64,000 nt of DNA, taken from Acidimicrobiaceae bacterium (GTDB lineage: Bacteria > Actinomycetota > Acidimicrobiia > Acidimicrobiales > RAAP-2). Numbering within the stretch: position 1 is the stretch's first letter; each line of letters starts with the position of its first letter. The stretch lies in the NCBI GenBank assembly GCA_947456245.1, contig CANGPS010000003.1, forward strand, positions 62,001-126,000, written 5' to 3'. This document shows positions 1 to 64,000 of this stretch, piece by piece. Below the pieces are notes generated by a model that was given only the letters and a program-made list of their open reading frames with translations, made no database searches and had not been told where the DNA came from. Position numbers and translations under genes: made by a program.

Positions 1-583
1 TGCTCGACCTGGTGGGATCGATCCCCGCCCGCCACAGGATCTCGTCGGCCAGCAGGTTGCCGATGCCGGCGACCTTGGCCTGATCGAGGAGACGGGCCTT
101 GAGCGGCGGTCCGCCGCGCCCAGCCCGACTGCCCAGCGCCTCGCGCAGCTCACGCAAGGTCAGGTTCAGTGCGTCCGGGCCGAGAGCGTCGACATCGGGG
201 TCGATGATGAGCCGCCCCAGCCGTCTCGGGTCGTGGAGCAGCAGTGCCCCGCCATCCTCGAACTGCACCGCGGCACGGATCCACCGCTCCTCGTAGGTCC
301 CCGGGCCGTAGCGGAGCGCATCGATGCCGGCCAGACCATCGAGCAGCAGGCCGCCGGTCATGCCGAAGCGCATGCCCAGGGTCGGACCCTCGGTCTCGAG
401 CAGGAGCAGCTTGCCGCGCCGATTCGCCGCCACGAAGGAGAGCCCCGGCAGGACCACCTCAGGGTCCATGCCCGGCCGACCCCCCCGACCGGCGTACTCA
501 TCGACGAACACCGACGCGATTCGTCGGTCGAGGGCGCCCTCTGCGAGCTGGCGGTAGTACTCGATCTCGAGGATCTCGGGCAT
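1..583 (-). CDS. Fpg/Nei-family DNA glycosylase (partial, C-terminus off window)
   Basis: Base-excision repair glycosylase/AP lyase that removes oxidised bases. The protein begins MPEI, so after Met removal it has the family's catalytic Pro and Glu. A Lys-containing GKLLLLE strand (about residue 57-63), a GMTG motif and the helix-two-turn-helix segment AGIGNLLADEILW are readable on the minus strand. About 194 residues are present. The C-terminal zinc finger that would help tell Fpg from Nei lies beyond base 1. It is divergent from the FrhB-like gene, with 58 bases between the two starts. The start at 583 is fixed by the need for Pro at position 2. The family is clear; the substrate subclass is not. 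Confidence 0.9.
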   Translation of the reverse strand, partial: MPEILEIEYYRQLAEGALDRRIASVFVDEYAGRGGRPGMDPEVVLPGLSFVAANRRGKLLLLETEGPTLGMRFGMTGGLLLDGLAGIDALRYGPGTYEERWIRAAVQFEDGGALLLHDPRRLGRLIIDPDVDALGPDALNLTLRELREALGSRAGRGGPPLKARLLDQAKVAGIGNLLADEILWRAGIDPTRSS

Positions 584-629
584 CGTGGACCACGGTACCG
601 GCCTGCGCGACTTGGCCTGCCGGCATCGG

Positions 630-635
630 TAGGGT
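630..635 (+). promoter_or_regulatory. Candidate -10 hexamer TAGGGT, leaderless gene
   Basis: TAGGGT ends six bases before the ATG at 642, the spacing expected if transcription begins at or next to the start codon. No convincing -35 is visible and no Shine-Dalgarno fits in the gap. Inferred from spacing shared with other genes in the window. Confidence 0.4.
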
Positions 636-641
636 GAGCGG

Positions 642-1757
642 ATGCCTCCCGAGAAGCCCCAATGGACCGAGCTGTACACCGAGGTCGTGACCGGTGGACT
701 GTGCACCGGGTGCGCCGGTTGCATCATCGCCTGCCCGCACGACGTCCTCGACTACGACACGAGCGACGGTGCCTACAAGCCCTTCCACCTCGACATCGAC
801 GGCTCGATCGACTCGTGCACCCACGGAGAGAAGGGCTGCACGATGTGCACCCGCGCCTGTCCGAGGTTCCGGATGTGGGAGACCGAGATCGATGAGAAGC
901 GCTTCGGCCGGGAGCGCACCGACGACGAGGTCTTCGGCCAGAGCCTCGACATCGTGCTCGCCCGGGCCACCGACCCCGAGCTCGCCGCCGCGGGCCAGGA
1001 CGGCGGCTTCGTCTCGGCGCTGCTGACCTTCGCCCTCGAGAACGACCACATCGACGCCGCCCTGGTGTCCGGCCTCGAGGGAGGTGGCAGCTGGCGAGCC
1101 GTGCCGACCATGGTGCGCACCCGCGACGAGGTGCTCGCCACGGCGGGGTCTCGCTACACCTACTCGGCCAACACGCTCGCCTACCCGGATGCCATCGCCA
1201 CCGGGGCCGAGCGCATCGCCCTCGTCGGGATGGGCTGCCAGGCGTCAGCCCCCGGTGCCATGCAGGCCCGCAAGGCCGGCAAGATCGCCCGACGGCTCTC
1301 GCTCTCGATCGGCCTGCTCTGCTCGAAGACCTTCGACGACGCCATCTTCGAGGAGCTCTTCGAGGCCAAGTACGGCATCGCCCGCCACGAGATCGTCAAG
1401 ATGAACATCAAGGGCGTCTTCCAGCTCTGGCTGACCGAGGACCGCTACGTCGAGGTCCCGCTCAAGGAGTGCCACGCCTGGACCCGCGAGGGCTGCAAGT
1501 CCTGCCCAGACTTCGCCGCCGAGCACGCCGACATCTCGACCGGTGGCATCGGCAGCTTCAGCGACTGGACCCTGACGATTGTCCGGACCGAGGCCGGGCG
1601 TGAGCTGCTCGATGCCATGATCGCCGCTGGTGCGGTCGAGACGAGGCCCGGAGACGACGACCCCGCCGGCATCGCCCTGCTCCGTCGGCTCGCCGGGGTG
1701 AGCCGGAAGCGCTGGCCGGCCACGGCGGTCGAGGCACCCCGCCGTCTGCCGGCCTGA
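642..1757 (+). CDS. FrhB/FdhB-type F420-linked iron-sulfur flavoprotein
   Basis: Related to the beta subunit of coenzyme F420 hydrogenase/dehydrogenases, flavoproteins that exchange electrons with F420 through iron-sulfur clusters. The N-terminus carries a ferredoxin-type C-x2-C-x2-C-x3-C-P set (Cys21, 24, 27, 31) and a second set (Cys59, 66, 69, 73), so two clusters are likely. The rest (about residues 100-345) matches the FrhB N- and C-terminal domains, including the GMGCQA and CxxCPDFAAEHADIS-like segments. At 371 residues it is full length. It is followed 42 bases later by the phosphatase/DUF3090/SCO1664 genes, but that operon has its own -10. There is no hydrogenase large subunit nearby, so the redox partner is unknown. 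The two LLM oxidoreductases at 56-58 kb suggest the cell uses F420. Confidence 0.82.
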   Translation: MPPEKPQWTELYTEVVTGGLCTGCAGCIIACPHDVLDYDTSDGAYKPFHLDIDGSIDSCTHGEKGCTMCTRACPRFRMWETEIDEKRFGRERTDDEVFGQSLDIVLARATDPELAAAGQDGGFVSALLTFALENDHIDAALVSGLEGGGSWRAVPTMVRTRDEVLATAGSRYTYSANTLAYPDAIATGAERIALVGMGCQASAPGAMQARKAGKIARRLSLSIGLLCSKTFDDAIFEELFEAKYGIARHEIVKMNIKGVFQLWLTEDRYVEVPLKECHAWTREGCKSCPDFAAEHADISTGGIGSFSDWTLTIVRTEAGRELLDAMIAAGAVETRPGDDDPAGIALLRRLAGVSRKRWPATAVEAPRRLPA

Positions 1758-1786
1758 GGCCCGACCGGGCAGGCGGCACGCCTGTC

Positions 1787-1792
1787 TACGAT
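1787..1792 (+). promoter_or_regulatory. Candidate -10 hexamer TACGAT, leaderless gene
   Basis: TACGAT ends seven bases before ATG 1800. It overlaps the alternative ATG at 1791, which therefore cannot lie in the transcript. This is the reason for choosing 1800 as the start of the phosphatase gene. Confidence 0.5.
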
Positions 1793-1799
1793 GAACCCG

Positions 1800-2453
1800 A
1801 TGGCTGCCACCCACACGAAGAAGCCCCCCGCCCCGACCTTGGTGCTCCTTGTCCGTCACGGCAAGACGCCGTCGACGGGAACCGTCCTGCCGGGACGTGC
1901 CCCTGGCCTCCACCTCTCCGACGTCGGACGAGGCCAGGCCGAGGTGGCGGCCCAGCGGATCGCTGAGCTCGGCCGCCCACCGGTCGCCGTCTACGCCTCA
2001 CCCCTCGAGCGCACCCGCGAGACGGCGCAGCCCATCGCCCGCGCGCTCGGCCTGCGCGTGCGCACGTCAAAGGGCCTGCTCGAGTGCGACTTCGGATCCT
2101 GGACCGGCAAGAAGCTCGACCGCCTCCGCAAGCTGCCCGAGTGGTCCCAGGTGCAGCACTCCCCCTCCACCTTCCGGTTCCCCGGTGGTGAGTCGTTCTC
2201 GGAGATGGCCTCGCGCTCGTGGCAGACGGTGGTCGACCTCGCTGGCGTCCACCCGGGTGAGACCATCGTGGCTGTCAGCCACGCCGACCCGATCAAGGCC
2301 ATCCTCTCCAACGCCGCCGGGGCGCCACTCGACCTGTTCCAGCGACTCAGCGTCTCGCCCTGCTCGGTCAGCGCCCTGCTGGTCGGACCCCACGGCCCCC
2401 ACGTCCTCGCCGTCAGCTCGACGGCCTCACTCCAGGAGCTGAGCCCCTCATGA
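1800..2453 (+). CDS. Histidine phosphatase (phosphoglycerate mutase-like), MSMEG_4193 type
   Basis: Phosphohydrolase that forms a phosphohistidine intermediate. The RHG motif is at residues 19-21, followed by a conserved Arg-rich loop (SPLERTRETAQ) and the second catalytic His in VAVSHADP. Length is 217 residues, normal for the branch. An ATG nine bases upstream is also in frame but falls inside the likely -10, so 1800 is preferred. The stop overlaps the DUF3090 start by four bases (ATGA), and the SCO1664-type gene follows the same way. This three-gene order recurs widely in actinobacteria, including Mycobacterium. The physiological substrate is not known; a role opposite the kinase-like third gene is a guess from context. 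Confidence 0.88.
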   Translation: MAATHTKKPPAPTLVLLVRHGKTPSTGTVLPGRAPGLHLSDVGRGQAEVAAQRIAELGRPPVAVYASPLERTRETAQPIARALGLRVRTSKGLLECDFGSWTGKKLDRLRKLPEWSQVQHSPSTFRFPGGESFSEMASRSWQTVVDLAGVHPGETIVAVSHADPIKAILSNAAGAPLDLFQRLSVSPCSVSALLVGPHGPHVLAVSSTASLQELSPS

Positions 2454-2947
2454 CCGACCACGTCCTACGCGACCCTGATCGCTTCACCGTCGGCGCCATC
2501 GGAGAGGTGGGTGGCCGCGTCTTCCTGCTCCAGGGGATCAAGGGGCTCGACACCATCACCATCAAGGTCGAGAAGCAGCAGATCGCCGTGCTGGCCACCT
2601 ACCTGACACGAGCGCTTGACTCGATGGGTCGACCCGGCCACCTCCCCGAGGACCTCGAGCTCGTCCTGAGCCCGGACGACGGGATCGACCTGGTCGCCGG
2701 CGAGCTGTCTGTGACCATCGATGAGGTCGACGGCACCGTCGAGGTCGTGGTCGAGTCCTTCGAGGGCGACCCTCCCGACGACACCGCCACCTTCATCGTG
2801 AGCAAGGAGCAGGCAGCAGCCTTCGCCATCCGGGCCACCCTGCTCGTCGAGGCGGGCCGGCCACCGTGCCCGCTCTGCGGTTTCCCGCTCGACCCGCGAG
2901 GACACGACTGCCCGCGCACCAACGGCCATCGGGCGCCCATCACGTGA
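2450..2947 (+). CDS. DUF3090 family protein
   Basis: Conserved actinobacterial protein of unknown biochemical role, 165 residues. The body is an acidic alpha/beta domain. The C-terminus has a compact zinc-ribbon-like cluster, CPLCGFPLDPRGHDCP, with Cys-x2-Cys and a following His and Cys suited to binding one metal. It starts within the stop of the phosphatase gene and its own stop overlaps the next GTG, so all three products are probably translated from one message in linked amounts. Family assignment rests on the sequence and on the fixed neighbours; no function is claimed. Confidence 0.85.
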   Translation: MTDHVLRDPDRFTVGAIGEVGGRVFLLQGIKGLDTITIKVEKQQIAVLATYLTRALDSMGRPGHLPEDLELVLSPDDGIDLVAGELSVTIDEVDGTVEVVVESFEGDPPDDTATFIVSKEQAAAFAIRATLLVEAGRPPCPLCGFPLDPRGHDCPRTNGHRAPIT

Positions 2948-3648
2948 CCAGACGGGTCGACGAGATCCTCCGCTCGGGCGAGATCTCCATCGAGGCGCGC
3001 TTCACCAACAGCTCGAACACCACCCTGCTCGTCGAGGTCTCCTTCGAGGGAGAATCGCTCAAGGCCGTGCACAAGCCAGAGAGCGGCGAGCGGCCGCTGT
3101 GGGACTTCCCCGGGGGCCTGTGGCGCCGCGAGGTGGCGGCACGGGTCGTGAGCGATGCTCTCGGGCTCGCCATGGTGCCGCCCACGGTGGCCCGCGAGGA
3201 CGGGCCGCTCGGACCTGGGTCGCTCCAGCTCTACGTCAACGAGGACCCCGAGCAGCACTACTTCACCCTGCGAGAGGACCCTGCCACCCACGAGCGGTTC
3301 CGCCAGCTCGCGGCCTTCGACGCCGTGACCAACAACTCGGATCGCAAGAGCGGCCACGTGCTCCTCGCCGACGGGGAGCTCTGGGCCATCGACCACGGCC
3401 TGTGCTTTCACGTCGAGGACAAGCTGCGCACAGTGATCTGGGACTTCTCCGGCGACCCCCTAAGCGAGACCTCTGCTCGAGGTCTCGTGGCGCTCGTCGA
3501 CGATCCTCCGGACGAGCTGGCCGACCTGCTCAGCCGGTCGGAGGTCGAGGCGCTGAGGTGGCGGGCCGGTGCCCTTGTCGAGGCCGGCGAGCTCCCCTCC
3601 CCCGACGAGGATGCTCCCTGGCCGCCCTACCCCTGGCCGCTGGTCTGA
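2944..3648 (+). CDS. SCO1664-family kinase-like protein
   Basis: Third member of the phosphatase/DUF3090/SCO1664 operon, 234 residues. It resembles phosphatidylinositol 3/4-kinase catalytic cores: an N-terminal VHKPESGERPLWDFP segment holding the likely ATP-binding Lys, then NNSDRKSGHVLL as the catalytic loop and IDHGLCFH as the metal-binding loop. The GTG at 2944 overlaps the DUF3090 stop by four bases and is preferred; the reading frame stays open further upstream, but only inside DUF3090. Whether it phosphorylates a lipid, a protein or a small molecule is unknown. Confidence 0.82.
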   Translation: MTRRVDEILRSGEISIEARFTNSSNTTLLVEVSFEGESLKAVHKPESGERPLWDFPGGLWRREVAARVVSDALGLAMVPPTVAREDGPLGPGSLQLYVNEDPEQHYFTLREDPATHERFRQLAAFDAVTNNSDRKSGHVLLADGELWAIDHGLCFHVEDKLRTVIWDFSGDPLSETSARGLVALVDDPPDELADLLSRSEVEALRWRAGALVEAGELPSPDEDAPWPPYPWPLV

Positions 3649-3669
3649 GCGATACAGGGCGGCGATCGA

Positions 3670-4710
3670 TCAGTGGATCGGGATGCCGAGGTCGTGGCGC
3701 ATGGCGTGCACGACCTCGTCGCTCAGCACCGCACCCCCCTGGGCCGACACGTGGATCCCGTCAGGCTCGCGCACCGAGATGTTCTGGCCGTTGCGCGTGA
3801 TGAAGGCCGTGTAGCCACCGCCGGGGCTGAGCGACGGCGTGGACGACACGTAGATGACGCCGGGCACCTTGGCCGCCGCCTCCTTCTGGAGGGCGTTGAC
3901 CTTGGCCACCTTGGCGTCGAGGGCGGGGTCCCGCATGGGTGGAAGGCTGACCCAGATCAGCTTGGCCCCCTGCGAGGTGGCCTCCTTCATGAACTTCACG
4001 GCCCGGTGGCGGTACTCGGTGTCCCACTGCGCCGTGCCGTAGCCGATCGCCGGCGGCCCGAGGAAGCTCTGCGGGTCGTTGGCCCCCATCATGATCACGA
4101 CCACCTGCGGGTTGACCTGCGTCAGCGCTCGGTTGAGCTCGGCCGGCCAGTCGAAGTAGTCGGGTCGGGTCAGGCCCGTGGACTCCTTGCCGTCGAGGGT
4201 GGCTGCCACCACGCCGGTCGAGGCCAGGCGGTTCTGGAGAGGACCGCCGAGGTCGAGGCCGAGCGAGTCGCCGATGAGCAGGGCGCGCAGTGGATCGCTG
4301 GCCGTCGGGTTCTCGAGCGGGTCAGGCGGCAGCGTGGTGACCGAGGGGTGGATCGGCGGGTGCTTGGTCGACTTCGTCGGCTTCACCGTGGGTCCGATCA
4401 CCACGAAGGTGTGTCCTCCCGAACCGGTGGTGGTGCGACCCAGCGCCCCGTTCGCCGCCGACTCGATCCGCGAGACCTGCGTGAAGCGGCTGATGGCGGC
4501 CAGAGGGCGCAGGATGGTCAGCGCCACGGTCCGACGCGTGCCGAGCGGCGAGACCTCGGCGTTGTGCTCGAGGGTCACGGCGTCGAGCAGGAGCCAGATG
4601 GCCAGCGACGCCGCCATCAGGCCGAGCACGGTGCGCCAGGGCAGTGTGCGGGGTCGCTGGCGTGACCGGGGCGCCCTGGCTTCGGCCGGTGCGTCGGTGC
4701 GCGAGGTCAT
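3670..4710 (-). CDS. Membrane-anchored SGNH hydrolase, DUF459 family
   Basis: Predicted extracytoplasmic esterase or acyltransferase. A cytoplasmic Arg-rich start is followed by one membrane helix (about residues 28-45), a Thr/Pro-rich linker, then the SGNH domain: IGDSLGL (nucleophile Ser), MMGANDPQ (block III Asn) and PDGIHVS (block V Asp and His). It is 346 residues. It lies 81 bases downstream of the MBOAT gene on the same strand. MBOAT plus SGNH partners typically pass acyl groups across the membrane onto polysaccharides, as in alginate acetylation, so an envelope O-acylation role is likely. The target glycan cannot be read from the sequence. Confidence 0.85.
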   Translation of the reverse strand: MTSRTDAPAEARAPRSRQRPRTLPWRTVLGLMAASLAIWLLLDAVTLEHNAEVSPLGTRRTVALTILRPLAAISRFTQVSRIESAANGALGRTTTGSGGHTFVVIGPTVKPTKSTKHPPIHPSVTTLPPDPLENPTASDPLRALLIGDSLGLDLGGPLQNRLASTGVVAATLDGKESTGLTRPDYFDWPAELNRALTQVNPQVVVIMMGANDPQSFLGPPAIGYGTAQWDTEYRHRAVKFMKEATSQGAKLIWVSLPPMRDPALDAKVAKVNALQKEAAAKVPGVIYVSSTPSLSPGGGYTAFITRNGQNISVREPDGIHVSAQGGAVLSDEVVHAMRHDLGIPIH

Positions 4711-4791
4711 CGCTCGACCCCTGTGCTCGACGTCACCATCACGGCCGTCATGCTACGGCCGGACGACCTCGCCCCGGGGGTCACGCGCACC

Positions 4792-6219
4792 TCAGAACCG
4801 GTAGTAGATGAACGGGGCCACGCCGGTCGGCCCGAGGGTGGTGATGGCCAACAGGACGAGGGCCAACAGGATCGCCTGGACGGCGAGGTGGAGGTTCGAC
4901 CAGGCGGCGGCGACCCGCTCGCCGATGCTGGTCGGCACCTGCTGGACGAGGAGCACGGCGACGATCGTGAGGACGACGAGCGGGGTCACGAGGTTCGAGG
5001 CCGCACCCCAGCCGGTGAAGATCCGGCCGATCACGGCGAAGGCGTTGGTGAACGAGGTGGCTCGGAAGAAGATCCACGCCAGGCAGACGAACTGGAAGGT
5101 GAAGACGACCTGGCCCACGTGGTGCAGGCGGGAGGGGACGAGCGGTGGCAGACCGGCCGCCGCCCGGCGCTCTCGGCGCACGTGCCCCACGACCTGCCCG
5201 GCCCCGTGGAGGAAGCCCCAGGCCAGGAACGTCCAAGCCGCGCCGTGCCAGAGGCCGCCCAGGATCATCGTGAGCATGATGTTGCGCGCCACCTCGGCCT
5301 CGCTCCCCCGGTTTCCGCCGAGGGGGATGTAGAGGTAGTCGCGCAGCCAGCGCGACAGGGTGATGTGCCAGCGCCGCCAGAAGTCCTGCAGGGTGGCGGC
5401 CGAGTAGGGGGCGTCGAAGTTCACGGGGAAGCTGATGCCGAGCAGCATGGCGAGGCCGATGGCGATGTCGGTGTAGCCGGAGAAGTCGCAGTAGATCTGG
5501 ATGGCGTAGCCCCACACGCCGACGAGGACGTCGAGCGCCGAGTGGCTCGACGGAGACTGGAACACCGGATCGACGATGGCCGAGGCGATGAACGAGGAGA
5601 TCACCACCTTCTTGAACAGGCCCTGGATGATCAGCACCGCCGCGCGCGAGTAGTCGACGCGGTTGGGGTCTCGCCGGCGCTTGAGCTGAGGGAGTAGCTC
5701 GGATCCCCGGACGATCGGGCCGGCGACGAGGTGGGGGAAGAAGGCGAGGTAGACGGCGAGATCGATCGGCGCCGCTGGATCGAGCTGGCGGCGGTAGACG
5801 TCCACGACGTAGCTGATGGCCATGAAGGTGAAGAACGAGATGGCGATTGGCAGCGTCGGCTGGACCAGGGGGATCAGGTTCCCGAGGCCGATGCCCCGCA
5901 GCAGGTTGTCGAGGTTGACGGCGAAGAACCCGGCGTACTTGAAGTAGCCGAGGATGGCGAGGAGTCCGCCCACCGACAGCCACATCCATCGCTTGGCCCG
6001 GACGGGATCGTCGGTGGCGAAGATCCGCCTCGCGCCCACGTGCGCAATCAGCGTCTCGAGCACGAGCAGGAGCACGAAGCGTGGATCCCACCAGGCATAG
6101 AAGAAGTAGGAGAAGCCGAGCATGGCCAGCTTCCACCACACTGGCCTGCCGCTCAGCGACCACCCGACCCCGAAGACGACCAGGAAGAAGAGGGCGAAGT
6201 CGATGGTCGGGAACAGCAT
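4792..6219 (-). CDS. MBOAT-family O-acyltransferase (AlgI/DltB-like)
   Basis: Polytopic membrane acyltransferase of 475 residues with about ten hydrophobic helices. It has the signature region [19 protein letters not shown], which contains the catalytic His, and the upstream [23 protein letters not shown] segment typical of AlgI. It would move an acyl group from a cytoplasmic donor through the membrane to the SGNH protein encoded just downstream. A GGTTTCCC leader precedes the ATG with only a weak ribosome site. The nearest upstream gene, etfA, ends 132 bases away behind a hairpin, so this is probably a separate transcription unit. Confidence 0.92.
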
Positions 6220-6291
6220 GGGAAACCTGCCAGAGGCTACTCGTCGCTCCGGCGGCGATCAGGGAGCCCGACGGAGGGCGTGGACGCGACA

Positions 6292-6315
6292 AACCCCGGC
6301 CAGACGGCCGGGGTT
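6292..6315 (-). terminator. Terminator after etfA
   Basis: Perfect 10-bp stem AACCCCGGCC/GGCCGGGGTT with loop AGAC, followed on the minus strand by a TTTGT run. It lies between etfA and the MBOAT gene. A second short GC palindrome (6331-6346) lies closer to etfA. Confidence 0.7.
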
Positions 6316-6351
6316 CGTCGGAGTTGCCGTGCCGGCCTCGGCCGGCAGCGA

Positions 6352-7317
6352 TCAGCGGGCCTTGAGGGCCTCGATCAGGGCAGGCAGGACCTTGTGCACG
6401 TCGCCGACGATGCCGAGGTCGGCCACGCCGAAGATCGGGGCGTCCTGGTCCTTGTTGATGGCCACGATGTTCTTCGAGCCCTTCATGCCCACCATGTGCT
6501 GCGTGGCACCAGAGATGCCACAGGCGAGGTAGACGGTGGGCTTGACCGTCTTGCCGGTCTGGCCGACCTGGTGCGAGTAGGGCACCCAGCCAGCGTCGAC
6601 GATGGCGCGGCTGGCGCCAGCGGCACCGTTGAGGAGCTTGGCCAGCTCCTCGATGAGGCTGTAGTTGGCGGCGTCTCCGAGGCCACGGCCACCCGAGACG
6701 ACCACCGGGGCCTCGTCGAGCTTCGGTCCGGTGCGCTCCTCGACGTGGCGCGTCACCACGGTCGCGGCGTTGGTCGCACCGAGGTCGCCGACGGCCAGCG
6801 AGCTGACGGCGGCGGGGGCACCACCGGCCGGCTCGGCGGCGAAGGACTTGGCGCGGACCACGAAGATCCCGGGGCCCTGGCCGGTGAAGCGGGCGTTGAC
6901 GATCTGGGTGCCACCGAAGATCGGGTGCTGCGTGGTCAGCTCGTCACCACCGACGAGGCCGGTGATGTTGGTCAGCACGGGCAGGTCGCAGCGGGCCGAC
7001 AGACGACCGGCGATGTCGCGACCGTCGTAGGACGTCGGGATCAAGATGGCGGTCGGCCCGTTGCCGGCTGCGATGGCACCGGCGATGGCCGAGGCCACCG
7101 GAGCGCCCGGGAGGGCGTCGCCGATGTCGCCGATGTCGTGCACGGCGGTGGCGCCGTACTCACCGAGGACCGCCGCGTTGGCTGCGGTCGTGGTCCCCCA
7201 GGCGACGGCCTCGACCGTGCCGGCGAGGTCGCGGGCAGCGGTCAGCAGCTCGAGGGTCGTGGTGGTCGGTCCTGCATCGGTTGCCTCTGCGACAACCCAG
7301 ATCTTGTCGATCGCCAT
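6352..7317 (-). CDS. etfA: Electron transfer flavoprotein alpha subunit
   Basis: FAD-binding subunit of EtfAB, which collects electrons from acyl-CoA dehydrogenases and passes them to the quinone pool. The C-terminal FAD domain shows [32 protein letters not shown] and the [23 protein letters not shown] segment, all standard. It has 321 residues, the usual length. It lies 52 bases after etfB on the same strand, with a terminator behind it. An acyl-CoA dehydrogenase at 44-45 kb is a plausible electron donor. Confidence 0.96.
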
Positions 7318-7369
7318 GATGTGGCCTTTCTACGTGGTGTGAGAGTTCGTGGAAGTTCGTGGGTCGGCT

Positions 7370-8134
7370 CTAGACGAGCTTGAGGCCCTCGAGGAAGGTG
7401 ACGATGCGCTGGGCGCCATCGCCCTCGTCGACGACGATCTCGCCGGCGGCGCGGGCCTCGGCCTCAACCACCGAGGTGATCTCCTGGCCGGTCTGGCTGG
7501 CGTCCACGCCGAGCTCGCCGGCGGTCAGGGTCTCGACGGGCTTCGACTTGGCCGCCATGATGCCCTTGAAGGACGGGTAGCGGGGCTCGACCACGCCGGC
7601 GGTGACGGTGACGACGGCCGGGAGCGGCGATGTCACGTCGTCGTAGCCAGCCTCGGTCTGACGCTCAACCTTGACGCTCGAGCCGTCCACCGACACCGAC
7701 TTGGCGAAGGTGATCGACGGGAGGCCGAGGATCTCGGCGACCTGGACCGGGGTGGTGCCGGTGTAGCCGTCCGAGGACTCGGTGGCCGCGATGATCAGAT
7801 CGGCGTTCGACCGCTTGATGGCGGCGGCGAGCACCTTGGCCGTGGTCAGCGCGTCGGCACCCTTGAGGGCCGGGTCGCTCACCAGGATGGCGCTCGCTGC
7901 ACCCATGGCCAGCGCAGTGCGCAGCCCGGAGGTCTCACCGTTGGGAGCCATGGAGACGAGGGTCACCTCGCCGCCGCCGGCCTGCTCGGCGAGCTGGAGC
8001 GCCATCTCGACGCCGTAGGCGTCGGAGTCGTCCAGGATCAGCTTTCCGGAGCGGTCCAGGGTGTTGGTGCCGGGCTCAAGGGACTGAGGCGCGGCGGGGT
8101 CGGGGATTTGCTTGACACAGACGACAACGTTCAT
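7370..8134 (-). CDS. etfB: Electron transfer flavoprotein beta subunit
   Basis: AMP-binding partner of EtfA, 254 residues. It begins MNVVVCVKQIPDP and contains the DDSDAYGVEMALQLAE and AAESSDGYTG-like stretches typical of EtfB. First gene of the etfBA pair. The start at 8134 sits six bases after a TATATT hexamer, so it is likely translated from a leaderless message. Confidence 0.96.
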   Translation of the reverse strand: MNVVVCVKQIPDPAAPQSLEPGTNTLDRSGKLILDDSDAYGVEMALQLAEQAGGGEVTLVSMAPNGETSGLRTALAMGAASAILVSDPALKGADALTTAKVLAAAIKRSNADLIIAATESSDGYTGTTPVQVAEILGLPSITFAKSVSVDGSSVKVERQTEAGYDDVTSPLPAVVTVTAGVVEPRYPSFKGIMAAKSKPVETLTAGELGVDASQTGQEITSVVEAEARAAGEIVVDEGDGAQRIVTFLEGLKLV

Positions 8135-8140
8135 GGGGTC

Positions 8141-8146
8141 AATATA
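8141..8146 (-). promoter_or_regulatory. Candidate -10 hexamer TATATT for etfBA
   Basis: TATATT in an otherwise GC-rich gap, six bases before the etfB ATG on the minus strand. The position fits a leaderless transcript; no Shine-Dalgarno is present. Confidence 0.55.
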
Positions 8147-8187
8147 AGCGGACGACGCCGCCCGTCCGCCAATCTCGTGGCCCGACC

Positions 8188-8877
8188 TCAGCTGGTCGAG
8201 TCGACGACGCCTCGGACCATCGGCACGTCGTCGGTGATGATGGCGTCGGCGCCCATCGCCACGAGCTCCGACGCGTCGCTCTGGCCGTTGACCGTCCAGA
8301 CGTTGACGGAGAGGCCGGCCGCGTGGGCCCGGGCCACCACCTCTGGGGTGGTGCCGATGACGAAGGGGTGGATGGCCGAGAACCCGTGCTCGACGGCGAG
8401 GTCGATCGCCGCCTCGACGTCGGCGCCGGGCTCGAGGAGCAGTCCGGTGGCCATCGACGGCTCTTCGCGTCGCACCGCGGCCACGGTGGCGAGGTCGAAG
8501 CTCGAGATGATGACCTGGCCGTCGGTGAGGATCTCGGCGAGCTCGGCGAGGACCTGGGAGACCAGTGCACCTGAGGGATCGTGGCCCTGCTCGTCGATGC
8601 TGTTCTTGATCTCGACGTTGACGAGCAGGTCACCGCACGCCACCATCGCCTCGGACAGCAGGGCGACGTGCTCCGGGAGGTCGGCCACGTCGAGGTCGCA
8701 GATCGGACCCTTGCCCGGGATGTCGAGGTCGTGGTTGACCACGAGGGCGCCGTCTCGGCTGCGGCGGACGTCGAGCTCGACGCCATCGGCCCCCTGCCGA
8801 CGGGCGTCGAGGAATGCCTGCACGGAGTTCTGCGGAGCCTCTTGGGCGGCACCCCGATGTGCAACTACGAGTGTCAT
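8188..8877 (-). CDS. Glycerophosphodiester phosphodiesterase
   Basis: Hydrolyses glycerophosphodiesters to glycerol-3-phosphate and an alcohol, recycling phospholipid head groups. Residues near the start read VAHRGAAQEAPQNS (catalytic His and Arg), then DGVELDVRRSRDGALVVNHD, which supplies the metal-binding Glu/Asp and second His. The 229-residue length fits a cytoplasmic GDPD; there is no signal peptide. The frame is open much further upstream, but that part is the antisense of whiB1. The ATG at 8877 has GGAGG about nine bases before it. Divergent from whiB1. Confidence 0.92.
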   Translation of the reverse strand: MTLVVAHRGAAQEAPQNSVQAFLDARRQGADGVELDVRRSRDGALVVNHDLDIPGKGPICDLDVADLPEHVALLSEAMVACGDLLVNVEIKNSIDEQGHDPSGALVSQVLAELAEILTDGQVIISSFDLATVAAVRREEPSMATGLLLEPGADVEAAIDLAVEHGFSAIHPFVIGTTPEVVARAHAAGLSVNVWTVNGQSDASELVAMGADAIITDDVPMVRGVVDSTS

Positions 8878-8915
8878 GTTCACGCCCTCCGCCAGCGAAA
8901 AAATCCAAGAATCCC

Positions 8916-8944
8916 TTGTTGGACGTTCACCCAGTGGGTACGAT
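8916..8944 (+). promoter_or_regulatory. Sigma70-type promoter for whiB1
   Basis: TTGTTG (8916-8921), 17-base spacer, TACGAT (8939-8944). This would give a leader of about 90 bases before whiB1, which also has an AAGAGG ribosome site. It is the clearest two-box promoter in the window. Confidence 0.6.
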
Positions 8945-9040
8945 CTTGTCACAGTCACTGCACAGACCGTCACCCTCGGGGACGGATCTTGTGAAGTGAT
9001 GCACAAGCCCCCCCCTGCTACAAACGAAGAGGTACTCGAG

Positions 9041-9370
9041 ATGGCCCTCACCTGGAACCGCACTGTCGACTGGGATGCCGACGCCTGGCGCAACGAGGCG
9101 GCCTGCCGCAACGCAGAGCCCGACCTGTTCTTCCCCATCGGGTCCACCGGACTCGCTGTCGACCAGATCGACGCCGCAAAGCGCGTATGTGACGCCTGCG
9201 AGGCCAGCGCCGCCTGCCTCGACTTCGCCCTGGCCACCAACCAGGAGTCCGGCGTCTGGGGAGGGACCTCCGAGGACGAGCGCCGCAAGCTGCGCAAGGC
9301 CTGGCTGGCCGCTCGTCGTCGCAACCTCGCCGAGCAGCGCGAGCGCGAGCTGCAGGCCGAGTCGGCCTGA
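9041..9370 (+). CDS. whiB1: WhiB1-type iron-sulfur transcription regulator
   Basis: Actinobacterial Wbl protein, expected to hold a 4Fe-4S cluster that senses NO or redox state and to bind the sigma factor. Cys22, then Cys50-x2-Cys53-x5-Cys59, are the four ligands. The GVWGG turn is at 71-75, followed by a basic tail. Length is 109 residues, slightly longer at both ends than mycobacterial WhiB1. It is assigned to WhiB1 because of residue similarity (RNEAACRN...ELFFP-like start, DAKRVCDAC) and because it converges on a pdtaS-type gene four bases away, as in M. tuberculosis. Start chosen at ATG 9041, with AAGAGG about eight bases upstream; the longer open frame is only antisense to etfB and GDPD. 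Confidence 0.9.
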   Translation: MALTWNRTVDWDADAWRNEAACRNAEPDLFFPIGSTGLAVDQIDAAKRVCDACEASAACLDFALATNQESGVWGGTSEDERRKLRKAWLAARRRNLAEQRERELQAESA

Positions 9371-9374
9371 GCCG

Positions 9375-10886
9375 TCAGCCCTTCGCCCGCGCTGTCGGGT
9401 GGAGGGTCCGTCGGTCGATGACCGGCACCGTGAGCGACACGAGCGTCCCTCCGCCCTCTGCGTCGGGGACCGACCGCATCTCCATCTCACCCTCGAGCTG
9501 GGCCTTGATCAGGTCGCGCACGATGCTGAGGCCGAGGCTCGAGCTGCCATCGATGGTGAACCCCTCGGGGATGCCGAGCCCGTTGTCGCGCACCTCGGCG
9601 TAGAGCATCCCGCGCTCCCGGCGCAGCCGCATCCCGATGTGGCCCACCGCCCCGTCGGCCCCATGGCCTACGAAGGCGTGCTCGACCGCGTTCTGGAGGA
9701 GCTCGGCCAGCGCCACCGCCAGCGGGGTGGCGATGTCGGCCGGGACCTCGGCGAGGTCGCCGATCACCGTGATCTCGACCGGCCGTCCGGTCAGCACCGA
9801 GTCCTCCGCCATCTGCACCAGGGCGGCGACGATCTCAGAGAACTCGACGTCGTCGCCAGGCTCACGCGACAGGATCTCGTGGACGATGGCGATCGAGCGG
9901 ATCCGGCGCTCTGCCTCGAGCAGCGCACCACGTCCGTGATCGTCGTCGGTGCGTCGGGCTTGGAGGCGCAGCAGGGCCGAGATCGTCTGGAGGTTGTTCT
10001 TCACCCGATGGTGGACCTCGCGGATGGCCTGATCCTTCGACAGCACCAGGCGGTCGAGCCGGCGCAGGTCGGTCACGTCGCGCAGCAGGATCAGGGCGCC
10101 GGTGACCTGTCCGGTCTCGAGTAGTGGCACGCAGTGCGCGAGGACCGCCACGTCGGGGCGGCGCTCGATCTCCTCCACCACCGGCCGACCTGACTCGAGC
10201 GCCAGCGAGACGAGGTGGGCGTCGACCCCCAGGCCGTCGAAGCGGCTGCCGTCCGGAGGCGAGAAGATCCCCAGCCGGTGCAGGGCGTTGATGGCGTTCG
10301 GCGTGGCGAGCTCCACCCGGCCCTCGGCATCGACCACGATGGCGCCGTCGCCCACGCGCGGGGTCTCCTCCGCCGCCACCTCCTCGTCCTGGAAGGGGAA
10401 GGTGGACTCAGAGATCATCGTGCAGAAGCGCTCGAACACGTCGAGGTAGGTCCGCTCGTACATGCTCGCCGTCCCCCGCAGAGGACCCTGGATCCGGACC
10501 AGGACGCCGATCACGACGTTGCGGTGCCGCACCGGCACGTTCCAGACCGGCACGGCCTCGTCGAGCTCGGTGTCGAACATGGAGCCCTTGACCAGCCGTC
10601 CGGTGTGCAGCGCCTCGGCGGCGAGGTCCCACCGCCGCTCGGAGACGGTCTGGCCCACCAGGTCCTGCGAGATCAGGGTCGAGCGGTTGTTCGGCCTCAC
10701 CTGGCCGAGCACGACGAGCTGGGCGCCCGTTCCCGGCGGAGGCGAGGCCACCGGCGCCACGAGGAGCAGGTCCGAGAAGGACAGGTCGGCGAGCAGCGAC
10801 CATGAGCCGAGGAGCCGCTGGAGGTGCTCGGTCTGGTGGTGATCGAGCTCCGTGCGGAGCCGGGCGAGCTCGGAGGGGGTCGCCAT
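9375..10886 (-). CDS. pdtaS: PdtaS-type sensor histidine kinase
   Basis: Soluble two-component kinase that in mycobacteria signals to the antiterminator PdtaR. 503 residues: an N-terminal GAF-like domain (about 20-165), a PAS-like domain (about 175-270), then a HisKA_2 dimer domain with the phospho-acceptor motif REVHHRVKNNLQTI, and an HATPase with LLQNAVEHAF and DNGLGIP. No membrane helix. The start overlaps the PHP gene's stop by one base (TGATG), so translation is coupled. No response regulator lies beside it, which is also normal for PdtaS. Convergent with whiB1. Confidence 0.9.
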   Translation of the reverse strand: MATPSELARLRTELDHHQTEHLQRLLGSWSLLADLSFSDLLLVAPVASPPPGTGAQLVVLGQVRPNNRSTLISQDLVGQTVSERRWDLAAEALHTGRLVKGSMFDTELDEAVPVWNVPVRHRNVVIGVLVRIQGPLRGTASMYERTYLDVFERFCTMISESTFPFQDEEVAAEETPRVGDGAIVVDAEGRVELATPNAINALHRLGIFSPPDGSRFDGLGVDAHLVSLALESGRPVVEEIERRPDVAVLAHCVPLLETGQVTGALILLRDVTDLRRLDRLVLSKDQAIREVHHRVKNNLQTISALLRLQARRTDDDHGRGALLEAERRIRSIAIVHEILSREPGDDVEFSEIVAALVQMAEDSVLTGRPVEITVIGDLAEVPADIATPLAVALAELLQNAVEHAFVGHGADGAVGHIGMRLRRERGMLYAEVRDNGLGIPEGFTIDGSSSLGLSIVRDLIKAQLEGEMEMRSVPDAEGGGTLVSLTVPVIDRRTLHPTARAKG

Positions 10887-11764
10887 CAGGCCAGCCTGGC
10901 CGGGACGTCGACTCGCTGGCGGCCGATGAAGCTGGCCAGGGTCTCGATGCCCGCTGCATCGACGAGGTCGGCGAGGTCCTCGGACCGCTCGGCCACCCGA
11001 TCTGTCGCGTGGGCGTCGGAGGCCGTGGTCATTGGGACGCCGGCGGCCACCAGGCGTTCGAGCAGCGGCATCGCTGGGTACTGCTCCCCCACCGGCTTAC
11101 GCCAGCCGGCGCTCGAGAGCTCGGCCGCCATGCCCGAGGACTTGGCCGCCTCCGCGATGCGGTCCCACCACTCGGTCGGGTTCGACGGGATGCGGCCGTT
11201 GACCTTGATCAGGTCCGGATGGGCGAGCACGTCGCAGGCCCCGGTGGCGGCGAGCTCCTCGAGCGCCTCGGTGTAGGCGTCCCAGCAGGCATCGACCTCC
11301 CGGACCTCCCACTCGGCCATCTGGGCCTGGTTGTCGAGGTCGTCGAACTGCCAGCCCCCGATCCAGTGGACGCTGCCGAGGAGCACGTCGAATGGATAGG
11401 CCTCGAGTAGGGCGGACACCTCGCCCATCTGCCCGCGGTAGTAGTCGACCTCCATCCCGATCTTGACCGGGAGGCCAGCGGCCTTCGCCTCGAGGCAGAG
11501 CTCGACATAGGCATCGAGGTCGGAGCCGGTGTGGTGGTCGAAGTAGGCGGCGATCTGGCGCTGCAGCCCTGGGTTCGACTCCGTGGTCTCCCAGAACCGT
11601 CCCACCAGGTCGGTCGCCTGCGAGAACCGGTGGAGGTGCTCGGTGATGGCGATCTCCCCTACGCCGTGGGCCTGGGCCCGCTCGCAGTAGGCGGCGATCT
11701 GGTCGAGCGAGAGCCAGGTCGTGGGATCCTCGTGGGTCCAGAGGTGGAGGTGGTAGTCGAGCAC
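10886..11764 (-). CDS. PHP-domain phosphatase (histidinol-phosphatase-like)
   Basis: Metal-dependent phosphoesterase of 292 residues. The HLH pair at residues 5-7 (DYHLHLW), ITEH, GMEVDYY, GSVHWI, LAHPDLI and SDAH supply the scattered His/Asp/Glu ligands of a tri-metal PHP site. Closest in layout to HisK-type histidinol phosphatases, but no his genes are nearby, so the substrate is uncertain. The GTG at 11764 is preferred because HLH must be close to the start. A tiny leaderless frame ends four bases upstream. The stop shares a base with the pdtaS start. Confidence 0.83.
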   Translation of the reverse strand: MLDYHLHLWTHEDPTTWLSLDQIAAYCERAQAHGVGEIAITEHLHRFSQATDLVGRFWETTESNPGLQRQIAAYFDHHTGSDLDAYVELCLEAKAAGLPVKIGMEVDYYRGQMGEVSALLEAYPFDVLLGSVHWIGGWQFDDLDNQAQMAEWEVREVDACWDAYTEALEELAATGACDVLAHPDLIKVNGRIPSNPTEWWDRIAEAAKSSGMAAELSSAGWRKPVGEQYPAMPLLERLVAAGVPMTTASDAHATDRVAERSEDLADLVDAAGIETLASFIGRQRVDVPARLA

Positions 11765-11768
11765 CCGG

Positions 11769-11792
11769 TCAGCCTGCTGCGTTCTCGCTCAT
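11769..11792 (-). CDS. Possible 7-residue leader ORF (MSENAAG)
   Basis: ATG at 11792 lies six bases after TAGGTT, the same geometry as other leaderless starts here, and runs seven codons to TGA. The PHP gene's GTG follows after four bases in another frame. It could be a translated leader that feeds ribosomes to the PHP start, or the remains of an older start. No peptide function is implied. Confidence 0.4.
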   Translation of the reverse strand: MSENAAG

Positions 11793-11798
11793 GTGCTC

Positions 11799-11804
11799 AA
11801 CCTA
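11799..11804 (-). promoter_or_regulatory. Candidate -10 hexamer TAGGTT for PHP-pdtaS
   Basis: TAGGTT on the minus strand, six bases before ATG 11792 of the short leader frame. No clear -35. Confidence 0.42.
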
Positions 11805-11821
11805 TCGGCGGTCGATCGACC

Positions 11822-12988
11822 TCAGGGTGAGGGGGCGAGCAGGGCCCGACCGATCTCGAGCAGCCCCGTCAGGTCGGCCACATCGCCCTCCATGCGCTGC
11901 ACCGTGAGCAAGGGCGCGCCCTGCGTGGGCAGCCGCTCCCGGGCCGAGGCCTCTCGGTGGGCCACCACGGCGAAGTCGGTGTAGCTCTCGGCCACCGTGG
12001 CCAGCACGCGCTCGACCGCCTGCTCGTCGAGTTTGAGGTCGGTGGCCAGGCGGCCGGCCAGGCGTCCCGCACCTTCCTCGAGCGCTGCTGCCGATCGGGC
12101 GGCGGCCGGGTCGGTGAGCGATTCAGGGAGGACCTTGTTCAAGATGACCGCGCCGAGGTCGAGGTCGCGCTGGGCGAGCTGCTCGGCGAAGAACTCCGCC
12201 TCTCGGAGCGGGACGGCCTCAGAGCTCGACACGACGAGGAAGCTCGTGCGATCGTCAGCCATCAGTCGGGCCACCGCGTTGGCCCGCTCGATGAAGCCGC
12301 CGTACATCGACTGCATCGAGATGAAGAACTCCGAGATGTCCCCGAGGAACTCCGTGCCGAGGATTCGGTCGGCGATCTGGGTGAAGGGCTTCGAGGCGAA
12401 GTTCACGAGGCCAGATCGCGCCGGGGCGATCAGCCAGCGCAGGAGCCGGCTGGAGAAGAAGTCCGCCATCCGGTTCGGTGCGTCGAGGAAGTCGAGGGCG
12501 TTTCGGGTCGGGGGTGTGTCGACCACGATCAGGTCCCACTCGCCGGTGGCATGCAGCTCGTAGAGGCGCTCCATGGCGATGTAGTCGTGGCTCTGGATGA
12601 AGCGTCCGGTCAGGCTCTGGTACAGCGGGTTGGCCAGGATCCGGTCACGGGTCTCCTCGTCGGGCGCGTGACGGGCGATCAGGTCGTCCCAGCTCTTCTT
12701 GGTGTCGAGCATGGCTGCGGAGAGCGACCCCACCAGGGGGGCTCCGGCCTCGGCGAACACCGCAGCGGGCACCTCGGTGACCTCGTTGCCGATCCCCTTG
12801 AGGCCGAGGGCGTCGGCGAGCCGCCGGGCCGGATCCACGGTCAGCACGAGCACCCGTCCGCCGAGGCGGCTCGCGGCCAGCGCACCGAGGGCGGCGGCCG
12901 TGGTGGTCTTGCCGACCCCACCCGGCCCACAGGTGACGAGGATCTCGCGAGAGGCGAGCAGGTTCTCGATCGGAGACGTTCCCGGCAT
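11822..12988 (-). CDS. ArsA/GET3-like ATPase (second of pair)
   Basis: Deviant-Walker P-loop ATPase, 388 residues, with GPGGVGKTTTAAALG near the N-terminus, LTVDPARRL as switch region, and VVDTPPTRNALDF as Walker B/switch II. Actinobacteria commonly carry two such proteins side by side (Rv3679-Rv3680 in M. tuberculosis), thought to act together, rather than an arsenite pump; no arsenic genes are present here. The start overlaps the first ATPase's stop by one base (TGATG). Confidence 0.88.
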   Translation of the reverse strand: MPGTSPIENLLASREILVTCGPGGVGKTTTAAALGALAASRLGGRVLVLTVDPARRLADALGLKGIGNEVTEVPAAVFAEAGAPLVGSLSAAMLDTKKSWDDLIARHAPDEETRDRILANPLYQSLTGRFIQSHDYIAMERLYELHATGEWDLIVVDTPPTRNALDFLDAPNRMADFFSSRLLRWLIAPARSGLVNFASKPFTQIADRILGTEFLGDISEFFISMQSMYGGFIERANAVARLMADDRTSFLVVSSSEAVPLREAEFFAEQLAQRDLDLGAVILNKVLPESLTDPAAARSAAALEEGAGRLAGRLATDLKLDEQAVERVLATVAESYTDFAVVAHREASARERLPTQGAPLLTVQRMEGDVADLTGLLEIGRALLAPSP

Positions 12989-13938
12989 CAGAGCAGCTCC
13001 TCGCCGAGGTGGACCGCCACCTGCCGGGTCGCCCGCAGACCGTCGGTGCGGGAGAAGAGCTCGGGCACGAGGATCAGGGGCAGTCCGGCCGGCAGGCCGG
13101 ATCGGAGCGTGTCGAGGTGCTGGGTCCGGCTCCGCCGCAGCACCGTGGCGAGCCGCGCCGCCTCGAGCAGCGGGAGCGCTCCCCCGCCGAGCTCGTCGTC
13201 GAGGATGGCCCGACCCTTCTTCGAGCCGATCTTGTCGAAGACCGCCTCGTCCCTCGGCGAGAAGCGCTCGGGGAGGAGGCGGTTGACCACGATGGTGGCG
13301 ATGTCGACGTCGGTCTTCTCCTCGACGGCCGCCACCAGCTCGAGGGTCTCGGAGACGGGCATCTCCTCGGGCGTCGTCACGATGACCAGCCCGGTCTGGT
13401 CGGGGTCACCCAGGATCTGGCTCATCCAGTCCGTCTGCGACCTGATGAGGCCCACCTTGACCAGATCGTTGATGACCTGCGGGGCGGAGAGCTGGCTGAC
13501 GATGTGGCCGGTGGCCGGTGCGTCGACCACCACCGTGTCGTAGTGGCGCTCGCGGACCTCCCAGCAGACCTTCCCGATGGTGAGGATCTCCTTGACCCCC
13601 GGTGCCGCCGTGGCCAGGAAGTCGAAGGCCTTCGCCACGGGGCCGATCCGTCCGACGATCGGGATGCGCAGGTGCAGCTTGAGGTACTCGCGCAGCGACG
13701 CCTCGGTGTCCATGGCCATGAGCGAGAGGCCGTCGGCCACCCGCTGTGGCACGAACTCAGACGGCGGCACCTCGAATGCCGCCGAGAGGTCGCCCTTGGC
13801 GTCGATCTCGCAGCCGAGGACCGTGCGGCCCTGGTCGGCCAGCATCTGGGCCAGGCCCGCGGCGACGGTGGTCTTGCCGACGCCGCCCTTGCCGGTGACG
13901 AAGATCAGGTTCCGCTCGACGAGCGGCGCGGCGCCCAT
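12988..13938 (-). CDS. ArsA/GET3-like ATPase (first of pair)
   Basis: 316-residue partner of the downstream ATPase, with a P-loop (VTGKGGVGKTTVAAGLA, about residues 14-30), CEIDAKGDLSAAF as the deviant switch I, and VVVDAPATGHIVSQL as switch II. The Asp-Ala-Pro replaces the classical Asp-Pro. It follows DUF3107 by 14 bases on the same strand, so DUF3107 and the two ATPases probably form one operon. The cargo is unknown. Confidence 0.88.
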   Translation of the reverse strand: MGAAPLVERNLIFVTGKGGVGKTTVAAGLAQMLADQGRTVLGCEIDAKGDLSAAFEVPPSEFVPQRVADGLSLMAMDTEASLREYLKLHLRIPIVGRIGPVAKAFDFLATAAPGVKEILTIGKVCWEVRERHYDTVVVDAPATGHIVSQLSAPQVINDLVKVGLIRSQTDWMSQILGDPDQTGLVIVTTPEEMPVSETLELVAAVEEKTDVDIATIVVNRLLPERFSPRDEAVFDKIGSKKGRAILDDELGGGALPLLEAARLATVLRRSRTQHLDTLRSGLPAGLPLILVPELFSRTDGLRATRQVAVHLGEELL

Positions 13939-13952
13939 CGACGAGCCCCCGA

Positions 13953-14186
13953 TCAGGGAGCGCCGAACCCGACGCGACGCTCGGCCGTGGGAGCCCCGAC
14001 CTCGAGGTAGGCGATCTTTCCGGCCGGAACGCCGACCCGTCGGCCCTTGCGATCGGTGAGCCAGAGGACCGACTCAGCCGATAGCGCAGCGTCGATCTCG
14101 GACTGCAGGACCTCGCGGTCGGTGTCGTCGGCCAGCTCGACCTCCAGCTCCTTGACGGTCTGCACGATGCCGATGCGGACGTCCAC
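13953..14186 (-). CDS. DUF3107 family protein
   Basis: Small conserved actinobacterial protein of 77 residues, annotated in some genomes as ATP-binding. No catalytic motif is visible; it has an acidic first half and a VPAGKIAYLEVGA C-terminal strand that defines the family. The GTG start is supported by AAGGAGG seven bases upstream. A TATCGT hexamer about 45 bases upstream on the minus strand could be its -10. Likely the first gene of the operon with the two ArsA-like ATPases. Confidence 0.82.
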   Translation of the reverse strand: MDVRIGIVQTVKELEVELADDTDREVLQSEIDAALSAESVLWLTDRKGRRVGVPAGKIAYLEVGAPTAERRVGFGAP

Positions 14187-14266
14187 GTCGCGCCTCCTTG
14201 GTCTCTGGTCTGGCGCTCTGACGAGCGCTCGCCCTCAACGATACAGGGGGCGGCAAGAATGGTGGC

Positions 14267-15415
14267 GTGAGCGAGGCGACGGAACGAGAGCAGCAGTGGG
14301 CGGCGACCATGGAGGGCTTCGCCGCCGGTCCAGCCACGACCGGGACCATCGTGACCGCGCACGCCGACTCGAGCCTGGTGATCGACACGTCGCGCTGGCC
14401 GGGCGGCATGGGCCGCCTGGACCGCGAAGGTCGTGAGACGGCGTCGCTCACGCCGGGCGCCACGCTGGCACAGGGAGCCGGGAACCGCCTGGTCCCCGAG
14501 GAGCCAGATCCGTGGCGCACCTGCTTCGAGCGCGACCGCGACCGGATCCTCCACGCGGCCTCGTTCCGGCGGCTCGCCGGCAAGACGCAGGTCTTCGTCT
14601 TCCCCGACGACCACCAGCGGACCCGCCTCACCCATGCCCTCGAGGTGGCCCAGGTGGCCAGCGGCATCGCCCGGGCCCTTGGGCTCAACGTGACGCTCGC
14701 CGAGGCCATGGCCCTCGGCCACGACTGCGGACACGGTCCCGGCGGCCACGCCAGCGAGGACGCCCTCGACCCCTTCATCGAGGGTGGATACAACCACGCC
14801 GTGTGGGGGGCCGACGTGTCGCTCGCACCGCTCAACCTGTGCCTCGAGACCCTCGACGGGATCCGCAACCACTCGTGGTCTCGACCCGCGCCGTCGACCC
14901 CCGAGGGCGAGGTGGTGAGCTGGGCGGACCGGATCGCGTATGTCTGCCACGACTTCGAGGACGCCGTCTCGGCCGGGATCGTCGACCTCGACGAGCTGCC
15001 GGGGATCGTCAAGGAGCGTTGCGGCGACCGGAGGGGCGGCCAGCTCGGGGCCTTCATCGACGCCATGGTGACGACCACGCTCTCGAACGGCACGCTCGGC
15101 ATGGACGCCGACCACGCCGAGGCCCTGGCCGCATTCCGGTCGTTCAACTACGAGCGCATCTACCTGCGCCAGGACTCGGTGGCCCAGGCTGATGCCGTCA
15201 TCGAGGTGCTCACCGCGCTCACCGAGCACTTCATCGCGTCGCCCAACATGATCCCGGGCGTCGCCGAGGCCGGAGGCCTCGATGCCGGCGAGACCGAGGC
15301 GGTCCGATCGGCAGTGGCCTATGTGGCGGGGATGACCGACCGCTTCGCCTTCGACTCCGCGGTCGAGCTGCTCGCCTTCGACCCGGCTCGGCTCCCGAAG
15401 GGCATCGGCGCCTGA
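14267..15415 (+). CDS. dGTPase-like HD-domain triphosphohydrolase
   Basis: Hydrolyses dNTPs to deoxynucleosides and triphosphate, trimming nucleotide pools. The HD metal ligands are visible: RTRLTHALEVAQ (first His), GHDCGHGPGGHASED (HD pair and further His) and the ADRIAYVCHDFED region (later Asp). 382 residues, including about 85 N-terminal residues ahead of the conserved RDRDRILHAASFRRL segment, which is longer than in most relatives. GTG start at 14267; there is no good ribosome site, and AAGAAT lies six bases before it. Convergent with the SDR gene 12 bases away. Confidence 0.88.
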   Translation: MSEATEREQQWAATMEGFAAGPATTGTIVTAHADSSLVIDTSRWPGGMGRLDREGRETASLTPGATLAQGAGNRLVPEEPDPWRTCFERDRDRILHAASFRRLAGKTQVFVFPDDHQRTRLTHALEVAQVASGIARALGLNVTLAEAMALGHDCGHGPGGHASEDALDPFIEGGYNHAVWGADVSLAPLNLCLETLDGIRNHSWSRPAPSTPEGEVVSWADRIAYVCHDFEDAVSAGIVDLDELPGIVKERCGDRRGGQLGAFIDAMVTTTLSNGTLGMDADHAEALAAFRSFNYERIYLRQDSVAQADAVIEVLTALTEHFIASPNMIPGVAEAGGLDAGETEAVRSAVAYVAGMTDRFAFDSAVELLAFDPARLPKGIGA

Positions 15416-15427
15416 CCGCGAGGTCGC

Positions 15428-16276
15428 TCAGCGACGCCCGGCTTCGCCGAGGTCGATCCGCGGGGGCTGACCGCCCTCCATCCATGCCAGGCGCTGGCGC
15501 ATCGTGGCGAGTGCCACACGCTCGTGGGTGAGGATCCAGAAGCGCTCGTCGACGATCGAGTCGGCCACCGCCTCGGCGACGATGCTCACCTCGATTCCGC
15601 CCTCGACCGCCTGCTTGGCCATCGCACCGGCCCGCTCGGAGAACGGGTCGATCGGGGCGGCCTTGAGCTCGGCAGGCATGTTGCGGTCGGACTCGTGGAT
15701 GCGGGTCTTGGTGAACCCAGGGCAGAGCACCGAGCAGTGCACGTCTGAGCCGATCATGCCGAGCTCGTACCAGAGCGACTCGGTCATGCCGACGACGGCG
15801 AACTTCGAGGCGCAGTAGGGGCCCATCCCGGGCACTCCGCCGAGACCGGCCAGCGAGGCGGTGTTGACCATGTGGCCCTCGTTCTGCTCGAGGAGCAGGG
15901 GCAGGAAGGTGGTCATGCCGTTGACGACGCCGTCGACGTTGACCGAGAGCACCCAGTCCCACATCGCCGGCGACGAGCTGATGGTGGTCCCGCCGCCCAC
16001 GCCGGCGTTGTTGAAGACGATGTGCACCGCCCCGTAGGCGGCCACGGCAGCGTCTCGCAGCGCGTGGACCGACTCGAGGTCGGTGACGTCGGTCACCACG
16101 CCGGTGACGTCGGCGCCGCCCGCCGCCAGCTGGGCGACGGTCTCCTCGAGGACCGGCGCCTCGATGTCGGCGAGGACCAGCTTCGCTCCTCGACTGGCCA
16201 GCACCTCGGCCGTGGCCCGTCCGATCCCGCCAGCACCACCGGTGATGACCGCAGTCTTGCCCGAAACGTCCTTCAT
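15428..16276 (-). CDS. Short-chain dehydrogenase/reductase
   Basis: NAD(P)-dependent oxidoreductase of 282 residues. The cofactor motif is TGGAGGIG (residues 12-19), the structural NNAGVGGG follows near 90, and the active site is YCASKFAVVG (Tyr-x3-Lys) with a catalytic Ser in NTASLAGLGG. DIEAPV after the second strand suggests NAD preference (Asp at the ribose position). GAGAGGA lies before the start. The substrate cannot be told from sequence or neighbours. Confidence 0.88.
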   Translation of the reverse strand: MKDVSGKTAVITGGAGGIGRATAEVLASRGAKLVLADIEAPVLEETVAQLAAGGADVTGVVTDVTDLESVHALRDAAVAAYGAVHIVFNNAGVGGGTTISSSPAMWDWVLSVNVDGVVNGMTTFLPLLLEQNEGHMVNTASLAGLGGVPGMGPYCASKFAVVGMTESLWYELGMIGSDVHCSVLCPGFTKTRIHESDRNMPAELKAAPIDPFSERAGAMAKQAVEGGIEVSIVAEAVADSIVDERFWILTHERVALATMRQRLAWMEGGQPPRIDLGEAGRR

Positions 16277-16361
16277 CCCACGTCCTCTCGATCACCCCGG
16301 CTCATGACCGGGCCCTGTGGCATCTTGGCACCCGAGCGTGGTCGAGGTCGATGAGGGAGGC

Positions 16362-17492
16362 TCAGCCGATCTTGAGCTCTTGGCGGTAGACCCGGGCGGG
16401 ACCCTGGGCGATGATCTTCTCCGCCACGGCGGCGAAGGCCATAGAGGCCGGCGAGGCCGGGTCCGACACCGTGATGGGCTCGCCCGCGTCCCCACCCTCT
16501 CGCAGGGCAGGCACCAGGGGAACCTGCCCGAGGAGCGGCACGCCGAGCTGGCCGGCCAGCTGCTCGCCGCCACCGGCGCCGAAGAGCTCGTAGCGCCGAC
16601 CGTCGTCACCGACGAACCAGCTCATGTTCTCGATCACCCCTCGCACCGCCAGCTTCATCTTGCGGGCCGCCCAGGCGCTCCGCTGCGCGACGCGCTCGGC
16701 CGCGGGCTGCGGGGTGGTCACCACGTAGATCTCGACGCGCGGCAGCACCTCCGACAGCGTGAGGGCGACGTCGCCCGTGCCGGGCGGCATGTCGATGAGC
16801 AGGAAGTCGGGCTCGCCCCACCAGGCCTCGGTGACGAACTGCTCGATGGCCTTGTGCAGCATCGGTCCCCGCCAGATCACCGGCTGCTCGTCAGGCACGA
16901 AGAAGCCCATCGACAGGCAGCGCACGCCGTGGACGGCGGTCGGGATCACCGTGTCGCCGAGGATGATCGGGTCGTGCTCCGGCCCGAGCATCTTGGGGAT
17001 CGAGAACCCGTAGACGTCGGCGTCGAGCACGCCGACGCGCTTGCCGGCCTGGGCCAGCGCGATGGCCAGATTGACGGTGACCGACGACTTGCCGACGCCG
17101 CCCTTGCCAGACGAGATGCCGAGCACCCTCGTGGTGGACGACGTAGCCAGGAAGCGAGGCTCGTCACCACCGTGGCTGTGGCCATGGCCGTCGTCCTCGC
17201 CGCTCATCAGCAGCCGGAGGGTGGTCCTCAGGTTGAGCCGCTCGTCCTCCGACATCGTCCGGCGGCCGACCTCGACCGCGTCGATGCCGTCGAGGGCCTC
17301 GACGGCCCCCGTCACGGCGGCCTGCAGGGCGTCGGCCCCCGGCCAGGCGGCGATGGGGAGCGCCAACGTCACGGTGGCCTGACTGCCAGCCACGGCGACG
17401 TCGCCGATCATGCCGACCACGCCGAGCGCCAGCTCGAGCTCAGGGTCGATGACGCCTGCAGCGGCGGTCCGGACGGCGGTTGCATCACTCAC
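16362..17492 (-). CDS. mrp: Mrp/ApbC-type iron-sulfur cluster carrier ATPase
   Basis: P-loop scaffold that transfers Fe-S clusters to target proteins. 376 residues: an N-terminal MIP18/DUF59 domain (about 1-75), a His-rich linker (GHGHSHGG), then the Mrp ATPase with SSGKGGVGKSSVTVNLA, DADVYGFSIPKML and IDMPPGTGD. The Cys-x2-Cys found in many ApbC proteins is missing (the region reads SWFVGDDGRRYELFG), as in mycobacterial Mrp. The GTG at 17492 with GGAGAT ahead of it is preferred to an in-frame start 60 bases further up. Divergent from the SufR-like gene, 68 bases between starts, which fits shared iron-sulfur control. Confidence 0.9.
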   Translation of the reverse strand: MSDATAVRTAAAGVIDPELELALGVVGMIGDVAVAGSQATVTLALPIAAWPGADALQAAVTGAVEALDGIDAVEVGRRTMSEDERLNLRTTLRLLMSGEDDGHGHSHGGDEPRFLATSSTTRVLGISSGKGGVGKSSVTVNLAIALAQAGKRVGVLDADVYGFSIPKMLGPEHDPIILGDTVIPTAVHGVRCLSMGFFVPDEQPVIWRGPMLHKAIEQFVTEAWWGEPDFLLIDMPPGTGDVALTLSEVLPRVEIYVVTTPQPAAERVAQRSAWAARKMKLAVRGVIENMSWFVGDDGRRYELFGAGGGEQLAGQLGVPLLGQVPLVPALREGGDAGEPITVSDPASPASMAFAAVAEKIIAQGPARVYRQELKIG

Positions 17493-17547
17493 GGGGGATC
17501 TCCAGATCAGACGGGCCGACACCCGTCTGGCGGGGCCCTCTCGTCGG

Positions 17548-17553
17548 TACACT
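17548..17553 (+). promoter_or_regulatory. Candidate -10 hexamer TACACT, leaderless SufR-like gene
   Basis: TACACT ends seven bases before the GTG at 17561. No ribosome site precedes that GTG, so a leaderless message is the simplest reading. Confidence 0.55.
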
Positions 17554-17560
17554 ACCCACC

Positions 17561-18328
17561 GTGGGGAAGAAGGCGACCAGTCCGAGCACGGCCGTCGGCG
17601 GTCCAGCGGTGACCCCGTTCGATCACTCCGCCATGGCCGACGACGAGTTCTCGGCGGCGATCACCGCCCTGTCGAGCGCCTTCGGCGACCCCACCCGTCG
17701 TTCGATCTACCTCTACCTTCGCAACAGCCCGTCGAAGACGGTGACTGAGATCGCCGAGGAGTTCCACCTCCACCCCAACGTGGTGCGCCACCACCTCGAG
17801 CGACTGGTCAGCGCCAGCCACGTGGTGGTCGAGGCACCATCGCCCTCGAGCAGCGTGGGTCGGCCCGCCAAGCGCTACTCGTGCGCCGACGACGACCTGG
17901 CCGTCGAGCTCGGCTCGCGGCGCGACGACCTGCTCGTCGCCCTGCTCGAGCGAGCCCTCGACCTGCTGGGCCCCGAGAAGGCCGAGCAGATGGCCTCGGA
18001 GGTCGGAGAGTCCTATGGCCGCGAGCTGGCCTCGAAGATGGGCGGCAGCGACACGACCCGGACGGTGCAGTCCGCCATGGCGGCGATCGCAGAGACGCTC
18101 ACCGCCCACGGATTCGCCGCCCGGGCCGAGAACAGCGGGACGACGTCCTCCGTGGTGGCCGAGTCCTGCCCCTTCGGCGAGGCCGCTGCTCACCATCCGG
18201 TGCTGTGCGCCGTCGACCGCGGCATGGTCTCCGGACTGCTCGAGGGACTCGGTGCCGAGGGCGGGTCGACCTCGGTCCACCTGCGCTCCAAGGCTCGCGG
18301 CGACGCCGACTGCCGAGCCACCGCCTGA
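17561..18328 (+). CDS. SufR-like helix-turn-helix regulator
   Basis: ArsR/DeoR-type winged-helix repressor of the SufR branch, 255 residues. The DNA-binding domain is at about residues 40-105 (FGDPTRRSIYLYLRNS, then FHLHPNVVRHHLERL as recognition helix). The C-terminal half carries a SCPFGE...HPVLC pair with exactly 12 residues between the two Cys and a third Cys near the end, which fits Fe-S ligation in SufR proteins. It would sense cluster status and control suf-type genes. GTG 17561 is chosen from the promoter spacing; an ATG at 17633 has no ribosome site. The NifS-like gene begins two bases after the stop. Confidence 0.78.
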   Translation: MGKKATSPSTAVGGPAVTPFDHSAMADDEFSAAITALSSAFGDPTRRSIYLYLRNSPSKTVTEIAEEFHLHPNVVRHHLERLVSASHVVVEAPSPSSSVGRPAKRYSCADDDLAVELGSRRDDLLVALLERALDLLGPEKAEQMASEVGESYGRELASKMGGSDTTRTVQSAMAAIAETLTAHGFAARAENSGTTSSVVAESCPFGEAAAHHPVLCAVDRGMVSGLLEGLGAEGGSTSVHLRSKARGDADCRATA

Positions 18329-18329
18329 G

Positions 18330-19442
18330 GTGACCGCCTACCTCGACCACGCCTCCGCATCGCCGCTGCGTCCCGAGGTGTCGGCGGCCATGGCCCAGGT
18401 GCTCGAGATCCCCCAGGCCGACCCGGGCCGTGCCCACGACGGCGCCCTCGTCGTCCGCGACCTGATCGAGGACTCCCGCCGCTCCGTGGCCGACCTGGTG
18501 GGGGCGACGGCACGGCAGGTGGTCTTCACCTCGGCCATCACCGAGTCCGTCGCCACGACCCTGGCCGTCCTCGGGGCCGGTCGTCGGGTCCTCGCTGGCG
18601 GCACCGAGCGATCCAGCGTCATCGACGGTGCCCGGCGAGCGGGCGCCCTCGAGCTCGTCGACGTCGACGAGTCCGGCCACCTCGACCTCCACCACCTCAC
18701 CCGGCTCCTCGCTGGCGGGCCGGCGCTCGTGTGCTGCCAGGTGGCCAACCACGAGACCGGCGTGCTCGAGGACCCAGCTCCCATCATCGAGCTGGCCCGC
18801 CGGCACGGGGCCCTCGTCCACGTCGATGCCGCCACGGCCACCGGCCACCTGCCCCTCGCCCTCGGCGACCTCGACGCCGACGCCGTGACCATCACGGGCG
18901 AGATGCTCGGCGGCCCCATGGGCTGCTCGGGCCTCGTGGTGCGCAAGGGGCGCCCCTTCGGGTCGCTGCTCGTCGGCGGCGCCCAGGAGCGAGGGCGCCG
19001 ACCGGGTCTCGAGAACCTCCTCGGGATCGTCGGCTTCGGCGTCGCCGCCGACGTCGCGGCCGCCGTGCTCGACGCCGAGCGGGCCGTCGCCCGATCCCAG
19101 ATCTCCCTGATCGAGCAGGCCGCCGTGTCGGTCGACGGCGTGCAGGCGGTCGGCGACCCACGTCCGGACCACCGAGCGCCCCACCTTCGCTGCTTCAGCA
19201 TCGAGGGCATCGAGGCGGAGCCGGTCCTGCTCGGCCTGAACCGGGTGGGCATCGCCATCCACTCGGGGTCCGCCTGCTCGTCGGAGTCTCTCGAGCCGTC
19301 CGCCGTGCTCGCCGCCATGGGCCTCGACGCCGAGCGCTCGATCAGGGTGTCGGTCGGGTGGTCGACCACCGACGCGGACGTCGATCGGTTCGTGGATCGC
19401 TTCAGCGGCGTGATCGCCGATCTGCGAGCGCTCCGCTCCTGA
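18330..19442 (+). CDS. NifS-like cysteine desulfurase homologue lacking PLP lysine (probable pseudoenzyme)
   Basis: Class V aminotransferase fold, 370 residues, beginning TAYLDHASASPLRPEV as IscS/NifS proteins do. Conserved elements include TSAITES, NHETGVLEDP, HVDAATATG and the mobile loop SGSACSSESLEPS with the persulfide-forming Cys316. The Schiff-base His-Lys pair (SGHK...GP in IscS) reads TGEMLGGPMG, so Lys is replaced by Met192 and His by Glu191. The His that stacks on PLP (EHKAV in IscS) is Arg94. Classical PLP desulfurase chemistry therefore looks impossible, although the sulfur-carrying Cys remains. The GTG at 18330 follows the SufR-like stop by one base, so the two are co-translated. 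It may act as a sulfur relay or as a partner of a true desulfurase elsewhere. Confidence 0.82.
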   Translation: MTAYLDHASASPLRPEVSAAMAQVLEIPQADPGRAHDGALVVRDLIEDSRRSVADLVGATARQVVFTSAITESVATTLAVLGAGRRVLAGGTERSSVIDGARRAGALELVDVDESGHLDLHHLTRLLAGGPALVCCQVANHETGVLEDPAPIIELARRHGALVHVDAATATGHLPLALGDLDADAVTITGEMLGGPMGCSGLVVRKGRPFGSLLVGGAQERGRRPGLENLLGIVGFGVAADVAAAVLDAERAVARSQISLIEQAAVSVDGVQAVGDPRPDHRAPHLRCFSIEGIEAEPVLLGLNRVGIAIHSGSACSSESLEPSAVLAAMGLDAERSIRVSVGWSTTDADVDRFVDRFSGVIADLRALRS

Positions 19443-19443
19443 G

Positions 19444-20208
19444 TCAGCCCGGCGCGGTCGTGGTGGTCGCCGCCACCGCCGCCTGGGCCTTGTCGATGAA
19501 GGGCTGCGCCCTCTTGACCCACTTCGCCGGAGGATCGAGGGCGTTGAAGGCCGCGAACTCCTTGAGCGCCGCATTGGCGTCGCGCTTGGCGATCAGGTCG
19601 ATCACCCCGAGGTAGAGCCGCGGGGCGTAGTCCTTGGGTGCGAGCGATGCCGCCTGGCGCACCTGGGCCTCACCTCGGGAGGTCAGCTGGGCCGACGAGG
19701 TGGCGATGCCCGCCTCGAACGTCAGGAATCCACTCTGGGCGAGGGCCTCGGGCTGGGTCGGATCGGCCGCGAGGACCTTGGTGTAGAGCGCCAGGGCCTC
19801 GGAGATCTTGCCCTTCTGCGCCAACGTGTCGGCCTGCACCAGGAGGGTCGCCACCTGGGCCGTCGTCGGGCCTGACTGGTGGGCACGCTGGTTCAGCACG
19901 ATGGCCCCGACGGCGAGGAAGATGGCGAGCGCGCCCACCACGAGGAGGGACCACCGGCGTCGGGGCCGACCTTCGGCGTCCTCCTCGACCGGCGCCTCGA
20001 CCGTCGGTGGCTCCGGCATCCGGTCCTGCTCGTCGAGGAGCTCGAGCGCGGCGGTGGCCTCGGCCAGCCGACCCCGGTCGCGCTCGATGATCCTGGCCAG
20101 GCCCTCGTCGTCGAGCTCTCCCGCGGCGTGCTCGTCGGTGGCGTCGGCCAGCGAGGCCTCGAGCAGCCGGCGCTGGTCGAGGAGGCGGCGGCGCTCGTCC
20201 TCGCTCAT
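19444..20208 (-). CDS. TPR membrane protein, CcmI-like c-type cytochrome biogenesis factor
   Basis: Last gene of the ccm operon, 254 residues. A coiled-coil-forming N-terminal segment (DERRRLLDQRRLLEASLADATDE, about 2-75) precedes one membrane helix (about 97-116). Then come TPR-like repeats (QADTLAQKGKISEALALYTKVLAADPTQPEAL and following) and a Thr/Pro-rich end. That layout matches CcmI/CycH, which hold apocytochrome c for haem ligation. ATG 20208 overlaps the ccmH stop. The next gene, on the opposite strand, ends one base away in a CTGAGTCAG palindrome. Confidence 0.78.
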   Translation of the reverse strand: MSEDERRRLLDQRRLLEASLADATDEHAAGELDDEGLARIIERDRGRLAEATAALELLDEQDRMPEPPTVEAPVEEDAEGRPRRRWSLLVVGALAIFLAVGAIVLNQRAHQSGPTTAQVATLLVQADTLAQKGKISEALALYTKVLAADPTQPEALAQSGFLTFEAGIATSSAQLTSRGEAQVRQAASLAPKDYAPRLYLGVIDLIAKRDANAALKEFAAFNALDPPAKWVKRAQPFIDKAQAAVAATTTTAPG

Positions 20209-20618
20209 GGCGCCTCCGATCGGCGACGTCGCACGGCCAGCACCACCGCCAGGACCACGGCGAGGGCGAACAGCGCGGGGAGGATCCACAGGATCGCCGA
20301 CAGGCCGCCTGACGGGGTCAGGTCGACTGCGGTCCCGTACCGGGCTCGGAGCCCGGCGACGATCTGGGCGTCGGTCTTGCCCTGGTGCACGCCGGCGACG
20401 ACCTCAGCCCGCACGGCGAGCGAGGAGGGCGAGGTCGACTGCGCCACCGACAGGTCCTGACAGCTCGGGCACTTCAGCGAGCTCTCGAGGGCGGAGATCC
20501 GCTCGGCCTGGGTCGGGGCGTGGCGGTCGAGCACACCGCTGCCGACGACGAGTGCCACGACGAGGACGATGCCGAGGAGCACCCAGCGCACGGCGGCCGA
20601 GGGCCGGCGCTCAGCCAT
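20205..20618 (-). CDS. ccmH: Cytochrome c maturation thioredoxin-fold protein CcmH
   Basis: Membrane-anchored apocytochrome thiol reductase, 137 residues. It has an N-terminal helix (about 12-30), the redox motif KCPSCQ with Cys50 and Cys53 (RCxxCQ in the family), an ARYG-like helix, and a C-terminal helix (about 107-128) before a basic tail. ATG 20618 overlaps the ccmG end by eight bases, and the stop overlaps the CcmI-like start by four. The longer open frame has no basis. Confidence 0.9.
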   Translation of the reverse strand: MAERRPSAAVRWVLLGIVLVVALVVGSGVLDRHAPTQAERISALESSLKCPSCQDLSVAQSTSPSSLAVRAEVVAGVHQGKTDAQIVAGLRARYGTAVDLTPSGGLSAILWILPALFALAVVLAVVLAVRRRRSEAP

Positions 20619-21177
20619 CGGCGGAGGCCGGGTCGGCGAACGGGGCGACGGCCTCGGAGAGGTCCTGGACCGAGACGGCACCGACCAGCTCCGCGGTGAC
20701 CTTGCCGGACGGGCTGATCACGAAGGTGGTGGGTGGCGACGCCACGCCCCACGCCGAGGCGATGGTGCCCTCGGGATCCGTCAGGATCGGATAGGTCACC
20801 CCCTGGGCCGCGGCGTAGCGGCGCATGGCCGACGTGGCGTCGTTGAAGGCGACCCCGACCACGGCTGCACCATGGGCGAGCTTCGACTGGTCGTAGGCGA
20901 AGGCCTCGAGGTGGGGGGCCTCGGTTCGACACGGACCGCACCACGACGCCACGAAGTTGAGCACCACCGGTCGACCACGCAGCGAGGCCACATCGACGGT
21001 CGACCCGTCGAGCGCCGTGCCACGGACTGCCGGTGCCGGCTTGCCGACCAGCGGACCGTCGACCTTGGTGGCCGGTGCCGTCGACCGACCGGCGAGCAGC
21101 GCCACCAGGCCGACCAGGATCACTCCGGTGACCACGGTGGCGACGAGGATGACCCGGCGGCGTGGCGTGGCGCTCAT
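20611..21177 (-). CDS. ccmG: Thiol:disulfide interchange protein CcmG (DsbE/TlpA-like)
   Basis: Extracytoplasmic thioredoxin that keeps the haem-binding Cys pair of apocytochrome reduced. 188 residues: basic start, one helix (about 9-29), and a thioredoxin domain with [17 protein letters not shown] (Cys80, Cys83) and the cis-Pro region [12 protein letters not shown]. Overlaps ccmF at its start by four bases. Confidence 0.92.
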
Positions 21178-23210
21178 GCGCCCACCGGCGTATCGACGCG
21201 CTCGGCCTCAGCCTCGGCTTCTTGCTTCGACGTGCTCCCTGACCGACGCCGACGGGTCGGGATGAAGGCCAGGAGGCCGCCGAGGCCCATGGTGAGGCCG
21301 CCGACCCAGAGCCAGGCGAGCAGCGGCTCGACGACCACGCCGATGACCACGGAGCCCGGTGGGACGTCGCCTGCGATCTGCGCCCCCGAGGTCCCGCCCT
21401 TGCGGCCGATGGCATCGAAGGTGAGGTAGAGGTCGCCGAAGAAGCCCGAGTCGATCGACGGCGTGCCGACCGGCTCGTTGCCCCGACCCGCGAACTGGCT
21501 GATCCCCGGGGCGAAGGTCCCGTCGCCATCGATGCGCAGGACCACCTGGTTCGACTGCTTGGCCGGGCTCGTGATGGTGCGCATCCCGACGAAGGTGATG
21601 GTGTGGCCGTGGACCTCGACCGTCTGGCCCGGCTTGAGCGTCACCTCGGAGCGGCTGACATAGCTCGTGGAGGCGACGATGCCGACGGCGAGGATCACGA
21701 CGCCGAGGTGGACGATCATGCCGCCACCCGATCGGCCGGTGAGCGCCCGCAGTCCTGAGGACCCGCGACGGCGGTCGGCCCGTACCTCGAGGACCAGCGA
21801 GCGGACCGCCGAGGCTGCTGCCACCGTGCCGAGGAAGAACCCCGCCAGCGGCAGCACCCCGCGGACGCCGATGAGGACGAGGACGACCACGACGATGGTG
21901 CCCGCCCAGGCCGGGATCTCGAGCCGCCTGACCACCACGCGTCCGGAGGCCTTTCGCCACGAGAGCAGCGGGGCCAGGGCCATCAGGGTCAGCAGGCCGA
22001 TGCCGAGGGGCACCGCCAGCGAGTTGAAGTACGGAGGACCGACCGTGACCTGACCACCGTGGATGGCGTCGTAGAGCAGCGGGAAGACCGTGCCGAGCAG
22101 GACGACGAGGGCGAAGCCGACGAAGAGCAGGTTGTTGAGCACGAAGGCGCCCTCCCGGGAGAAGGCGGCGTCGATCCCCACCGTCGAGCGCAGCTCGTCG
22201 CCCCGCCAGGCCATCAGGCCGAGGGCCGAGACCACGACCAGGGCAAAGAACCCGAGCAGGACCGGACCGAGTGCCGAGGCGCTGAAGGCATGGACCGACT
22301 GCACCACGCCCGAGCGGGTGAAGAAGGTGGCGAGCACCGTCAGGGCGAAGCACGCCACGGCCAGGGTCAGGTTCCACACCCGCAGCAGGCCTCGGCGCTC
22401 TTCGACCACGATCGAGTGCACATAGGCCGTGCCGACGAGCCACGGCATGAGGGCGGCGTTCTCCACCGGGTCCCACCCCCAGAAGCCTCCCCACCCGAGG
22501 ACCTGGTAGCTCCACCAGGCCCCGAGGACGATGCCCACGCTGAGCGAGGTCCACGCCACGATGGCCCACCGCCGCGTGTCGACGTGCCAGGACTCCCCCA
22601 CCCGGCCGGTGATGAGCATGGCGACCGCGAAGGCATAGGGCACGGCGAAGCCGACCATGCCGGCGTAAAGGAGCGGAGGATGGATGGCGACGAGGGGGTT
22701 GTTCTGGAGCAGGGCGCTCGGCCCCTGCCCGGTCCCCGGGACGGCGGTGGTCACGAAGGGGTTCGCCGGTCCCACCATGAGGCCGAAGAAGAAGGCGGTC
22801 ACCACCAGCATCACCGCCGTGGCCCAGCCGACCACCTCGTCGTCGGCCCGGCGTCGGTAGCGCCAGATCACCGCCACGACGTAGAGCGAGAGCAGAAGGG
22901 CCCAGAGCAGGATCGACCCCTCGAGCGCCGACCACATGCCGGTGATCGAGTAGATCAGCGGGGTGGCCCGGGCATTGTTCTCGGCCACGTAGACGATCGA
23001 GAAGTCGTGGGTGATCAGGGCCCACTGCATGGCGGCGGTGGCCAGCACCCCGCCGAGCACGACCACCGGCACGAGCAGCCGGCCGTCGAGGACCTGGGCC
23101 GCCGGAGCCCCCCGGCGTCGGCGCAGCAGGTCCCGGACGATGAGCGCCGCACCCACGAGGGCGGACAGGAAGGCGATCCACACGCCGAGGCTGCCGAGGG
23201 TGGCCCGCAT
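21174..23210 (-). CDS. ccmF: Haem lyase subunit CcmF
   Basis: Large polytopic component of the System I haem ligase, 678 residues with about 14 hydrophobic segments. The tryptophan-rich WWD signature [18 protein letters not shown] is intact, and the periplasmic-side His residues around [12 protein letters not shown] and [13 protein letters not shown] are present. The C-terminal soluble loop contains the [11 protein letters not shown] segment. Start set at ATG 23210, where it overlaps the ccmE stop by one base. The much longer open frame upstream is antisense to nothing useful and covers ccmE. Confidence 0.95.
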
Positions 23211-23719
23211 CAGTTCACAGAGCCGTCGGAGGCCTTGACCCGCTTGGGGTTCTTCTCGATGTACGACGACGTGTGCTTGACCATGATCTCGCTGGACTCG
23301 AAGACCGACGACGAGGAGGACCGGAAGTGCCCGACCACGATGACCGGCATCCCGCCCTTGAACAGCTGCGGAGGCGACCCATGGTTCTCCACGGGGATGC
23401 TTCGGCCGCCCTGGGCCACCTCGAACGAGGCACCGGTCGACGTTCGGGTGACGGTGCCGGCCTTGACCATGCCCTCGAGCCGGAACGTCGACGTCCCGAT
23501 CGACTGCTTCGTGGCCAGGGCCTGGTCGACGGTCTTGAAGTAGTCGAGCGAGCTGCCGAGGCCCTTGATGAGCAGGAAGCCCACAGCGGCCACGATCACG
23601 AGTCCGACGAGCGCCAGCCGGACCTTGGGCCGACCCAGCCGCCTGGTGGGGACGGCGGGCGCGCTCGCCACCACAGGCGTCGTGCCGTCGGTTGTCGCCG
23701 CCTGCGGGGCCTCGCTCAT
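23210..23719 (-). CDS. ccmE: Haem chaperone CcmE
   Basis: Membrane-anchored carrier that binds haem covalently before handing it to CcmF/H. 169 residues: Ala/Pro-rich start, helix at about 34-52, then the beta-barrel domain. The haem-attachment motif is KHTSSY, with His149 and the conserved Tyr153 (HxxxY type). The start overlaps the ccmD stop by four bases (ATGA). Confidence 0.93.
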   Translation of the reverse strand: MSEAPQAATTDGTTPVVASAPAVPTRRLGRPKVRLALVGLVIVAAVGFLLIKGLGSSLDYFKTVDQALATKQSIGTSTFRLEGMVKAGTVTRTSTGASFEVAQGGRSIPVENHGSPPQLFKGGMPVIVVGHFRSSSSSVFESSEIMVKHTSSYIEKNPKRVKASDGSVN

Positions 23720-23832
23720 GCCTGACGCCCCGATCGCGGACCGCCGAGCCTGCGGCGCCGCACGACCAGCGACACCGCGTAGGCGGCGAGGGAGACCAGG
23801 CTGATGACATAGCCGGCGATCACGTAGCTCAT
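23716..23832 (-). CDS. ccmD: Small haem exporter protein CcmD
   Basis: 38-residue protein with a single membrane helix (MSYVIAGYVISLVSLAAY...) and an Arg-rich cytoplasmic tail (RRRRLGG). Its size, topology and place between ccmC and ccmE identify it as CcmD, which helps release holo-CcmE from the CcmABC complex. It overlaps both neighbours by four bases. Confidence 0.88.
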   Translation of the reverse strand: MSYVIAGYVISLVSLAAYAVSLVVRRRRLGGPRSGRQA

Positions 23833-24551
23833 GGCTGGGCTCCTTCGGCCTTGCGGGCGGCGATGGCCACGGCCAGGTCGGCGTCGTGGTCGTCCTCGCG
23901 CAGGGTTTCGATCTCGTAGCGGACCGTCACCATCCAGGCGAAGAGCAGGGTGAAGGCGATGAAGCTGAGGAGCAGCGTCCAGGCCATGATCCCGTGGATG
24001 GTCGGCGACAGGTTCGGGTTCAGGACGGTCGCCCCTTGGTGGAGGGTCTGCCACCAGATGACCGAGAAGTGGATGATCGGGACGTTCACCGCCGCCAGGA
24101 GAGCGAACACCGCCGAGCGACGTGCTCGCACGTGGGCCTCAGCCGGGACCCGACGAAGGGCGAGGTAGCCCAGGAAGAGCACAGCCAGGACGGCGGTCGA
24201 GGTCAGCCGGGCGTCCCAGGTCCACCAGACCCCCCAGGTCGGGCGGCCCCAGATGGAGCCGGTGATCAGCGTCAGGATGGTGAACACCACGCCGACCTCG
24301 ACGGCGGCGGCGGCCAACCGGTCGAAGCGCAGCGAGCGGGTGCGCTTCCACAGGTAGAGCAGGCTGCAGACGGCCGCCATGCCGAAGGCCACGTAGAGGG
24401 CCACCCACGCCATGGCCGGGTGGATGTACACCAGCCGCACGTAGTCGCCCTGGTCCTTGTCCGCGGGCGTGACGAACAATCCGAGCCAGGCGGTGACCGC
24501 CACCAGCACCGCCGAGAGCGGTCCGATCGACTTCCTGAGAGCTGTTCGCAT
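23829..24551 (-). CDS. ccmC: Haem transporter/handling protein CcmC
   Basis: Six-helix membrane protein that loads haem onto CcmE. 240 residues. The WWD domain reads WGRPTWGVWWTWDARLTS, with flanking His residues in VYIHPAMAW and IIHFSVIWWQTLHQG. ATG 24551 shares a base with the ccmB stop and is preferred to an upstream in-frame ATG inside ccmB. Confidence 0.94.
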   Translation of the reverse strand: MRTALRKSIGPLSAVLVAVTAWLGLFVTPADKDQGDYVRLVYIHPAMAWVALYVAFGMAAVCSLLYLWKRTRSLRFDRLAAAAVEVGVVFTILTLITGSIWGRPTWGVWWTWDARLTSTAVLAVLFLGYLALRRVPAEAHVRARRSAVFALLAAVNVPIIHFSVIWWQTLHQGATVLNPNLSPTIHGIMAWTLLLSFIAFTLLFAWMVTVRYEIETLREDDHDADLAVAIAARKAEGAQP

Positions 24552-25216
24552 CACGATTCCTCCAGTGGACCGTAGAGGGCAATGCCGAGGACCGTGTACA
24601 CGGCAGCGAAGACGCAGAGCAGCACCAGCCACCGGCCTGCATCCGGCGTGGTTGCACCGAGGCCCCGTGAGAGCGACTTCGAGGCGGCGATCAGCACCGG
24701 CGCCTCCACCGGCAGCACGAGGATGGGCAGCAGCGTGGAGCGGGTCGAGGCTCCACCAGCCAGCGAGCCGTAGAGGACCCCCGCCGCGCTGAGGCCGATC
24801 GCCGGGAGCACCAGCGCAGGCGCTGCGAAGGCCCAGCTGGCCACCGACACGTGGAAGAGCAGGACGATCCCCACCAGCAGGACGACCTCGAGGACGAGCA
24901 GCTCGACGACCATGGCCACCACCTTGCCGAGGAAGACGCCGGCCGGGTCGAGGCCGAGCAGCCGGTTCGCCTCCCTCGTGGCGGGCGACCCCTCGATGTT
25001 GAGCGAGCGCTGGGCCGCCAGGATCGAGGAGAACAGCACAGCCAGCCAGAACAGCCCGGGCGCCGCCGCCTCGAGCAGATCGGTGCGAGGGCCGAGGGCG
25101 AAGGCGAACAGGAACAGCGCCAGGAGGCCGAACGGCAAGATCTGCCAGAGCCCGACCTTCGAGCGCAGCTCGATGGTCAGGTCGCGCCGGGCGATCAGCA
25201 GGGCATCACGCCACAT
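24551..25216 (-). CDS. ccmB: Haem exporter permease CcmB
   Basis: ABC transporter membrane subunit, 221 residues with six helices. Starts with a cytoplasmic MWRDALLIARRDLTIELRSK stretch and contains the family segment LFSSILAAQRSLNIE and PVEAPVLIAASK. Partner of CcmA, whose gene it overlaps by 11 bases. Confidence 0.92.
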   Translation of the reverse strand: MWRDALLIARRDLTIELRSKVGLWQILPFGLLALFLFAFALGPRTDLLEAAAPGLFWLAVLFSSILAAQRSLNIEGSPATREANRLLGLDPAGVFLGKVVAMVVELLVLEVVLLVGIVLLFHVSVASWAFAAPALVLPAIGLSAAGVLYGSLAGGASTRSTLLPILVLPVEAPVLIAASKSLSRGLGATTPDAGRWLVLLCVFAAVYTVLGIALYGPLEES

Positions 25217-25883
25217 CGCCGCCTCCTCCGCGACCGCCGGGGGCGCTCGAGATCACGGCCCCGCCGGCCATGGTGACCACCAGATCGGCCATGGGGACGG
25301 CCAGCTCCGGCTCGTGACTCGAGGCCACGACGGCCGCCCCGCCGGCGGCCGCCTCCTCGACGACCTCGGCCACCAGGGATCTCGTGACCTCGTCGAGGCT
25401 GGCGTGGGGCTCGTCGAGCAGCCACAGCTGTGGTCGCCTGGCCACCAGCAGCGCGAGGCCGACCCGACGGCGCTGGCCGGCTGACAGCCGTCCCAGAGGC
25501 GTGGTGGAGGGACGTCCCGACAGGCCGACGCGGTCGAGGGCTGGCTCCGCGCGGCCATGGTCGAGCCGCGAGGCCCGGAGAGCGAAGCGGAGGTTCTCGA
25601 CCGGCGTGAGCTCATCGTGGAGGCCGGCATCATGTCCGAGGAGGCCCACCCGCCGCCGCACGTCCGCCGACGACGAGCGCAGGTCGGCGCCGAGGATCTC
25701 GGCCTCGCCGGAGGTCAGCGGGACGAGGCCGGCGAGCAACCGCAGCAGGCTGGTCTTGCCCGCTCCGTTGGCGCCGAGCACGACGAGGACCTGCCCTGCG
25801 GCGAGGTCGAGGTCGACCCCCGACAGGACGGGGAAGCGGCCTTGGAGCGCGACGGCCGAGCGGAGGCGGATGGCGGGGGCCAT
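25206..25883 (-). CDS. ccmA: Haem exporter ATP-binding protein CcmA
   Basis: ABC ATPase powering release of haem-loaded CcmE. 225 residues, with Walker A GANGAGKTS, signature LSAGQRRRVGLA, Walker B LWLLDEPHASLD and the switch His in ASSHEPEL. Start at ATG 25883 because GGAGG lies five bases ahead; an ATG 12 bases further up is buried in a TAGGAT hexamer. First gene of ccmABCDEFGH-I, all on the minus strand with overlapping ends. Confidence 0.9.
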   Translation of the reverse strand: MAPAIRLRSAVALQGRFPVLSGVDLDLAAGQVLVVLGANGAGKTSLLRLLAGLVPLTSGEAEILGADLRSSSADVRRRVGLLGHDAGLHDELTPVENLRFALRASRLDHGRAEPALDRVGLSGRPSTTPLGRLSAGQRRRVGLALLVARRPQLWLLDEPHASLDEVTRSLVAEVVEEAAAGGAAVVASSHEPELAVPMADLVVTMAGGAVISSAPGGRGGGGDVA

Positions 25884-25893
25884 GGAGGCCTCC

Positions 25894-25899
25894 ATCCTA
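25894..25899 (-). promoter_or_regulatory. Candidate -10 hexamer TAGGAT for ccm operon
   Basis: TAGGAT ten bases before ccmA ATG 25883 on the minus strand, with GGAGG between them. It is the only hexamer of this type in the 76-base gap to gmd. No -35 seen. Confidence 0.4.
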
Positions 25900-25959
25900 T
25901 CGGTGCGCCCCCGGGGTCCTTCGGGTCAGGCCTGACCGTCGGGACCGGGGCGCAGGTCG

Positions 25960-28093
<2,134 letters not shown>

Positions 28094-28099
28094 GGCGCT

Positions 28100-28747
28100 G
28101 TGCCCATCGACATCACGGAGACCGCTCCTGCGGTGAAGCGCCTGACCGGCGAGGAGCGACGAGCCCAGCTCCTCGAGACCTCGGCCGAGCTGTTCGCCCG
28201 ACGGGGGTACCGGTCGACGACGATGGACGATGTCGCTGAGGCTGCCGGGGTCACGAAGCCCCTCCTCTACCAGCACTTCAGCTCCAAGCGGGCCCTCTAC
28301 CTCGAGCTCGTCGACGCACTCGCCTACCAGATGCTCGTGGACCTCGCCGCCGCCACGGCCGAGGCGACCGGCCCCCGCCAGAAGGTCGAGCTCGCTCTGC
28401 GGGCCTACTTCCGCCTCATGGTGCGCGATCCGGCCGCCTTCCGACTGCTCAACGACAAGGACCACGGGGATGACGACGAGCTCGGTGGTGCCATCCGCAG
28501 GGTCGAGCGCGCACTCGTCGCCGCCATCGACCCCATGATCGACGCCGGCCTCGAGGCCGAGCACCGCATCGTCCTCGCCGGCGGCATGCTCGGCATGGCC
28601 GAAGGTGCGTCGGTCGCGTGGATGACGCTCTCGGCCGGCGCCTCCGCTGATGCGAGCGACGAGGAGAAGCGCATCGAGGCCGACCGGATCGCCCAGCGGG
28701 TGGCAGGGCTCATGTGGGCCGGCCTCCGCTCGGTGCACTCCGACTGA
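28100..28747 (+). CDS. TetR-family transcription regulator
   Basis: 215 residues. The N-terminal helix-turn-helix (about 18-62) reads RRAQLLETSAELFARRGYRSTTMDDVAEAAGVTKPLLYQHFSSK in pieces typical of TetR, including the VTKPLLYQHF recognition helix. The C-terminal ligand domain is all helical. Related actinobacterial proteins regulate lipid or acyl-CoA genes, but the target is not evident. Palindromes before the acyl-CoA dehydrogenase (45.3 kb) and the ABC binding protein (54.8 kb) have TetR-operator geometry and could be tested. Confidence 0.88.
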   Translation: MPIDITETAPAVKRLTGEERRAQLLETSAELFARRGYRSTTMDDVAEAAGVTKPLLYQHFSSKRALYLELVDALAYQMLVDLAAATAEATGPRQKVELALRAYFRLMVRDPAAFRLLNDKDHGDDDELGGAIRRVERALVAAIDPMIDAGLEAEHRIVLAGGMLGMAEGASVAWMTLSAGASADASDEEKRIEADRIAQRVAGLMWAGLRSVHSD

Positions 28748-28754
28748 GCCGGCC

Positions 28755-29291
28755 TCAGTCCCCCATCACGGCGAGCAGCACGCCACAGAGCTCGAAGATC
28801 TCCGCCGCCACCGCGTCGTACTGCTCCTGGTCCCCGCCCGCCGGGTCCAGCACGTCGACGTCGACGTCCAGGTCGACCGCGGCCAGGCCGAGCGAGGCGA
28901 GCCGGTGTCCGAAGGGCGCGTCGTCGACCGGCAGCGTGGTGACGAGCCTGCGGAGCGTGGCCGTCTTGTTTGCCGCCTCGGGATGCCTGCGTCGGATGTA
29001 GCGGACGTGGTCGGCCTCCATGGCCACGATGAGGTCGGCCGCGGCGCAGTCGACCTCGTCGATCTGATGGCTGCGGTGGCGACCCACACCCGAGGTGTCG
29101 AGCTCCCCCAGGTTGACCATCGCCTCCTTGGTCCGCATCCCGAGGGGCTGGCCCTCGAGCACGTGAGTCCCCGCAGTGGTGACGGTGAGGCCGAAGCCCT
29201 CCATCTCGGCGAGCTGCTCGAGCATGACGCCAGCCATCACCGAACGAGCGGCGTTGCCCGTGCAGAGCGTGACGACATGGAGGGTCGTCAC
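28755..29291 (-). CDS. Low-molecular-weight protein tyrosine phosphatase-like protein
   Basis: 178 residues. P-loop CTGNAARS gives Cys10 and Arg16 (C-x5-R) right after the first strand, and the general-acid Asp is likely in DVLDPAGGD near the end. The family dephosphorylates proteins in two-component-like envelope signalling, or in some branches reduces arsenate; no arsenic genes are nearby. GTG 29291 overlaps the stop of the large flippase/pseudokinase gene by four bases (GTGA), so the two are translationally linked. Confidence 0.85.
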   Translation of the reverse strand: MTTLHVVTLCTGNAARSVMAGVMLEQLAEMEGFGLTVTTAGTHVLEGQPLGMRTKEAMVNLGELDTSGVGRHRSHQIDEVDCAAADLIVAMEADHVRYIRRRHPEAANKTATLRRLVTTLPVDDAPFGHRLASLGLAAVDLDVDVDVLDPAGGDQEQYDAVAAEIFELCGVLLAVMGD

Positions 29292-31750
29292 AGGTACTTC
29301 TTTCGTCGGAGCCAGATCAGGCTGAACCAACCGGCGATCGGGGGCAGGTAGGCGGTGAAGAGCCGCTGGACGAACACCGCTGAGATCGCTTCGGCGTCGG
29401 GGATCCCCGCAGCCTTGAGGCCGAGGATCATGCCCGCCTCGACCACGCCCATGCCGCCGGGGACCGGCGAGATCCCGCCGAGCACCGAGCCGAGCGTGAG
29501 CACCACGAACAGCACGGGGAGCGAGAGCCTCTGGTGATAGGCGTGAAGGGCGGCGCCGAGCGCCAGCGCCACGACCAGCTGGGCGACGATCTGACCACCG
29601 AAGATCTCGACGAGCTTTGCCGGGCGACCGGCGAGCACCTTGAAGTGAGCCACCACCTCCCGGGCACGAGGAGCGAGCTTGTCCTTGGCCAGCTGACGCC
29701 AGCGTGGGACGGCGAGGATGACGCCGAGGAGGACCCCGATGCCCACGACGATCAACAGGATGTAGATCAACATGTTGCTCTTGTCGCCCGATCCTGCCTT
29801 GTGCGACGCCACCGATCCGAAGTCGAGCGAGCCGATGGCGAAGGGAACCGAGATGAGGAACAGGCCACCCTTGACGATCCACGAGGCTGTCGAGACGAGG
29901 ACGCCCGAGCTCACGGCCACCGTCGTGTCCATGCCGTGGCGCTGGAAGAAGCGGACCCGGGCGGCGAGCACGGCGGGCGTGCCGAGAGCGAGGCCGGAGA
30001 AGGTGTTCGAGAGCTCGAGGGCCACCAGTGGCAGATAGGGCACGGGCAGGGTGATCGACCCGAGGCTCGAGGCGGCGTTGCCGAAGTAGGCCATCTGGCC
30101 GACGATGGCGGTCACGATCACCCAGGGCAGGCTGGCGCTCTTCACCGTGTCGAACGAGCCGGCCACCTTGAGCAGGACATCGATGAGCGCCCAACCGCCG
30201 ATGAGGGTCCCCACGGCGAGGACCAGCGAGGTGGCCGACACCCGATGGAGCGGCGCGAGCTCGGGGACGTCGACGCCGGTTGCCGCCGCCCCCTTGGTCC
30301 GCAGCTCCTTGAGGATGGACTTGTTGTGATCCTTGCGCAGGCCCTTGGTGAGCGGATCAGGAAGGGCCACGTCCTGGAGGAACGGGAGCGCACCGGCCAC
30401 GGCGTCCTTGCCGAGGCCGTCGACGGTCGCCCCGATGGCGTCGTCGACCGATCCGGCCACCGCCAGGGTCACGATCAGCGACGCCGTGTCCTTGTGGAGC
30501 GCGTCGTCGTCCGCGAAGGCCGCGGCGCGATCGAAGCCGGACAGCCCCGCCCGGTCGCCGTCCACATAGGTCGAGCGGAGGTCGATGGCGCCATGGGTGA
30601 GCCGCGCACCGTGGAGCGAGGCGACGATGCCGACCAGGCTCTTGGCCTGGGCGTCGGTGATGGTCCCGCCACCAGCGACCACCTCCGCCAGCCGAGTCCC
30701 CGGCGGAGGGACGGTGACGATGGCGGCGTCATTGGCCAGACCGCCGAAGCCGGAGGCCACGACCGTTGAGGTCCCTCCGGGGACGACGCTCCCCGCCAGC
30801 AGCGTCAGGTAGCCCTCGTGCTCGAGCTGCTGCTCCCGGGTCAGTGCGAAGGGCCCGGAGTCCTTGCGCAGGAAGATCGTCCGGCCGATCTTGGCCCACA
30901 GCTGACTCTCCGAGGCGTCCCGGCCGAACACCGAGGCCTGAAAGCTCGTGCCGTCCATGGTGGCTCCCTCGAAGCGGGCGCTCCCCCAGACCTGCCGGGT
31001 GGCCGGAGCGATGGACGCCACCTCCACGCCGAGGTCGCCGAGCAGGGCCGTCACGTCGGCCACGTCGGGCACGCCGGTCGGGGTGCCGAAGATCAGGTGG
31101 GCACCGGCCGCGGCACCCCACCCGATGACGAGCGAGGCCAGCAGGCTGAGCGGGAGGCCGGCTCCATGAACCAGCCCCATCAGCACGCCGAGGATGATGA
31201 GCCCCTCGAGCGTCCGTTGGAGGCCACGGCTGAGGTAGGGACGGATGGTGAGGGCTGCACCGGCAGCGGCGGCCAGCATCGGGATCGGGTACCCGAGGTT
31301 GACGCCAGCGATGGACGGGTCAGCGGTGAACCCTGCTGACACCCCGAAGATCCACTGGATGCCGAAGCACGAGAGGATGGCGAGCCCTGCTCCGACGGCA
31401 ACATCTCTGAGCACCTCGAGGCGGTGGAGCAGCGCCGTGACCAGCACGGTGATGACGATCACCCCGATCGTGCCGAGGAACCACACCGTCGTCACGATCC
31501 ACGAGAGGCCCTCGGGCGGCGGGTGCACCGCGTTGGTGATCGACTTCTGGAAGGCCTCGTGGGTGGCCACCGGGATGGCGATGGCGAACGTGACCAGCAG
31601 CGCCAGGATCAGACGGGCGACGTCCGTGCCGAGACGGCGGCGGGTGCCGTCACCCTCCGGGGCGAGCAGCAGGCGAAGCGACGGACCGACGCGGCGACGA
31701 GGCGACGAGGGAAGAGGGTGCGTCGGCGTCGTCGTCATCGTGGGCGCCAT
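29288..31750 (-). CDS. Flippase-like/LPG-synthase-type membrane protein fused to a kinase-like domain
   Basis: 820 residues. Helices at about 48-215 form an N-terminal membrane block. A soluble region (about 225-480) resembles an aminoglycoside/Ser-Thr kinase fold, but its loops read THGAIDLRSTYVDGDRAGLSGFD: the catalytic Asp and the DFG Asp are missing, so it is probably a pseudokinase. The C-terminal half (about 505-820) is the eight-helix YbhN/AglD2 flippase-like domain, ending with the PVPGGMGVVEAG signature. The start has other ATG choices within five codons. Likely moves or senses an envelope lipid; the overlapping phosphatase gene suggests phosphorylation-linked control. Confidence 0.82.
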   Translation of the reverse strand: MAPTMTTTPTHPLPSSPRRRVGPSLRLLLAPEGDGTRRRLGTDVARLILALLVTFAIAIPVATHEAFQKSITNAVHPPPEGLSWIVTTVWFLGTIGVIVITVLVTALLHRLEVLRDVAVGAGLAILSCFGIQWIFGVSAGFTADPSIAGVNLGYPIPMLAAAAGAALTIRPYLSRGLQRTLEGLIILGVLMGLVHGAGLPLSLLASLVIGWGAAAGAHLIFGTPTGVPDVADVTALLGDLGVEVASIAPATRQVWGSARFEGATMDGTSFQASVFGRDASESQLWAKIGRTIFLRKDSGPFALTREQQLEHEGYLTLLAGSVVPGGTSTVVASGFGGLANDAAIVTVPPPGTRLAEVVAGGGTITDAQAKSLVGIVASLHGARLTHGAIDLRSTYVDGDRAGLSGFDRAAAFADDDALHKDTASLIVTLAVAGSVDDAIGATVDGLGKDAVAGALPFLQDVALPDPLTKGLRKDHNKSILKELRTKGAAATGVDVPELAPLHRVSATSLVLAVGTLIGGWALIDVLLKVAGSFDTVKSASLPWVIVTAIVGQMAYFGNAASSLGSITLPVPYLPLVALELSNTFSGLALGTPAVLAARVRFFQRHGMDTTVAVSSGVLVSTASWIVKGGLFLISVPFAIGSLDFGSVASHKAGSGDKSNMLIYILLIVVGIGVLLGVILAVPRWRQLAKDKLAPRAREVVAHFKVLAGRPAKLVEIFGGQIVAQLVVALALGAALHAYHQRLSLPVLFVVLTLGSVLGGISPVPGGMGVVEAGMILGLKAAGIPDAEAISAVFVQRLFTAYLPPIAGWFSLIWLRRKKYL

Positions 31751-31783
31751 CGTACGGCGCGATCGGCCGACGGGCAGACCTCG

Positions 31784-32647
31784 TCAGGAGGACAGGAAGT
31801 CACGGATGATCGCCTCGGTCTCGTCGGGCGCATCGTGATAGGTCCCGTGGCCGCAGTCGGCGAAGCGCTCGAAGCGCACGAGGCCCGGCGGCAGGAACGC
31901 CACGATGTCCTCCTGGTCCTCGATCGGGCACGCGGGATCATCCTCCCCGCCGAGGACGAGCACAGGGCACCTCGCCCGCAGGAGCCCGGCGCGCAGGTCG
32001 AAGGTCTTGAGCGACCCCGCGCCCTCCGCCGCCCCGTCGCGCCAGAAGTCGATGAGCACCTCGAGCGTCATCAGGTCCGGCCGGATCGGCCACGAGACCT
32101 CCCGGTGCCGGTGGTAGAGCGGCGTACACGTCATCGAGAACTCGAGAAATGACTCGAGGCTCGGCTCGGCGAAGGTGCGAGCGGCGACCTCAGCCACAGC
32201 GGCGCCGCCGAGGCGCTCATAGACGGCGATGCTCCGGTCGAACCGGCAGGTCGGGGACGTCGACGACAAGATGACCTTGGCGGGGTGCTGCGGGTGGCGG
32301 ACGAGGTAGGACTGGGCCACGAACCCGCCGAACGAGTGGCCGAGGACGACCGGGTCGGTGATCTCGAGCGCCTCGCAGAACGCCGCCACATCGTCGCCCC
32401 ACTGGTCGAGGTTCCACCCCTGGCGGGGTCCATGGTCGCTGCGGCCGTTGGCCCGATGGTCGAGGTAGACCACCTGGGCGACGTCGGCGAATCGGTCAAA
32501 GTAGCCACGCATGCCGCTGTGGTCGAAGCCGGGACCTCCGTGGAGGACGAGCAACGTCGGCTTCTCCACGAGGACCCCGTCGCGCAGCGCCAGCTTCTCG
32601 CCGATGACCTCGAAGAAGATCGACACCCCGTTGACCGCGATCCTCAT
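31784..32647 (-). CDS. Alpha/beta hydrolase (proline iminopeptidase-like)
   Basis: 287-residue hydrolase. HGGPG provides the oxyanion loop, DHRANGRS follows, the nucleophile elbow is GHSFGG, the acid is in GGEDDPACP and the His is in CGHGTYHD. The HGGPG/DxRGxGxS pattern resembles prolyl iminopeptidases and related haloperoxidase-like esterases. ATG 32647 is preferred to one six codons earlier because a GGAGGGGG ribosome site sits just upstream. Divergent from cysK. Confidence 0.85.
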   Translation of the reverse strand: MRIAVNGVSIFFEVIGEKLALRDGVLVEKPTLLVLHGGPGFDHSGMRGYFDRFADVAQVVYLDHRANGRSDHGPRQGWNLDQWGDDVAAFCEALEITDPVVLGHSFGGFVAQSYLVRHPQHPAKVILSSTSPTCRFDRSIAVYERLGGAAVAEVAARTFAEPSLESFLEFSMTCTPLYHRHREVSWPIRPDLMTLEVLIDFWRDGAAEGAGSLKTFDLRAGLLRARCPVLVLGGEDDPACPIEDQEDIVAFLPPGLVRFERFADCGHGTYHDAPDETEAIIRDFLSS

Positions 32648-32732
32648 CACACCCCCTCCGTGCACCGCTGACGCTAGCCACCGGCGAGGTCGGCCTGCAG
32701 GGCTGGCATCGTCTCCTCCTCAAACCCACAAA

Positions 32733-32760
32733 TTGCTATCGGATTAGTCACCTATAGGAT
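32733..32760 (+). promoter_or_regulatory. cysK promoter with overlapping 9-bp direct repeats
   Basis: TTGCTA (32733-32738) and TAGGAT (32755-32760) with a 16-base spacer form a plausible promoter. CTATCGGAT (32736-32744) and CTATAGGAT (32752-32760) are 9-bp repeats differing at one base, 16 bases apart, covering the -35 edge and the -10. A regulator bound there would block RNA polymerase. The AT content stands out from the surroundings. Confidence 0.5.
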
Positions 32761-32795
32761 GGTGACGAGCGGAAGAGCGCCAAGGAGGCACGACC

Positions 32796-33728
32796 ATGCG
32801 AATCGCAGACGACATCACCCAGCTGATCGGCGGCACCCCGCTGGTCCGCTTCCGCAAGGTGACCGAGGGTGCCGGCGCCGAGGTCCTGGGCAAGCTCGAG
32901 TTCTTCAACCCCGGTGGCAGCGTCAAGGACCGCATCGCGGTGGCCATGATCGACGCCGCCGAGGCCTCAGGCGCGCTGACGCCGGGCACGACGGTGGTCG
33001 AGCCGACGTCCGGCAACACCGGCATCGCCCTGGCCATGGTGTGCGCGGCGCGCGGCTACCGCTGCATCTTCACGATGCCCGAGACGATGAGCAAGGAGCG
33101 ACGGATGCTGCTCCGTGGCTTCGGGGCCGAGCTCGTCCTCACCCCTGGTCCCGACGGCATGGGCGGGGCCATCGCTAAGGCCAAGGAGATCGCCGCCGAC
33201 GAGGGGAGCTTCTTCATCCCCCAGCAGTTCGAGAACCCGGCCAACCCGGCGATCCACCGGGCCACCACTGCCGAGGAGATCTGGGCCGACACCGAGGGGA
33301 CGGTCGACATCGTCATCGGTGGGGTCGGCACCGGCGGGACCATCTCCGGGATCGGCGAGGTGCTCAAGGAGCGCAAGCCGGAGATCCAGATCATCGCCGT
33401 CGAGCCGGCCGCGTCACCGGTGCTGTCCGGCGGCGAGAAGGGCCCGCACCCGATCCAGGGCATCGGAGCCGGGTTCGTCCCGGCCAACTTCGACGGCACC
33501 GTCGTCGACGAGGTGATCACCGTCGCCAACGAGGATGCCCTCGCCACCGCCCGCCTGCTGGCCACCGCCGAGGGGCTCCTCGTCGGCATCTCGTCAGGCG
33601 CAGCCTCGTGGGCTGCCATCGAGGTGGCCCGCCGACCGGAGAACGCTGGCAAGCGCATCGTCGTAATCATCCCCTCCAACGGTGAGCGCTACCTGTCGAC
33701 CGTCCTGTTCGAGGGCCTCGGAGACTGA
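32796..33728 (+). CDS. cysK: Cysteine synthase A (O-acetylserine sulfhydrylase)
   Basis: PLP enzyme that joins O-acetylserine and sulfide to make cysteine. 310 residues. The PLP lysine is in [11 protein letters not shown], the substrate loop is PTSGNTGI, the phosphate loop is [10 protein letters not shown], and the C-terminal ISSGAA holds the PLP-ring Ser. AAGGAGG sits seven bases ahead of the ATG. cysE starts two bases after the stop, so the product and the supplier of its substrate are co-expressed. Confidence 0.96.
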
Positions 33729-33730
33729 TC

Positions 33731-34426
33731 GTGAGCGGGCGGATCAGGGCTGATGTCGCGGCCGTCCAGGGCCATGACCCGGCTGCAAGGTCCTTCGTCG
33801 AGATCGTCCTGACCTATCCCGGCCTCCACGCTGTGTGGGCCCACCGCCTCGCCAACCGGCTGTGGGTGTCGGGGCTCGCGTTCCCAGCCAGGCTGGTCTC
33901 CGCCGCGGCACGGCTGCTGACCGGCGTCGACATCCACCCTGCCGCGACCATCGGCGAGCGGTTCTTCATCGACCACGCCACCGGCGTGGTCATCGGCGAG
34001 ACCGCCGTCATCGGCGACGACTGCACCATCTACCAGGGCGTCACGCTCGGGGGCACCAGCCTCGAGAAGGGCAAGCGCCACCCGACGCTCGGCGACCGGG
34101 TGGTCGTCGGAGCCGGGGCCAAGGTCCTCGGACCCATCAGCGTGGGCTCCGACGCCCGCGTGGGGGCCAACTCGGTGGTGGTCCGCGACGTCCCGGCCGG
34201 AGCCGTGGTGGTCGGAGTGCCCGGTCAGATCATCTCGCGTGGTGAGACTGGCGCCTCAGACTCGGCCTATGACGACCAGAAGCTCTTCCTCGACCCCGTC
34301 GCCCGCTCGCTCGAATCGATCATGGCCAGACTCGACGAGCTCGAGCGCAAGGGTGGACAGGAGGCGGTCGCCGGCGTCCGACCATCGGCCGATGGGATCT
34401 GGCAGGGCGACGACTTCTCGATCTGA
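33731..34426 (+). CDS. cysE: Serine O-acetyltransferase
   Basis: Makes O-acetylserine from serine and acetyl-CoA. 231 residues: a helical N-terminal part, then the left-handed beta-helix of hexapeptide repeats ([28 protein letters not shown] in pieces). The catalytic His is in FFIDHATG, and [13 protein letters not shown] is the acetyl-CoA loop. A C-terminal tail of about 40 residues ends in Ile, as expected for docking into the CysK active site to form the cysteine synthase complex. GTG start. Confidence 0.94.
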
Positions 34427-34454
34427 GCTCACCCGCTCAGGGTTGGGTGAGCTC
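34425..34454. terminator. Bidirectional hairpin between cysE and SDR
   Basis: Perfect 10-bp arms GAGCTCACCC and GGGTGAGCTC with a 10-base loop. It starts within the cysE stop codon and covers the stop of the convergent SDR gene. No long T run either side. Confidence 0.55.
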
Positions 34455-35387
34455 CTCAGAAGCCTGCCAGAGCAGATCAGCGCTCCTGGAGTCGACTGCG
34501 AAGTCCATCCGACCCATGAAGGGCATGTCAGGATGCATCACCCCAGCCTCGCTGCAGTTCTCGAGGTAGAGGCCACCGACGCCCTCGAGCACAGGTGCCG
34601 TCGCAGCCCATACGCTCGTTGACGCACCCTGCTCAACGTTCTTGAACAGCGCGTTGGGCGTACCGTCCTCGTCGATGAAGCCAGCCTCGCGCTGCGCATC
34701 GAGGGACATGTGACGCTGCAGGGCTGTCAGGATACCGCCGGGCATCACCGAGTTGGCCCAGATGCCCTTCGACCCGTAGCGCTCGCTCAGCCCCACAGCG
34801 AAGAGCGCGTTGGCGGTCTTCGACTGCCCGTAGGCCTCCCACGGGTCGTAGGGGCGATCGACGTAGTTCAGATCGCTGAGAACGATGTCGCTCCGGCGAT
34901 GTGCGCTCGAGCTCAACGCCACCACGCGCGCCCCTCCATCGGCCTCGAGGGCTGGGAGGAGCTCGGTGAAGAGGGTGAAGTGCCCGAGGTGATTGGTCCC
35001 CATCTGCAGCTCGAACCCCTGGGCGGTGCGGCCGAGCGGGCAGGCCATCACCCCGGCGTTGTTGATGAGGATGTCGAGGCTGCTGTGGACCTCAAGCCAC
35101 TCGGCTGCGGCGCTGCGCACCGAGTCCTGATCGGCGAGATCGAGCCGCAGGACATCGACGTCGGCCGACGGCACCTCGGCCTTGATCGCTGCCGCCGTGG
35201 TTTGGCCCGCCGTCTCGTCACGGACCGCCAGCGACACGCGGGCGCCAGCCAAGGCCAGCGCTCGCGCCGTCTCGACCCCGATCCCCGAGGCCGCTCCCGT
35301 CACCATCGCCACGCGCCCCGAGAGGTCCACATCCTCGATGACCTCCCGGGCAGTCGAGTGGTAGCCGAACTCAGAGGTGATCGTCAT
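34437..35387 (-). CDS. Short-chain dehydrogenase (retinol dehydrogenase-like)
   Basis: 316-residue NAD(P)-dependent oxidoreductase. VTGAASGIG is the cofactor motif, then NNAGVMA, SSSAHRR with the catalytic Ser, and YGQSKTANALFA with the Tyr-x3-Lys pair. An Arg after the second strand (VRDE) suggests NADP. The extended C-terminal part and TNHLGHFTL segment are typical of the retinol dehydrogenase/WWOX-like branch; the real substrate is unknown. Confidence 0.86.
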   Translation of the reverse strand: MTITSEFGYHSTAREVIEDVDLSGRVAMVTGAASGIGVETARALALAGARVSLAVRDETAGQTTAAAIKAEVPSADVDVLRLDLADQDSVRSAAAEWLEVHSSLDILINNAGVMACPLGRTAQGFELQMGTNHLGHFTLFTELLPALEADGGARVVALSSSAHRRSDIVLSDLNYVDRPYDPWEAYGQSKTANALFAVGLSERYGSKGIWANSVMPGGILTALQRHMSLDAQREAGFIDEDGTPNALFKNVEQGASTSVWAATAPVLEGVGGLYLENCSEAGVMHPDMPFMGRMDFAVDSRSADLLWQASEELTQP

Positions 35388-35533
35388 GTCCCGTTCCTAG
35401 CAGACTCCTCCGGGGGGAAGCCCCCGCTGAAACCGTGGATGCCGGCGCCGTCAGGTCACCGCTCGGTTATCGTCGAGCGGACCCATGGACCAACCTCACC
35501 TGAGGCGGTCGCAATGAGATACAGGAGCTTCAC

Positions 35534-37036
35534 GTGCCAGCTCGAGAGGCTACGGCTGCAGTCCTCCAGCGCTGGCGTAGCCCTCGCTTGATCGCAGCGG
35601 CGACCTCCGATTGGGTTCCTCCGGCGATCGTTGTCGTCGTCACCCTCGGGATGCTGCTGGCCAGCCCGGTCTGGGCGAGCCCCGACTCCCCGATGCAGCA
35701 GATCACCGCCTGGCACGACATCCACCACCTCCTGCCGGGCGCTGCGGTGCTCGTCCCGCTCGACGGGGCGATCATCCCGTGTTTCGCCCACCACGCGGCA
35801 ATGGCCGCCTCATGCACCGCCACCCACCCCGTCCCGCTCCCCCAGGCCTCGATGGTGGCGGTGCTGAACTACCCACCGCTCGGCTTCTGGATCATGGGAA
35901 TCGGTCAGGTCCTTGGCACCCTCGTGTCAGATCCGTGGGCCAGCACCGGGGGTCGCCTCCTGCTCGCCGTGGCCTGCCTCCTGGCCATCATCGTGGCCAG
36001 CCGGGTCCTGGTCGGCGCAGAGCAGCGTTCGGCGCTCTGGATGCTCCCCGTGGCGATCACCCCGATGGCGACCTTCCTCTTTGCCGGCTCGAACGTCAAC
36101 GGCTTGGAGATCGCCCTCTCCGCCCTCTTCGTGGCTCTGCTTCTTGCGTGGCGGCGGCGCGCCGAGATTGACCAGGGGTGGACGAGGGCCGAGCTCCACC
36201 TTGGAGTGGCCGCACTCGGCCTCGCCGCCTGCAAGCCCGGCGACTGGCTCTGGATCGTCCTGCTCCTCGGTGCGGCCGGGTTGAGGTGGCGCCGTACCCT
36301 CGACGTGGCGTCTGGCATCCGGGCCGTGGCTGCGTGCACCCCAGCCGTTGCAGCCAGCCTGGTGTGGTCATGGATCCACCCAACGGTGATCACGAGCGCG
36401 GGACTCCACGGTGCGGCGACCACCCACCCGCTCTCCCTGCCTGCCCGCCTGGCACACTCGATCGGTCATCTTCAGAACGTCGTCATGGAGGCGTGGGGCG
36501 TCGTCGGCTGGCTCGACACCTCCCCCGGCCGACCGTTCTTCGTCCTGTTGATCGTCGGTACCGCCTTCCTTGCCTCCAGGGTCATCGTCACCACTTCCGA
36601 CCGGCTCTACCTCCTCTCCTCTGTGATCCTCGTCCTGGCTGTCGCCACCGTGGGCAACGCCGTCGAGTGGAATGGCTGGCCAAACTGGTGGCAGGGCCGC
36701 TACTCCCTCCCGCTGATCGTGGGGCTGGCGCTGTTGCTCGTCGAGGACCAGCGGAACCAGCCCCGTCCCGGGATGCGCTCCTGGGCCGGCTTCTCCGCCG
36801 TCACGTCGGCAGCGATGGTCCTGCTCGTCGAGCTTCGCTTCGCTGCTGGGCTGCGATGGTTCTTTGTTCCGGTGGCACTCCGACCGATGCTCGATGACCC
36901 TCTCCGGACCGCAGCGGTTGGGGCGATCGTCGTCACGCTGGTCGTGGTGGGCCTGCTGCTGATGGCCACCGACCCCGTCGAAGGTCGCCGCCGCGGCCGA
37001 TCGATGGCCGGGCCCACCGGGGTGCGCTCGGGCTAG
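35534..37036 (+). CDS. Polytopic membrane protein, DUF2142-like
   Basis: 500 residues with about ten to eleven hydrophobic helices. An extracellular loop after the first helix contains SPDSPMQQITAWHDIHHLLPG, comparable in place to the PDEPAHF loop of DUF2142 proteins, and WWQGRYSLPLIVGLALLL matches their QGRY-P motif. The fold is related to GT-C glycosyltransferases, so it may add sugars to a lipid carrier on the outer face. GTG start supported by AGGAG six bases upstream. Its stop overlaps that of the convergent gene. Family call is tentative. Confidence 0.62.
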   Translation: MPAREATAAVLQRWRSPRLIAAATSDWVPPAIVVVVTLGMLLASPVWASPDSPMQQITAWHDIHHLLPGAAVLVPLDGAIIPCFAHHAAMAASCTATHPVPLPQASMVAVLNYPPLGFWIMGIGQVLGTLVSDPWASTGGRLLLAVACLLAIIVASRVLVGAEQRSALWMLPVAITPMATFLFAGSNVNGLEIALSALFVALLLAWRRRAEIDQGWTRAELHLGVAALGLAACKPGDWLWIVLLLGAAGLRWRRTLDVASGIRAVAACTPAVAASLVWSWIHPTVITSAGLHGAATTHPLSLPARLAHSIGHLQNVVMEAWGVVGWLDTSPGRPFFVLLIVGTAFLASRVIVTTSDRLYLLSSVILVLAVATVGNAVEWNGWPNWWQGRYSLPLIVGLALLLVEDQRNQPRPGMRSWAGFSAVTSAAMVLLVELRFAAGLRWFFVPVALRPMLDDPLRTAAVGAIVVTLVVVGLLLMATDPVEGRRRGRSMAGPTGVRSG

Positions 37037-38142
37037 CCGTCCAGGCCCGGGACGGCGGGGAGCACCTGCTCGAGGCGCATCCCCTCGAGCTCGACCTGCT
37101 GAGAGCGACTCAGACGAGGGTCGGCATCTGGGCTGGCGTAGCGGAACTCCTGTCCCCCATGGCGTCCGTGGGAGACCCCAGAGCGGAGCATGGCCCGGAC
37201 CATCAAGCCCATCTGCGAGCTGCGCGTCGGCACCCAGACCTCCTCGCACAGCGCCACCCCCGCCTCTTGGGGCTCGAGCTGTCCTGAGGGGGTGAGCGAC
37301 GGACAGTCGATGAAGAGACCAGCCACCATGTTGCGACGGGTCTCGGGCGCTCCGCCGTTGAGTTCGACGATCAGGTCGCAGGTCCCCTTCGAGACCTCTT
37401 CGATCACGAGCGCCTTGGAGTAGGCGTCGACCTCGACGAGCCGGGCCTGGCTGCCGGACGGAGCGATGAAGAAGATGTTCCCGCCATGGGTCGAGCGACG
37501 CGACACCTGCGATCGGGTGTGAGCGTTCAGTGCGCTGACCTCGTCTCGGCCCATGAGCTTGCGGAGCAGCCGCGCCGATCCGTTGGCCGAGACCGTCGTG
37601 ACCACATCGGCGATCGCCAGCATGAGACCCTCGAGGACCGGCAGGCCGAGCACCTCGGTGAAGAGCGGGTGCTCGAGCATGGTCAGCACCCGGTTGGCGA
37701 TGATGTGCTGGCGGTGCGCCGGGTCGCCGTCGTTGTAGAGCGGGTGATCGGGGCGCAGCGACTGTCGGACCTCGAGGCTCTTGGCCGCCACGATCCCGAG
37801 GTCGTGGAACTGCACGTGCGGGGTGAGCACGAAGAGGTTCCCCTGCTGCATGGTCAGGAACTCGATGACCTTCGGGTCGTTGTAGAGACGGGCGATCTCG
37901 ACTCCGAGCCGCTCCCAGGATCGATTCTCGATGAACATCGAGCGGCCCAGCGTGAAGATGACCTCACGGGCGGCATCGACGTCGGCGAAGCGATCCTTGG
38001 GCTTCTCGAAGAGCACCACCTCAGGATCGAACACCCCAAGGCCCCAGGGGTCGGTGGCGAAGCTGCGGAGGGAGAAGCCGTTGATCCAGCCGCCCTCCGA
38101 GGCCTGCGCACTCAGGCTGTCGTAGAGCTTCGTTGCATCCAT
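37033..38142 (-). CDS. PlsC-like acyltransferase domain protein (tentative)
   Basis: 369 residues with no clear membrane helix. I do not recognise a named family. Two motifs suggest a glycerolipid acyltransferase: TPHVQFHDLGIVA contains His-x4-Asp, and GGNIFFIAPSGSQAR about 100 residues later resembles the FPEGTRS motif that binds acyl-acceptor phosphate. The remaining sequence is acidic/helical. ATG 38142 is chosen because GAGGAGGT lies eight bases upstream; an ATG seven codons earlier lacks this. The stop overlaps the stop of the DUF2142-like gene. Confidence 0.5.
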   Translation of the reverse strand: MDATKLYDSLSAQASEGGWINGFSLRSFATDPWGLGVFDPEVVLFEKPKDRFADVDAAREVIFTLGRSMFIENRSWERLGVEIARLYNDPKVIEFLTMQQGNLFVLTPHVQFHDLGIVAAKSLEVRQSLRPDHPLYNDGDPAHRQHIIANRVLTMLEHPLFTEVLGLPVLEGLMLAIADVVTTVSANGSARLLRKLMGRDEVSALNAHTRSQVSRRSTHGGNIFFIAPSGSQARLVEVDAYSKALVIEEVSKGTCDLIVELNGGAPETRRNMVAGLFIDCPSLTPSGQLEPQEAGVALCEEVWVPTRSSQMGLMVRAMLRSGVSHGRHGGQEFRYASPDADPRLSRSQQVELEGMRLEQVLPAVPGLDG

Positions 38143-38248
38143 GGCGGACGACCTCCTCGTCACATGGCTAGCACCAAGGACGTCGCAAACGAGAGCAACC
38201 GGGTTCAGCTCGTCAGATGTCCGCCGAGGACCGCAGGGCTCCCTCGAT

Positions 38249-38270
38249 GATCCCCGGTGATCCGGGGATC
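38249..38270 (-). terminator. Hairpin after nitronate monooxygenase gene
   Basis: Perfect 9-bp stem GATCCCCGG/CCGGGGATC with a four-base loop, 11 bases past the stop of the minus-strand gene. No T tract follows. Confidence 0.5.
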
Positions 38271-38281
38271 AGATCGACCCC

Positions 38282-39415
38282 TCAGGCGCCCGCCGCCTCG
38301 TTGTACGCGTCGAGCTGCCCCGAGGCCTCGATGTACTCCTCGACCCACCTCGCCATGACGGCCGAGGTCTTCTCGACCCGCTCGAACTGGCCGACCACCT
38401 GGCCGACCGGGTTGAAGGCCACGTCGACGGTCTGGTCGGGCCAGCGGTGCGTGGCGGCCACGGCCATCCCCGACACCATGTACTGCAGCGGCATGCCGAG
38501 CGGCTCGGGGTTGCCCTCGGCCTGCCAGGCCTCGGTCCAGTCGTTCTTGAGCATCCGACAGGGCTTGCCGGTGAACGAGCGGCTCCGCACGGTGTCGCGA
38601 GAGCTGGCGTCGATGTAGGCCTGCTGCTGGACCGGGGTGTTCTCGGCCTCCTCGACCATCAGCCACTGCGAGCCCGACCAGGCCCCCTGGCAGCCCAGGG
38701 CCAGGGCGGCGGCGATCTGCTGGCCGCTGCCGATGCCGCCGGCGGCGAGGACGGGACGGGGATGGACGGCCTTGACCACCTGGGGCCAGAGCACGATCGA
38801 GCCGACCTCGCCGCAGTGACCTCCACCCTCGCCGCCCTGGGCGATGATGATGTCGACGTCGGCCGCCGCGTGCTTGAGCGCCTGATAGGGCGAGCCGCAC
38901 AGGGCGGCGACCTTGCGGCCCCGGGCGTGGATCAGCTCGATGATCTCGACCGGCGGGGTGCCGAGCGCGTTGGCGATCAGGGTCACCTTGTCGTGGTTGA
39001 GGGCCACCTCGACCTGCGGGGTGGCGGTGGCCTCGGTCCAGCCGAGCAGCTGGAGCGAGTTGTCCTCGCCGGCGTCGGGCAGCGGGACCCCGTGGTCGAG
39101 CAGCAGGGTCCGGGCGAAGTCGAGGTGTCCCTGGGGGACCATCTGGCGCAGCATGTCGCCGAGCTCCTCGCCCGACATGTCGGTGTCCATCCCCTCGTAC
39201 TTGTTGGGGATGACGATGTCGACGCCATAGGGGTGGTCGCCGATGTGCTCGTCGATCCAGTTCAGCTCGACCTCGAGCTGCTCAGGGGAGAACCCCACGG
39301 CGCCGAGCACGCCGAAGCCGCCGGCCTTGGCGACGGCCACGACCACGTCGCGGCAGTGGGTGAAGGCGAAGATCGGGAACTCGATGCCGAGGTCATCACA
39401 GATGGGGGTGTGCAT
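38282..39415 (-). CDS. Nitronate monooxygenase-family flavoprotein
   Basis: FMN TIM-barrel enzyme of 377 residues that oxidises nitronates or related compounds. It starts TPICDDLGIEFPIFAFTH, has IIAQGGEGGGHCG (flavin phosphate and the conserved His) and VLAAGGIGSGQQIAAALALGCQGAWSGSQWL, all standard for the class. An insertion near residues 60-130 (DTDMSGEELGDML...) makes it longer than the second family member at 60.7 kb. The ATG is seven bases after TAGGTT. Confidence 0.88.
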   Translation of the reverse strand: MHTPICDDLGIEFPIFAFTHCRDVVVAVAKAGGFGVLGAVGFSPEQLEVELNWIDEHIGDHPYGVDIVIPNKYEGMDTDMSGEELGDMLRQMVPQGHLDFARTLLLDHGVPLPDAGEDNSLQLLGWTEATATPQVEVALNHDKVTLIANALGTPPVEIIELIHARGRKVAALCGSPYQALKHAAADVDIIIAQGGEGGGHCGEVGSIVLWPQVVKAVHPRPVLAAGGIGSGQQIAAALALGCQGAWSGSQWLMVEEAENTPVQQQAYIDASSRDTVRSRSFTGKPCRMLKNDWTEAWQAEGNPEPLGMPLQYMVSGMAVAATHRWPDQTVDVAFNPVGQVVGQFERVEKTSAVMARWVEEYIEASGQLDAYNEAAGA

Positions 39416-39422
39416 GTGCCGA

Positions 39423-39428
39423 AACCTA
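39423..39428 (-). promoter_or_regulatory. Candidate -10 hexamer TAGGTT, leaderless NMO gene
   Basis: TAGGTT on the minus strand ends seven bases before ATG 39415. A CTGACG sequence 18 bases further upstream could be the -35. Confidence 0.5.
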
Positions 39429-39533
39429 CCAAGACCGGAGCGATGACGTCAGCCCTCGTTGGAGGATCCGCCCATTCACGCCGCTCGACCCTCCCCTGGA
39501 GGGAGGCGAAAGGATCGAACGGTCCCGGGGCCC

Positions 39534-40577
39534 CTACCCAGACCGACGACGAACCACATGCTCGAGATCCTTCACCACGGCCAGGCGACGGAAGCGGCCA
39601 CGCTGGCGCGACCCGTAGGTCCCGGAGGCGATGGCGGCCATGAGGCGCGCTGCGGCTCCGGTGCGGCTCGAGGATCGGTAGATCGCCGCCCGACGGCTCG
39701 CCCGGCGAGCGACGCGCTCGAAATAGGCGGCAGCCGCCGGTCCCGCTACGGGGTGGTCGACGAAGTACCGCTGGTAGCCCCAGGTGCAGTCAGCGAGGCG
39801 TTGGTGAGGTTCCACTCCCTTGGCTCGCGCCCACCTTGTCCCATCTGTCAGCACACCGCCCCCGACGTTGTCCCCGTGGCGGCGATAGCGGGCCAGCGGC
39901 TCGGCGAGCTCCACTCGTCTCGACGTGGCGAAGGCGACCAGCGAGAGCATCCCGTCGTGGCTGTTCGGGCCGCCGTGCGCATGAAGCAGCGGACGCTCCG
40001 TCCAGTCAACCAGCGCAACGAGATCTCGATCGAACACCATGGTGAACCCGCGCGTCAGGATCCATGGGTCGCCCTCGAGGGCATCGAGGACACGGGTTGA
40101 GCGGCGATCGGGCACCTGGATCCATGGTGTGATCCTCCACGACGGCCTCCGACGGACCGGTGCGATCAGACGGCCTCGATCATCGATCAGCAGCGCGCTG
40201 TGGGTGACCAGCCGCGCATCGTGCTGCTCCATCGCCTCCATGCAGGCCTCGAGCTTGGTCGGCAGCCACACATCGTCTTGATCGCACCAGGCGATCACGT
40301 CACCCGACGAGGCCTCGGTCGCCTGCCAGAAGTTGTCCGCGTAGCCCGACCTCGGACCCTCGAGCACCCGGACGGGGAACGGGCAGGACTCGGCGAAGGC
40401 TCGAGCGATCGAGACCGTCCCGTCGGTCGATCCGTCGTCGGAGATGATGAGCTCGTCCGGAGGTCGGGTCTGGTTGGCGATCGACGCCAGCTGGGTGGAC
40501 AGGAACCGCTCGCCCTGATACGTCGCCATGACGACGCTCACCGTCGCTGGGCGTCCGTTCTTTGCGTGCCCGGGCAT
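39534..40577 (-). CDS. Family 2 glycosyltransferase
   Basis: GT-A fold transferase, 347 residues. VSVVMATYQGERFL opens the nucleotide-binding domain, SDDGSTDGT follows, and WCDQDDVWLP carries the DxD-type metal motif. The middle SHDGMLSLVAFA segment is the catalytic-base region of rhamnosyl/galactosyl-type GT2 enzymes, and ARYRRHGDNVGG is also typical of that subgroup. No membrane helix. ATG 40577 is chosen because ATVSVVMATY must lie close to the start; upstream codons run into a terminator hairpin. Confidence 0.88.
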   Translation of the reverse strand: MPGHAKNGRPATVSVVMATYQGERFLSTQLASIANQTRPPDELIISDDGSTDGTVSIARAFAESCPFPVRVLEGPRSGYADNFWQATEASSGDVIAWCDQDDVWLPTKLEACMEAMEQHDARLVTHSALLIDDRGRLIAPVRRRPSWRITPWIQVPDRRSTRVLDALEGDPWILTRGFTMVFDRDLVALVDWTERPLLHAHGGPNSHDGMLSLVAFATSRRVELAEPLARYRRHGDNVGGGVLTDGTRWARAKGVEPHQRLADCTWGYQRYFVDHPVAGPAAAAYFERVARRASRRAAIYRSSSRTGAAARLMAAIASGTYGSRQRGRFRRLAVVKDLEHVVRRRSG

Positions 40578-40644
40578 CACCGAGATCCCTTCACTGATCT
40601 GGTTGGCGAGCCTATGGGAGCCGCCGGTTCTCGAATCCCGAAAA

Positions 40645-40684
40645 CGAGAGGAGCCCGACAGCGCTCTGCTGTCGGGCTCCCTCG
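40645..40684 (-). terminator. Rho-independent terminator of the surface-protein gene
   Basis: Perfect 13-bp stem GGAGCCCGACAGC/GCTGTCGGGCTCC (40650-40680), loop GCTCT, extended by four more pairs after a bulged A. On the minus strand it is followed by TTTT. Strongest terminator in the window. Confidence 0.85.
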
Positions 40685-40750
40685 TGCCCGTCGTGCGACG
40701 GACTGATGATCTGCGGCCTCGGCACCACGGGGACGCCATGTGGCCGAGAA

Positions 40751-41296
40751 CTAGCTGGAGGCGTGGCTCCTCCGGCGACGCGAGACCACCACGGCGCCAG
40801 CACCGAGCAGCGCGGTCATCGAACCGAGGAGGATCATCCCCTCAGAGTCCGAGCCGGTGGCCGCCAGCACCGTCTTGGGTGCGGTGGTGGTCGTGGTCGT
40901 GGCCGGAGCCGTCGTGGTCGTGGTCGGTGCCGGTGCTGCGGAAGCGGCGATGATCACGCTGCACAACGGCGTCCCGGTGAAGTCCGTGGTGCCGACCGGG
41001 AAGTAGCCGACCTTCACCTCGCCCTCAGTGCCGCCCACGAGAGAAAGGAAGCTGGCGTACGTGGCTGCCTCCTGGCCGGGCGGCGGGAAGGTCACCGAAG
41101 TGAAGGGGAATTCGTTACTCTGCACCACGGTCCACGAGTCCCCAGACTTCACCCACAACACCTGGACGGTCTGGCCATCGGCAGGGGTGCCGCTGAGCGT
41201 GATCGGCTCCACGTTCGTGGCATTCCACACCGCGTTGGAGGGAGAGATGCTGCACGAGGTGAGGTCCGCTGCGCCAGCTGGCGAAGCAGCCATCAC
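40751..41296 (-). CDS. Secreted surface protein with LAATG sortase signal
   Basis: 181 residues from GTG 41296. A short domain with two Cys (about residues 15 and 112) is followed by a Thr/Pro-rich stalk (APTTTTTAPATTTTTTAP), then LAATG at 144-148, a hydrophobic helix and an RRRR tail. LAxTG is the signal used by class E sortases, so wall anchoring is likely. No known catalytic domain. The 25-30 codons before 41296 read in the same frame as a good signal peptide (LRSLRLVAVGAIAAVG...), yet no ATG, GTG or TTG lies in frame after the preceding stop at 41410. The true start is therefore unclear. Confidence 0.7.
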   Translation of the reverse strand: MMAASPAGAADLTSCSISPSNAVWNATNVEPITLSGTPADGQTVQVLWVKSGDSWTVVQSNEFPFTSVTFPPPGQEAATYASFLSLVGGTEGEVKVGYFPVGTTDFTGTPLCSVIIAASAAPAPTTTTTAPATTTTTTAPKTVLAATGSDSEGMILLGSMTALLGAGAVVVSRRRRSHASS

Positions 41297-41565
41297 GACC
41301 CCGCCAAGCGGGATCCCGACGGCGGCGATTGCGCCGACTGCAACAAGACGAAGGCTCCGAAGGTTCGCTGGTGACTCACTTTCGATTAGAGAGAATAGAG
41401 ACAGATGCTACCGCGCTCGGGTCGCACCGCGTCAATTCGCCTCCATTGAGACCGAGGCCGGGCACGTCGCCACAATAGGGAGGCCCGTCCAGGCAAGCCC
41501 TGGGGGCGATGAGCGCCGGTCCGGTTACCCCCCCCACTTCATCATCAATGCGGGCCGCATGGTTA

Positions 41566-41571
41566 TAAATT
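41566..41571 (+). promoter_or_regulatory. Candidate -10 hexamer TAAATT, leaderless MFS gene
   Basis: TAAATT ends seven bases before ATG 41579, within an AT-rich patch (TTATAAATTATCGAT) that stands out here. No ribosome site. The rest of the 282-base gap (41297-41578) holds the putative signal-peptide codons of the neighbour and a run of eight C; nothing else was seen. Confidence 0.6.
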
Positions 41572-41578
41572 ATCGATC

Positions 41579-42943
41579 ATGCACGTCGAGAAGAGACTCA
41601 ACGCTGTCGACGGCTACGCCGGCGTCCGGCGCGCCTATCTCGCCGGCCTCTTCACCTCGTCGCTGGGTGGCGGCATGGTCGGCCTCACCAGCAGCTTCCT
41701 CATCTACCAGCAGACCAAGCGGGCCTCCGACGTCGCGCTCATCATCGTGCTGAGCAACATCCCCTCGCTCCTGCTGCCCACGGTGGCGACCAGGCTGGCC
41801 CAGCGCTGGGGCGGCCCGAAGCTCTACCTCGCCGTCTGGGGCACCTACTACTCCCTAGGTCTCGTCCCCTTTGCCCTTGGGCTCGCTGGCCATCTGAGTG
41901 CGGGAACCCTCCTGCTCTGGTATCTCCTCTTGGGGATCGTCCAGGGCCTCGGGACCCCGGCGGCGGGCCTCGTGCGAACCGAGATCTCCCCGGCGGGAGG
42001 CTCCTCAGAGTTCAACGGTGCCGCCGTCCGCGCCACGGCTGTCGCCACGATGATCGGCATCCTCGTCGGCGGTGGAGCCCTGGCTCTGGTGGGTCCCGCG
42101 TGGATCTACCTGTGCAGCGCGCTGTCCGGCATCCCGCTCGTCCTCTCGGTGGTGCCGCTCCTCAAGACCGTCGCCGTCGACAGGTCAGCCGCCCCCGCCA
42201 GCTTCTCCGCCGCTCGTGAGGTGCAGCGGACCAACCCGGAGATCCGGGCCGCGTTCCGCTTCGGCCTGATCGTCTTCCTGCTCTCGGGCTACGCCGTGAC
42301 CCTTCCGGCGATCGCCGCCGAGATCGGGCATCGCGCCATGATCCTCTCGTCGCTCCAGGCCGCCGCCGTGCTCGGCGGCCTCTTCGTCGTCGCAGGCGTG
42401 CGCTTCATCCATCGCCGGACGACCTGGCTGAAGGTCCAGCGGGCCTGCGTCGTCATCATCGGCGTCGCCATCCTCTATCTGGGCTGGGTCGCTCTCCGAG
42501 ACCACCAGCCCCTCTGGTACCTCGCCACCGCGGTGCTGGCCATCATCCCGCTCGGCTTCGCCCTGAACCTCGACACCTCCATCCTCAACGCCGCCGTGCA
42601 GGTCGCCGCTCCTCCCGAGTCCCGCACCCCGGTGCTCACCGCCTTCGCCCTGATCCCGATGATCGCCCTCCCGCTGAGCGAGGTCATCATCGGGGGCATC
42701 GCCGACCTGGTGTCGACCTCGTTCGCCCTGTTGCTGGTCGGGGGCCTCACCTTGCTCCTCGTCCTTCTCCCCCGCCACGGCGCCGCCCGGGCGGCCTTCA
42801 GCGCCATCGACGACGAGCACGTGTTCCCCGAGGCCGACCTCGCCAAGGTCCTGACGGTGGAGGGCATCGAGGAGGCCGGAGGCGTGATCCCGAACCAGGT
42901 CGTCGGGCCGGAGATCACGAATGCCGAGGACCGCGAGCGCTAG
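41579..42943 (+). CDS. Major facilitator superfamily transporter
   Basis: 454 residues with about twelve helices and a central cytoplasmic loop near residues 205-225. The loop between helices 2 and 3 reads RLAQRWGGPK, a weak form of the MFS signature. The overall look resembles the enterobactin exporter/MFS_3 group of drug and siderophore exporters. A 45-residue acidic tail ends the protein. Substrate unknown. Confidence 0.82.
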   Translation: MHVEKRLNAVDGYAGVRRAYLAGLFTSSLGGGMVGLTSSFLIYQQTKRASDVALIIVLSNIPSLLLPTVATRLAQRWGGPKLYLAVWGTYYSLGLVPFALGLAGHLSAGTLLLWYLLLGIVQGLGTPAAGLVRTEISPAGGSSEFNGAAVRATAVATMIGILVGGGALALVGPAWIYLCSALSGIPLVLSVVPLLKTVAVDRSAAPASFSAAREVQRTNPEIRAAFRFGLIVFLLSGYAVTLPAIAAEIGHRAMILSSLQAAAVLGGLFVVAGVRFIHRRTTWLKVQRACVVIIGVAILYLGWVALRDHQPLWYLATAVLAIIPLGFALNLDTSILNAAVQVAAPPESRTPVLTAFALIPMIALPLSEVIIGGIADLVSTSFALLLVGGLTLLLVLLPRHGAARAAFSAIDDEHVFPEADLAKVLTVEGIEEAGGVIPNQVVGPEITNAEDRER

Positions 42944-43033
42944 GGGCCTGCCTAGCGTGGAAATGTCGGCGTCTGTTCCTCGTGACCTCGTGCCGACCAT
43001 CTGCCCCTTCGGGACCCCGCAGGTGAGAGCATC

Positions 43034-43861
43034 ATGACCATGCCTGAGAAGCGCCACATCCTCGCTCGCCTGCGTCCCCGCGCCTGGAGTGCCGAGACCT
43101 GGGTCTGCTCCATGCGCGGGCACGTGGCGCCGGCAGCTCACGTAGAGACGCTGGAGGCCTCGGACGGCATGCTCGGCGTTGAGCTCTCAGACGGGAACCG
43201 ACTGGTGCGGTGCCTGCGCTGCGACCTCTGGCTGGCCGAGTCAGCACCCCGGCATCCGATCAGGCCAACCCTCGGACCCGTCGACGCCCTGCCCAAGCCA
43301 AGACGGGGCGCCGTGCTCGACGAGGGCATCCTGCTCCGGCTGATCTCCCTCGATCGCGCCGTGCACAGCGTGCTCTTCAGCATCCTGGCGATCGTGCTCA
43401 TCGCGGTCCGACTCCAGTTCGGCGCCGTCGAGCGCTGGGCCCGCTCGCTCTACAACGATCTCGGGGCGGGAGGCCACCCCCTCCTGTCGAGCCAGCTCCA
43501 GCACCTCCTGGGCCTTCGCCCGGAGTCAGTGACGCTGCTGCTGGTCATGGCCCTGGCCTACGCGCTGATCGAGGGGGTCGAGGCCGTCGGGCTCTGGAGG
43601 GAGCGCCGCTGGGCGGAGTACCTGACCGTGGTCGCCACCGCCGGGTTCCTCCCACTCGAGATCCACGAGCTGATGCGGAAGGTTTCGGTGTTCCGGGTCG
43701 CCGCCCTGCTCATCAACCTGGCCATCGTCGTCTACCTACTCGTGGCCAAGCGCCTCTTCGGCATCAGAGGGGGAGCGAGCGGTGCCGCCGCCGAGGCGAC
43801 GAACTGGGAGGACGTGCTCGCCCAACCCGGCCTCCAGCCGTCCTCCATCGAAGAGGCGTAG
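43034..43861 (+). CDS. DUF2127 membrane protein
   Basis: 275 residues. A soluble start holds four Cys/His positions (CSMRGH and RCLRCDLWL) that could bind a metal. It is followed by four membrane helices with the DUF2127 features LLRLISLDRAVHSVLF, LALAYALIEGVEAVGLWRERRWAEYLTVVAT in part, and PLEIHELMRK. Function unknown in all species. It follows the MFS gene by 90 bases on the same strand. Confidence 0.8.
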   Translation: MTMPEKRHILARLRPRAWSAETWVCSMRGHVAPAAHVETLEASDGMLGVELSDGNRLVRCLRCDLWLAESAPRHPIRPTLGPVDALPKPRRGAVLDEGILLRLISLDRAVHSVLFSILAIVLIAVRLQFGAVERWARSLYNDLGAGGHPLLSSQLQHLLGLRPESVTLLLVMALAYALIEGVEAVGLWRERRWAEYLTVVATAGFLPLEIHELMRKVSVFRVAALLINLAIVVYLLVAKRLFGIRGGASGAAAEATNWEDVLAQPGLQPSSIEEA

Positions 43862-43981
43862 CTGCGGGCCGAGCCGGTCGATGCCCCACGCACGCTCACG
43901 ACCCGCACGCATGGACCCACTTACGTACCCCCGAACCTCATTCCGGGGTACATCGGAGCCACCTCGATCAGCCCCAACAAC

Positions 43982-44035
43982 GACAGCAAGGCTCCTGCAA
44001 GATCCCCGGAGGGACCCCGCAGGAGCCTTGCTGTC
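43982..44035. terminator. Large hairpin between DUF2127 and acyl-CoA dehydrogenase genes
   Basis: Perfect 17-bp arms GACAGCAAGGCTCCTGC and its complement, separated by 20 bases that include a smaller TCCC/GGGA pairing. It sits between two convergent genes and probably stops transcription from both sides, though neither side has a T run. Confidence 0.65.
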
Positions 44036-44047
44036 ACTGAAGATGCG

Positions 44048-45262
44048 CTACTGGATGTGGAGCCCCGAGATCGCACGGGCGATGATCAGCTGCTGGATCT
44101 CGCTGGTTCCCTCGAAGATCGTGAAGATCTTCGAGTCTCGGTGCCAGCGCTCGACCGGGTACTCGCGCACGTAGCCGTAGCCACCGAGGATCTGGATGGC
44201 CTCCTCGGTCACCTTGACGGCGGTCTCGGAGGCGAACCACTTCGACATCGAGCCCTCGCCGTTCTCGAACGGCACGCCGGCCGACGCCATCCACGCCGCA
44301 CGCCACACGAGGAGGCGGGAGGCGTCGATCTGGGTCTTCATGTTGGCGAGCTTGAAGGCGATGGCCTGGTTCTCGATGATGGCCCGACCGAACTGCTTGC
44401 GCTCCTTGGCGTACTCGAGGGCGTACTCGTAGGCCGCACGGGCGATGCCGAGCGCCTGGGCGCCGACCGACGGCCGGGTGGCCTCGAAGGTCTTCATGGC
44501 CGCCTGGCCACCGGACTTCTTGCCCTCGCGCGCCCGGGCGAGCTTCTCGTCGAGCTTCTCCTTGCCGCCGAGCAGCATGCTGCCGGGGATCCGGCAGTCG
44601 TCGAGCACGACCTCGGCGGTGTGGCTGGCACGGATGCCCATCTTCTGGAACTTCTGGCCCATCGAGATGCCCTTGGTGCCCTCGGGGACGATGAAGCTGG
44701 CCTGGCCACGGCCACGAAGCTCCGGGTCGACCGAGGCCACGATCACGTGGGTGTTGGCGATGCCACCGTTGGTGATCCAGGTCTTGGTGCCGTTGAGGAC
44801 CCACTCGTCTGTCGCGGCGTCGTAGGTGGCCCGGGTCTTGAGCGACGAGACGTCGGAGCCGGCGTCGGGCTCGGACACGCCGAAGGCGGCGAGCTTGAGG
44901 TCGCCGGGGGTGCCGAAGCACTGCGGGATCCACTCCATGGCCTGCTCCGGTGTGCCGTTGGCCATGATGCCGGCCACGGCCAGCGTGGTGCCCATCAGGG
45001 CGAGGCAGATGCCGGCGTCGCCCCAGGCGAGCTCCTCGAGGGCGATCACCATCTTGAGGCCCTGCGGGTCGGAGAAGGCGTCGGCCATGAAGTCCATGCC
45101 GTAGAGGCCGATCTTGGCGGCCTCCTCGATCACGGGCCAAGGGGTCTCCTCGCGCTCGTCCCACTCGTGAGCGACGGGGCGCATCACGTTCTCGGCGAAG
45201 TCGTGCACCCAGGACTGCACGGTCTTCTGGTCCTCGTTGAGCTCCATCGAGAACTCAGCCAT
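44048..45262 (-). CDS. Acyl-CoA dehydrogenase
   Basis: FAD enzyme catalysing the first step of acyl-CoA beta-oxidation and passing electrons to ETF. 404 residues. The FAD/substrate segments FGVSEPDAGSD and TKTWITNGG are present, GYGYVREYPVERWHRDSKIFTIFEGTSEIQ holds the catalytic-base Glu, and RKQFGRAIIENQAIAFKLA is typical. ATG 45262 is preferred, with GGAGGT just upstream. A perfect palindrome lies 67 bases before it. The ETF at 6-8 kb is a possible partner. Confidence 0.93.
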   Translation of the reverse strand: MAEFSMELNEDQKTVQSWVHDFAENVMRPVAHEWDEREETPWPVIEEAAKIGLYGMDFMADAFSDPQGLKMVIALEELAWGDAGICLALMGTTLAVAGIMANGTPEQAMEWIPQCFGTPGDLKLAAFGVSEPDAGSDVSSLKTRATYDAATDEWVLNGTKTWITNGGIANTHVIVASVDPELRGRGQASFIVPEGTKGISMGQKFQKMGIRASHTAEVVLDDCRIPGSMLLGGKEKLDEKLARAREGKKSGGQAAMKTFEATRPSVGAQALGIARAAYEYALEYAKERKQFGRAIIENQAIAFKLANMKTQIDASRLLVWRAAWMASAGVPFENGEGSMSKWFASETAVKVTEEAIQILGGYGYVREYPVERWHRDSKIFTIFEGTSEIQQLIIARAISGLHIQ

Positions 45263-45328
45263 CGTCACCTCCATGATCGGCCCGCGATGATTCGTGGGCA
45301 CTGCGGTCGTTGCACGAGAGGTCCGACA

Positions 45329-45358
45329 ACCTCTTGTTACCGAATAGTAACAAGAGGT
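45329..45358. promoter_or_regulatory. Candidate operator palindrome upstream of acyl-CoA dehydrogenase
   Basis: Perfect 12-bp arms ACCTCTTGTTAC and GTAACAAGAGGT with a six-base centre. On the minus strand a TACTAT hexamer overlaps the centre and could be a -10. There is no T run, so it looks more like a repressor site than a terminator of the upstream cysS gene. Confidence 0.5.
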
Positions 45359-45415
45359 CGCCCGCTTCGTGCGCTTGGTGGATCCGCCCTGCGTGCGGGC
45401 CGGATCGACAGGTGC

Positions 45416-46792
45416 TCAGCGTCGCAGCGCGGTGCCGTCGGCGGTGTCCTCGACCACCCAGCCGGCGGCCTGGAGCTGGTCACGGATCTCGTCGGATCGG
45501 GCGAAGTCCCTGGCCGCCCGAGCCGCGTCGCGCTCGGCCGCCAGCGCCCGGGTGTCGGCATCGATCTCGTCGGCCTCCCCGTCGACGCCGAGGCCCATCG
45601 CCGCCGACAGCGCCACCACCGTGGCGCCGAGGACCGCGGCCCGCTCTGCGTCGCCGGCGTCGAGCGCCGAGTTGGCGTCGCCGACGAGCTCGAAGACGAG
45701 GCCCAGGGCCTGCGGGGTCTGGAGATCGTCGTCCATCAGCGTCAGAAAGCGCTCGACCGAAGGGCCATCAAGCGCGGCATCGCCGACAAGGACCACCGGA
45801 GCCTCCGGGCTGCGCAGGCCCATCCTGCGGGCGAGGGCATCGAGTCGGGCCAGGCCTCGCTCGGCGTCACCGATGGTCTCGGCCGTCACCTCGATGGGTG
45901 CTCGGTAGTGGGATCGAAGCACGAGGAGCCGGTAGGCCCGCCCATCTGCCTTGGCCAGCAGGTCGGTCAGGGAGGTGAAGTTGCCGAGCGACTTGCTCAT
46001 CTTCTCCCCCTCGACCATGACCCACCCGTTGTGGGCCCAATGGCGGGCGAAGGGGCGTCCGAGCGCCACCGCCTGGGCGCGCTCGTTCTCGTGGTGGGGG
46101 AACTTGAGGTCCAGGCCACCCCCATGGAGGTCGAAGCCCTCGCCGAGCAGGTCGAGGGACATCACCACGCACTCGGTGTGCCAACCGGGCCGACCCTCGC
46201 CGAAGGGAGCCGGCCAGACGGGCTCGCCCGGCTTGGCGGACTTCCACAGAGCGAAGTCGAGCGGGCTGCGCTTCTCGTCGTTGCCCTCCACGCGCGCCCC
46301 CGCTCGGAGCGAGTCAAGCGGCTGTCCTGCGAGGAGGCCGTAGCCCTCGACAGCGGAGGTGTCGAGGTAGACCCCATCTGACGTTGCGTAGGCCACGCCG
46401 GCCGCGAGCAGCTCGGCGATGGTGTTCACCATGCCATCGACGAACGCCGTCGCGTGCGGGATCTCGTCCGGGCGCAGCACGTTGAGCCGGTCCATCGCCT
46501 GCCACCACTCGTCCTCGAACTCGGCAGCCACCTCGGCCTCGCTGCGGCCCTCAGCTGCCGCCTTCTCGATGATCTTGTCGTCGATGTCGGTGATGTTCGA
46601 CACATAGGTGACGTCGAGTCCGCTGGCAATGAGATGACGGCGCAGGACGTCGAAGACGAGCGTGAACCGACCATGGCCGAGGTGCGGCAGGTCGTAGACC
46701 GTGGGGCCGCAGACGTACATCGAGACGCGCCCCTCGTCACGCAGCTCGAGGGGCCGGACCTCCCCGGTGGCGGTGTCGTGCAGTCGCAGCAT
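45416..46792 (-). CDS. cysS: Cysteinyl-tRNA synthetase
   Basis: Class I synthetase charging tRNA-Cys, 458 residues. CGPTVYD supplies the first zinc Cys, HLGHGR is the HIGH motif, GWHTECVVM and FPHHENE give the other zinc ligands, and GEKMSKSLGNF is the KMSKS loop. The C-terminal DALR-type and anticodon domains are complete, which separates it from the mycothiol ligase MshC, a shorter relative. The ATG is six bases after a TAGCCT hexamer. Divergent from valS. Confidence 0.95.
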   Translation of the reverse strand: MLRLHDTATGEVRPLELRDEGRVSMYVCGPTVYDLPHLGHGRFTLVFDVLRRHLIASGLDVTYVSNITDIDDKIIEKAAAEGRSEAEVAAEFEDEWWQAMDRLNVLRPDEIPHATAFVDGMVNTIAELLAAGVAYATSDGVYLDTSAVEGYGLLAGQPLDSLRAGARVEGNDEKRSPLDFALWKSAKPGEPVWPAPFGEGRPGWHTECVVMSLDLLGEGFDLHGGGLDLKFPHHENERAQAVALGRPFARHWAHNGWVMVEGEKMSKSLGNFTSLTDLLAKADGRAYRLLVLRSHYRAPIEVTAETIGDAERGLARLDALARRMGLRSPEAPVVLVGDAALDGPSVERFLTLMDDDLQTPQALGLVFELVGDANSALDAGDAERAAVLGATVVALSAAMGLGVDGEADEIDADTRALAAERDAARAARDFARSDEIRDQLQAAGWVVEDTADGTALRR

Positions 46793-46798
46793 CCTCCA

Positions 46799-46804
46799 AG
46801 GCTA
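46799..46804 (-). promoter_or_regulatory. Candidate -10 hexamer TAGCCT, leaderless cysS
   Basis: TAGCCT on the minus strand, six bases before ATG 46792. A GGAGG abuts the ATG directly and is too close to serve as a ribosome site. Confidence 0.45.
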
Positions 46805-46851
46805 TTCCCGACCGGGACGCCGCCTCGGCGGTGGCGGTGGGGCGGGGGTTC

Positions 46852-46857
46852 TAATCT
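46852..46857 (+). promoter_or_regulatory. Candidate -10 hexamer TAATCT for valS
   Basis: TAATCT nine bases before ATG 46867, giving a leader of only one to three bases. The two synthetase promoters share a 74-base gap. Confidence 0.45.
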
Positions 46858-46866
46858 GGAGCGATC

Positions 46867-49455
46867 ATGTCGACGCCCCCCGCCCCGAAGGCCCCCTCCG
46901 ACCGCACGCTCCCCGAGAAGCCAGCCCTCGAGGGCCTCGAGGAGCGCTGGGCCGCCACCTGGCTCGACCAGGCCACCTACGCGTTCGACCGCACCCGTCC
47001 TCGCACCGAGGTCTTCAGCATCGACACCCCACCGCCGACGGTGTCGGGCTCGCTGCACATCGGCCACGTCTTCAGCTACACCCACACCGACGCCATCGCC
47101 CGCTACCAGCGCATGACCGGCAAGGCCGTCTTCTACCCGATGGGCTGGGACGACAACGGCCTGCCCACCGAGCGCCGGGTGGAGAACTACTTCGGGGTCC
47201 GCTGCGACCCCTCGCTCCCCTACGACCCGGACTTCGAGCCACCGGCCGAGCCGGGCAAGGAGCGGATCTCGATCTCGAGGCCGAACTTCGTCGAGCTCTG
47301 CCTCCGCCTGACCACGCAGGACGAGGAGGTCTTCAAGGCCCTGTGGAGTGCCCTGGGCCTGAGCGTCGACTGGGGCCTCGAGTACGCCACCATCGGCGAG
47401 GTGGCCCAGCGGGCCTCCCAGCGGGCCTTCCTCCGCCAGCTCACCCGCGGCGAGGTCTACCAGGCCGAGGCGCCGACCCTCTGGGACGTCGACTTCCGCA
47501 CCGCGGTCAGCCAGGCCGAGCTCGAGGATCGCGAGCGGCCGGGCGCCTACCACCGCCTGGCCTTCCGCCGTCCCGACGGGGGGACCGTCGAGATCGAGAC
47601 GACCCGGCCCGAGCTGCTCCCGGCCTGCGTGGCCCTCGTCGCCCACCCTGACGACGAGCGCTACCAGCCGCTGTTCGGGACCACCGTGACCACGCCGCTG
47701 TTCGGTGTGGAGGTCCCAGTGCTCCCGCACGAGCTTGCCGACCCTGAGAAGGGCTCGGGCATCGCCATGATCTGCACCTTCGGCGACACCACCGACGTGA
47801 TCTGGTGGCGCGAGCTCTCCCTGCCCACCCGGACGCTCATCACCCGCGAGGGTCGCATGGGTCCCGCCCCCTTCGGCGACGAGGGCTGGGAGTGCGCCGA
47901 TCCGGCGGCCGCCCGCCTCGCCTACGCCGAGGTCGAGGGCCAGACCGTCAAGCAGGCCCAGGCCAAGATCGTCGAGCTCCTCGTCGCCTCGGGCGACATG
48001 CTCGGCGAGGCCAGGCCCATCACCCATCCCGTCAAGTTCTTCGAGAAGGGCGACCGGCCGCTCGAGATCGTGACGTCCCGCCAGTGGTTCGTCGCCACCC
48101 AGCCGTTGCGCGCCGCCCTGCTGGCGCGCAACGAGGAGCTCTCGTGGCACCCGGACTACATGTCGCACCGCCTGCGCACATGGGTGGAAGGCCTGGCCTC
48201 CGACTGGAACATCTCGCGCCAGCGCTTCTTCGGCGTGCCCTTCCCGGTCTGGTACCCCGTGCTCGATGACGGCACGATCGACCACTCCTCGCCGCTCACC
48301 CCAGACGAGGGCCAGCTCCCCATCGACCCCTCCACCGACGTTCCGTCCGGCTACGACGAGTCGCAGCGCGGCGCACCCGGTGGCTTCGTCGGCGACCCCG
48401 ACGTCATGGACACCTGGGCCACGAGCTCGCTCACCCCGCAGATCGCCGGCCGGTGGGAGGACGACCCTGACCTGTTCTCGAGGGTCTTCCCGATGGACCT
48501 TCGTCCGCAGGCCCACGAGATCATCCGGACCTGGCTGTTCACCACGGTCGTGCGATCCGAGCTGGAGTTCGGCTGTCTGCCCTGGGCCAACACGGCCATC
48601 TCCGGCTGGGTCCTCGACCCGGACCGCAAGAAGATGTCGAAGTCCAAGGGCAACGTCGTCACCCCGCTGCCGCTCATCGAGGCCCACGGGGCTGACGCAC
48701 TGCGCTACTGGGCCGCCTCGGGCCGCCCCGGCACCGACACGGCGGTCGACGACTCACAGATGAAGGTTGGTCGCCGCCTGGCCATCAAGATCCTCAACGC
48801 GTCGAAGTTCACGCTCGGCCGCCTCGGAGACGGCATCGTGCCGTCCGTCGACGCCGTGCAGGCCCCGATCGACGTCGACATGCTCGGCGAGCTCGCGGAG
48901 CTGATCGCCGAGGCCACGACCGCCTTCGAGGCCTACGACTACGCCCGTGCCCTCGAGCGCACGGAGGGGTTCTTCTGGCGCTTCTGCGACGACTACCTCG
49001 AGCTGGTCAAGGCCCGCGCCTACGGTGAGGCCGACGACCCGACCACCGCCTCCGCCCAGGCCGCCCTGTCGACGGCGCTCAGCGTCCTGCTGCGCCTGTT
49101 CGCCCCGTTCCTCCCCTTTGTCACCGAGGAGGTGTGGAGCTGGTGGCAGACCGGCTCGGTCCACACCGCCGCCTGGCCCACCGTCGCCGAGGTGACGCCC
49201 GACGTCGAGCGCGTCGTCGGCGTCTTCCCGACCGCCGCCGAGGTGCTGGGTGCCATCCGCAAGGAGAAGACCGCCGCCAAGCGCTCCATGCGCACGGCCG
49301 TGGTCGAGGCCGAGGTCACCGACGCACGGGCCGTCCTCGATCTCGTGAGCCTCGCGGCCAGCGACATCTGCGATGCCGGCGGGGCGACGGAGCTCGGCCT
49401 CACCGAGGGCGCCCCATCGCGACGCATCGTGCTCGAGCCGGCGACCGAGGCCTGA
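46867..49455 (+). CDS. valS: Valyl-tRNA synthetase, archaeal-like type
   Basis: 862 residues. TPPPTVSGSLHIGHVFSYTHTD includes the HIGH motif, YPMGWDDNGLPTERRVENYFG follows, ETTRPELLPACVALVAHP is the editing-site Thr-Thr region, and KKMSKSKGNVV is the KMSKS loop. DWNISRQRFFGVPFPVWY lacks the NWCISRQ Cys of standard bacterial ValRS, and GWDDNGLPTE is the form seen in archaeal and some actinobacterial enzymes. A coiled-coil tRNA-binding tail is short or absent. Some actinobacteria carry this type instead of, or beside, the bacterial one; whether a second valS exists cannot be told here. Confidence 0.93.
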   Translation: MSTPPAPKAPSDRTLPEKPALEGLEERWAATWLDQATYAFDRTRPRTEVFSIDTPPPTVSGSLHIGHVFSYTHTDAIARYQRMTGKAVFYPMGWDDNGLPTERRVENYFGVRCDPSLPYDPDFEPPAEPGKERISISRPNFVELCLRLTTQDEEVFKALWSALGLSVDWGLEYATIGEVAQRASQRAFLRQLTRGEVYQAEAPTLWDVDFRTAVSQAELEDRERPGAYHRLAFRRPDGGTVEIETTRPELLPACVALVAHPDDERYQPLFGTTVTTPLFGVEVPVLPHELADPEKGSGIAMICTFGDTTDVIWWRELSLPTRTLITREGRMGPAPFGDEGWECADPAAARLAYAEVEGQTVKQAQAKIVELLVASGDMLGEARPITHPVKFFEKGDRPLEIVTSRQWFVATQPLRAALLARNEELSWHPDYMSHRLRTWVEGLASDWNISRQRFFGVPFPVWYPVLDDGTIDHSSPLTPDEGQLPIDPSTDVPSGYDESQRGAPGGFVGDPDVMDTWATSSLTPQIAGRWEDDPDLFSRVFPMDLRPQAHEIIRTWLFTTVVRSELEFGCLPWANTAISGWVLDPDRKKMSKSKGNVVTPLPLIEAHGADALRYWAASGRPGTDTAVDDSQMKVGRRLAIKILNASKFTLGRLGDGIVPSVDAVQAPIDVDMLGELAELIAEATTAFEAYDYARALERTEGFFWRFCDDYLELVKARAYGEADDPTTASAQAALSTALSVLLRLFAPFLPFVTEEVWSWWQTGSVHTAAWPTVAEVTPDVERVVGVFPTAAEVLGAIRKEKTAAKRSMRTAVVEAEVTDARAVLDLVSLAASDICDAGGATELGLTEGAPSRRIVLEPATEA

Positions 49456-49486
49456 CGACACCAGGATCGACGAGGCTCAGGCCTCG
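49446..49486. terminator. Inverted repeat covering the ends of valS and DUF3293 genes
   Basis: Arms CGAGGCCTGA and TCAGGCCTCG with a 21-base loop. Each arm contains the last codons Glu-Ala and the TGA stop of one of the two convergent genes. May form a weak bidirectional terminator. Confidence 0.4.
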
Positions 49487-49911
49487 CCTCGCTCCACCGG
49501 CACCGACCGGCCCGAGTCACACCACACGATCAGGAGCTCCTCAGCCGTGGCCTCATAGATCGCATCCTGGCCGAATCGTCGTCCGAGGCTGACCGCCTCG
49601 TGTCGGGACAGGCCCACGACCACCCACCCCTCCTCTCGCCATGAGCCGTCGGGGTTCGAGCCCGTACATCGCTCGTGGGCCACCTCGGCCTCGAGCAGCA
49701 GGCCACGCAGCGCTGCATCAGCCTCGGCATTGGTGTCGGCGTGGACCTGACTCGACGCCGGGTTCCAGGCAGTGATCACGTGGACGACCGCGTCGTGATC
49801 ACGAGCGACGTGCGCCGGCGTCCTGGTGTCGACAGGGTGGTCGACCTCGAGCACGACCGTGGCCCAGACCTCCTCGAGGCCCGCCCGGCGGCTGGCCTCG
49901 TGCTCGCTCAC
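49477..49911 (-). CDS. DUF3293 family protein
   Basis: 144-residue small protein. VHVITAWNPASSQVHADTNAEADAAL is the family core, and the rest has scattered acidic and Trp residues (SWREEGWVVVGLSRHEAV). Biochemical role unknown. Its GTG start overlaps the livF stop by four bases, so it is co-translated with the amino-acid importer genes, which may be accidental. Confidence 0.75.
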   Translation of the reverse strand: MSEHEASRRAGLEEVWATVVLEVDHPVDTRTPAHVARDHDAVVHVITAWNPASSQVHADTNAEADAALRGLLLEAEVAHERCTGSNPDGSWREEGWVVVGLSRHEAVSLGRRFGQDAIYEATAEELLIVWCDSGRSVPVERGEA

Positions 49912-50630
49912 CCCTCGGAGAGGTAGGCCGCGGCGGCCAGCTGGCCCATCTCGGCGGGAGACCCGGTGGCGTGGATGGCACCGTGGAGCATGATCGCGGC
50001 ATCGGTCGCCACCATCAGCGCCGTCGTGACGAACTGCTCGACGAGCACCACCGTCACGCCTCGGGCTGCGATCTGACCCACAAGGTCGTAGAGCTCGGCC
50101 ACGACGAGCGGGGCGAGGCCCATCGAGAGCTCGTCGAGGAGCAGGACCTTGGGATCTCCCGCCAGCGCCCGTGCGATGGCCAGCATCTGCTGCTCGCCTC
50201 CGGAGAGCGTTCCGGCCATCTGACGACGGCGCTCCTTGAGCTTCGGGAAGCGGTCATAGGCCACCTCCTCGACCACCGAGGAGGCCACGCCCTGGAAGCT
50301 CCAGATCATCAGGTTCTCGCGCACGGTCAGGTTGGGGAAGATCCCCCGGCCCTCGGGGATGGCGCAGACGCCGAGCCGCGCCAGCGCCGCCGGCGTCGGT
50401 CGTCGCAGGGCGAGGCCCCCGATGTCGACCGTGCCGGCCGTCGGGCGCATCCGGGCGCTGATCACCTTGAGCAGGGTCGACTTCCCGGCGCCGTTGGGCC
50501 CGAGCAGGGCGAAGACGCTGCCCGCCGGGATCGACAGGTCGACACCGTGGACGACCTCGATGCGGCCATAGGCCGCCTTGACCCCCGTCAGCTCGATGGC
50601 CGGGGCCTGGATGAGCGCTGCAGCCTTCAC
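49908..50630 (-). CDS. livF: Branched-chain amino acid ABC transporter ATPase LivF
   Basis: ABC ATP-binding subunit, 240 residues. Walker A GPNGAGKST, signature LSGGEQQMLAIARAL, Walker B LLLDELSMGLAP and the GRGIFPNLTVRENL segment that marks LivF. Overlaps livG by four bases (GTGA). The importer may use leucine-type amino acids or related amides; specificity is set by the binding protein. Confidence 0.93.
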   Translation of the reverse strand: MKAAALIQAPAIELTGVKAAYGRIEVVHGVDLSIPAGSVFALLGPNGAGKSTLLKVISARMRPTAGTVDIGGLALRRPTPAALARLGVCAIPEGRGIFPNLTVRENLMIWSFQGVASSVVEEVAYDRFPKLKERRRQMAGTLSGGEQQMLAIARALAGDPKVLLLDELSMGLAPLVVAELYDLVGQIAARGVTVVLVEQFVTTALMVATDAAIMLHGAIHATGSPAEMGQLAAAAYLSEG

Positions 50631-51373
50631 GATGCCTCCGGGTCGTTCGCCGCTCCGAGGTAGGCCGCCTGCACGCCCGGATCCTGCCGGATGGCGTCTG
50701 GGCTGCCGGTGGCGATCACCTGGCCGAAGTCGAGCACGATGATGCGGTCGCAGATGTCGAGCACGAGGGGCATGTCGTGCTCGACGATCAGCACGGCGCG
50801 ACCCTCATCGGCCAGCTCGCGCAGCAGGCCGCCGAGCAGCTGCGACTCATGATCGTCGAGGCCGCTGCACGGCTCGTCGAGCAGGATCAGCTTCGGGTCG
50901 ATGGCCAGCGCCCGAGCCAGCTCGACCAGGCGGGCCTCGCCGGTCGGGAGGGTCGAGACCTGCCGGTCGGCATCCGCCTGGACGCCGACCCGGTGGAGCA
51001 GGCCCTGGGCGGTGAGGTCGCCTCCCTTGTCGCGCCGGGCGTCGAGGCCGGCCTGGACGTTCTCTCGGGCCGACAGCGACCCGAAGAGCTCGAGGCGCTG
51101 GAAGGTGCGGGCGAGCCCGAGGCGCGCCCGACGGTGGGGACCGAGCTTGGTCACGTCACGGCCGACCAGCTGGACCTCGCCCTTGTCGGGCCGCTGCAGA
51201 CCGCTGATCACGTTGAAGAGCGTCGTCTTGCCGGCTCCGTTCGGACCGATCAGGCCGGTCACCTCGCCGGGCCGCACGTCGAGGGAGACCTGCGTGAGCG
51301 CCGCCACGCCGCCGAAGGTCACCGAGACGCCGCGGACCTCGAGGAACGGTGAGGTCATCGAGTCACTGGACAT
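50627..51373 (-). CDS. livG: Branched-chain amino acid ABC transporter ATPase LivG
   Basis: 248 residues. Walker A GPNGAGKTTLFNVISGL, LARTFQRLELF as the LivG Q-loop, a signature region reading LPTGEARLVELARAL (LSGGQ is degenerate, with Pro-Thr-Gly-Glu), and Walker B LILLDEPCSGLDDHE. ATG 51373 overlaps the permease gene by 11 bases; GAGGAG lies seven bases ahead of it. An alternative ATG is five codons inside. Confidence 0.92.
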   Translation of the reverse strand: MSSDSMTSPFLEVRGVSVTFGGVAALTQVSLDVRPGEVTGLIGPNGAGKTTLFNVISGLQRPDKGEVQLVGRDVTKLGPHRRARLGLARTFQRLELFGSLSARENVQAGLDARRDKGGDLTAQGLLHRVGVQADADRQVSTLPTGEARLVELARALAIDPKLILLDEPCSGLDDHESQLLGGLLRELADEGRAVLIVEHDMPLVLDICDRIIVLDFGQVIATGSPDAIRQDPGVQAAYLGAANDPEAS

Positions 51374-53276
51374 CGGCCAGCTCCTCGGTGCGTCGACTCG
51401 GGCCGGCGATGCCCGGGATGCGGACGTGCTCGGTCAACCAGGGGATCCCGAGGATGCCGTCGGGCACGTTCGCCATGAGGGCGATGCCGACGCCGGCCAG
51501 GATGCCTGCCAGACCGATGCCCCACCATGGGAGCTGCGAGGAGGCGTAGGGCAGGAGCACCATGGCGAGGCCTCCGAGCACGGCGCCAGACACGGTCCGG
51601 ATGCCGAAGATCGTGACGAACAGCACCAGCTCGAGGCCCACGAAGAGCTGGACGTTGAGCGCTGAGAGCGCCAGGGGCTGACCGGCATAGAGCATGCCGC
51701 CGATGCCAGCCAGCGAGGCTGAGGCGGCGAACACGATCATCTTCGACACCGTGGGGCTCATGCCGAGGGTGGCGAAGGCGGCCGGCGAGTCGTTGAGGGC
51801 CACCAGACGACGGCCCCAGGTGCTGCGACGGACGGCGAGGACACCGATGCCGGCCAGGGCCAGCACCACCGCACAGAAGACCATGTACGCCTTGTCCCCC
51901 GTCAGCGAGATGCCCGGGACGGAGAGGCGGCCCACCGGGATCGCCCCGCCCTCGGCGATGAAGGTGGTGTTGGAGAAGAAGCCGTAGAAGGCGGCCTGGG
52001 CGAAGGCCAGGGTGGCCAGGGCAAGGTAGAGGCCCTGGAGTCGCAGTGCGGGCAACGAGATGACGGCACCCACGATGCCGCAGACCACCACGCCGATGAT
52101 CAGGCCCCACCACGAGGCCCCGCCGTCGGCCACCTTCGACATGGTGAACGCGCCGATGCCCATGAAGGTCAGCTGGCAGAGCGAGACCTGGCCGGCGTAG
52201 CCGGTCAGGAGGACCAGGGAGAGCCCGACGATGCCGAGGGCGAGGCCCTGGGTCAGGTTGGCCAGCAGCGTCCCGCCGAGCAGCATCGCCACCACCCAGG
52301 CGGCCAGCACGAAGGCGACCCCGCCACGGATCGACTGGTTGAGCGTCGGCACCCGAGGCGGCCGAGCCACCGCTAGGCGGCCGACGGCCCGCAGCCGAGC
52401 CGACGGGATGAGCATCAGAGCGATGAACAGGAAGATCACCGGCGTGAGCAGGCCGATCTGGCTGACCAGGGCGGCAGGGATGTGCCCGGGCAGGTAGCCG
52501 ATGCAGTACGCCTCGATGAGGCCGAGGAGCATGCCGCCGGCGAAGGTGAAGGGGAGGTTCTTGAGCCGACCGACGATGGCCGCGGCGTAGCCGTTGACGA
52601 CCAGCAGGGTCAGCAGGTTGATGTCGAGGCCCTGGAGCTGGAGCTCGGGACCGATCAGGACGCCAGCCAGGGCGGCGAGGAAGAAGCCGAGGACCCATCC
52701 CGAGCGGGCGACCCGACGCGGCGAGACGCCCGACATGGCCAGGAGGTCCGGATCGTCGACGACCGCCCGCATGGCGATGCCGGAGCGGAACTGGCGCAGG
52801 TAGATCCGCAGCCCGGCCGCCATCACGATGGCCACGATCACGCAGATGATCTGGTGATAGGTGATGGTGACATCACCGATGGTGACGTTCGAGTTGGCGA
52901 AGAACTCAGGGAGCGTCCTGCTCTCGGGCTGCCAGATGGTCTGGGCCACGCCGACGAGGATCAGCAGGAGGCCGAGGGACACCATGAGGCTCCGCACCAC
53001 GGTCGCCCCGTAGATCCGCTTCATGTAGCTCTCCTCGACGAAGAGCGCCAGGAGCGGTGCCTCGACGAAGAGGACCAGGAACAGCGCCAGCCAGGTGGGC
53101 CACATCCACGACTGCGTCATCTGCCAGTAGCTGAAGGCGGCGAACATGGCCACCGCCCCATGGGCGAAGTTGAAGACACCGGTGGTGGTGTACGTCACCA
53201 CCAGGCCGGTGGCCGTGATGGCATAGATCGACCCTGAGACGATCCCGATGATCGTGAAGGTCAAGAAGGTGGTCAT
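51363..53276 (-). CDS. Fused LivH-LivM permease
   Basis: 637 residues, about sixteen to eighteen helices. The first half (1-290) is LivH-like: IYAITATGLVVTYTTTGVFNFAHGA and the cytoplasmic AMRAVVDDPDLLAMSGVSPRRVA coupling loop. The second half (about 320-637) is LivM-like: LTGYAGQVSLCQLTFMGIGA and LVALNDSPAAFATLGMSPT as second coupling loop. Most bacteria encode these as two proteins; here one chain supplies both halves of the channel. It is preceded by a strong hairpin after the binding-protein gene. Confidence 0.93.
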   Translation of the reverse strand: MTTFLTFTIIGIVSGSIYAITATGLVVTYTTTGVFNFAHGAVAMFAAFSYWQMTQSWMWPTWLALFLVLFVEAPLLALFVEESYMKRIYGATVVRSLMVSLGLLLILVGVAQTIWQPESRTLPEFFANSNVTIGDVTITYHQIICVIVAIVMAAGLRIYLRQFRSGIAMRAVVDDPDLLAMSGVSPRRVARSGWVLGFFLAALAGVLIGPELQLQGLDINLLTLLVVNGYAAAIVGRLKNLPFTFAGGMLLGLIEAYCIGYLPGHIPAALVSQIGLLTPVIFLFIALMLIPSARLRAVGRLAVARPPRVPTLNQSIRGGVAFVLAAWVVAMLLGGTLLANLTQGLALGIVGLSLVLLTGYAGQVSLCQLTFMGIGAFTMSKVADGGASWWGLIIGVVVCGIVGAVISLPALRLQGLYLALATLAFAQAAFYGFFSNTTFIAEGGAIPVGRLSVPGISLTGDKAYMVFCAVVLALAGIGVLAVRRSTWGRRLVALNDSPAAFATLGMSPTVSKMIVFAASASLAGIGGMLYAGQPLALSALNVQLFVGLELVLFVTIFGIRTVSGAVLGGLAMVLLPYASSQLPWWGIGLAGILAGVGIALMANVPDGILGIPWLTEHVRIPGIAGPSRRTEELADVQ

Positions 53277-53300
53277 CGATCTCCTGCTCGATCACCCCGG

Positions 53301-53336
53301 CTCGCCCGGCCTGACGCATCGGTCAGGCCGGGCGAG
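53301..53336 (-). terminator. Hairpin between binding-protein and permease genes
   Basis: Perfect 15-bp stem CTCGCCCGGCCTGAC with its complement and a six-base loop, but no T tract. Its place inside the operon suggests partial termination or mRNA protection that would raise binding-protein output over the membrane subunits. Confidence 0.65.
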
Positions 53337-53349
53337 GCAGGTGTCAGTC

Positions 53350-54693
53350 CTAGGGGTTCACCTTGGGCAGGGTGCCCTTGGTGGAGTCCCAGTAGGGGCT
53401 CTTGCAGTAGAAGCCCTTGGAGCCAGAGGGCGAGGTCCGGGCGAACTTCCCGTTCTTGACCTGCGTGAAGACCACGCAGTTGGCCGGAATCTTCTTCGCC
53501 GGGTTGGACGGGGCGATGAGGTTCGAGGCCGAGAAGCTCTGGATCTTGCCCAGCGCCGTCAGCACCTTGCCTCGGGTCGGGCTCGGTCCTGCGGCCTTGA
53601 GGGCCTGGGCGAAGAGCTGCGCCGAGGCCCAGCCGTAGAGGGTGAACAGGTCGGGCTTGAACCCCTTGTGGGCCTTCTGGACCCAGGTGTTGAAGGTCTT
53701 GACCGCCGGGACGCTGCTGGCGTCCTGGCCGAGGTAGAGCGACTGGCCCTGGATGTTCCAGATGCCGTTGGCGTTCGCCGCGCCACCGGCCTGGGTCACG
53801 AAGTCCGGCGTGTAGATCGGGCCGGCCGACATGATCACCTGCGGCTTGAAGTTCTGCTTGCGCATCTCCTTGACCAGGGCGGCGTAGATCTGGGCCGTGC
53901 CGTCGGTGATGAAGACGAACTGCACGTGGTTCTTCTTGAAGTTCACGACGTCGGCGGCGAAGTTCGTCTCGACCGGCGAGACCGCACGCTGGTAGGCGAT
54001 CTTGTAGCCGACGTGCTTCATCAGCGCCTCCTGGCCATGCCACTGGGCGATGGCCGTGTCGACGTTCGAGTACAGGTTCCCGACGGCCTTGACGGCGTTG
54101 GGGTACTTGGACTTGAGGTAGCGGTAGCCGGCCTCAGAGCCTCCGGAGCCGAGCGGCTGGGGGCTGAAGACGTTGGCCAGCGAGTTCGTCGCCGAGTCGA
54201 GCGTCACCGAGACGTCCGGCATGGCGGGGTTCGAGGCCAGCACGTTGCACGAGAAGCTGTCGAAGAGCGAGAACGACCCGGCGAGGGCGAAGTCCTTGCT
54301 GACCGCCTGGGTGGCCAGCGACTGGTTCGTGGTCCCCGAGAAGGCGTCGTCGTAGGAGTGGTAGTCGATCTTGCGGCCGTTCACCCCACCCTGGGAGTTG
54401 ATGTAGTCGAAGTAGGCCTGGGCGCCGTAGGCCGCACCCTGAAAGAGGCCGGGGACCGGGCCGGTGATGATCGAGATGTTCCCGACCGACACCGAGGTCT
54501 TGGTGATCCCCGTGGTGGAGTTGAGCTGCGCAGAGGTCGGCTTGCCGGCCGCCTTGCAGGAGGGGGCGTCAGCCCCGGCGGGCATGGCAACGGCAGCGCT
54601 CGTCACGACGAGTCCCCCCGTCAGCATGGCCGTGGCGGTCACCGAGGCGATGAGCCTGCGACCTCGTCCAACCGTGCGCTCGATGCGAGCCAT
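53350..54693 (-). CDS. LivK-type ABC transporter substrate-binding protein
   Basis: 447 residues. Signal peptide at about 1-42 (basic start RIERTVGRGRR, hydrophobic core, cleavage near ADA); no lipobox Cys, so it is not an obvious lipoprotein. The mature part is a periplasmic-binding type 1 fold (SVSVGNISIITGPVPG opening, GGVNGRKIDYHSYDDAF, SPVETNFAADVVNFKKNHVQFVF). The start at 54693 has a GGGGGAA ribosome site. The ligand cannot be read: family members take amino acids, amides, urea or aromatic acids. Confidence 0.88.
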   Translation of the reverse strand: MARIERTVGRGRRLIASVTATAMLTGGLVVTSAAVAMPAGADAPSCKAAGKPTSAQLNSTTGITKTSVSVGNISIITGPVPGLFQGAAYGAQAYFDYINSQGGVNGRKIDYHSYDDAFSGTTNQSLATQAVSKDFALAGSFSLFDSFSCNVLASNPAMPDVSVTLDSATNSLANVFSPQPLGSGGSEAGYRYLKSKYPNAVKAVGNLYSNVDTAIAQWHGQEALMKHVGYKIAYQRAVSPVETNFAADVVNFKKNHVQFVFITDGTAQIYAALVKEMRKQNFKPQVIMSAGPIYTPDFVTQAGGAANANGIWNIQGQSLYLGQDASSVPAVKTFNTWVQKAHKGFKPDLFTLYGWASAQLFAQALKAAGPSPTRGKVLTALGKIQSFSASNLIAPSNPAKKIPANCVVFTQVKNGKFARTSPSGSKGFYCKSPYWDSTKGTLPKVNP

Positions 54694-54805
54694 CGTTCCC
54701 CCTTGGTTCGAGGCGCTGTCTCCAGCACCCCCTCTGTGCATTCCCCTGATGTGGAGGCGGTGTGACCCGCTTCCCCCCTCATCGGCGGCACCCCGCCGCT
54801 GAAGT

Positions 54806-54822
54806 TCTGACTGTACGTCAGA
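54806..54822. promoter_or_regulatory. Palindromic operator candidate over the -10 of the binding-protein gene
   Basis: TCTGAC-TGTAC-GTCAGA, perfect 6-bp arms with a 5-base centre. On the minus strand TACAGT (54815-54810) within it could be the -10, so a bound repressor would block initiation. The leader to the ATG would be about 110 bases. Confidence 0.5.
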
Positions 54823-54849
54823 TTCGCACACCCGTGCAGCCCCAGACGT

Positions 54850-56088
54850 TCACCGGCGGGCGGCGGCGGTCCGCTCTCTGACCGCGCTGAGGAAGGCCAC
54901 CACCCCGGCGGTGGTCGCCGAGGTCCGCGGCGATGCCGTCACGTCGAACGCGTGCTGCGCCATCGGCAGCTCGACATAGGCCACCGGGTTCGCCGACACC
55001 GCCCGGAGCGCCGGCACGAAGGCCCTGGGGACGGCGACCGGCACGAGCGTGTCATGCGTCCCGTGCATCACCAGGAAGGGCGGGGCCCCCTCGTGGATCC
55101 GGTGCAGCGGCGATGCGGCCTCGAACTCGGGGCGGTGCTCGCGGAGCTTCTTCTTGAAGACCCGATGCTCGAGCAGGATCCGGAGTCCCGGGCCGTGCTT
55201 CCCCGAGGTAGCGCGGTCTGCGGTCATGTCGAGCACCCCGTAGATGGGGATGCAGGCGTCGACCGTCGTGTCCACGTCCTCGAACCCGGGCTGGAACTGA
55301 GGGTCGCCGGCCGCGAGGGCCGCGAGGGCCGCGAGGTGACCGCCGGCCGACCCTCCGGCCAGCGCCACGAACGAGGGGTCCCCGCCATATTCAGCGATGT
55401 GCTCCTTGACCCAGCCGATGGCGGTGAGGACATCGACGATGTGATCGGGCCAGGTCGCCGCAGGCGACAGCCGGTAGTTGATCGCCACGCACACCCAGCC
55501 CCGAGCCACCAGCTCGAACATCATCGGTCGGCCCTGCTCCCGCTTGTCGCCGATGATCCAGGCGCCGCCATGGACGTAGACGAGGACCGGCGCACCGGAG
55601 CCCACCTGCTTCGGGGCGTAGATGTCGAGACGATGCCGACGGGCGCCGTCGCCCTGGTAGTCGATGTTGCGCGTGACCTCGATCGAGCGAGCTGGGAGCG
55701 GGACCCCTCGGGCCACGCGCCACCACCGACCCCAACGCGGCCGCATCGCCTCGGGTCCGACCGTGATCGGCATGTCCGGCGTGGCCGCCAGGCTCTCGAT
55801 CACGACCCGGCGAGCGCGGCGCCCGACAGCCAGGAGCACGACGAGGCCGATCAGCGCGCCGGCGTTCAGTGCCAGGCCCACGACGCCGATGCGGTGGCTC
55901 GCCGCATGGCCGAGGAGCAGCAGGCCGACGACAGCGAGGTCGATCACGGCGATCTGGCCGGCCAGCTCGCCCGTCAGCCATCCCACCACGAAGGCCGTGC
56001 CGGTGATCGGATCGCGCCGCACCGGCACGAACGCGATGACCACGGCCAGCGCCAGCAGCGCGCTCCAGATCAGGAGAATGAGGCTCAC
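54850..56088 (-). CDS. Membrane-anchored alpha/beta hydrolase (esterase/lipase)
   Basis: 412 residues. Three hydrophobic segments (about 1-20, 30-62, 68-90) anchor it, followed by a hormone-sensitive-lipase/BD-FAE-type domain: VYVHGGAWIIGDK (oxyanion His-Gly-Gly), ALAGGSAGGHLAAL (nucleophile Ser), HGTHDTLVP (Asp) and AQHAFD (His). Probably a carboxylesterase at the membrane. The substrate is not identifiable. Confidence 0.87.
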   Translation of the reverse strand: MSLILLIWSALLALAVVIAFVPVRRDPITGTAFVVGWLTGELAGQIAVIDLAVVGLLLLGHAASHRIGVVGLALNAGALIGLVVLLAVGRRARRVVIESLAATPDMPITVGPEAMRPRWGRWWRVARGVPLPARSIEVTRNIDYQGDGARRHRLDIYAPKQVGSGAPVLVYVHGGAWIIGDKREQGRPMMFELVARGWVCVAINYRLSPAATWPDHIVDVLTAIGWVKEHIAEYGGDPSFVALAGGSAGGHLAALAALAAGDPQFQPGFEDVDTTVDACIPIYGVLDMTADRATSGKHGPGLRILLEHRVFKKKLREHRPEFEAASPLHRIHEGAPPFLVMHGTHDTLVPVAVPRAFVPALRAVSANPVAYVELPMAQHAFDVTASPRTSATTAGVVAFLSAVRERTAAARR

Positions 56089-56120
56089 GGCCCCATTCTC
56101 CCCTCGGGCAACGTCCCCCG

Positions 56121-57143
56121 CTAGTTCGACCCGGCGGAGCGCAGCTCGGCGAAGAGCGTCCGCAGGGTCTCGGCCGAGGGATCCGAGGGAAGGAAGAGGG
56201 CCAGGCGGTCAGCGATCCAGCCAAACCGCTCGGCGAGTCGGCTGGCGACCTCGTCGGGCTCGCCCACGATGGCGAGCTGCGCCACCATCTCCTCGTCGAC
56301 CAGCGTCGAGAGCTCACCGAAGCGGCCTTCTCGCACGAAGGCCCGCAATGGCTCGTGGACGTCCTCGCGCCCGATCGAGGCGAGCACGCGCCGATAGGCG
56401 GGGGTCGAGCCGTAGAAGCCAAGCAGGGCGTTCACGCCGGCGCGGGCGGCGTCAAGCTCGTCGCTGGTGCGGCCGACCCCGACGATGGCCCCGCAGACGA
56501 CCTCGATGTCCGATCGGACCCGCCCCGAGGCGGACAGGCCAGCCTCGATGCACGGCGCCGTCGCCGTGCGCAGGAGGGCCTCCGAGCAGAACGGCAGGAT
56601 GGAGATCCCGTCGGCCACCGACGCCGCCATGGTCGTCATGGCGGGACCCAGCGCACCGACGATGACGGGAGGCGGGCCGGAGTCGAGCGGCGGCGGACTG
56701 AACATGGGCGTCATGAGCGTGTGGCGGTAGAAGTCGCCCTCGTGGCGAAGCGGCGTGCCCTCCTGCCAGGTGGCGAAGATGGCGTGGAGGGCGGCGACGA
56801 GGTCGGCCATGCGGTCCACCGGCCGTGACCAGTCGAGGCCGAACCGCCGGGTGATGTGCGCGGCCACCTGGGGGGCCACGCCGAGGCGGAACCGCCCACC
56901 GCTGAGCCGCTGGAGGTCGAAGGCCGAGTGGGCGAGGTGGATCGGGTTCCGCGGGAAGGCGACCGCGGCATTGGTCATGAGTGCGGTCCCGGGAGCTCCC
57001 GCCGCAGCGAGGAAGAGCGGACCCATCACGTCGTGGGGCCCCTCGGCGGTGAAGAAGCCGTCCGCCCCGAGCTCGGCGAGCGATCCGGCGGTGGCGGCCA
57101 CCTGCTCGAGCGGAACGGTCATGAGGCTGAGGTCGATCTCCAC
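56121..57143 (-). CDS. LLM-class F420-dependent oxidoreductase
   Basis: Luciferase-like TIM-barrel enzyme of 340 residues, of the subgroup typified by MSMEG_2256. It opens IDLSLMTVPLEQVAATAGSLAELGADGFFTAEGPHDV and has FPRNPIHLAHSAFDLQRLSGGRFRLGVAPQV, the cofactor-binding core. GTG 57143 is chosen so that the first beta strand EIDLSL is kept; the longer open frame upstream is antisense to the next gene. Cofactor F420 is predicted by family, not proved. Confidence 0.83.
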   Translation of the reverse strand: MEIDLSLMTVPLEQVAATAGSLAELGADGFFTAEGPHDVMGPLFLAAAGAPGTALMTNAAVAFPRNPIHLAHSAFDLQRLSGGRFRLGVAPQVAAHITRRFGLDWSRPVDRMADLVAALHAIFATWQEGTPLRHEGDFYRHTLMTPMFSPPPLDSGPPPVIVGALGPAMTTMAASVADGISILPFCSEALLRTATAPCIEAGLSASGRVRSDIEVVCGAIVGVGRTSDELDAARAGVNALLGFYGSTPAYRRVLASIGREDVHEPLRAFVREGRFGELSTLVDEEMVAQLAIVGEPDEVASRLAERFGWIADRLALFLPSDPSAETLRTLFAELRSAGSN

Positions 57144-57224
57144 CTCTTCAGCCTCGCACGACTCAGGCCTGCCTCGCCCGGGAGGCGACGCCCGTAGGAT
57201 TGCCTTGGACCAAGGAGGTCGACG

Positions 57225-58136
57225 ATGAGAGATGAGCTCGAGGCCCTGGCCGGGCTCCGCGGGAGCGTCGGCCTCTGGAGCTTTGCCCATGAGTCCCTCC
57301 CCCCGGCCCACTCGGCGGACGTGGCTCGGCTCGTCGAATCCCTGGGCTTCAGCTCGCTGTGGATCCCTGAGTCCTTCGGCAGAGAGCCGCTGGTCAGCGC
57401 CTCGCTGCTGCTGCAGGGGACCACCGATCTGGTGGTCGGATCCTCGATCGCCTCGATCTGGGCCCGAGACGCCATGGCGGCCGTCAATGGGGCGCGCACG
57501 CTGGCCTCGGCTTCCGACGGACGGTTCGTCCTCGGTCTCGGGGTGAGCCACAAGCCGATGGTGGAGGATGCCAGAGGCCATGCGTACTCGAGGCCAGTGG
57601 CCGCCATGCGGTCCTACCTCGAGGCGGTCGATGCCGCCGTGATGCTGAGCCCCGAGGGGAGCATTCGACCGCCGAGGATGATCGCAGCGCTGGGTCCCGC
57701 CATGCTGGAGGTCGCAGCAGAGCTCGCCGACGGCGCCCTCCCCTACCTCGTCACCCCGGAGCACACCGCCATCGCCCGCGAGGCCCTCGGACCAGCCAAG
57801 CTGCTCGTGGTCGAGCAGGCCGTCGCGCTGACCGACGACGAGGAGGAGTTCCGGCGTCGTGCAGCCGATCACCTCGGCATCTACACCTCGCTCCCGAACT
57901 ACCAGAACAGCTGGCGCCGGCTCGGCTTCGGCGACGAGGACTTCGTTCCTGGAGGCTCGGCTCGGCTCCAGGACGCCATGGTGGTCCGAGGCGACGAGGC
58001 GGCGGTCCTTGCCCGGATCGCCGAGCACGAGGCAGCAGGGGCGGACCATGTCGCCCTCCAGGTGCTCGGCGAGCGCCGCACCGCCGTCCCCGAAGACGAC
58101 TGGCGTCGCCTCAGCGTCGCGATCGGCGAGCGATGA
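57225..58136 (+). CDS. LLM-class F420-dependent oxidoreductase, MSMEG_4141 type
   Basis: 303 residues. GSVGLWSFAHESLPPAHSADVARLVESLGFSSLWIPESFGREPL in pieces matches the subgroup, and SDGRFVLGLGVSHKPMV is the conserved cofactor segment. A strong AAGGAGG sits ahead of the ATG. Divergent from the other LLM gene; its stop overlaps the SRPBCC start by four bases (ATGA). Substrate unknown. Confidence 0.85.
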   Translation: MRDELEALAGLRGSVGLWSFAHESLPPAHSADVARLVESLGFSSLWIPESFGREPLVSASLLLQGTTDLVVGSSIASIWARDAMAAVNGARTLASASDGRFVLGLGVSHKPMVEDARGHAYSRPVAAMRSYLEAVDAAVMLSPEGSIRPPRMIAALGPAMLEVAAELADGALPYLVTPEHTAIAREALGPAKLLVVEQAVALTDDEEEFRRRAADHLGIYTSLPNYQNSWRRLGFGDEDFVPGGSARLQDAMVVRGDEAAVLARIAEHEAAGADHVALQVLGERRTAVPEDDWRRLSVAIGER

Positions 58137-58579
58137 GCGGCCGGCCTGTTGTGCTGAGCATCTCGATCCCCGAGCCTCCTGGCGCGGTCTGGGCCGAGCT
58201 CGAGCGGATCGAGGACCACACCGAGTGGATGGCCGACGCGGTGGCCATCGACTTCCTCACCGACCAGCGGCGCGGCGTCGGCACCTCGTTCCGATGCGCC
58301 ACCCGATTCGGGCCGCTCAGGACGAACGACCTCATGACCATCACCGAGTGGATCGAGGGGTCGACCATGGGCGTCACCCACCAGGGCGCGGTCTCTGGAT
58401 CGGGTCGCTTCACGCTCGTCGACGACGGGCAGGGCGGCACGACGGTGACCTGGGCCGAGGACCTGACCTTCCCATGGTGGATGGGCGGGGCGCTGGGCGC
58501 CGCCGTGGCCCACCCCATCTTCAGGTGGGTGTGGCGCCGGAACCTTGAGCAGCTCCGCCGGCGGCTCAGCGGGACCTGA
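58133..58579 (+). CDS. SRPBCC-domain protein (polyketide cyclase/dehydrase-like)
   Basis: 148 residues of a START-like helix-grip fold that binds hydrophobic ligands: SISIPEPPGAVWAELERIEDHTEWM, then strands ending TVTWAEDLTFPWWMGG and a long C-terminal helix. No catalytic residues are diagnostic. Co-translated with the LLM oxidoreductase, so they may share a substrate. Its end overlaps the convergent secreted-protein gene by 14 bases. Confidence 0.8.
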   Translation: MSGRPVVLSISIPEPPGAVWAELERIEDHTEWMADAVAIDFLTDQRRGVGTSFRCATRFGPLRTNDLMTITEWIEGSTMGVTHQGAVSGSGRFTLVDDGQGGTTVTWAEDLTFPWWMGGALGAAVAHPIFRWVWRRNLEQLRRRLSGT

Positions 58580-60011
58580 TCGAGAAGGTCAGGGATCGGG
58601 TGGTGGTCCACCCGGCCGTATCGGTCACGGTGACCGCAGCCGTGTGGACGCCGGGAACCTTGAACGAGGCAGACACCTTTGCCTTGCCCGCCACCGGGGC
58701 TCCGTCCATCGTCCAGGCGTAGCTCGCCACCTTCGCCGACGACGAGGAGGCAACGGCGCTGATCGTCACACGCCGCCTGACCATCCCGTCACCCGACTGC
58801 TCGAGCTCAACCTCCGGCGGGCTCCAGGCCGACTGGCAGCCCTCCTCAGGGTCGAGCTTGTAGGCGGCGTTCGAGAACTCCTGCTGGAGCAGGAAACGAC
58901 TGCCTGAGATCACCTGGTTGTACCCCTGGCCGCTGGGGGACGTCACCGTGCCGAAGGCGGAGTTGCACAGGTCGCCGTTCTCGTTGCCGTAGACGTCATG
59001 CCAGCCGTTCCCCGCAGGGTCAGTCACCGCCTCAGCCACCTCGTGGCTGTAGCTCGACAGGGCCACGTCGAGCGCCGCGTTGCCCGAGGGGTACTGGGCC
59101 GGGCCCTCACAGGAGTAGGCCAGGGGCGAGCCGACGATCCCATAGGGGATGACGGTGTACGTCAGCGCACTCGACACCGTGACCCCGTTGCCAGCCTCGT
59201 GATAGGCGCAGAAGCCACCCGAGGTGTCGGTGGTCGACGAGCTCAGCGTGCACTGGCCCCCGTGGGCGCCGTTCTTCGATGAGAAGCACACCTCGACGCC
59301 GCGAGGCGTGATCATGGCGTACAGGTGGGCCCGATCCTGCGGCAGGCCACCGGCCACCGCCACCCGGGCGATCTCCGTGGCGATCTGGTCGTCGGTGAGG
59401 CACGCGGTGTAGCCCGAGCTGTCGCTGTAGACCGCCCCGGTGTCGGCCTGGCAGCTCGCGGACAGCCGCGACGACGGGAAGGCCTGGGTGTCGACGATCG
59501 GGGTCCCGGCGGTGAAGCGGTAGGCGAGGTGGCGACCACGAGCGTCGGTGTACTGGGCCTGGAGGGCGAAGACGTTCGACGGCTGGCCGCTGGCTGCCGC
59601 CACTGCGCTGTCGAACCCGGCGAATCCAGCCTGGTAGTCGGCCGACATGGTCGTCCCGCTCGGGACCCAGAAGATGGGCGTCAGGGTTACGTCACCCGGC
59701 TGCGAGGGCGTCCCCATGACGTCGCCACCGTTGATCTTGAGCTGCGGCTTGGTCGAGCCATAGCGTGCCATGTTGTCCGAGCCCACAGAGCGCGGGGCGA
59801 CACCGCACGACGCCGATGCGCGGGGGTAGATGATGCCGAGGTGACGACCCTGGGCCGAGGAGAGCTGCTGTCCCGTCGTGCTCGGACACATCGCACGGTT
59901 GGTCCCGGCAGCCGACGCCAGCGACGGTGCCACCGGCGCGACGACGAGGGCGACCGCAGCCACGGCGGCACCGATGGCAGCGACTGCCCGGCGTGTCGGA
60001 GAGACCAGCAC
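58566..60011 (-). CDS. Secreted EXORDIUM-like putative metalloprotein with C-terminal PKD-like domain
   Basis: 481 residues with a signal peptide (about 1-36, cleavage near ASA-AG). The middle contains YSHEVAEAVTDPAGNGWHD and YGNENGDLCN, a His-Glu...Asp-Pro pattern resembling phosphate-induced/EXORDIUM proteins and hinting at metal binding. Several Cys are likely paired in disulfides. Residues about 390-481 (RRRVTISAVAS...SYAWTMDGAPV...VTDTAG) look like a PKD/Ig-like domain. No proven activity is known for the family; protease is only one option. Confidence 0.68.
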   Translation of the reverse strand: MLVSPTRRAVAAIGAAVAAVALVVAPVAPSLASAAGTNRAMCPSTTGQQLSSAQGRHLGIIYPRASASCGVAPRSVGSDNMARYGSTKPQLKINGGDVMGTPSQPGDVTLTPIFWVPSGTTMSADYQAGFAGFDSAVAAASGQPSNVFALQAQYTDARGRHLAYRFTAGTPIVDTQAFPSSRLSASCQADTGAVYSDSSGYTACLTDDQIATEIARVAVAGGLPQDRAHLYAMITPRGVEVCFSSKNGAHGGQCTLSSSTTDTSGGFCAYHEAGNGVTVSSALTYTVIPYGIVGSPLAYSCEGPAQYPSGNAALDVALSSYSHEVAEAVTDPAGNGWHDVYGNENGDLCNSAFGTVTSPSGQGYNQVISGSRFLLQQEFSNAAYKLDPEEGCQSAWSPPEVELEQSGDGMVRRRVTISAVASSSSAKVASYAWTMDGAPVAGKAKVSASFKVPGVHTAAVTVTDTAGWTTTRSLTFSIRSR

Positions 60012-60053
60012 CCCTCCAGTTTGCCAGCCGGTCGCCCGACTGGTGCGTCGGGG

Positions 60054-60635
60054 TCAGCCCCGGGCGAGCTTCTTGAGGTCGCTCCGGATGAACAGTCCGC
60101 CCAGGACCATCAGGACCCCCATGACGAGGAACCAGATACCGAGCAGGATGGCGAGCACCTTGGTCGAGTGCAGGGGCATCGCCACGACGACGGCACCGGC
60201 GACGATCGAGATGACGCCGAAGATCACCGGCCAGACCCGCGAGCGGTTGGCCGAACCGAGGATCCCCGCCATGAGGGCGACGACGCCTTGGACGATCCAC
60301 ACGATGCCGACGAGCATCCCGATGAGCGCGTACGCCGTGTCGAGGTGACGGATCAGCACGATGCCGATCACCACTTCGACGAGTCCGGCCACGCCGAGCC
60401 ACACCCGGTGGGTCTCGTCATGGTCCAGAAGGCGGATGAAGTGGAAGATGCCCCCGACGATCAGCATGATGCCGAGGAGCACGCAGACCGCCCCGAGCGA
60501 GAACGTCGGATGGAAGGCCAGGATGGCGCCGAGGACCAGCGTGATGATGCCGGCGAAGAGCTGGAGCTGCCAGGCGATCTTGGGGTTGATCCCCATGACG
60601 ATCGCCTCGCCGTCGATGCTGTTCTCTGCTGCCAT
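60054..60635 (-). CDS. HdeD-family (DUF308) membrane protein
   Basis: 193 residues with six helices in repeated pairs, as in acid-resistance membrane protein HdeD: QLFAGIITLVLGAILAFHP, LLGIMLIVGGIFHFIR, GLVEVVIGIVLIRH, LVGIVWIVQGVVALMAG. Role in acid or stress tolerance is inferred from E. coli. A second ATG 13 codons later is also possible. Confidence 0.85.
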   Translation of the reverse strand: MAAENSIDGEAIVMGINPKIAWQLQLFAGIITLVLGAILAFHPTFSLGAVCVLLGIMLIVGGIFHFIRLLDHDETHRVWLGVAGLVEVVIGIVLIRHLDTAYALIGMLVGIVWIVQGVVALMAGILGSANRSRVWPVIFGVISIVAGAVVVAMPLHSTKVLAILLGIWFLVMGVLMVLGGLFIRSDLKKLARG

Positions 60636-60705
60636 GGTGGTCCTCCTCGGATCCTGAGCTGCTCCGATGCTACGACCGATGCCCGTTGTCCGCCGGGATC
60701 CCGGC

Positions 60706-61647
60706 TCAGGTCAGGTAGCGGCCGGCGAGGTCGGCGAGCACCTGCTCGCACCCCGACGAGCACTCCTGGATGATGTCCGCCACCGGGCGGCTCTCGGTGA
60801 TGCGTCCGGCCACCTGTCCGGTCAGGGCGATGCCGGCCTCGAGGTCGCCGCCGAAGTAGACGTCTGCCACGGAGCCGAAGGCACCCATGGCATTGCGCTC
60901 GTGGTCGAACTCGAGCGCCGCCGTGCGCTCGGTGCGCAGCGCTCGCAGCGCCGGCGACGTGTGGGTGTTGAGCAGCACCGTGTCGGTGGACTCGGCGGCC
61001 ACGATGGCGTCCTTCCAGCCACGGTGCACCGGGGACTCGGCGCACGACACCATGACCGTGCCGAGCTGCACGCCCTCGGCTCCAAGGGCCAGCGCGGCGG
61101 CCATCGTCTTGCCATCGAGGAAGCCTCCCGCCGCGACGACCGGCAGGTCGAACGCCAAGGTGACCGCCGGGAGCAGGACCATGGTCGAGACCGGGCGGGG
61201 GCTCTTGAACCCTCCACCCTCGCCGCCCTCCACGATCAGGCCGTCGACGCCGGCGGCCACCGCCTTCTCGGCCGCCGCCATGGTGGGGACGACGTGGAAG
61301 ACCGTGAGTCCCGCGTCCTTGAGCGCACCCGTGTGCTTGGTCGGGCTTCCCGCCGAGGTCGTCACGAACGTGACGCCCTGAGCGATGACGAAGTCCACGA
61401 TCTTGTCGGGGTCCGCCACAAAGGCCTGGGCGATGTTGACGCCGAAGGGCCGATCGGTGAGGTCCTTCATCTTGGCGATCTCCTCGCGCACGACGTCGAG
61501 CTCGCCCGAGGAGGTCTCGATGATGCCCATCGCCCCGGCGTTCGACACCGCTGAGGCCAGCTGCGAACGGGCGATCCAGCCCATCGGCGCCTGCACGATG
61601 GGGATCTCGATCCCCAGCATCTCCGTTACCCGGTTCGTGATCGTCAT
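60706..61647 (-). CDS. Nitronate monooxygenase-family flavoprotein (second copy)
   Basis: 313 residues, FMN TIM barrel. EIPIVQAPMGWIARSQLASAVSNAGAMGII opens it; VEGGEGGGF, VVAAGGFLDGKTMAAALALGAEGVQLGTVMV and the flavin-binding core are standard. In place of the class His in GGHxG it has GGGFKSPRP, so chemistry may differ from true nitronate oxidation (enoyl reductase-like relatives exist). ATG 61647 is preferred to the longer frame. Confidence 0.85.
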   Translation of the reverse strand: MTITNRVTEMLGIEIPIVQAPMGWIARSQLASAVSNAGAMGIIETSSGELDVVREEIAKMKDLTDRPFGVNIAQAFVADPDKIVDFVIAQGVTFVTTSAGSPTKHTGALKDAGLTVFHVVPTMAAAEKAVAAGVDGLIVEGGEGGGFKSPRPVSTMVLLPAVTLAFDLPVVAAGGFLDGKTMAAALALGAEGVQLGTVMVSCAESPVHRGWKDAIVAAESTDTVLLNTHTSPALRALRTERTAALEFDHERNAMGAFGSVADVYFGGDLEAGIALTGQVAGRITESRPVADIIQECSSGCEQVLADLAGRYLT

Positions 61648-61732
61648 GTCGGGATCTTCGCACGTGGCTCCGACCGACGCCCTCGAGGAGCGATTGGCTA
61701 ACCTCGGGCCGTCGAGACCCGGGAGGTCAACC

Positions 61733-62896
61733 ATGCATGCAGCATCGACGACGAGGTTCGGCGCAATGGTGGCGACCATCGCCCTCACCCTCGGCGCCGT
61801 GTGGGTCCCTGGCGCCGCGTCAGCCGCTCCGCAGAAGCCAACGCCGGTCAAGACCGTCTGGCTGTGCAAGCCGGGCCTCGCCCGGAACCCGTGCACCGGA
61901 GACCTCGACACCCTCGTCGTCCCGGCCGTCGGCCGCAGCATCGTGCGTCCCATCACGGTGGCCAAGAACCCTCCCGTGGACTGCTTCTACGCCTATCCGA
62001 CCGTGAGCCAGCAGCCGGGCCTGAACGCCGACCTGACCATCGAGGCCAACGAGATCAACGTCGCCTACTCCCAAGCGGGACCCTTCTCCCAGGTCTGCCG
62101 CGTGTTCGCCCCGATGTACCGCCAGGTGACCGTCCATGGCCTCTTCGGGCTCACCGGACCACAGGTGCAGTCCAGCCTTGACATCTCCTACAACTCGCTG
62201 CTGAGCGGGTTCAAGGCCTTCTTGGCCCAGGAGCCCAAGGGCCGACGCTTCGTGGTGCTCGGGCACTCCCAGGGGGCGGCCATGCTGATCCGTCTCGTCA
62301 AGAGCCAGATCGACCCCAACCCGGCCCTGCGGAGCCGGCTGCTCTCCGCCCTCATCATCGGCGGGAACCTGACGGTGAAGAAGGGCGGCAAGGTCGGTGG
62401 GGCCTTCTCGCACATCCCGCTGTGCAGCTCGGGCCACCAGCTCGGCTGTGCCATCGCCTACTCGGCCTTCTCCCAGTCGGAGCCTCCGACCCCGGACTCG
62501 TTCTTCGGCATCCCCGGGCAGGGGGTGAGCCTCATGTGGGGCCAGACCTCGCGGTCGCCCTCGCTCGAGGTGGCCTGCACCAGCCCGGCCGCGTTCTCCA
62601 AGGGCTTCGCCCGGCTCAACCCGCGCTGGCCTGATCGCACCCACGCCGGCGTCGGCTACTTCACCTACCCGACGCTCTATCGCGGCCAGTGCGCCTCTGA
62701 CCACGGAGCGCGCTACCTCGAGGTGGCCGAGGAGCCGTCGACGTCCTATCCGGCGTCGGTCCACCCCAACGACCGGCCCCTGGTCCAGAGCCTCGGCGCC
62801 CAGTGGGGCCTCCACATGGACGACGTCAACATCGCCCAGGGAGACCTCGTCGCCTTCGTGGCGCGCCAGGTGTTCTTCCTGCGCAACCATCGCTGA
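61733..62896 (+). CDS. Secreted DUF3089-family hydrolase
   Basis: 387 residues with a signal peptide (about 1-31, cleavage after ASA). The mature protein shows the DUF3089 pattern: VWLCKPGLARNPCTGDL, DCFYAYPTVSQ, FAPMYRQVT, and the nucleophile elbow VVLGHSQGAAML of an alpha/beta hydrolase. Six or more Cys suggest disulfides. GGGAGG lies six bases before the ATG, and a TAACCT hexamer (61699-61704) could be the -10. Natural substrate unknown; an envelope or extracellular ester is likely. Confidence 0.86.
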   Translation: MHAASTTRFGAMVATIALTLGAVWVPGAASAAPQKPTPVKTVWLCKPGLARNPCTGDLDTLVVPAVGRSIVRPITVAKNPPVDCFYAYPTVSQQPGLNADLTIEANEINVAYSQAGPFSQVCRVFAPMYRQVTVHGLFGLTGPQVQSSLDISYNSLLSGFKAFLAQEPKGRRFVVLGHSQGAAMLIRLVKSQIDPNPALRSRLLSALIIGGNLTVKKGGKVGGAFSHIPLCSSGHQLGCAIAYSAFSQSEPPTPDSFFGIPGQGVSLMWGQTSRSPSLEVACTSPAAFSKGFARLNPRWPDRTHAGVGYFTYPTLYRGQCASDHGARYLEVAEEPSTSYPASVHPNDRPLVQSLGAQWGLHMDDVNIAQGDLVAFVARQVFFLRNHR

Positions 62897-63007
62897 CGCG
62901 CCCTCGGACCACGGCCCGCCGGCTGCCCGGCAGATAGAGCCCTTCTCCCCTACCGCCCCGCAACGGTGGACCGCAGACTGTGACGTGTCCGGCGACCGGT
63001 GAGGGAT

Positions 63008-63040
63008 CTCTCATCGGTCTCTCATGGGCCGCTCATCGCC
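63008..63040 (+). repeat. Three 11-bp direct repeats upstream of secreted-protein gene
   Basis: CTCTCATCGGT, CTCTCATGGGC and CGCTCATCGCC, head to tail with an 11-base period and a common CTCAT core. The period equals one helical turn, the arrangement bound by OmpR/PhoB-type regulators. About 58 bases before the next gene's ATG. The rest of the 202-base gap shows nothing clear. Confidence 0.5.
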
Positions 63041-63098
63041 TCCGGTGAGCATGGTGAGGAAGGGTGGCGAGGTGCTGCCCCACGAAGAGGAGACTTCG

Positions 63099-64000
63099 AT
63101 GCAGACGACACGGGCACGTTCCCTGGCGACGATCTGGTGGCAGTGCGCCACCGCCGTGGCCCTGGTGGCCTCGTTCCTGATGGCCCCGGCCATCCTCAAG
63201 CACTCGGCCGCCCACGCGGCCCCCGTGCCGCTGGGCCACCCCGGCGCCGGCTTCCTGTCGAACTTCGACGTGTCGAACGACACCGGTGTCACCTGCGCCG
63301 GGTTCGACATCCAGATCGAGGACATCACCATCGCCGACGCCCCCTATCAGTACTGGGGGACCTACGGTCAGCCCACGCTCACCGACATGACCTTCCCCGA
63401 TGGCCACACCGGCATCGACGTCCGCTACGCCGCCACCTTCGCCGGCGGCACCTACAGCGCCTCGACCCCGCCGGGGACGATGGACCACTTCGGTGTCTCG
63501 GTGAACGTGCCGCCGGGCAACCAGAACCTGACGTGGCTCTGCGACTCGTCGGCCACCGCCGCCGACCCCGGCAGCTCGGGCACGCTCGTCCCGACCGGCG
63601 GCACCGCCACCGGCAACGGCTACACCAACAACACGATCACGAACCCCGTGCCGCAGGTCACCACCGCCATCGTCCCGACGACGGCCGGTGAGACCGTCCA
63701 GCAGCAGGTCGTCAACCAGGTCCCCGCCTCGGCCGCCCCCGGCGTCCAGGGCGACGCCGTGTGGTTCTACCGCCACCCGTCGACCACGCTCACCGACCCG
63801 CTGGCCCTGCTCGACCTCACACCGGAGTTCCCTGCCGTGGTGGCCATGACCCAGTACCAGAAGAACGACCTGATGAACCTGGTGGACGCCGGCGGCTCAG
63901 AGTCGGCGAGCACGCTGGCCCAGAACGGCGACGGTGCGGTCGTGTGGGTGGTCGACACCTACTCCTACGCCGACCCGACCACGGGCGCTGCTGGGCCCTA
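63099..64000 (+). CDS. Secreted protein of unknown function (partial, runs off window)
   Basis: At least 300 residues, no stop before base 64000. A signal peptide (about 1-40, WWQCATAVALVASFLMAP..., cleavage near AHA-AP) directs export. The mature start has a short domain with two Cys (about residues 66 and 147), followed by Gly/Thr/Asn-rich sequence and a VVDTYSYADP stretch at the edge. I do not recognise the family. GAGGAG lies six bases before the ATG, which fixes the start. Confidence 0.75.
   Translation, partial: MQTTRARSLATIWWQCATAVALVASFLMAPAILKHSAAHAAPVPLGHPGAGFLSNFDVSNDTGVTCAGFDIQIEDITIADAPYQYWGTYGQPTLTDMTFPDGHTGIDVRYAATFAGGTYSASTPPGTMDHFGVSVNVPPGNQNLTWLCDSSATAADPGSSGTLVPTGGTATGNGYTNNTITNPVPQVTTAIVPTTAGETVQQQVVNQVPASAAPGVQGDAVWFYRHPSTTLTDPLALLDLTPEFPAVVAMTQYQKNDLMNLVDAGGSESASTLAQNGDGAVVWVVDTYSYADPTTGAAGP

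Follow-up and report, generated by a model that had tools for sequence, protein, structure and literature searches.

A NifS-like protein without the PLP lysine, and with its loop cysteine kept, is encoded behind a SufR-like regulator in Acidimicrobiales

The window analysed here (the whole stretch of 64,000 nucleotides from an Acidimicrobiaceae bacterium) encodes, directly behind a SufR-like regulator, a protein of the NifS/IscS fold, P0001, that has lost the PLP site of a cysteine desulfurase and retains the cysteine of its mobile loop (Table 1). As read from the sequences of related genomes, the loss recurs, the linkage to the regulator gene is conserved and the genes concerned are under purifying selection. 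P0001 very probably forms no PLP aldimine and has no useful desulfurase activity. More tentatively, and at slightly less than an even chance, we favour the explanation that it is a PLP-free former desulfurase, whose mobile Cys loop would still serve the adjoining Fe-S genes, as a sulfur carrier or as a ligand of a nascent cluster.

Table 1. Features of the locus, in window positions
Feature	Position	Strand	Remarks
Mrp/NBP35-type iron-sulfur ATPase, divergent from SufR	16362..17492	-	NUBPL-type ParA 281.8 bits; FeS_assembly_P 35.7 bits
CGGTACACTACC, -10-like element within half-palindrome, four bases before the putative SufR GTG	17545..17556	+	CGGTANACTACCG pattern
SufR-like ArsR-type regulator, C-X12-C-X34-C	17561..18328	+	HTH_20 42.5 bits; SufR_cyano 34.1 bits vs cut-off 178.8
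NifS/IscS-fold protein without Lys (P0001, 370 aa)	18330..19442	+	GTG start, TGA stop at 19442
Arg94 codon (PLP-stacking His position)	18609..18611	+	R in 15/172, H in 157/172 orthologues readable there
Asp166 codon (PLP N1 partner), kept	18825..18827	+	D in 149/149 orthologues with Lys and 23/23 without
Glu191-Met192 codons (canonical His-Lys)	18900..18905	+	Lys lost in 23/172, kept in 149/172; Glu191 in 14/15 with Arg94
Mobile Cys loop HSGSACSSESLEPS (H311-S324, Cys316 inside)	19260..19301	+	Cys in 172/172 rows reaching the loop

Both the open reading frame and the alignment bear out the sequence-only reading of this gene in its placement of Arg94, Glu191-Met192 and an intact Cys316. Compared with class I cysteine desulfurases, P0001 has Met192 at the position of the Schiff-base Lys and Arg94 at that of the stacking His, and it retains the catalytic Cys of the SGSAC loop as Cys316. 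The Gln that follows the PLP Asp is replaced by Thr, as had been claimed, but the spacing is of three residues (Asp166 to Thr169) and not of four. Gln is not diagnostic, because it is also missing in 97 of the 149 orthologues that keep the Lys; as the genome's own IscS-like enzyme lacks it too, its loss was dropped as a mark of inactivity. In the phosphate cup, Thr71 is changed to Ala or Pro in 13 of the 23 Lys-less rows, and Arg339 and Asp166 are kept in 22 and 23 of them, respectively, so that some pocket function could remain. Within the Cys loop, His311 and Glu319 are present in all 23 Lys-less rows, and in 148 and 145, respectively, of the 149 orthologues with the Lys.

No conserved lysine takes over the Schiff-base position. 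P0001 carries one lysine, K206, which is not conserved, and its orthologue L011 carries none; among the 15 proteins with Arg94, the commonest Lys column is filled in 5. Another Lys as the Schiff base of P0001 was rejected on these grounds. The catalytic Lys is the sole lysine of the protein in 75 of the 149 orthologues that have it: the NifS genes of the SufR locus have shed lysines, yet these orthologues kept the catalytic one. Six NifS-type proteins of about 370–395 aa (L011, L021, L032, L069, L072 and L186) contain no lysine at all; of the eight Lys-less rows with His94, five are of this kind.

P0001 matches the Pfam profile Aminotran_5 with 144.9 bits, which places it in the aminotransferase class V fold. 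Its best NCBIfam match, NifS, scores 233.5 bits, under the curated cut-off of 530.75, and IscS scores 175.2 bits, with a cut-off of 643.2. An AF2 model of P0001, built from a four-row alignment, has a mean pLDDT of 79 and a pTM of 0.81; the predicted pLDDT is under 50 at residues 312–320, around Cys316, as would be the case for a mobile loop. The model finds IscS-type proteins as its best structural matches, with Z of about 41 and tied among themselves. Among solved sequences, Archaeoglobus fulgidus IscS 2 comes first by a small margin, with 165.3 and 164.4 bits vs. 159 for Escherichia coli IscS; the corresponding PDB matches are 4eb5 (E 4.8e-47), its D199K variant 4r5f (E 2.5e-47) and E. coli 1p3w (E 2.2e-45).

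For the survey of orthologues, the window's family gave a match at E 1e-55 in 57 of 172 genomes, and an even draw from the order gave a match at E 1e-58 in 179 of 397. We compared 174 loci from 174 genomes, no genome being used twice, from 45 families and 115 genera; two of the loci start past the Lys site and two stop short of the Cys. The sequence-only reading had proposed to look beside SufR genes for the same Lys loss, and this was found in 23 of 172 orthologues, all of them with SufR upstream on the same strand. The Lys-less share was 20/58 in the window's family and 3/114 outside it, the loci from other families being best matches, a weak-match group and a hand-picked middle part, so that percentages there are not a census.

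Arg94 occurs in 15 rows from as many species, all of them Lys-less: six in genus g1, two in g18, one in g19, four in g10 and two in g14. It is found in none of the 149 orthologues that keep the Lys. Cys316, His311 and Glu319 are invariant among these 15 rows. Eight further Lys-less rows keep His94 (L021, L049, L032, L069, L072, L035, L124 and L186); four of them, L072, L035, L124 and L186, are isolated cases, for which an error in a single assembly is possible. For the Arg94 group, a frameshift or an assembly error was rejected, in line with what had been said from the clean codons, since 15 genomes have Arg94 and none of these has the Lys; for instance, the relative L010, with 73% identity, shows the same R94, E191 and M192. 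A general trend to lose the Lys among the desulfurases of these genomes was likewise rejected, as HK is found in 14/14 SufS and in 11/11 IscS-like enzymes readable at the site.

A SufS with HK and its Cys is present in 14 of the 15 genomes with Arg94; none was found in G003, which is 84% complete. A NifU_N (SufU-type) gene is also present in 14 of the 15, lying directly after SufS in G000, and together these genes indicate that a sulfur source is present in the Arg94 genomes. In G035 and G076, only SufS and the Lys-less protein were retrieved at E 1e-25.

The gene order Mrp(-), SufR(+), NifS(+) is found throughout the order, and most loci with sufficient flanking sequence show Mrp upstream of SufR. 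Behind NifS there is often a TPR-type gene, together with ccmH-type genes on the opposite strand. Of 172 orthologues, 144 have SufR as the immediately preceding gene of the same strand and 12 have it in another register; in the other 16 stretches, some of which are short, there is no SufR match. In the window, the stop codon TGA of the SufR-like gene (18326–18328) is separated by one base from the GTG of P0001 at 18330, and this gap suggests that both genes may be co-translated. The SufR-like protein has a winged HTH and three cluster Cys, and scores under the NCBIfam SufR_cyano cut-off; the three Cys are found in 170/170 orthologues (177 found, with 7 repeats dropped), including 15 rows from the sister genus g9. 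Two adjoining ArsA-type ATPase genes lie near the locus, on the reverse strand (window 11822–13938).

A conserved CGGTAnACTACC-like element (window 17545–17563) lies four bases before the SufR GTG, and the GTG start assigned to SufR is predicted from this upstream element. In 92 of 114 intergenic regions, vs. 425 of 5700 shuffles, the sequence agrees with the pattern CGGTANACTACCG at 9 or more of 12 positions; the pattern had been picked by eye partly from the same regions. The element suggests a leaderless SufR transcript and a putative operator over the -10 element. Two stretches around the suf genes of G000 and G002 were scanned for a matching promoter motif, and none was found. Between mrp and sufR there is also a perfect 8-base inverted repeat, CAGACGGG-N6-CCCGTCTG (window 17508–17529); it was set aside as a SufR operator because no counterpart with perfect 7-base arms was found in the other g1 regions compared (L010, L012, L013 and L014).

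Genus g9 does not occur among the 57 genomes of the family that gave a match, and 79 g9 genomes carry a SufR orthologue, as counted from the list of matches. In the 15 g9 loci compared (L193–L207), there is no NifS gene in the stretch, SufR is present in all 15 and retains its three Cys, and Mrp is kept wherever its position is visible. In five of them, the next conserved gene begins within about 40 bases of SufR. The NifS gene is gone while SufR and the visible Mrp remain, which indicates that its function is dispensable in g9. These loci weigh most against the idea of a partner on which SufR depends, and they count against a sensor arm required by SufR, one of the roles that the sequence-only reading had offered.

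A NifS tree was obtained by a quick method without a mixture model from 105 rows, comprising all 23 Lys-less orthologues and part of those with the Lys, with the trait columns left in. The Arg94 group has a support of 83 and nests among orthologues that keep the Lys. The Lys site requires a minimum of seven changes among 81 orthologues, or eight when an IscU-linked group is included; position 94 changed once, and the six other Lys changes fall elsewhere, in lineages that keep His94. This tree alone cannot separate gain from loss, and the prevalence of the Lys suggests that it is the ancestral state. In a SufR plus Mrp tree, also built by a quick method, 14 of the 15 Arg94 genomes (L011 having no columns) and the 15 g9 genomes form one clade, with an SH-aLRT of 99.

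The Lys-less genes are under purifying selection. Nei-Gojobori dN/dS values were 0.09–0.35 in five Arg94 pairs with finite dS (two further pairs were saturated) and 0.17 and 0.20 in two other Lys-less pairs, and nine pairs with the Lys gave 0.16–0.27; no internal stops were seen in the Arg94 genes among the search rows. At a SufR distance of 0.3–0.4, the fraction of differing NifS sites was 0.53 for Lys-less pairs (20 pairs) vs. 0.39 for pairs with the Lys (402 pairs). Mean entropy was 1.45 bits in 14 Lys-less rows (14 of the 15 Arg94 rows were used) vs. 0.92 in draws with the Lys, a gain of 0.53. The largest gains, of about 1.0–1.2 bits, are in windows centred on residues 187, 169–174, 78, 99 and 136, which are the PLP loops, whereas the Cys loop rises from 0.31 to 0.75 bits, a gain of 0.44 that is about the protein average. 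By these gains, the PLP loops are the most released and the Cys loop behaves as the protein at large. Both the faster evolution of the Lys-less genes and the more variable Cys loop fit relaxed selection.

Several of these results speak for a pseudo-desulfurase: the Lys is lost in 23/172 orthologues vs. a Cys kept in 172/172, SufR linkage is found in 23/23 Lys-less rows, dN/dS is low, Thr71 is changed, entropy peaks at the PLP loops, and the best solved-sequence match, A. fulgidus IscS 2, is itself naturally Lys-less. Against it stand the dispensability in g9, the faster evolution of the Lys-less genes with increased variation in the Cys loop, the lack of an adjacent IscU-type gene, unlike in A. 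fulgidus, and the very slow residual reaction on which the authors speculate for E. coli IscS K206A in passages of PMC9978102. A role using Cys316, as sulfur carrier or cluster ligand, is the best supported, because selection has preserved Cys316 with His311 and Glu319 beside it, in addition to the fold and many charged residues; and the repeated loss in relatives suggests a protein put to a new use more than a gene that is broken. In the course of events that we propose, the ancestor would have been a cysteine desulfurase whose gene followed that of a SufR-like repressor, divergent from Mrp, and it would have lost its PLP site by changes of Lys to Met, of the stacking His to Arg and of the His before the Lys to Glu, with its fold and mobile Cys loop kept. 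Cys316 is probably still in use: it could accept a persulfide from SufS or from another desulfurase or, in the way proposed for A. fulgidus IscS, ligate an Fe-S cluster in formation. The process served would be Fe-S assembly around Mrp, SufU or SufR, of which SufR and Mrp are suggested by position and SufU by analogy. We infer the Cys-relay role and its partner from this sequence evidence.

It is rather unlikely that P0001 is a relic: a desulfurase made redundant by SufS and the IscS-like enzyme, whose PLP site decayed and whose gene stays under moderate structural constraint until it is deleted, as in g9. The g9 loci, with SufR and without the gene and with the following gene close behind in five of 15, agree with this, as do the faster evolution of the Lys-less genes, Cys loop included, the presence of other desulfurases and the repeated change of the Lys. 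However, a decaying gene sits poorly with dN/dS values well under 1, with the absence of internal stops in the Arg94 genes of the search rows, and with R94 in 15/15, E191 in 14/15 and Cys316 in 15/15 proteins over five genera. We consider it distinctly unlikely that the protein is a non-catalytic allosteric or decoy subunit, in which the fold binds SufR, SufU or a genuine desulfurase and the Cys loop is a mere contact. Its fixed place behind SufR, the many invariant charged and Gly residues and the fold, predicted to be intact, would suit such a subunit, but the role alone does not explain Cys316 in every orthologue reaching that position, and SufR persists without NifS in g9.

The emptied pocket might instead have become a new ligand site, where a putative Arg94-Glu191 pair, binding some ligand in place of PLP, acts as the gate of the Cys loop, as in a sensor. 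The pair is nearly constant in the Arg94 group, and Arg94 appears in no orthologue with the Lys and arose in one change on the tree; still, eight Lys-less orthologues with His94 manage without Arg94, and we regard this reading as improbable. That P0001 is still a PLP enzyme, holding PLP non-covalently, is highly improbable: Asp166 and Arg339 are kept, but there is no conserved lysine, and the stacking His, the phosphate cup and the Gln are changed too. A bolder form of the pseudo-desulfurase explanation is that a SufR-coupled desulfurase turned at least seven times in one order into a PLP-free Cys-loop protein, and that its commonest version, with a pocket rebuilt on Arg94-Glu191, might be a subunit for sulfur or cluster status, feeding the Fe-S repressor or Mrp, in an undescribed class of pseudo-desulfurase; we regard this full version as unlikely.

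If the favoured explanation holds, P0001 would represent a bacterial, repeatedly evolved desulfurase minus its PLP site, with the sulfur-carrying Cys kept, for which sister species with the Lys are natural controls. It would make testable what job a Cys loop does without catalysis, a question that comes from A. fulgidus IscS, and whether Fe-S repressors may be supplied with clusters or sulfur by a donor of their own. It also calls for caution, since annotation as cysteine desulfurase by similarity may cover genes without the enzyme.

The sequence-only reading was right about the NifS/IscS fold, the loss of the PLP site, the retention of a persulfide-type Cys and the constant position directly behind the gene of a SufR-like regulator; its description of the function as undescribed gives way to archaeal precedents, in which a Lys-less NifS with the Cys kept is an already known kind. 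According to passages of PMC7585200, A. fulgidus IscS has a natural change of Lys to Asp and M. acetivorans IscS1 lacks the essential Lys. A literature search covering papers outside subscription returned these precedents, and did not meet with a SufR-linked Lys-less NifS, the Arg94-Glu191 pair or recurrent loss. Passages of PMC10848736, which, for a mycobacterium, connect the SufR regulon with loss of IscS, likewise contain no SufR-linked Lys-less NifS.

P0001 shares with the class I IscS/NifS enzymes the fold, the Cys loop, the PLP Asp and the substrate Arg, and differs from them in that the Schiff-base Lys, the stacking His, the Gln and the His before the Lys are gone. In E. coli IscS, His104, Asp180, Gln183, Lys206 and Cys328 are each reported as indispensable in passages of PMC9978102; three of these five are changed in P0001, and the Asp and the Cys alone are kept. 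The neighbouring SufR resembles the cyanobacterial and mycobacterial proteins in its HTH and three Cys, its C-X12-C corresponding to C203/C216 of Rv1460, for which passages of PMC6034842 report that the three Cys are needed for function. It differs in the spacing of the last Cys, of 34 vs. 27 residues, and in sitting by mrp and nifS.

A second Lys-less NifS group occurs in other families of the phylum (L265, L266, L269, L270, L273, L276, L278 and L279). Like P0001, its members lack the Lys and keep the Cys loop, with SD and then L or M in place of HK; unlike P0001, they keep the stacking His, form a separate clade (support 100) and have an IscU-like gene next in the six loci examined. In L265, TusA-like and DsrE-like genes, named from a reading of their sequences, also follow. 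P0001 itself is not encoded with IscU, the sole NifU_N match in G000 following SufS on another contig.

M. acetivorans IscS1, which is archaeal and encoded with IscU, is likened to P0001 by its description and not by sequence. The closest known counterpart is A. fulgidus IscS 2 (PDB 4eb5, 4eb7 and 4hvk), absent from the NifS tree in which the Arg94 group nests among orthologues with the Lys. In passages of PMC7585200, A. fulgidus IscS is said to be without desulfurase activity and to ligate, through a Cys, a [2Fe-2S] cluster on IscU. IscS 2 and P0001 have the same fold, with the Lys replaced and the Cys kept. Unlike P0001, with its Arg94 and Glu191, the archaeal protein keeps the stacking His, and it was solved with IscU, whereas the neighbours of P0001 are SufR and Mrp.
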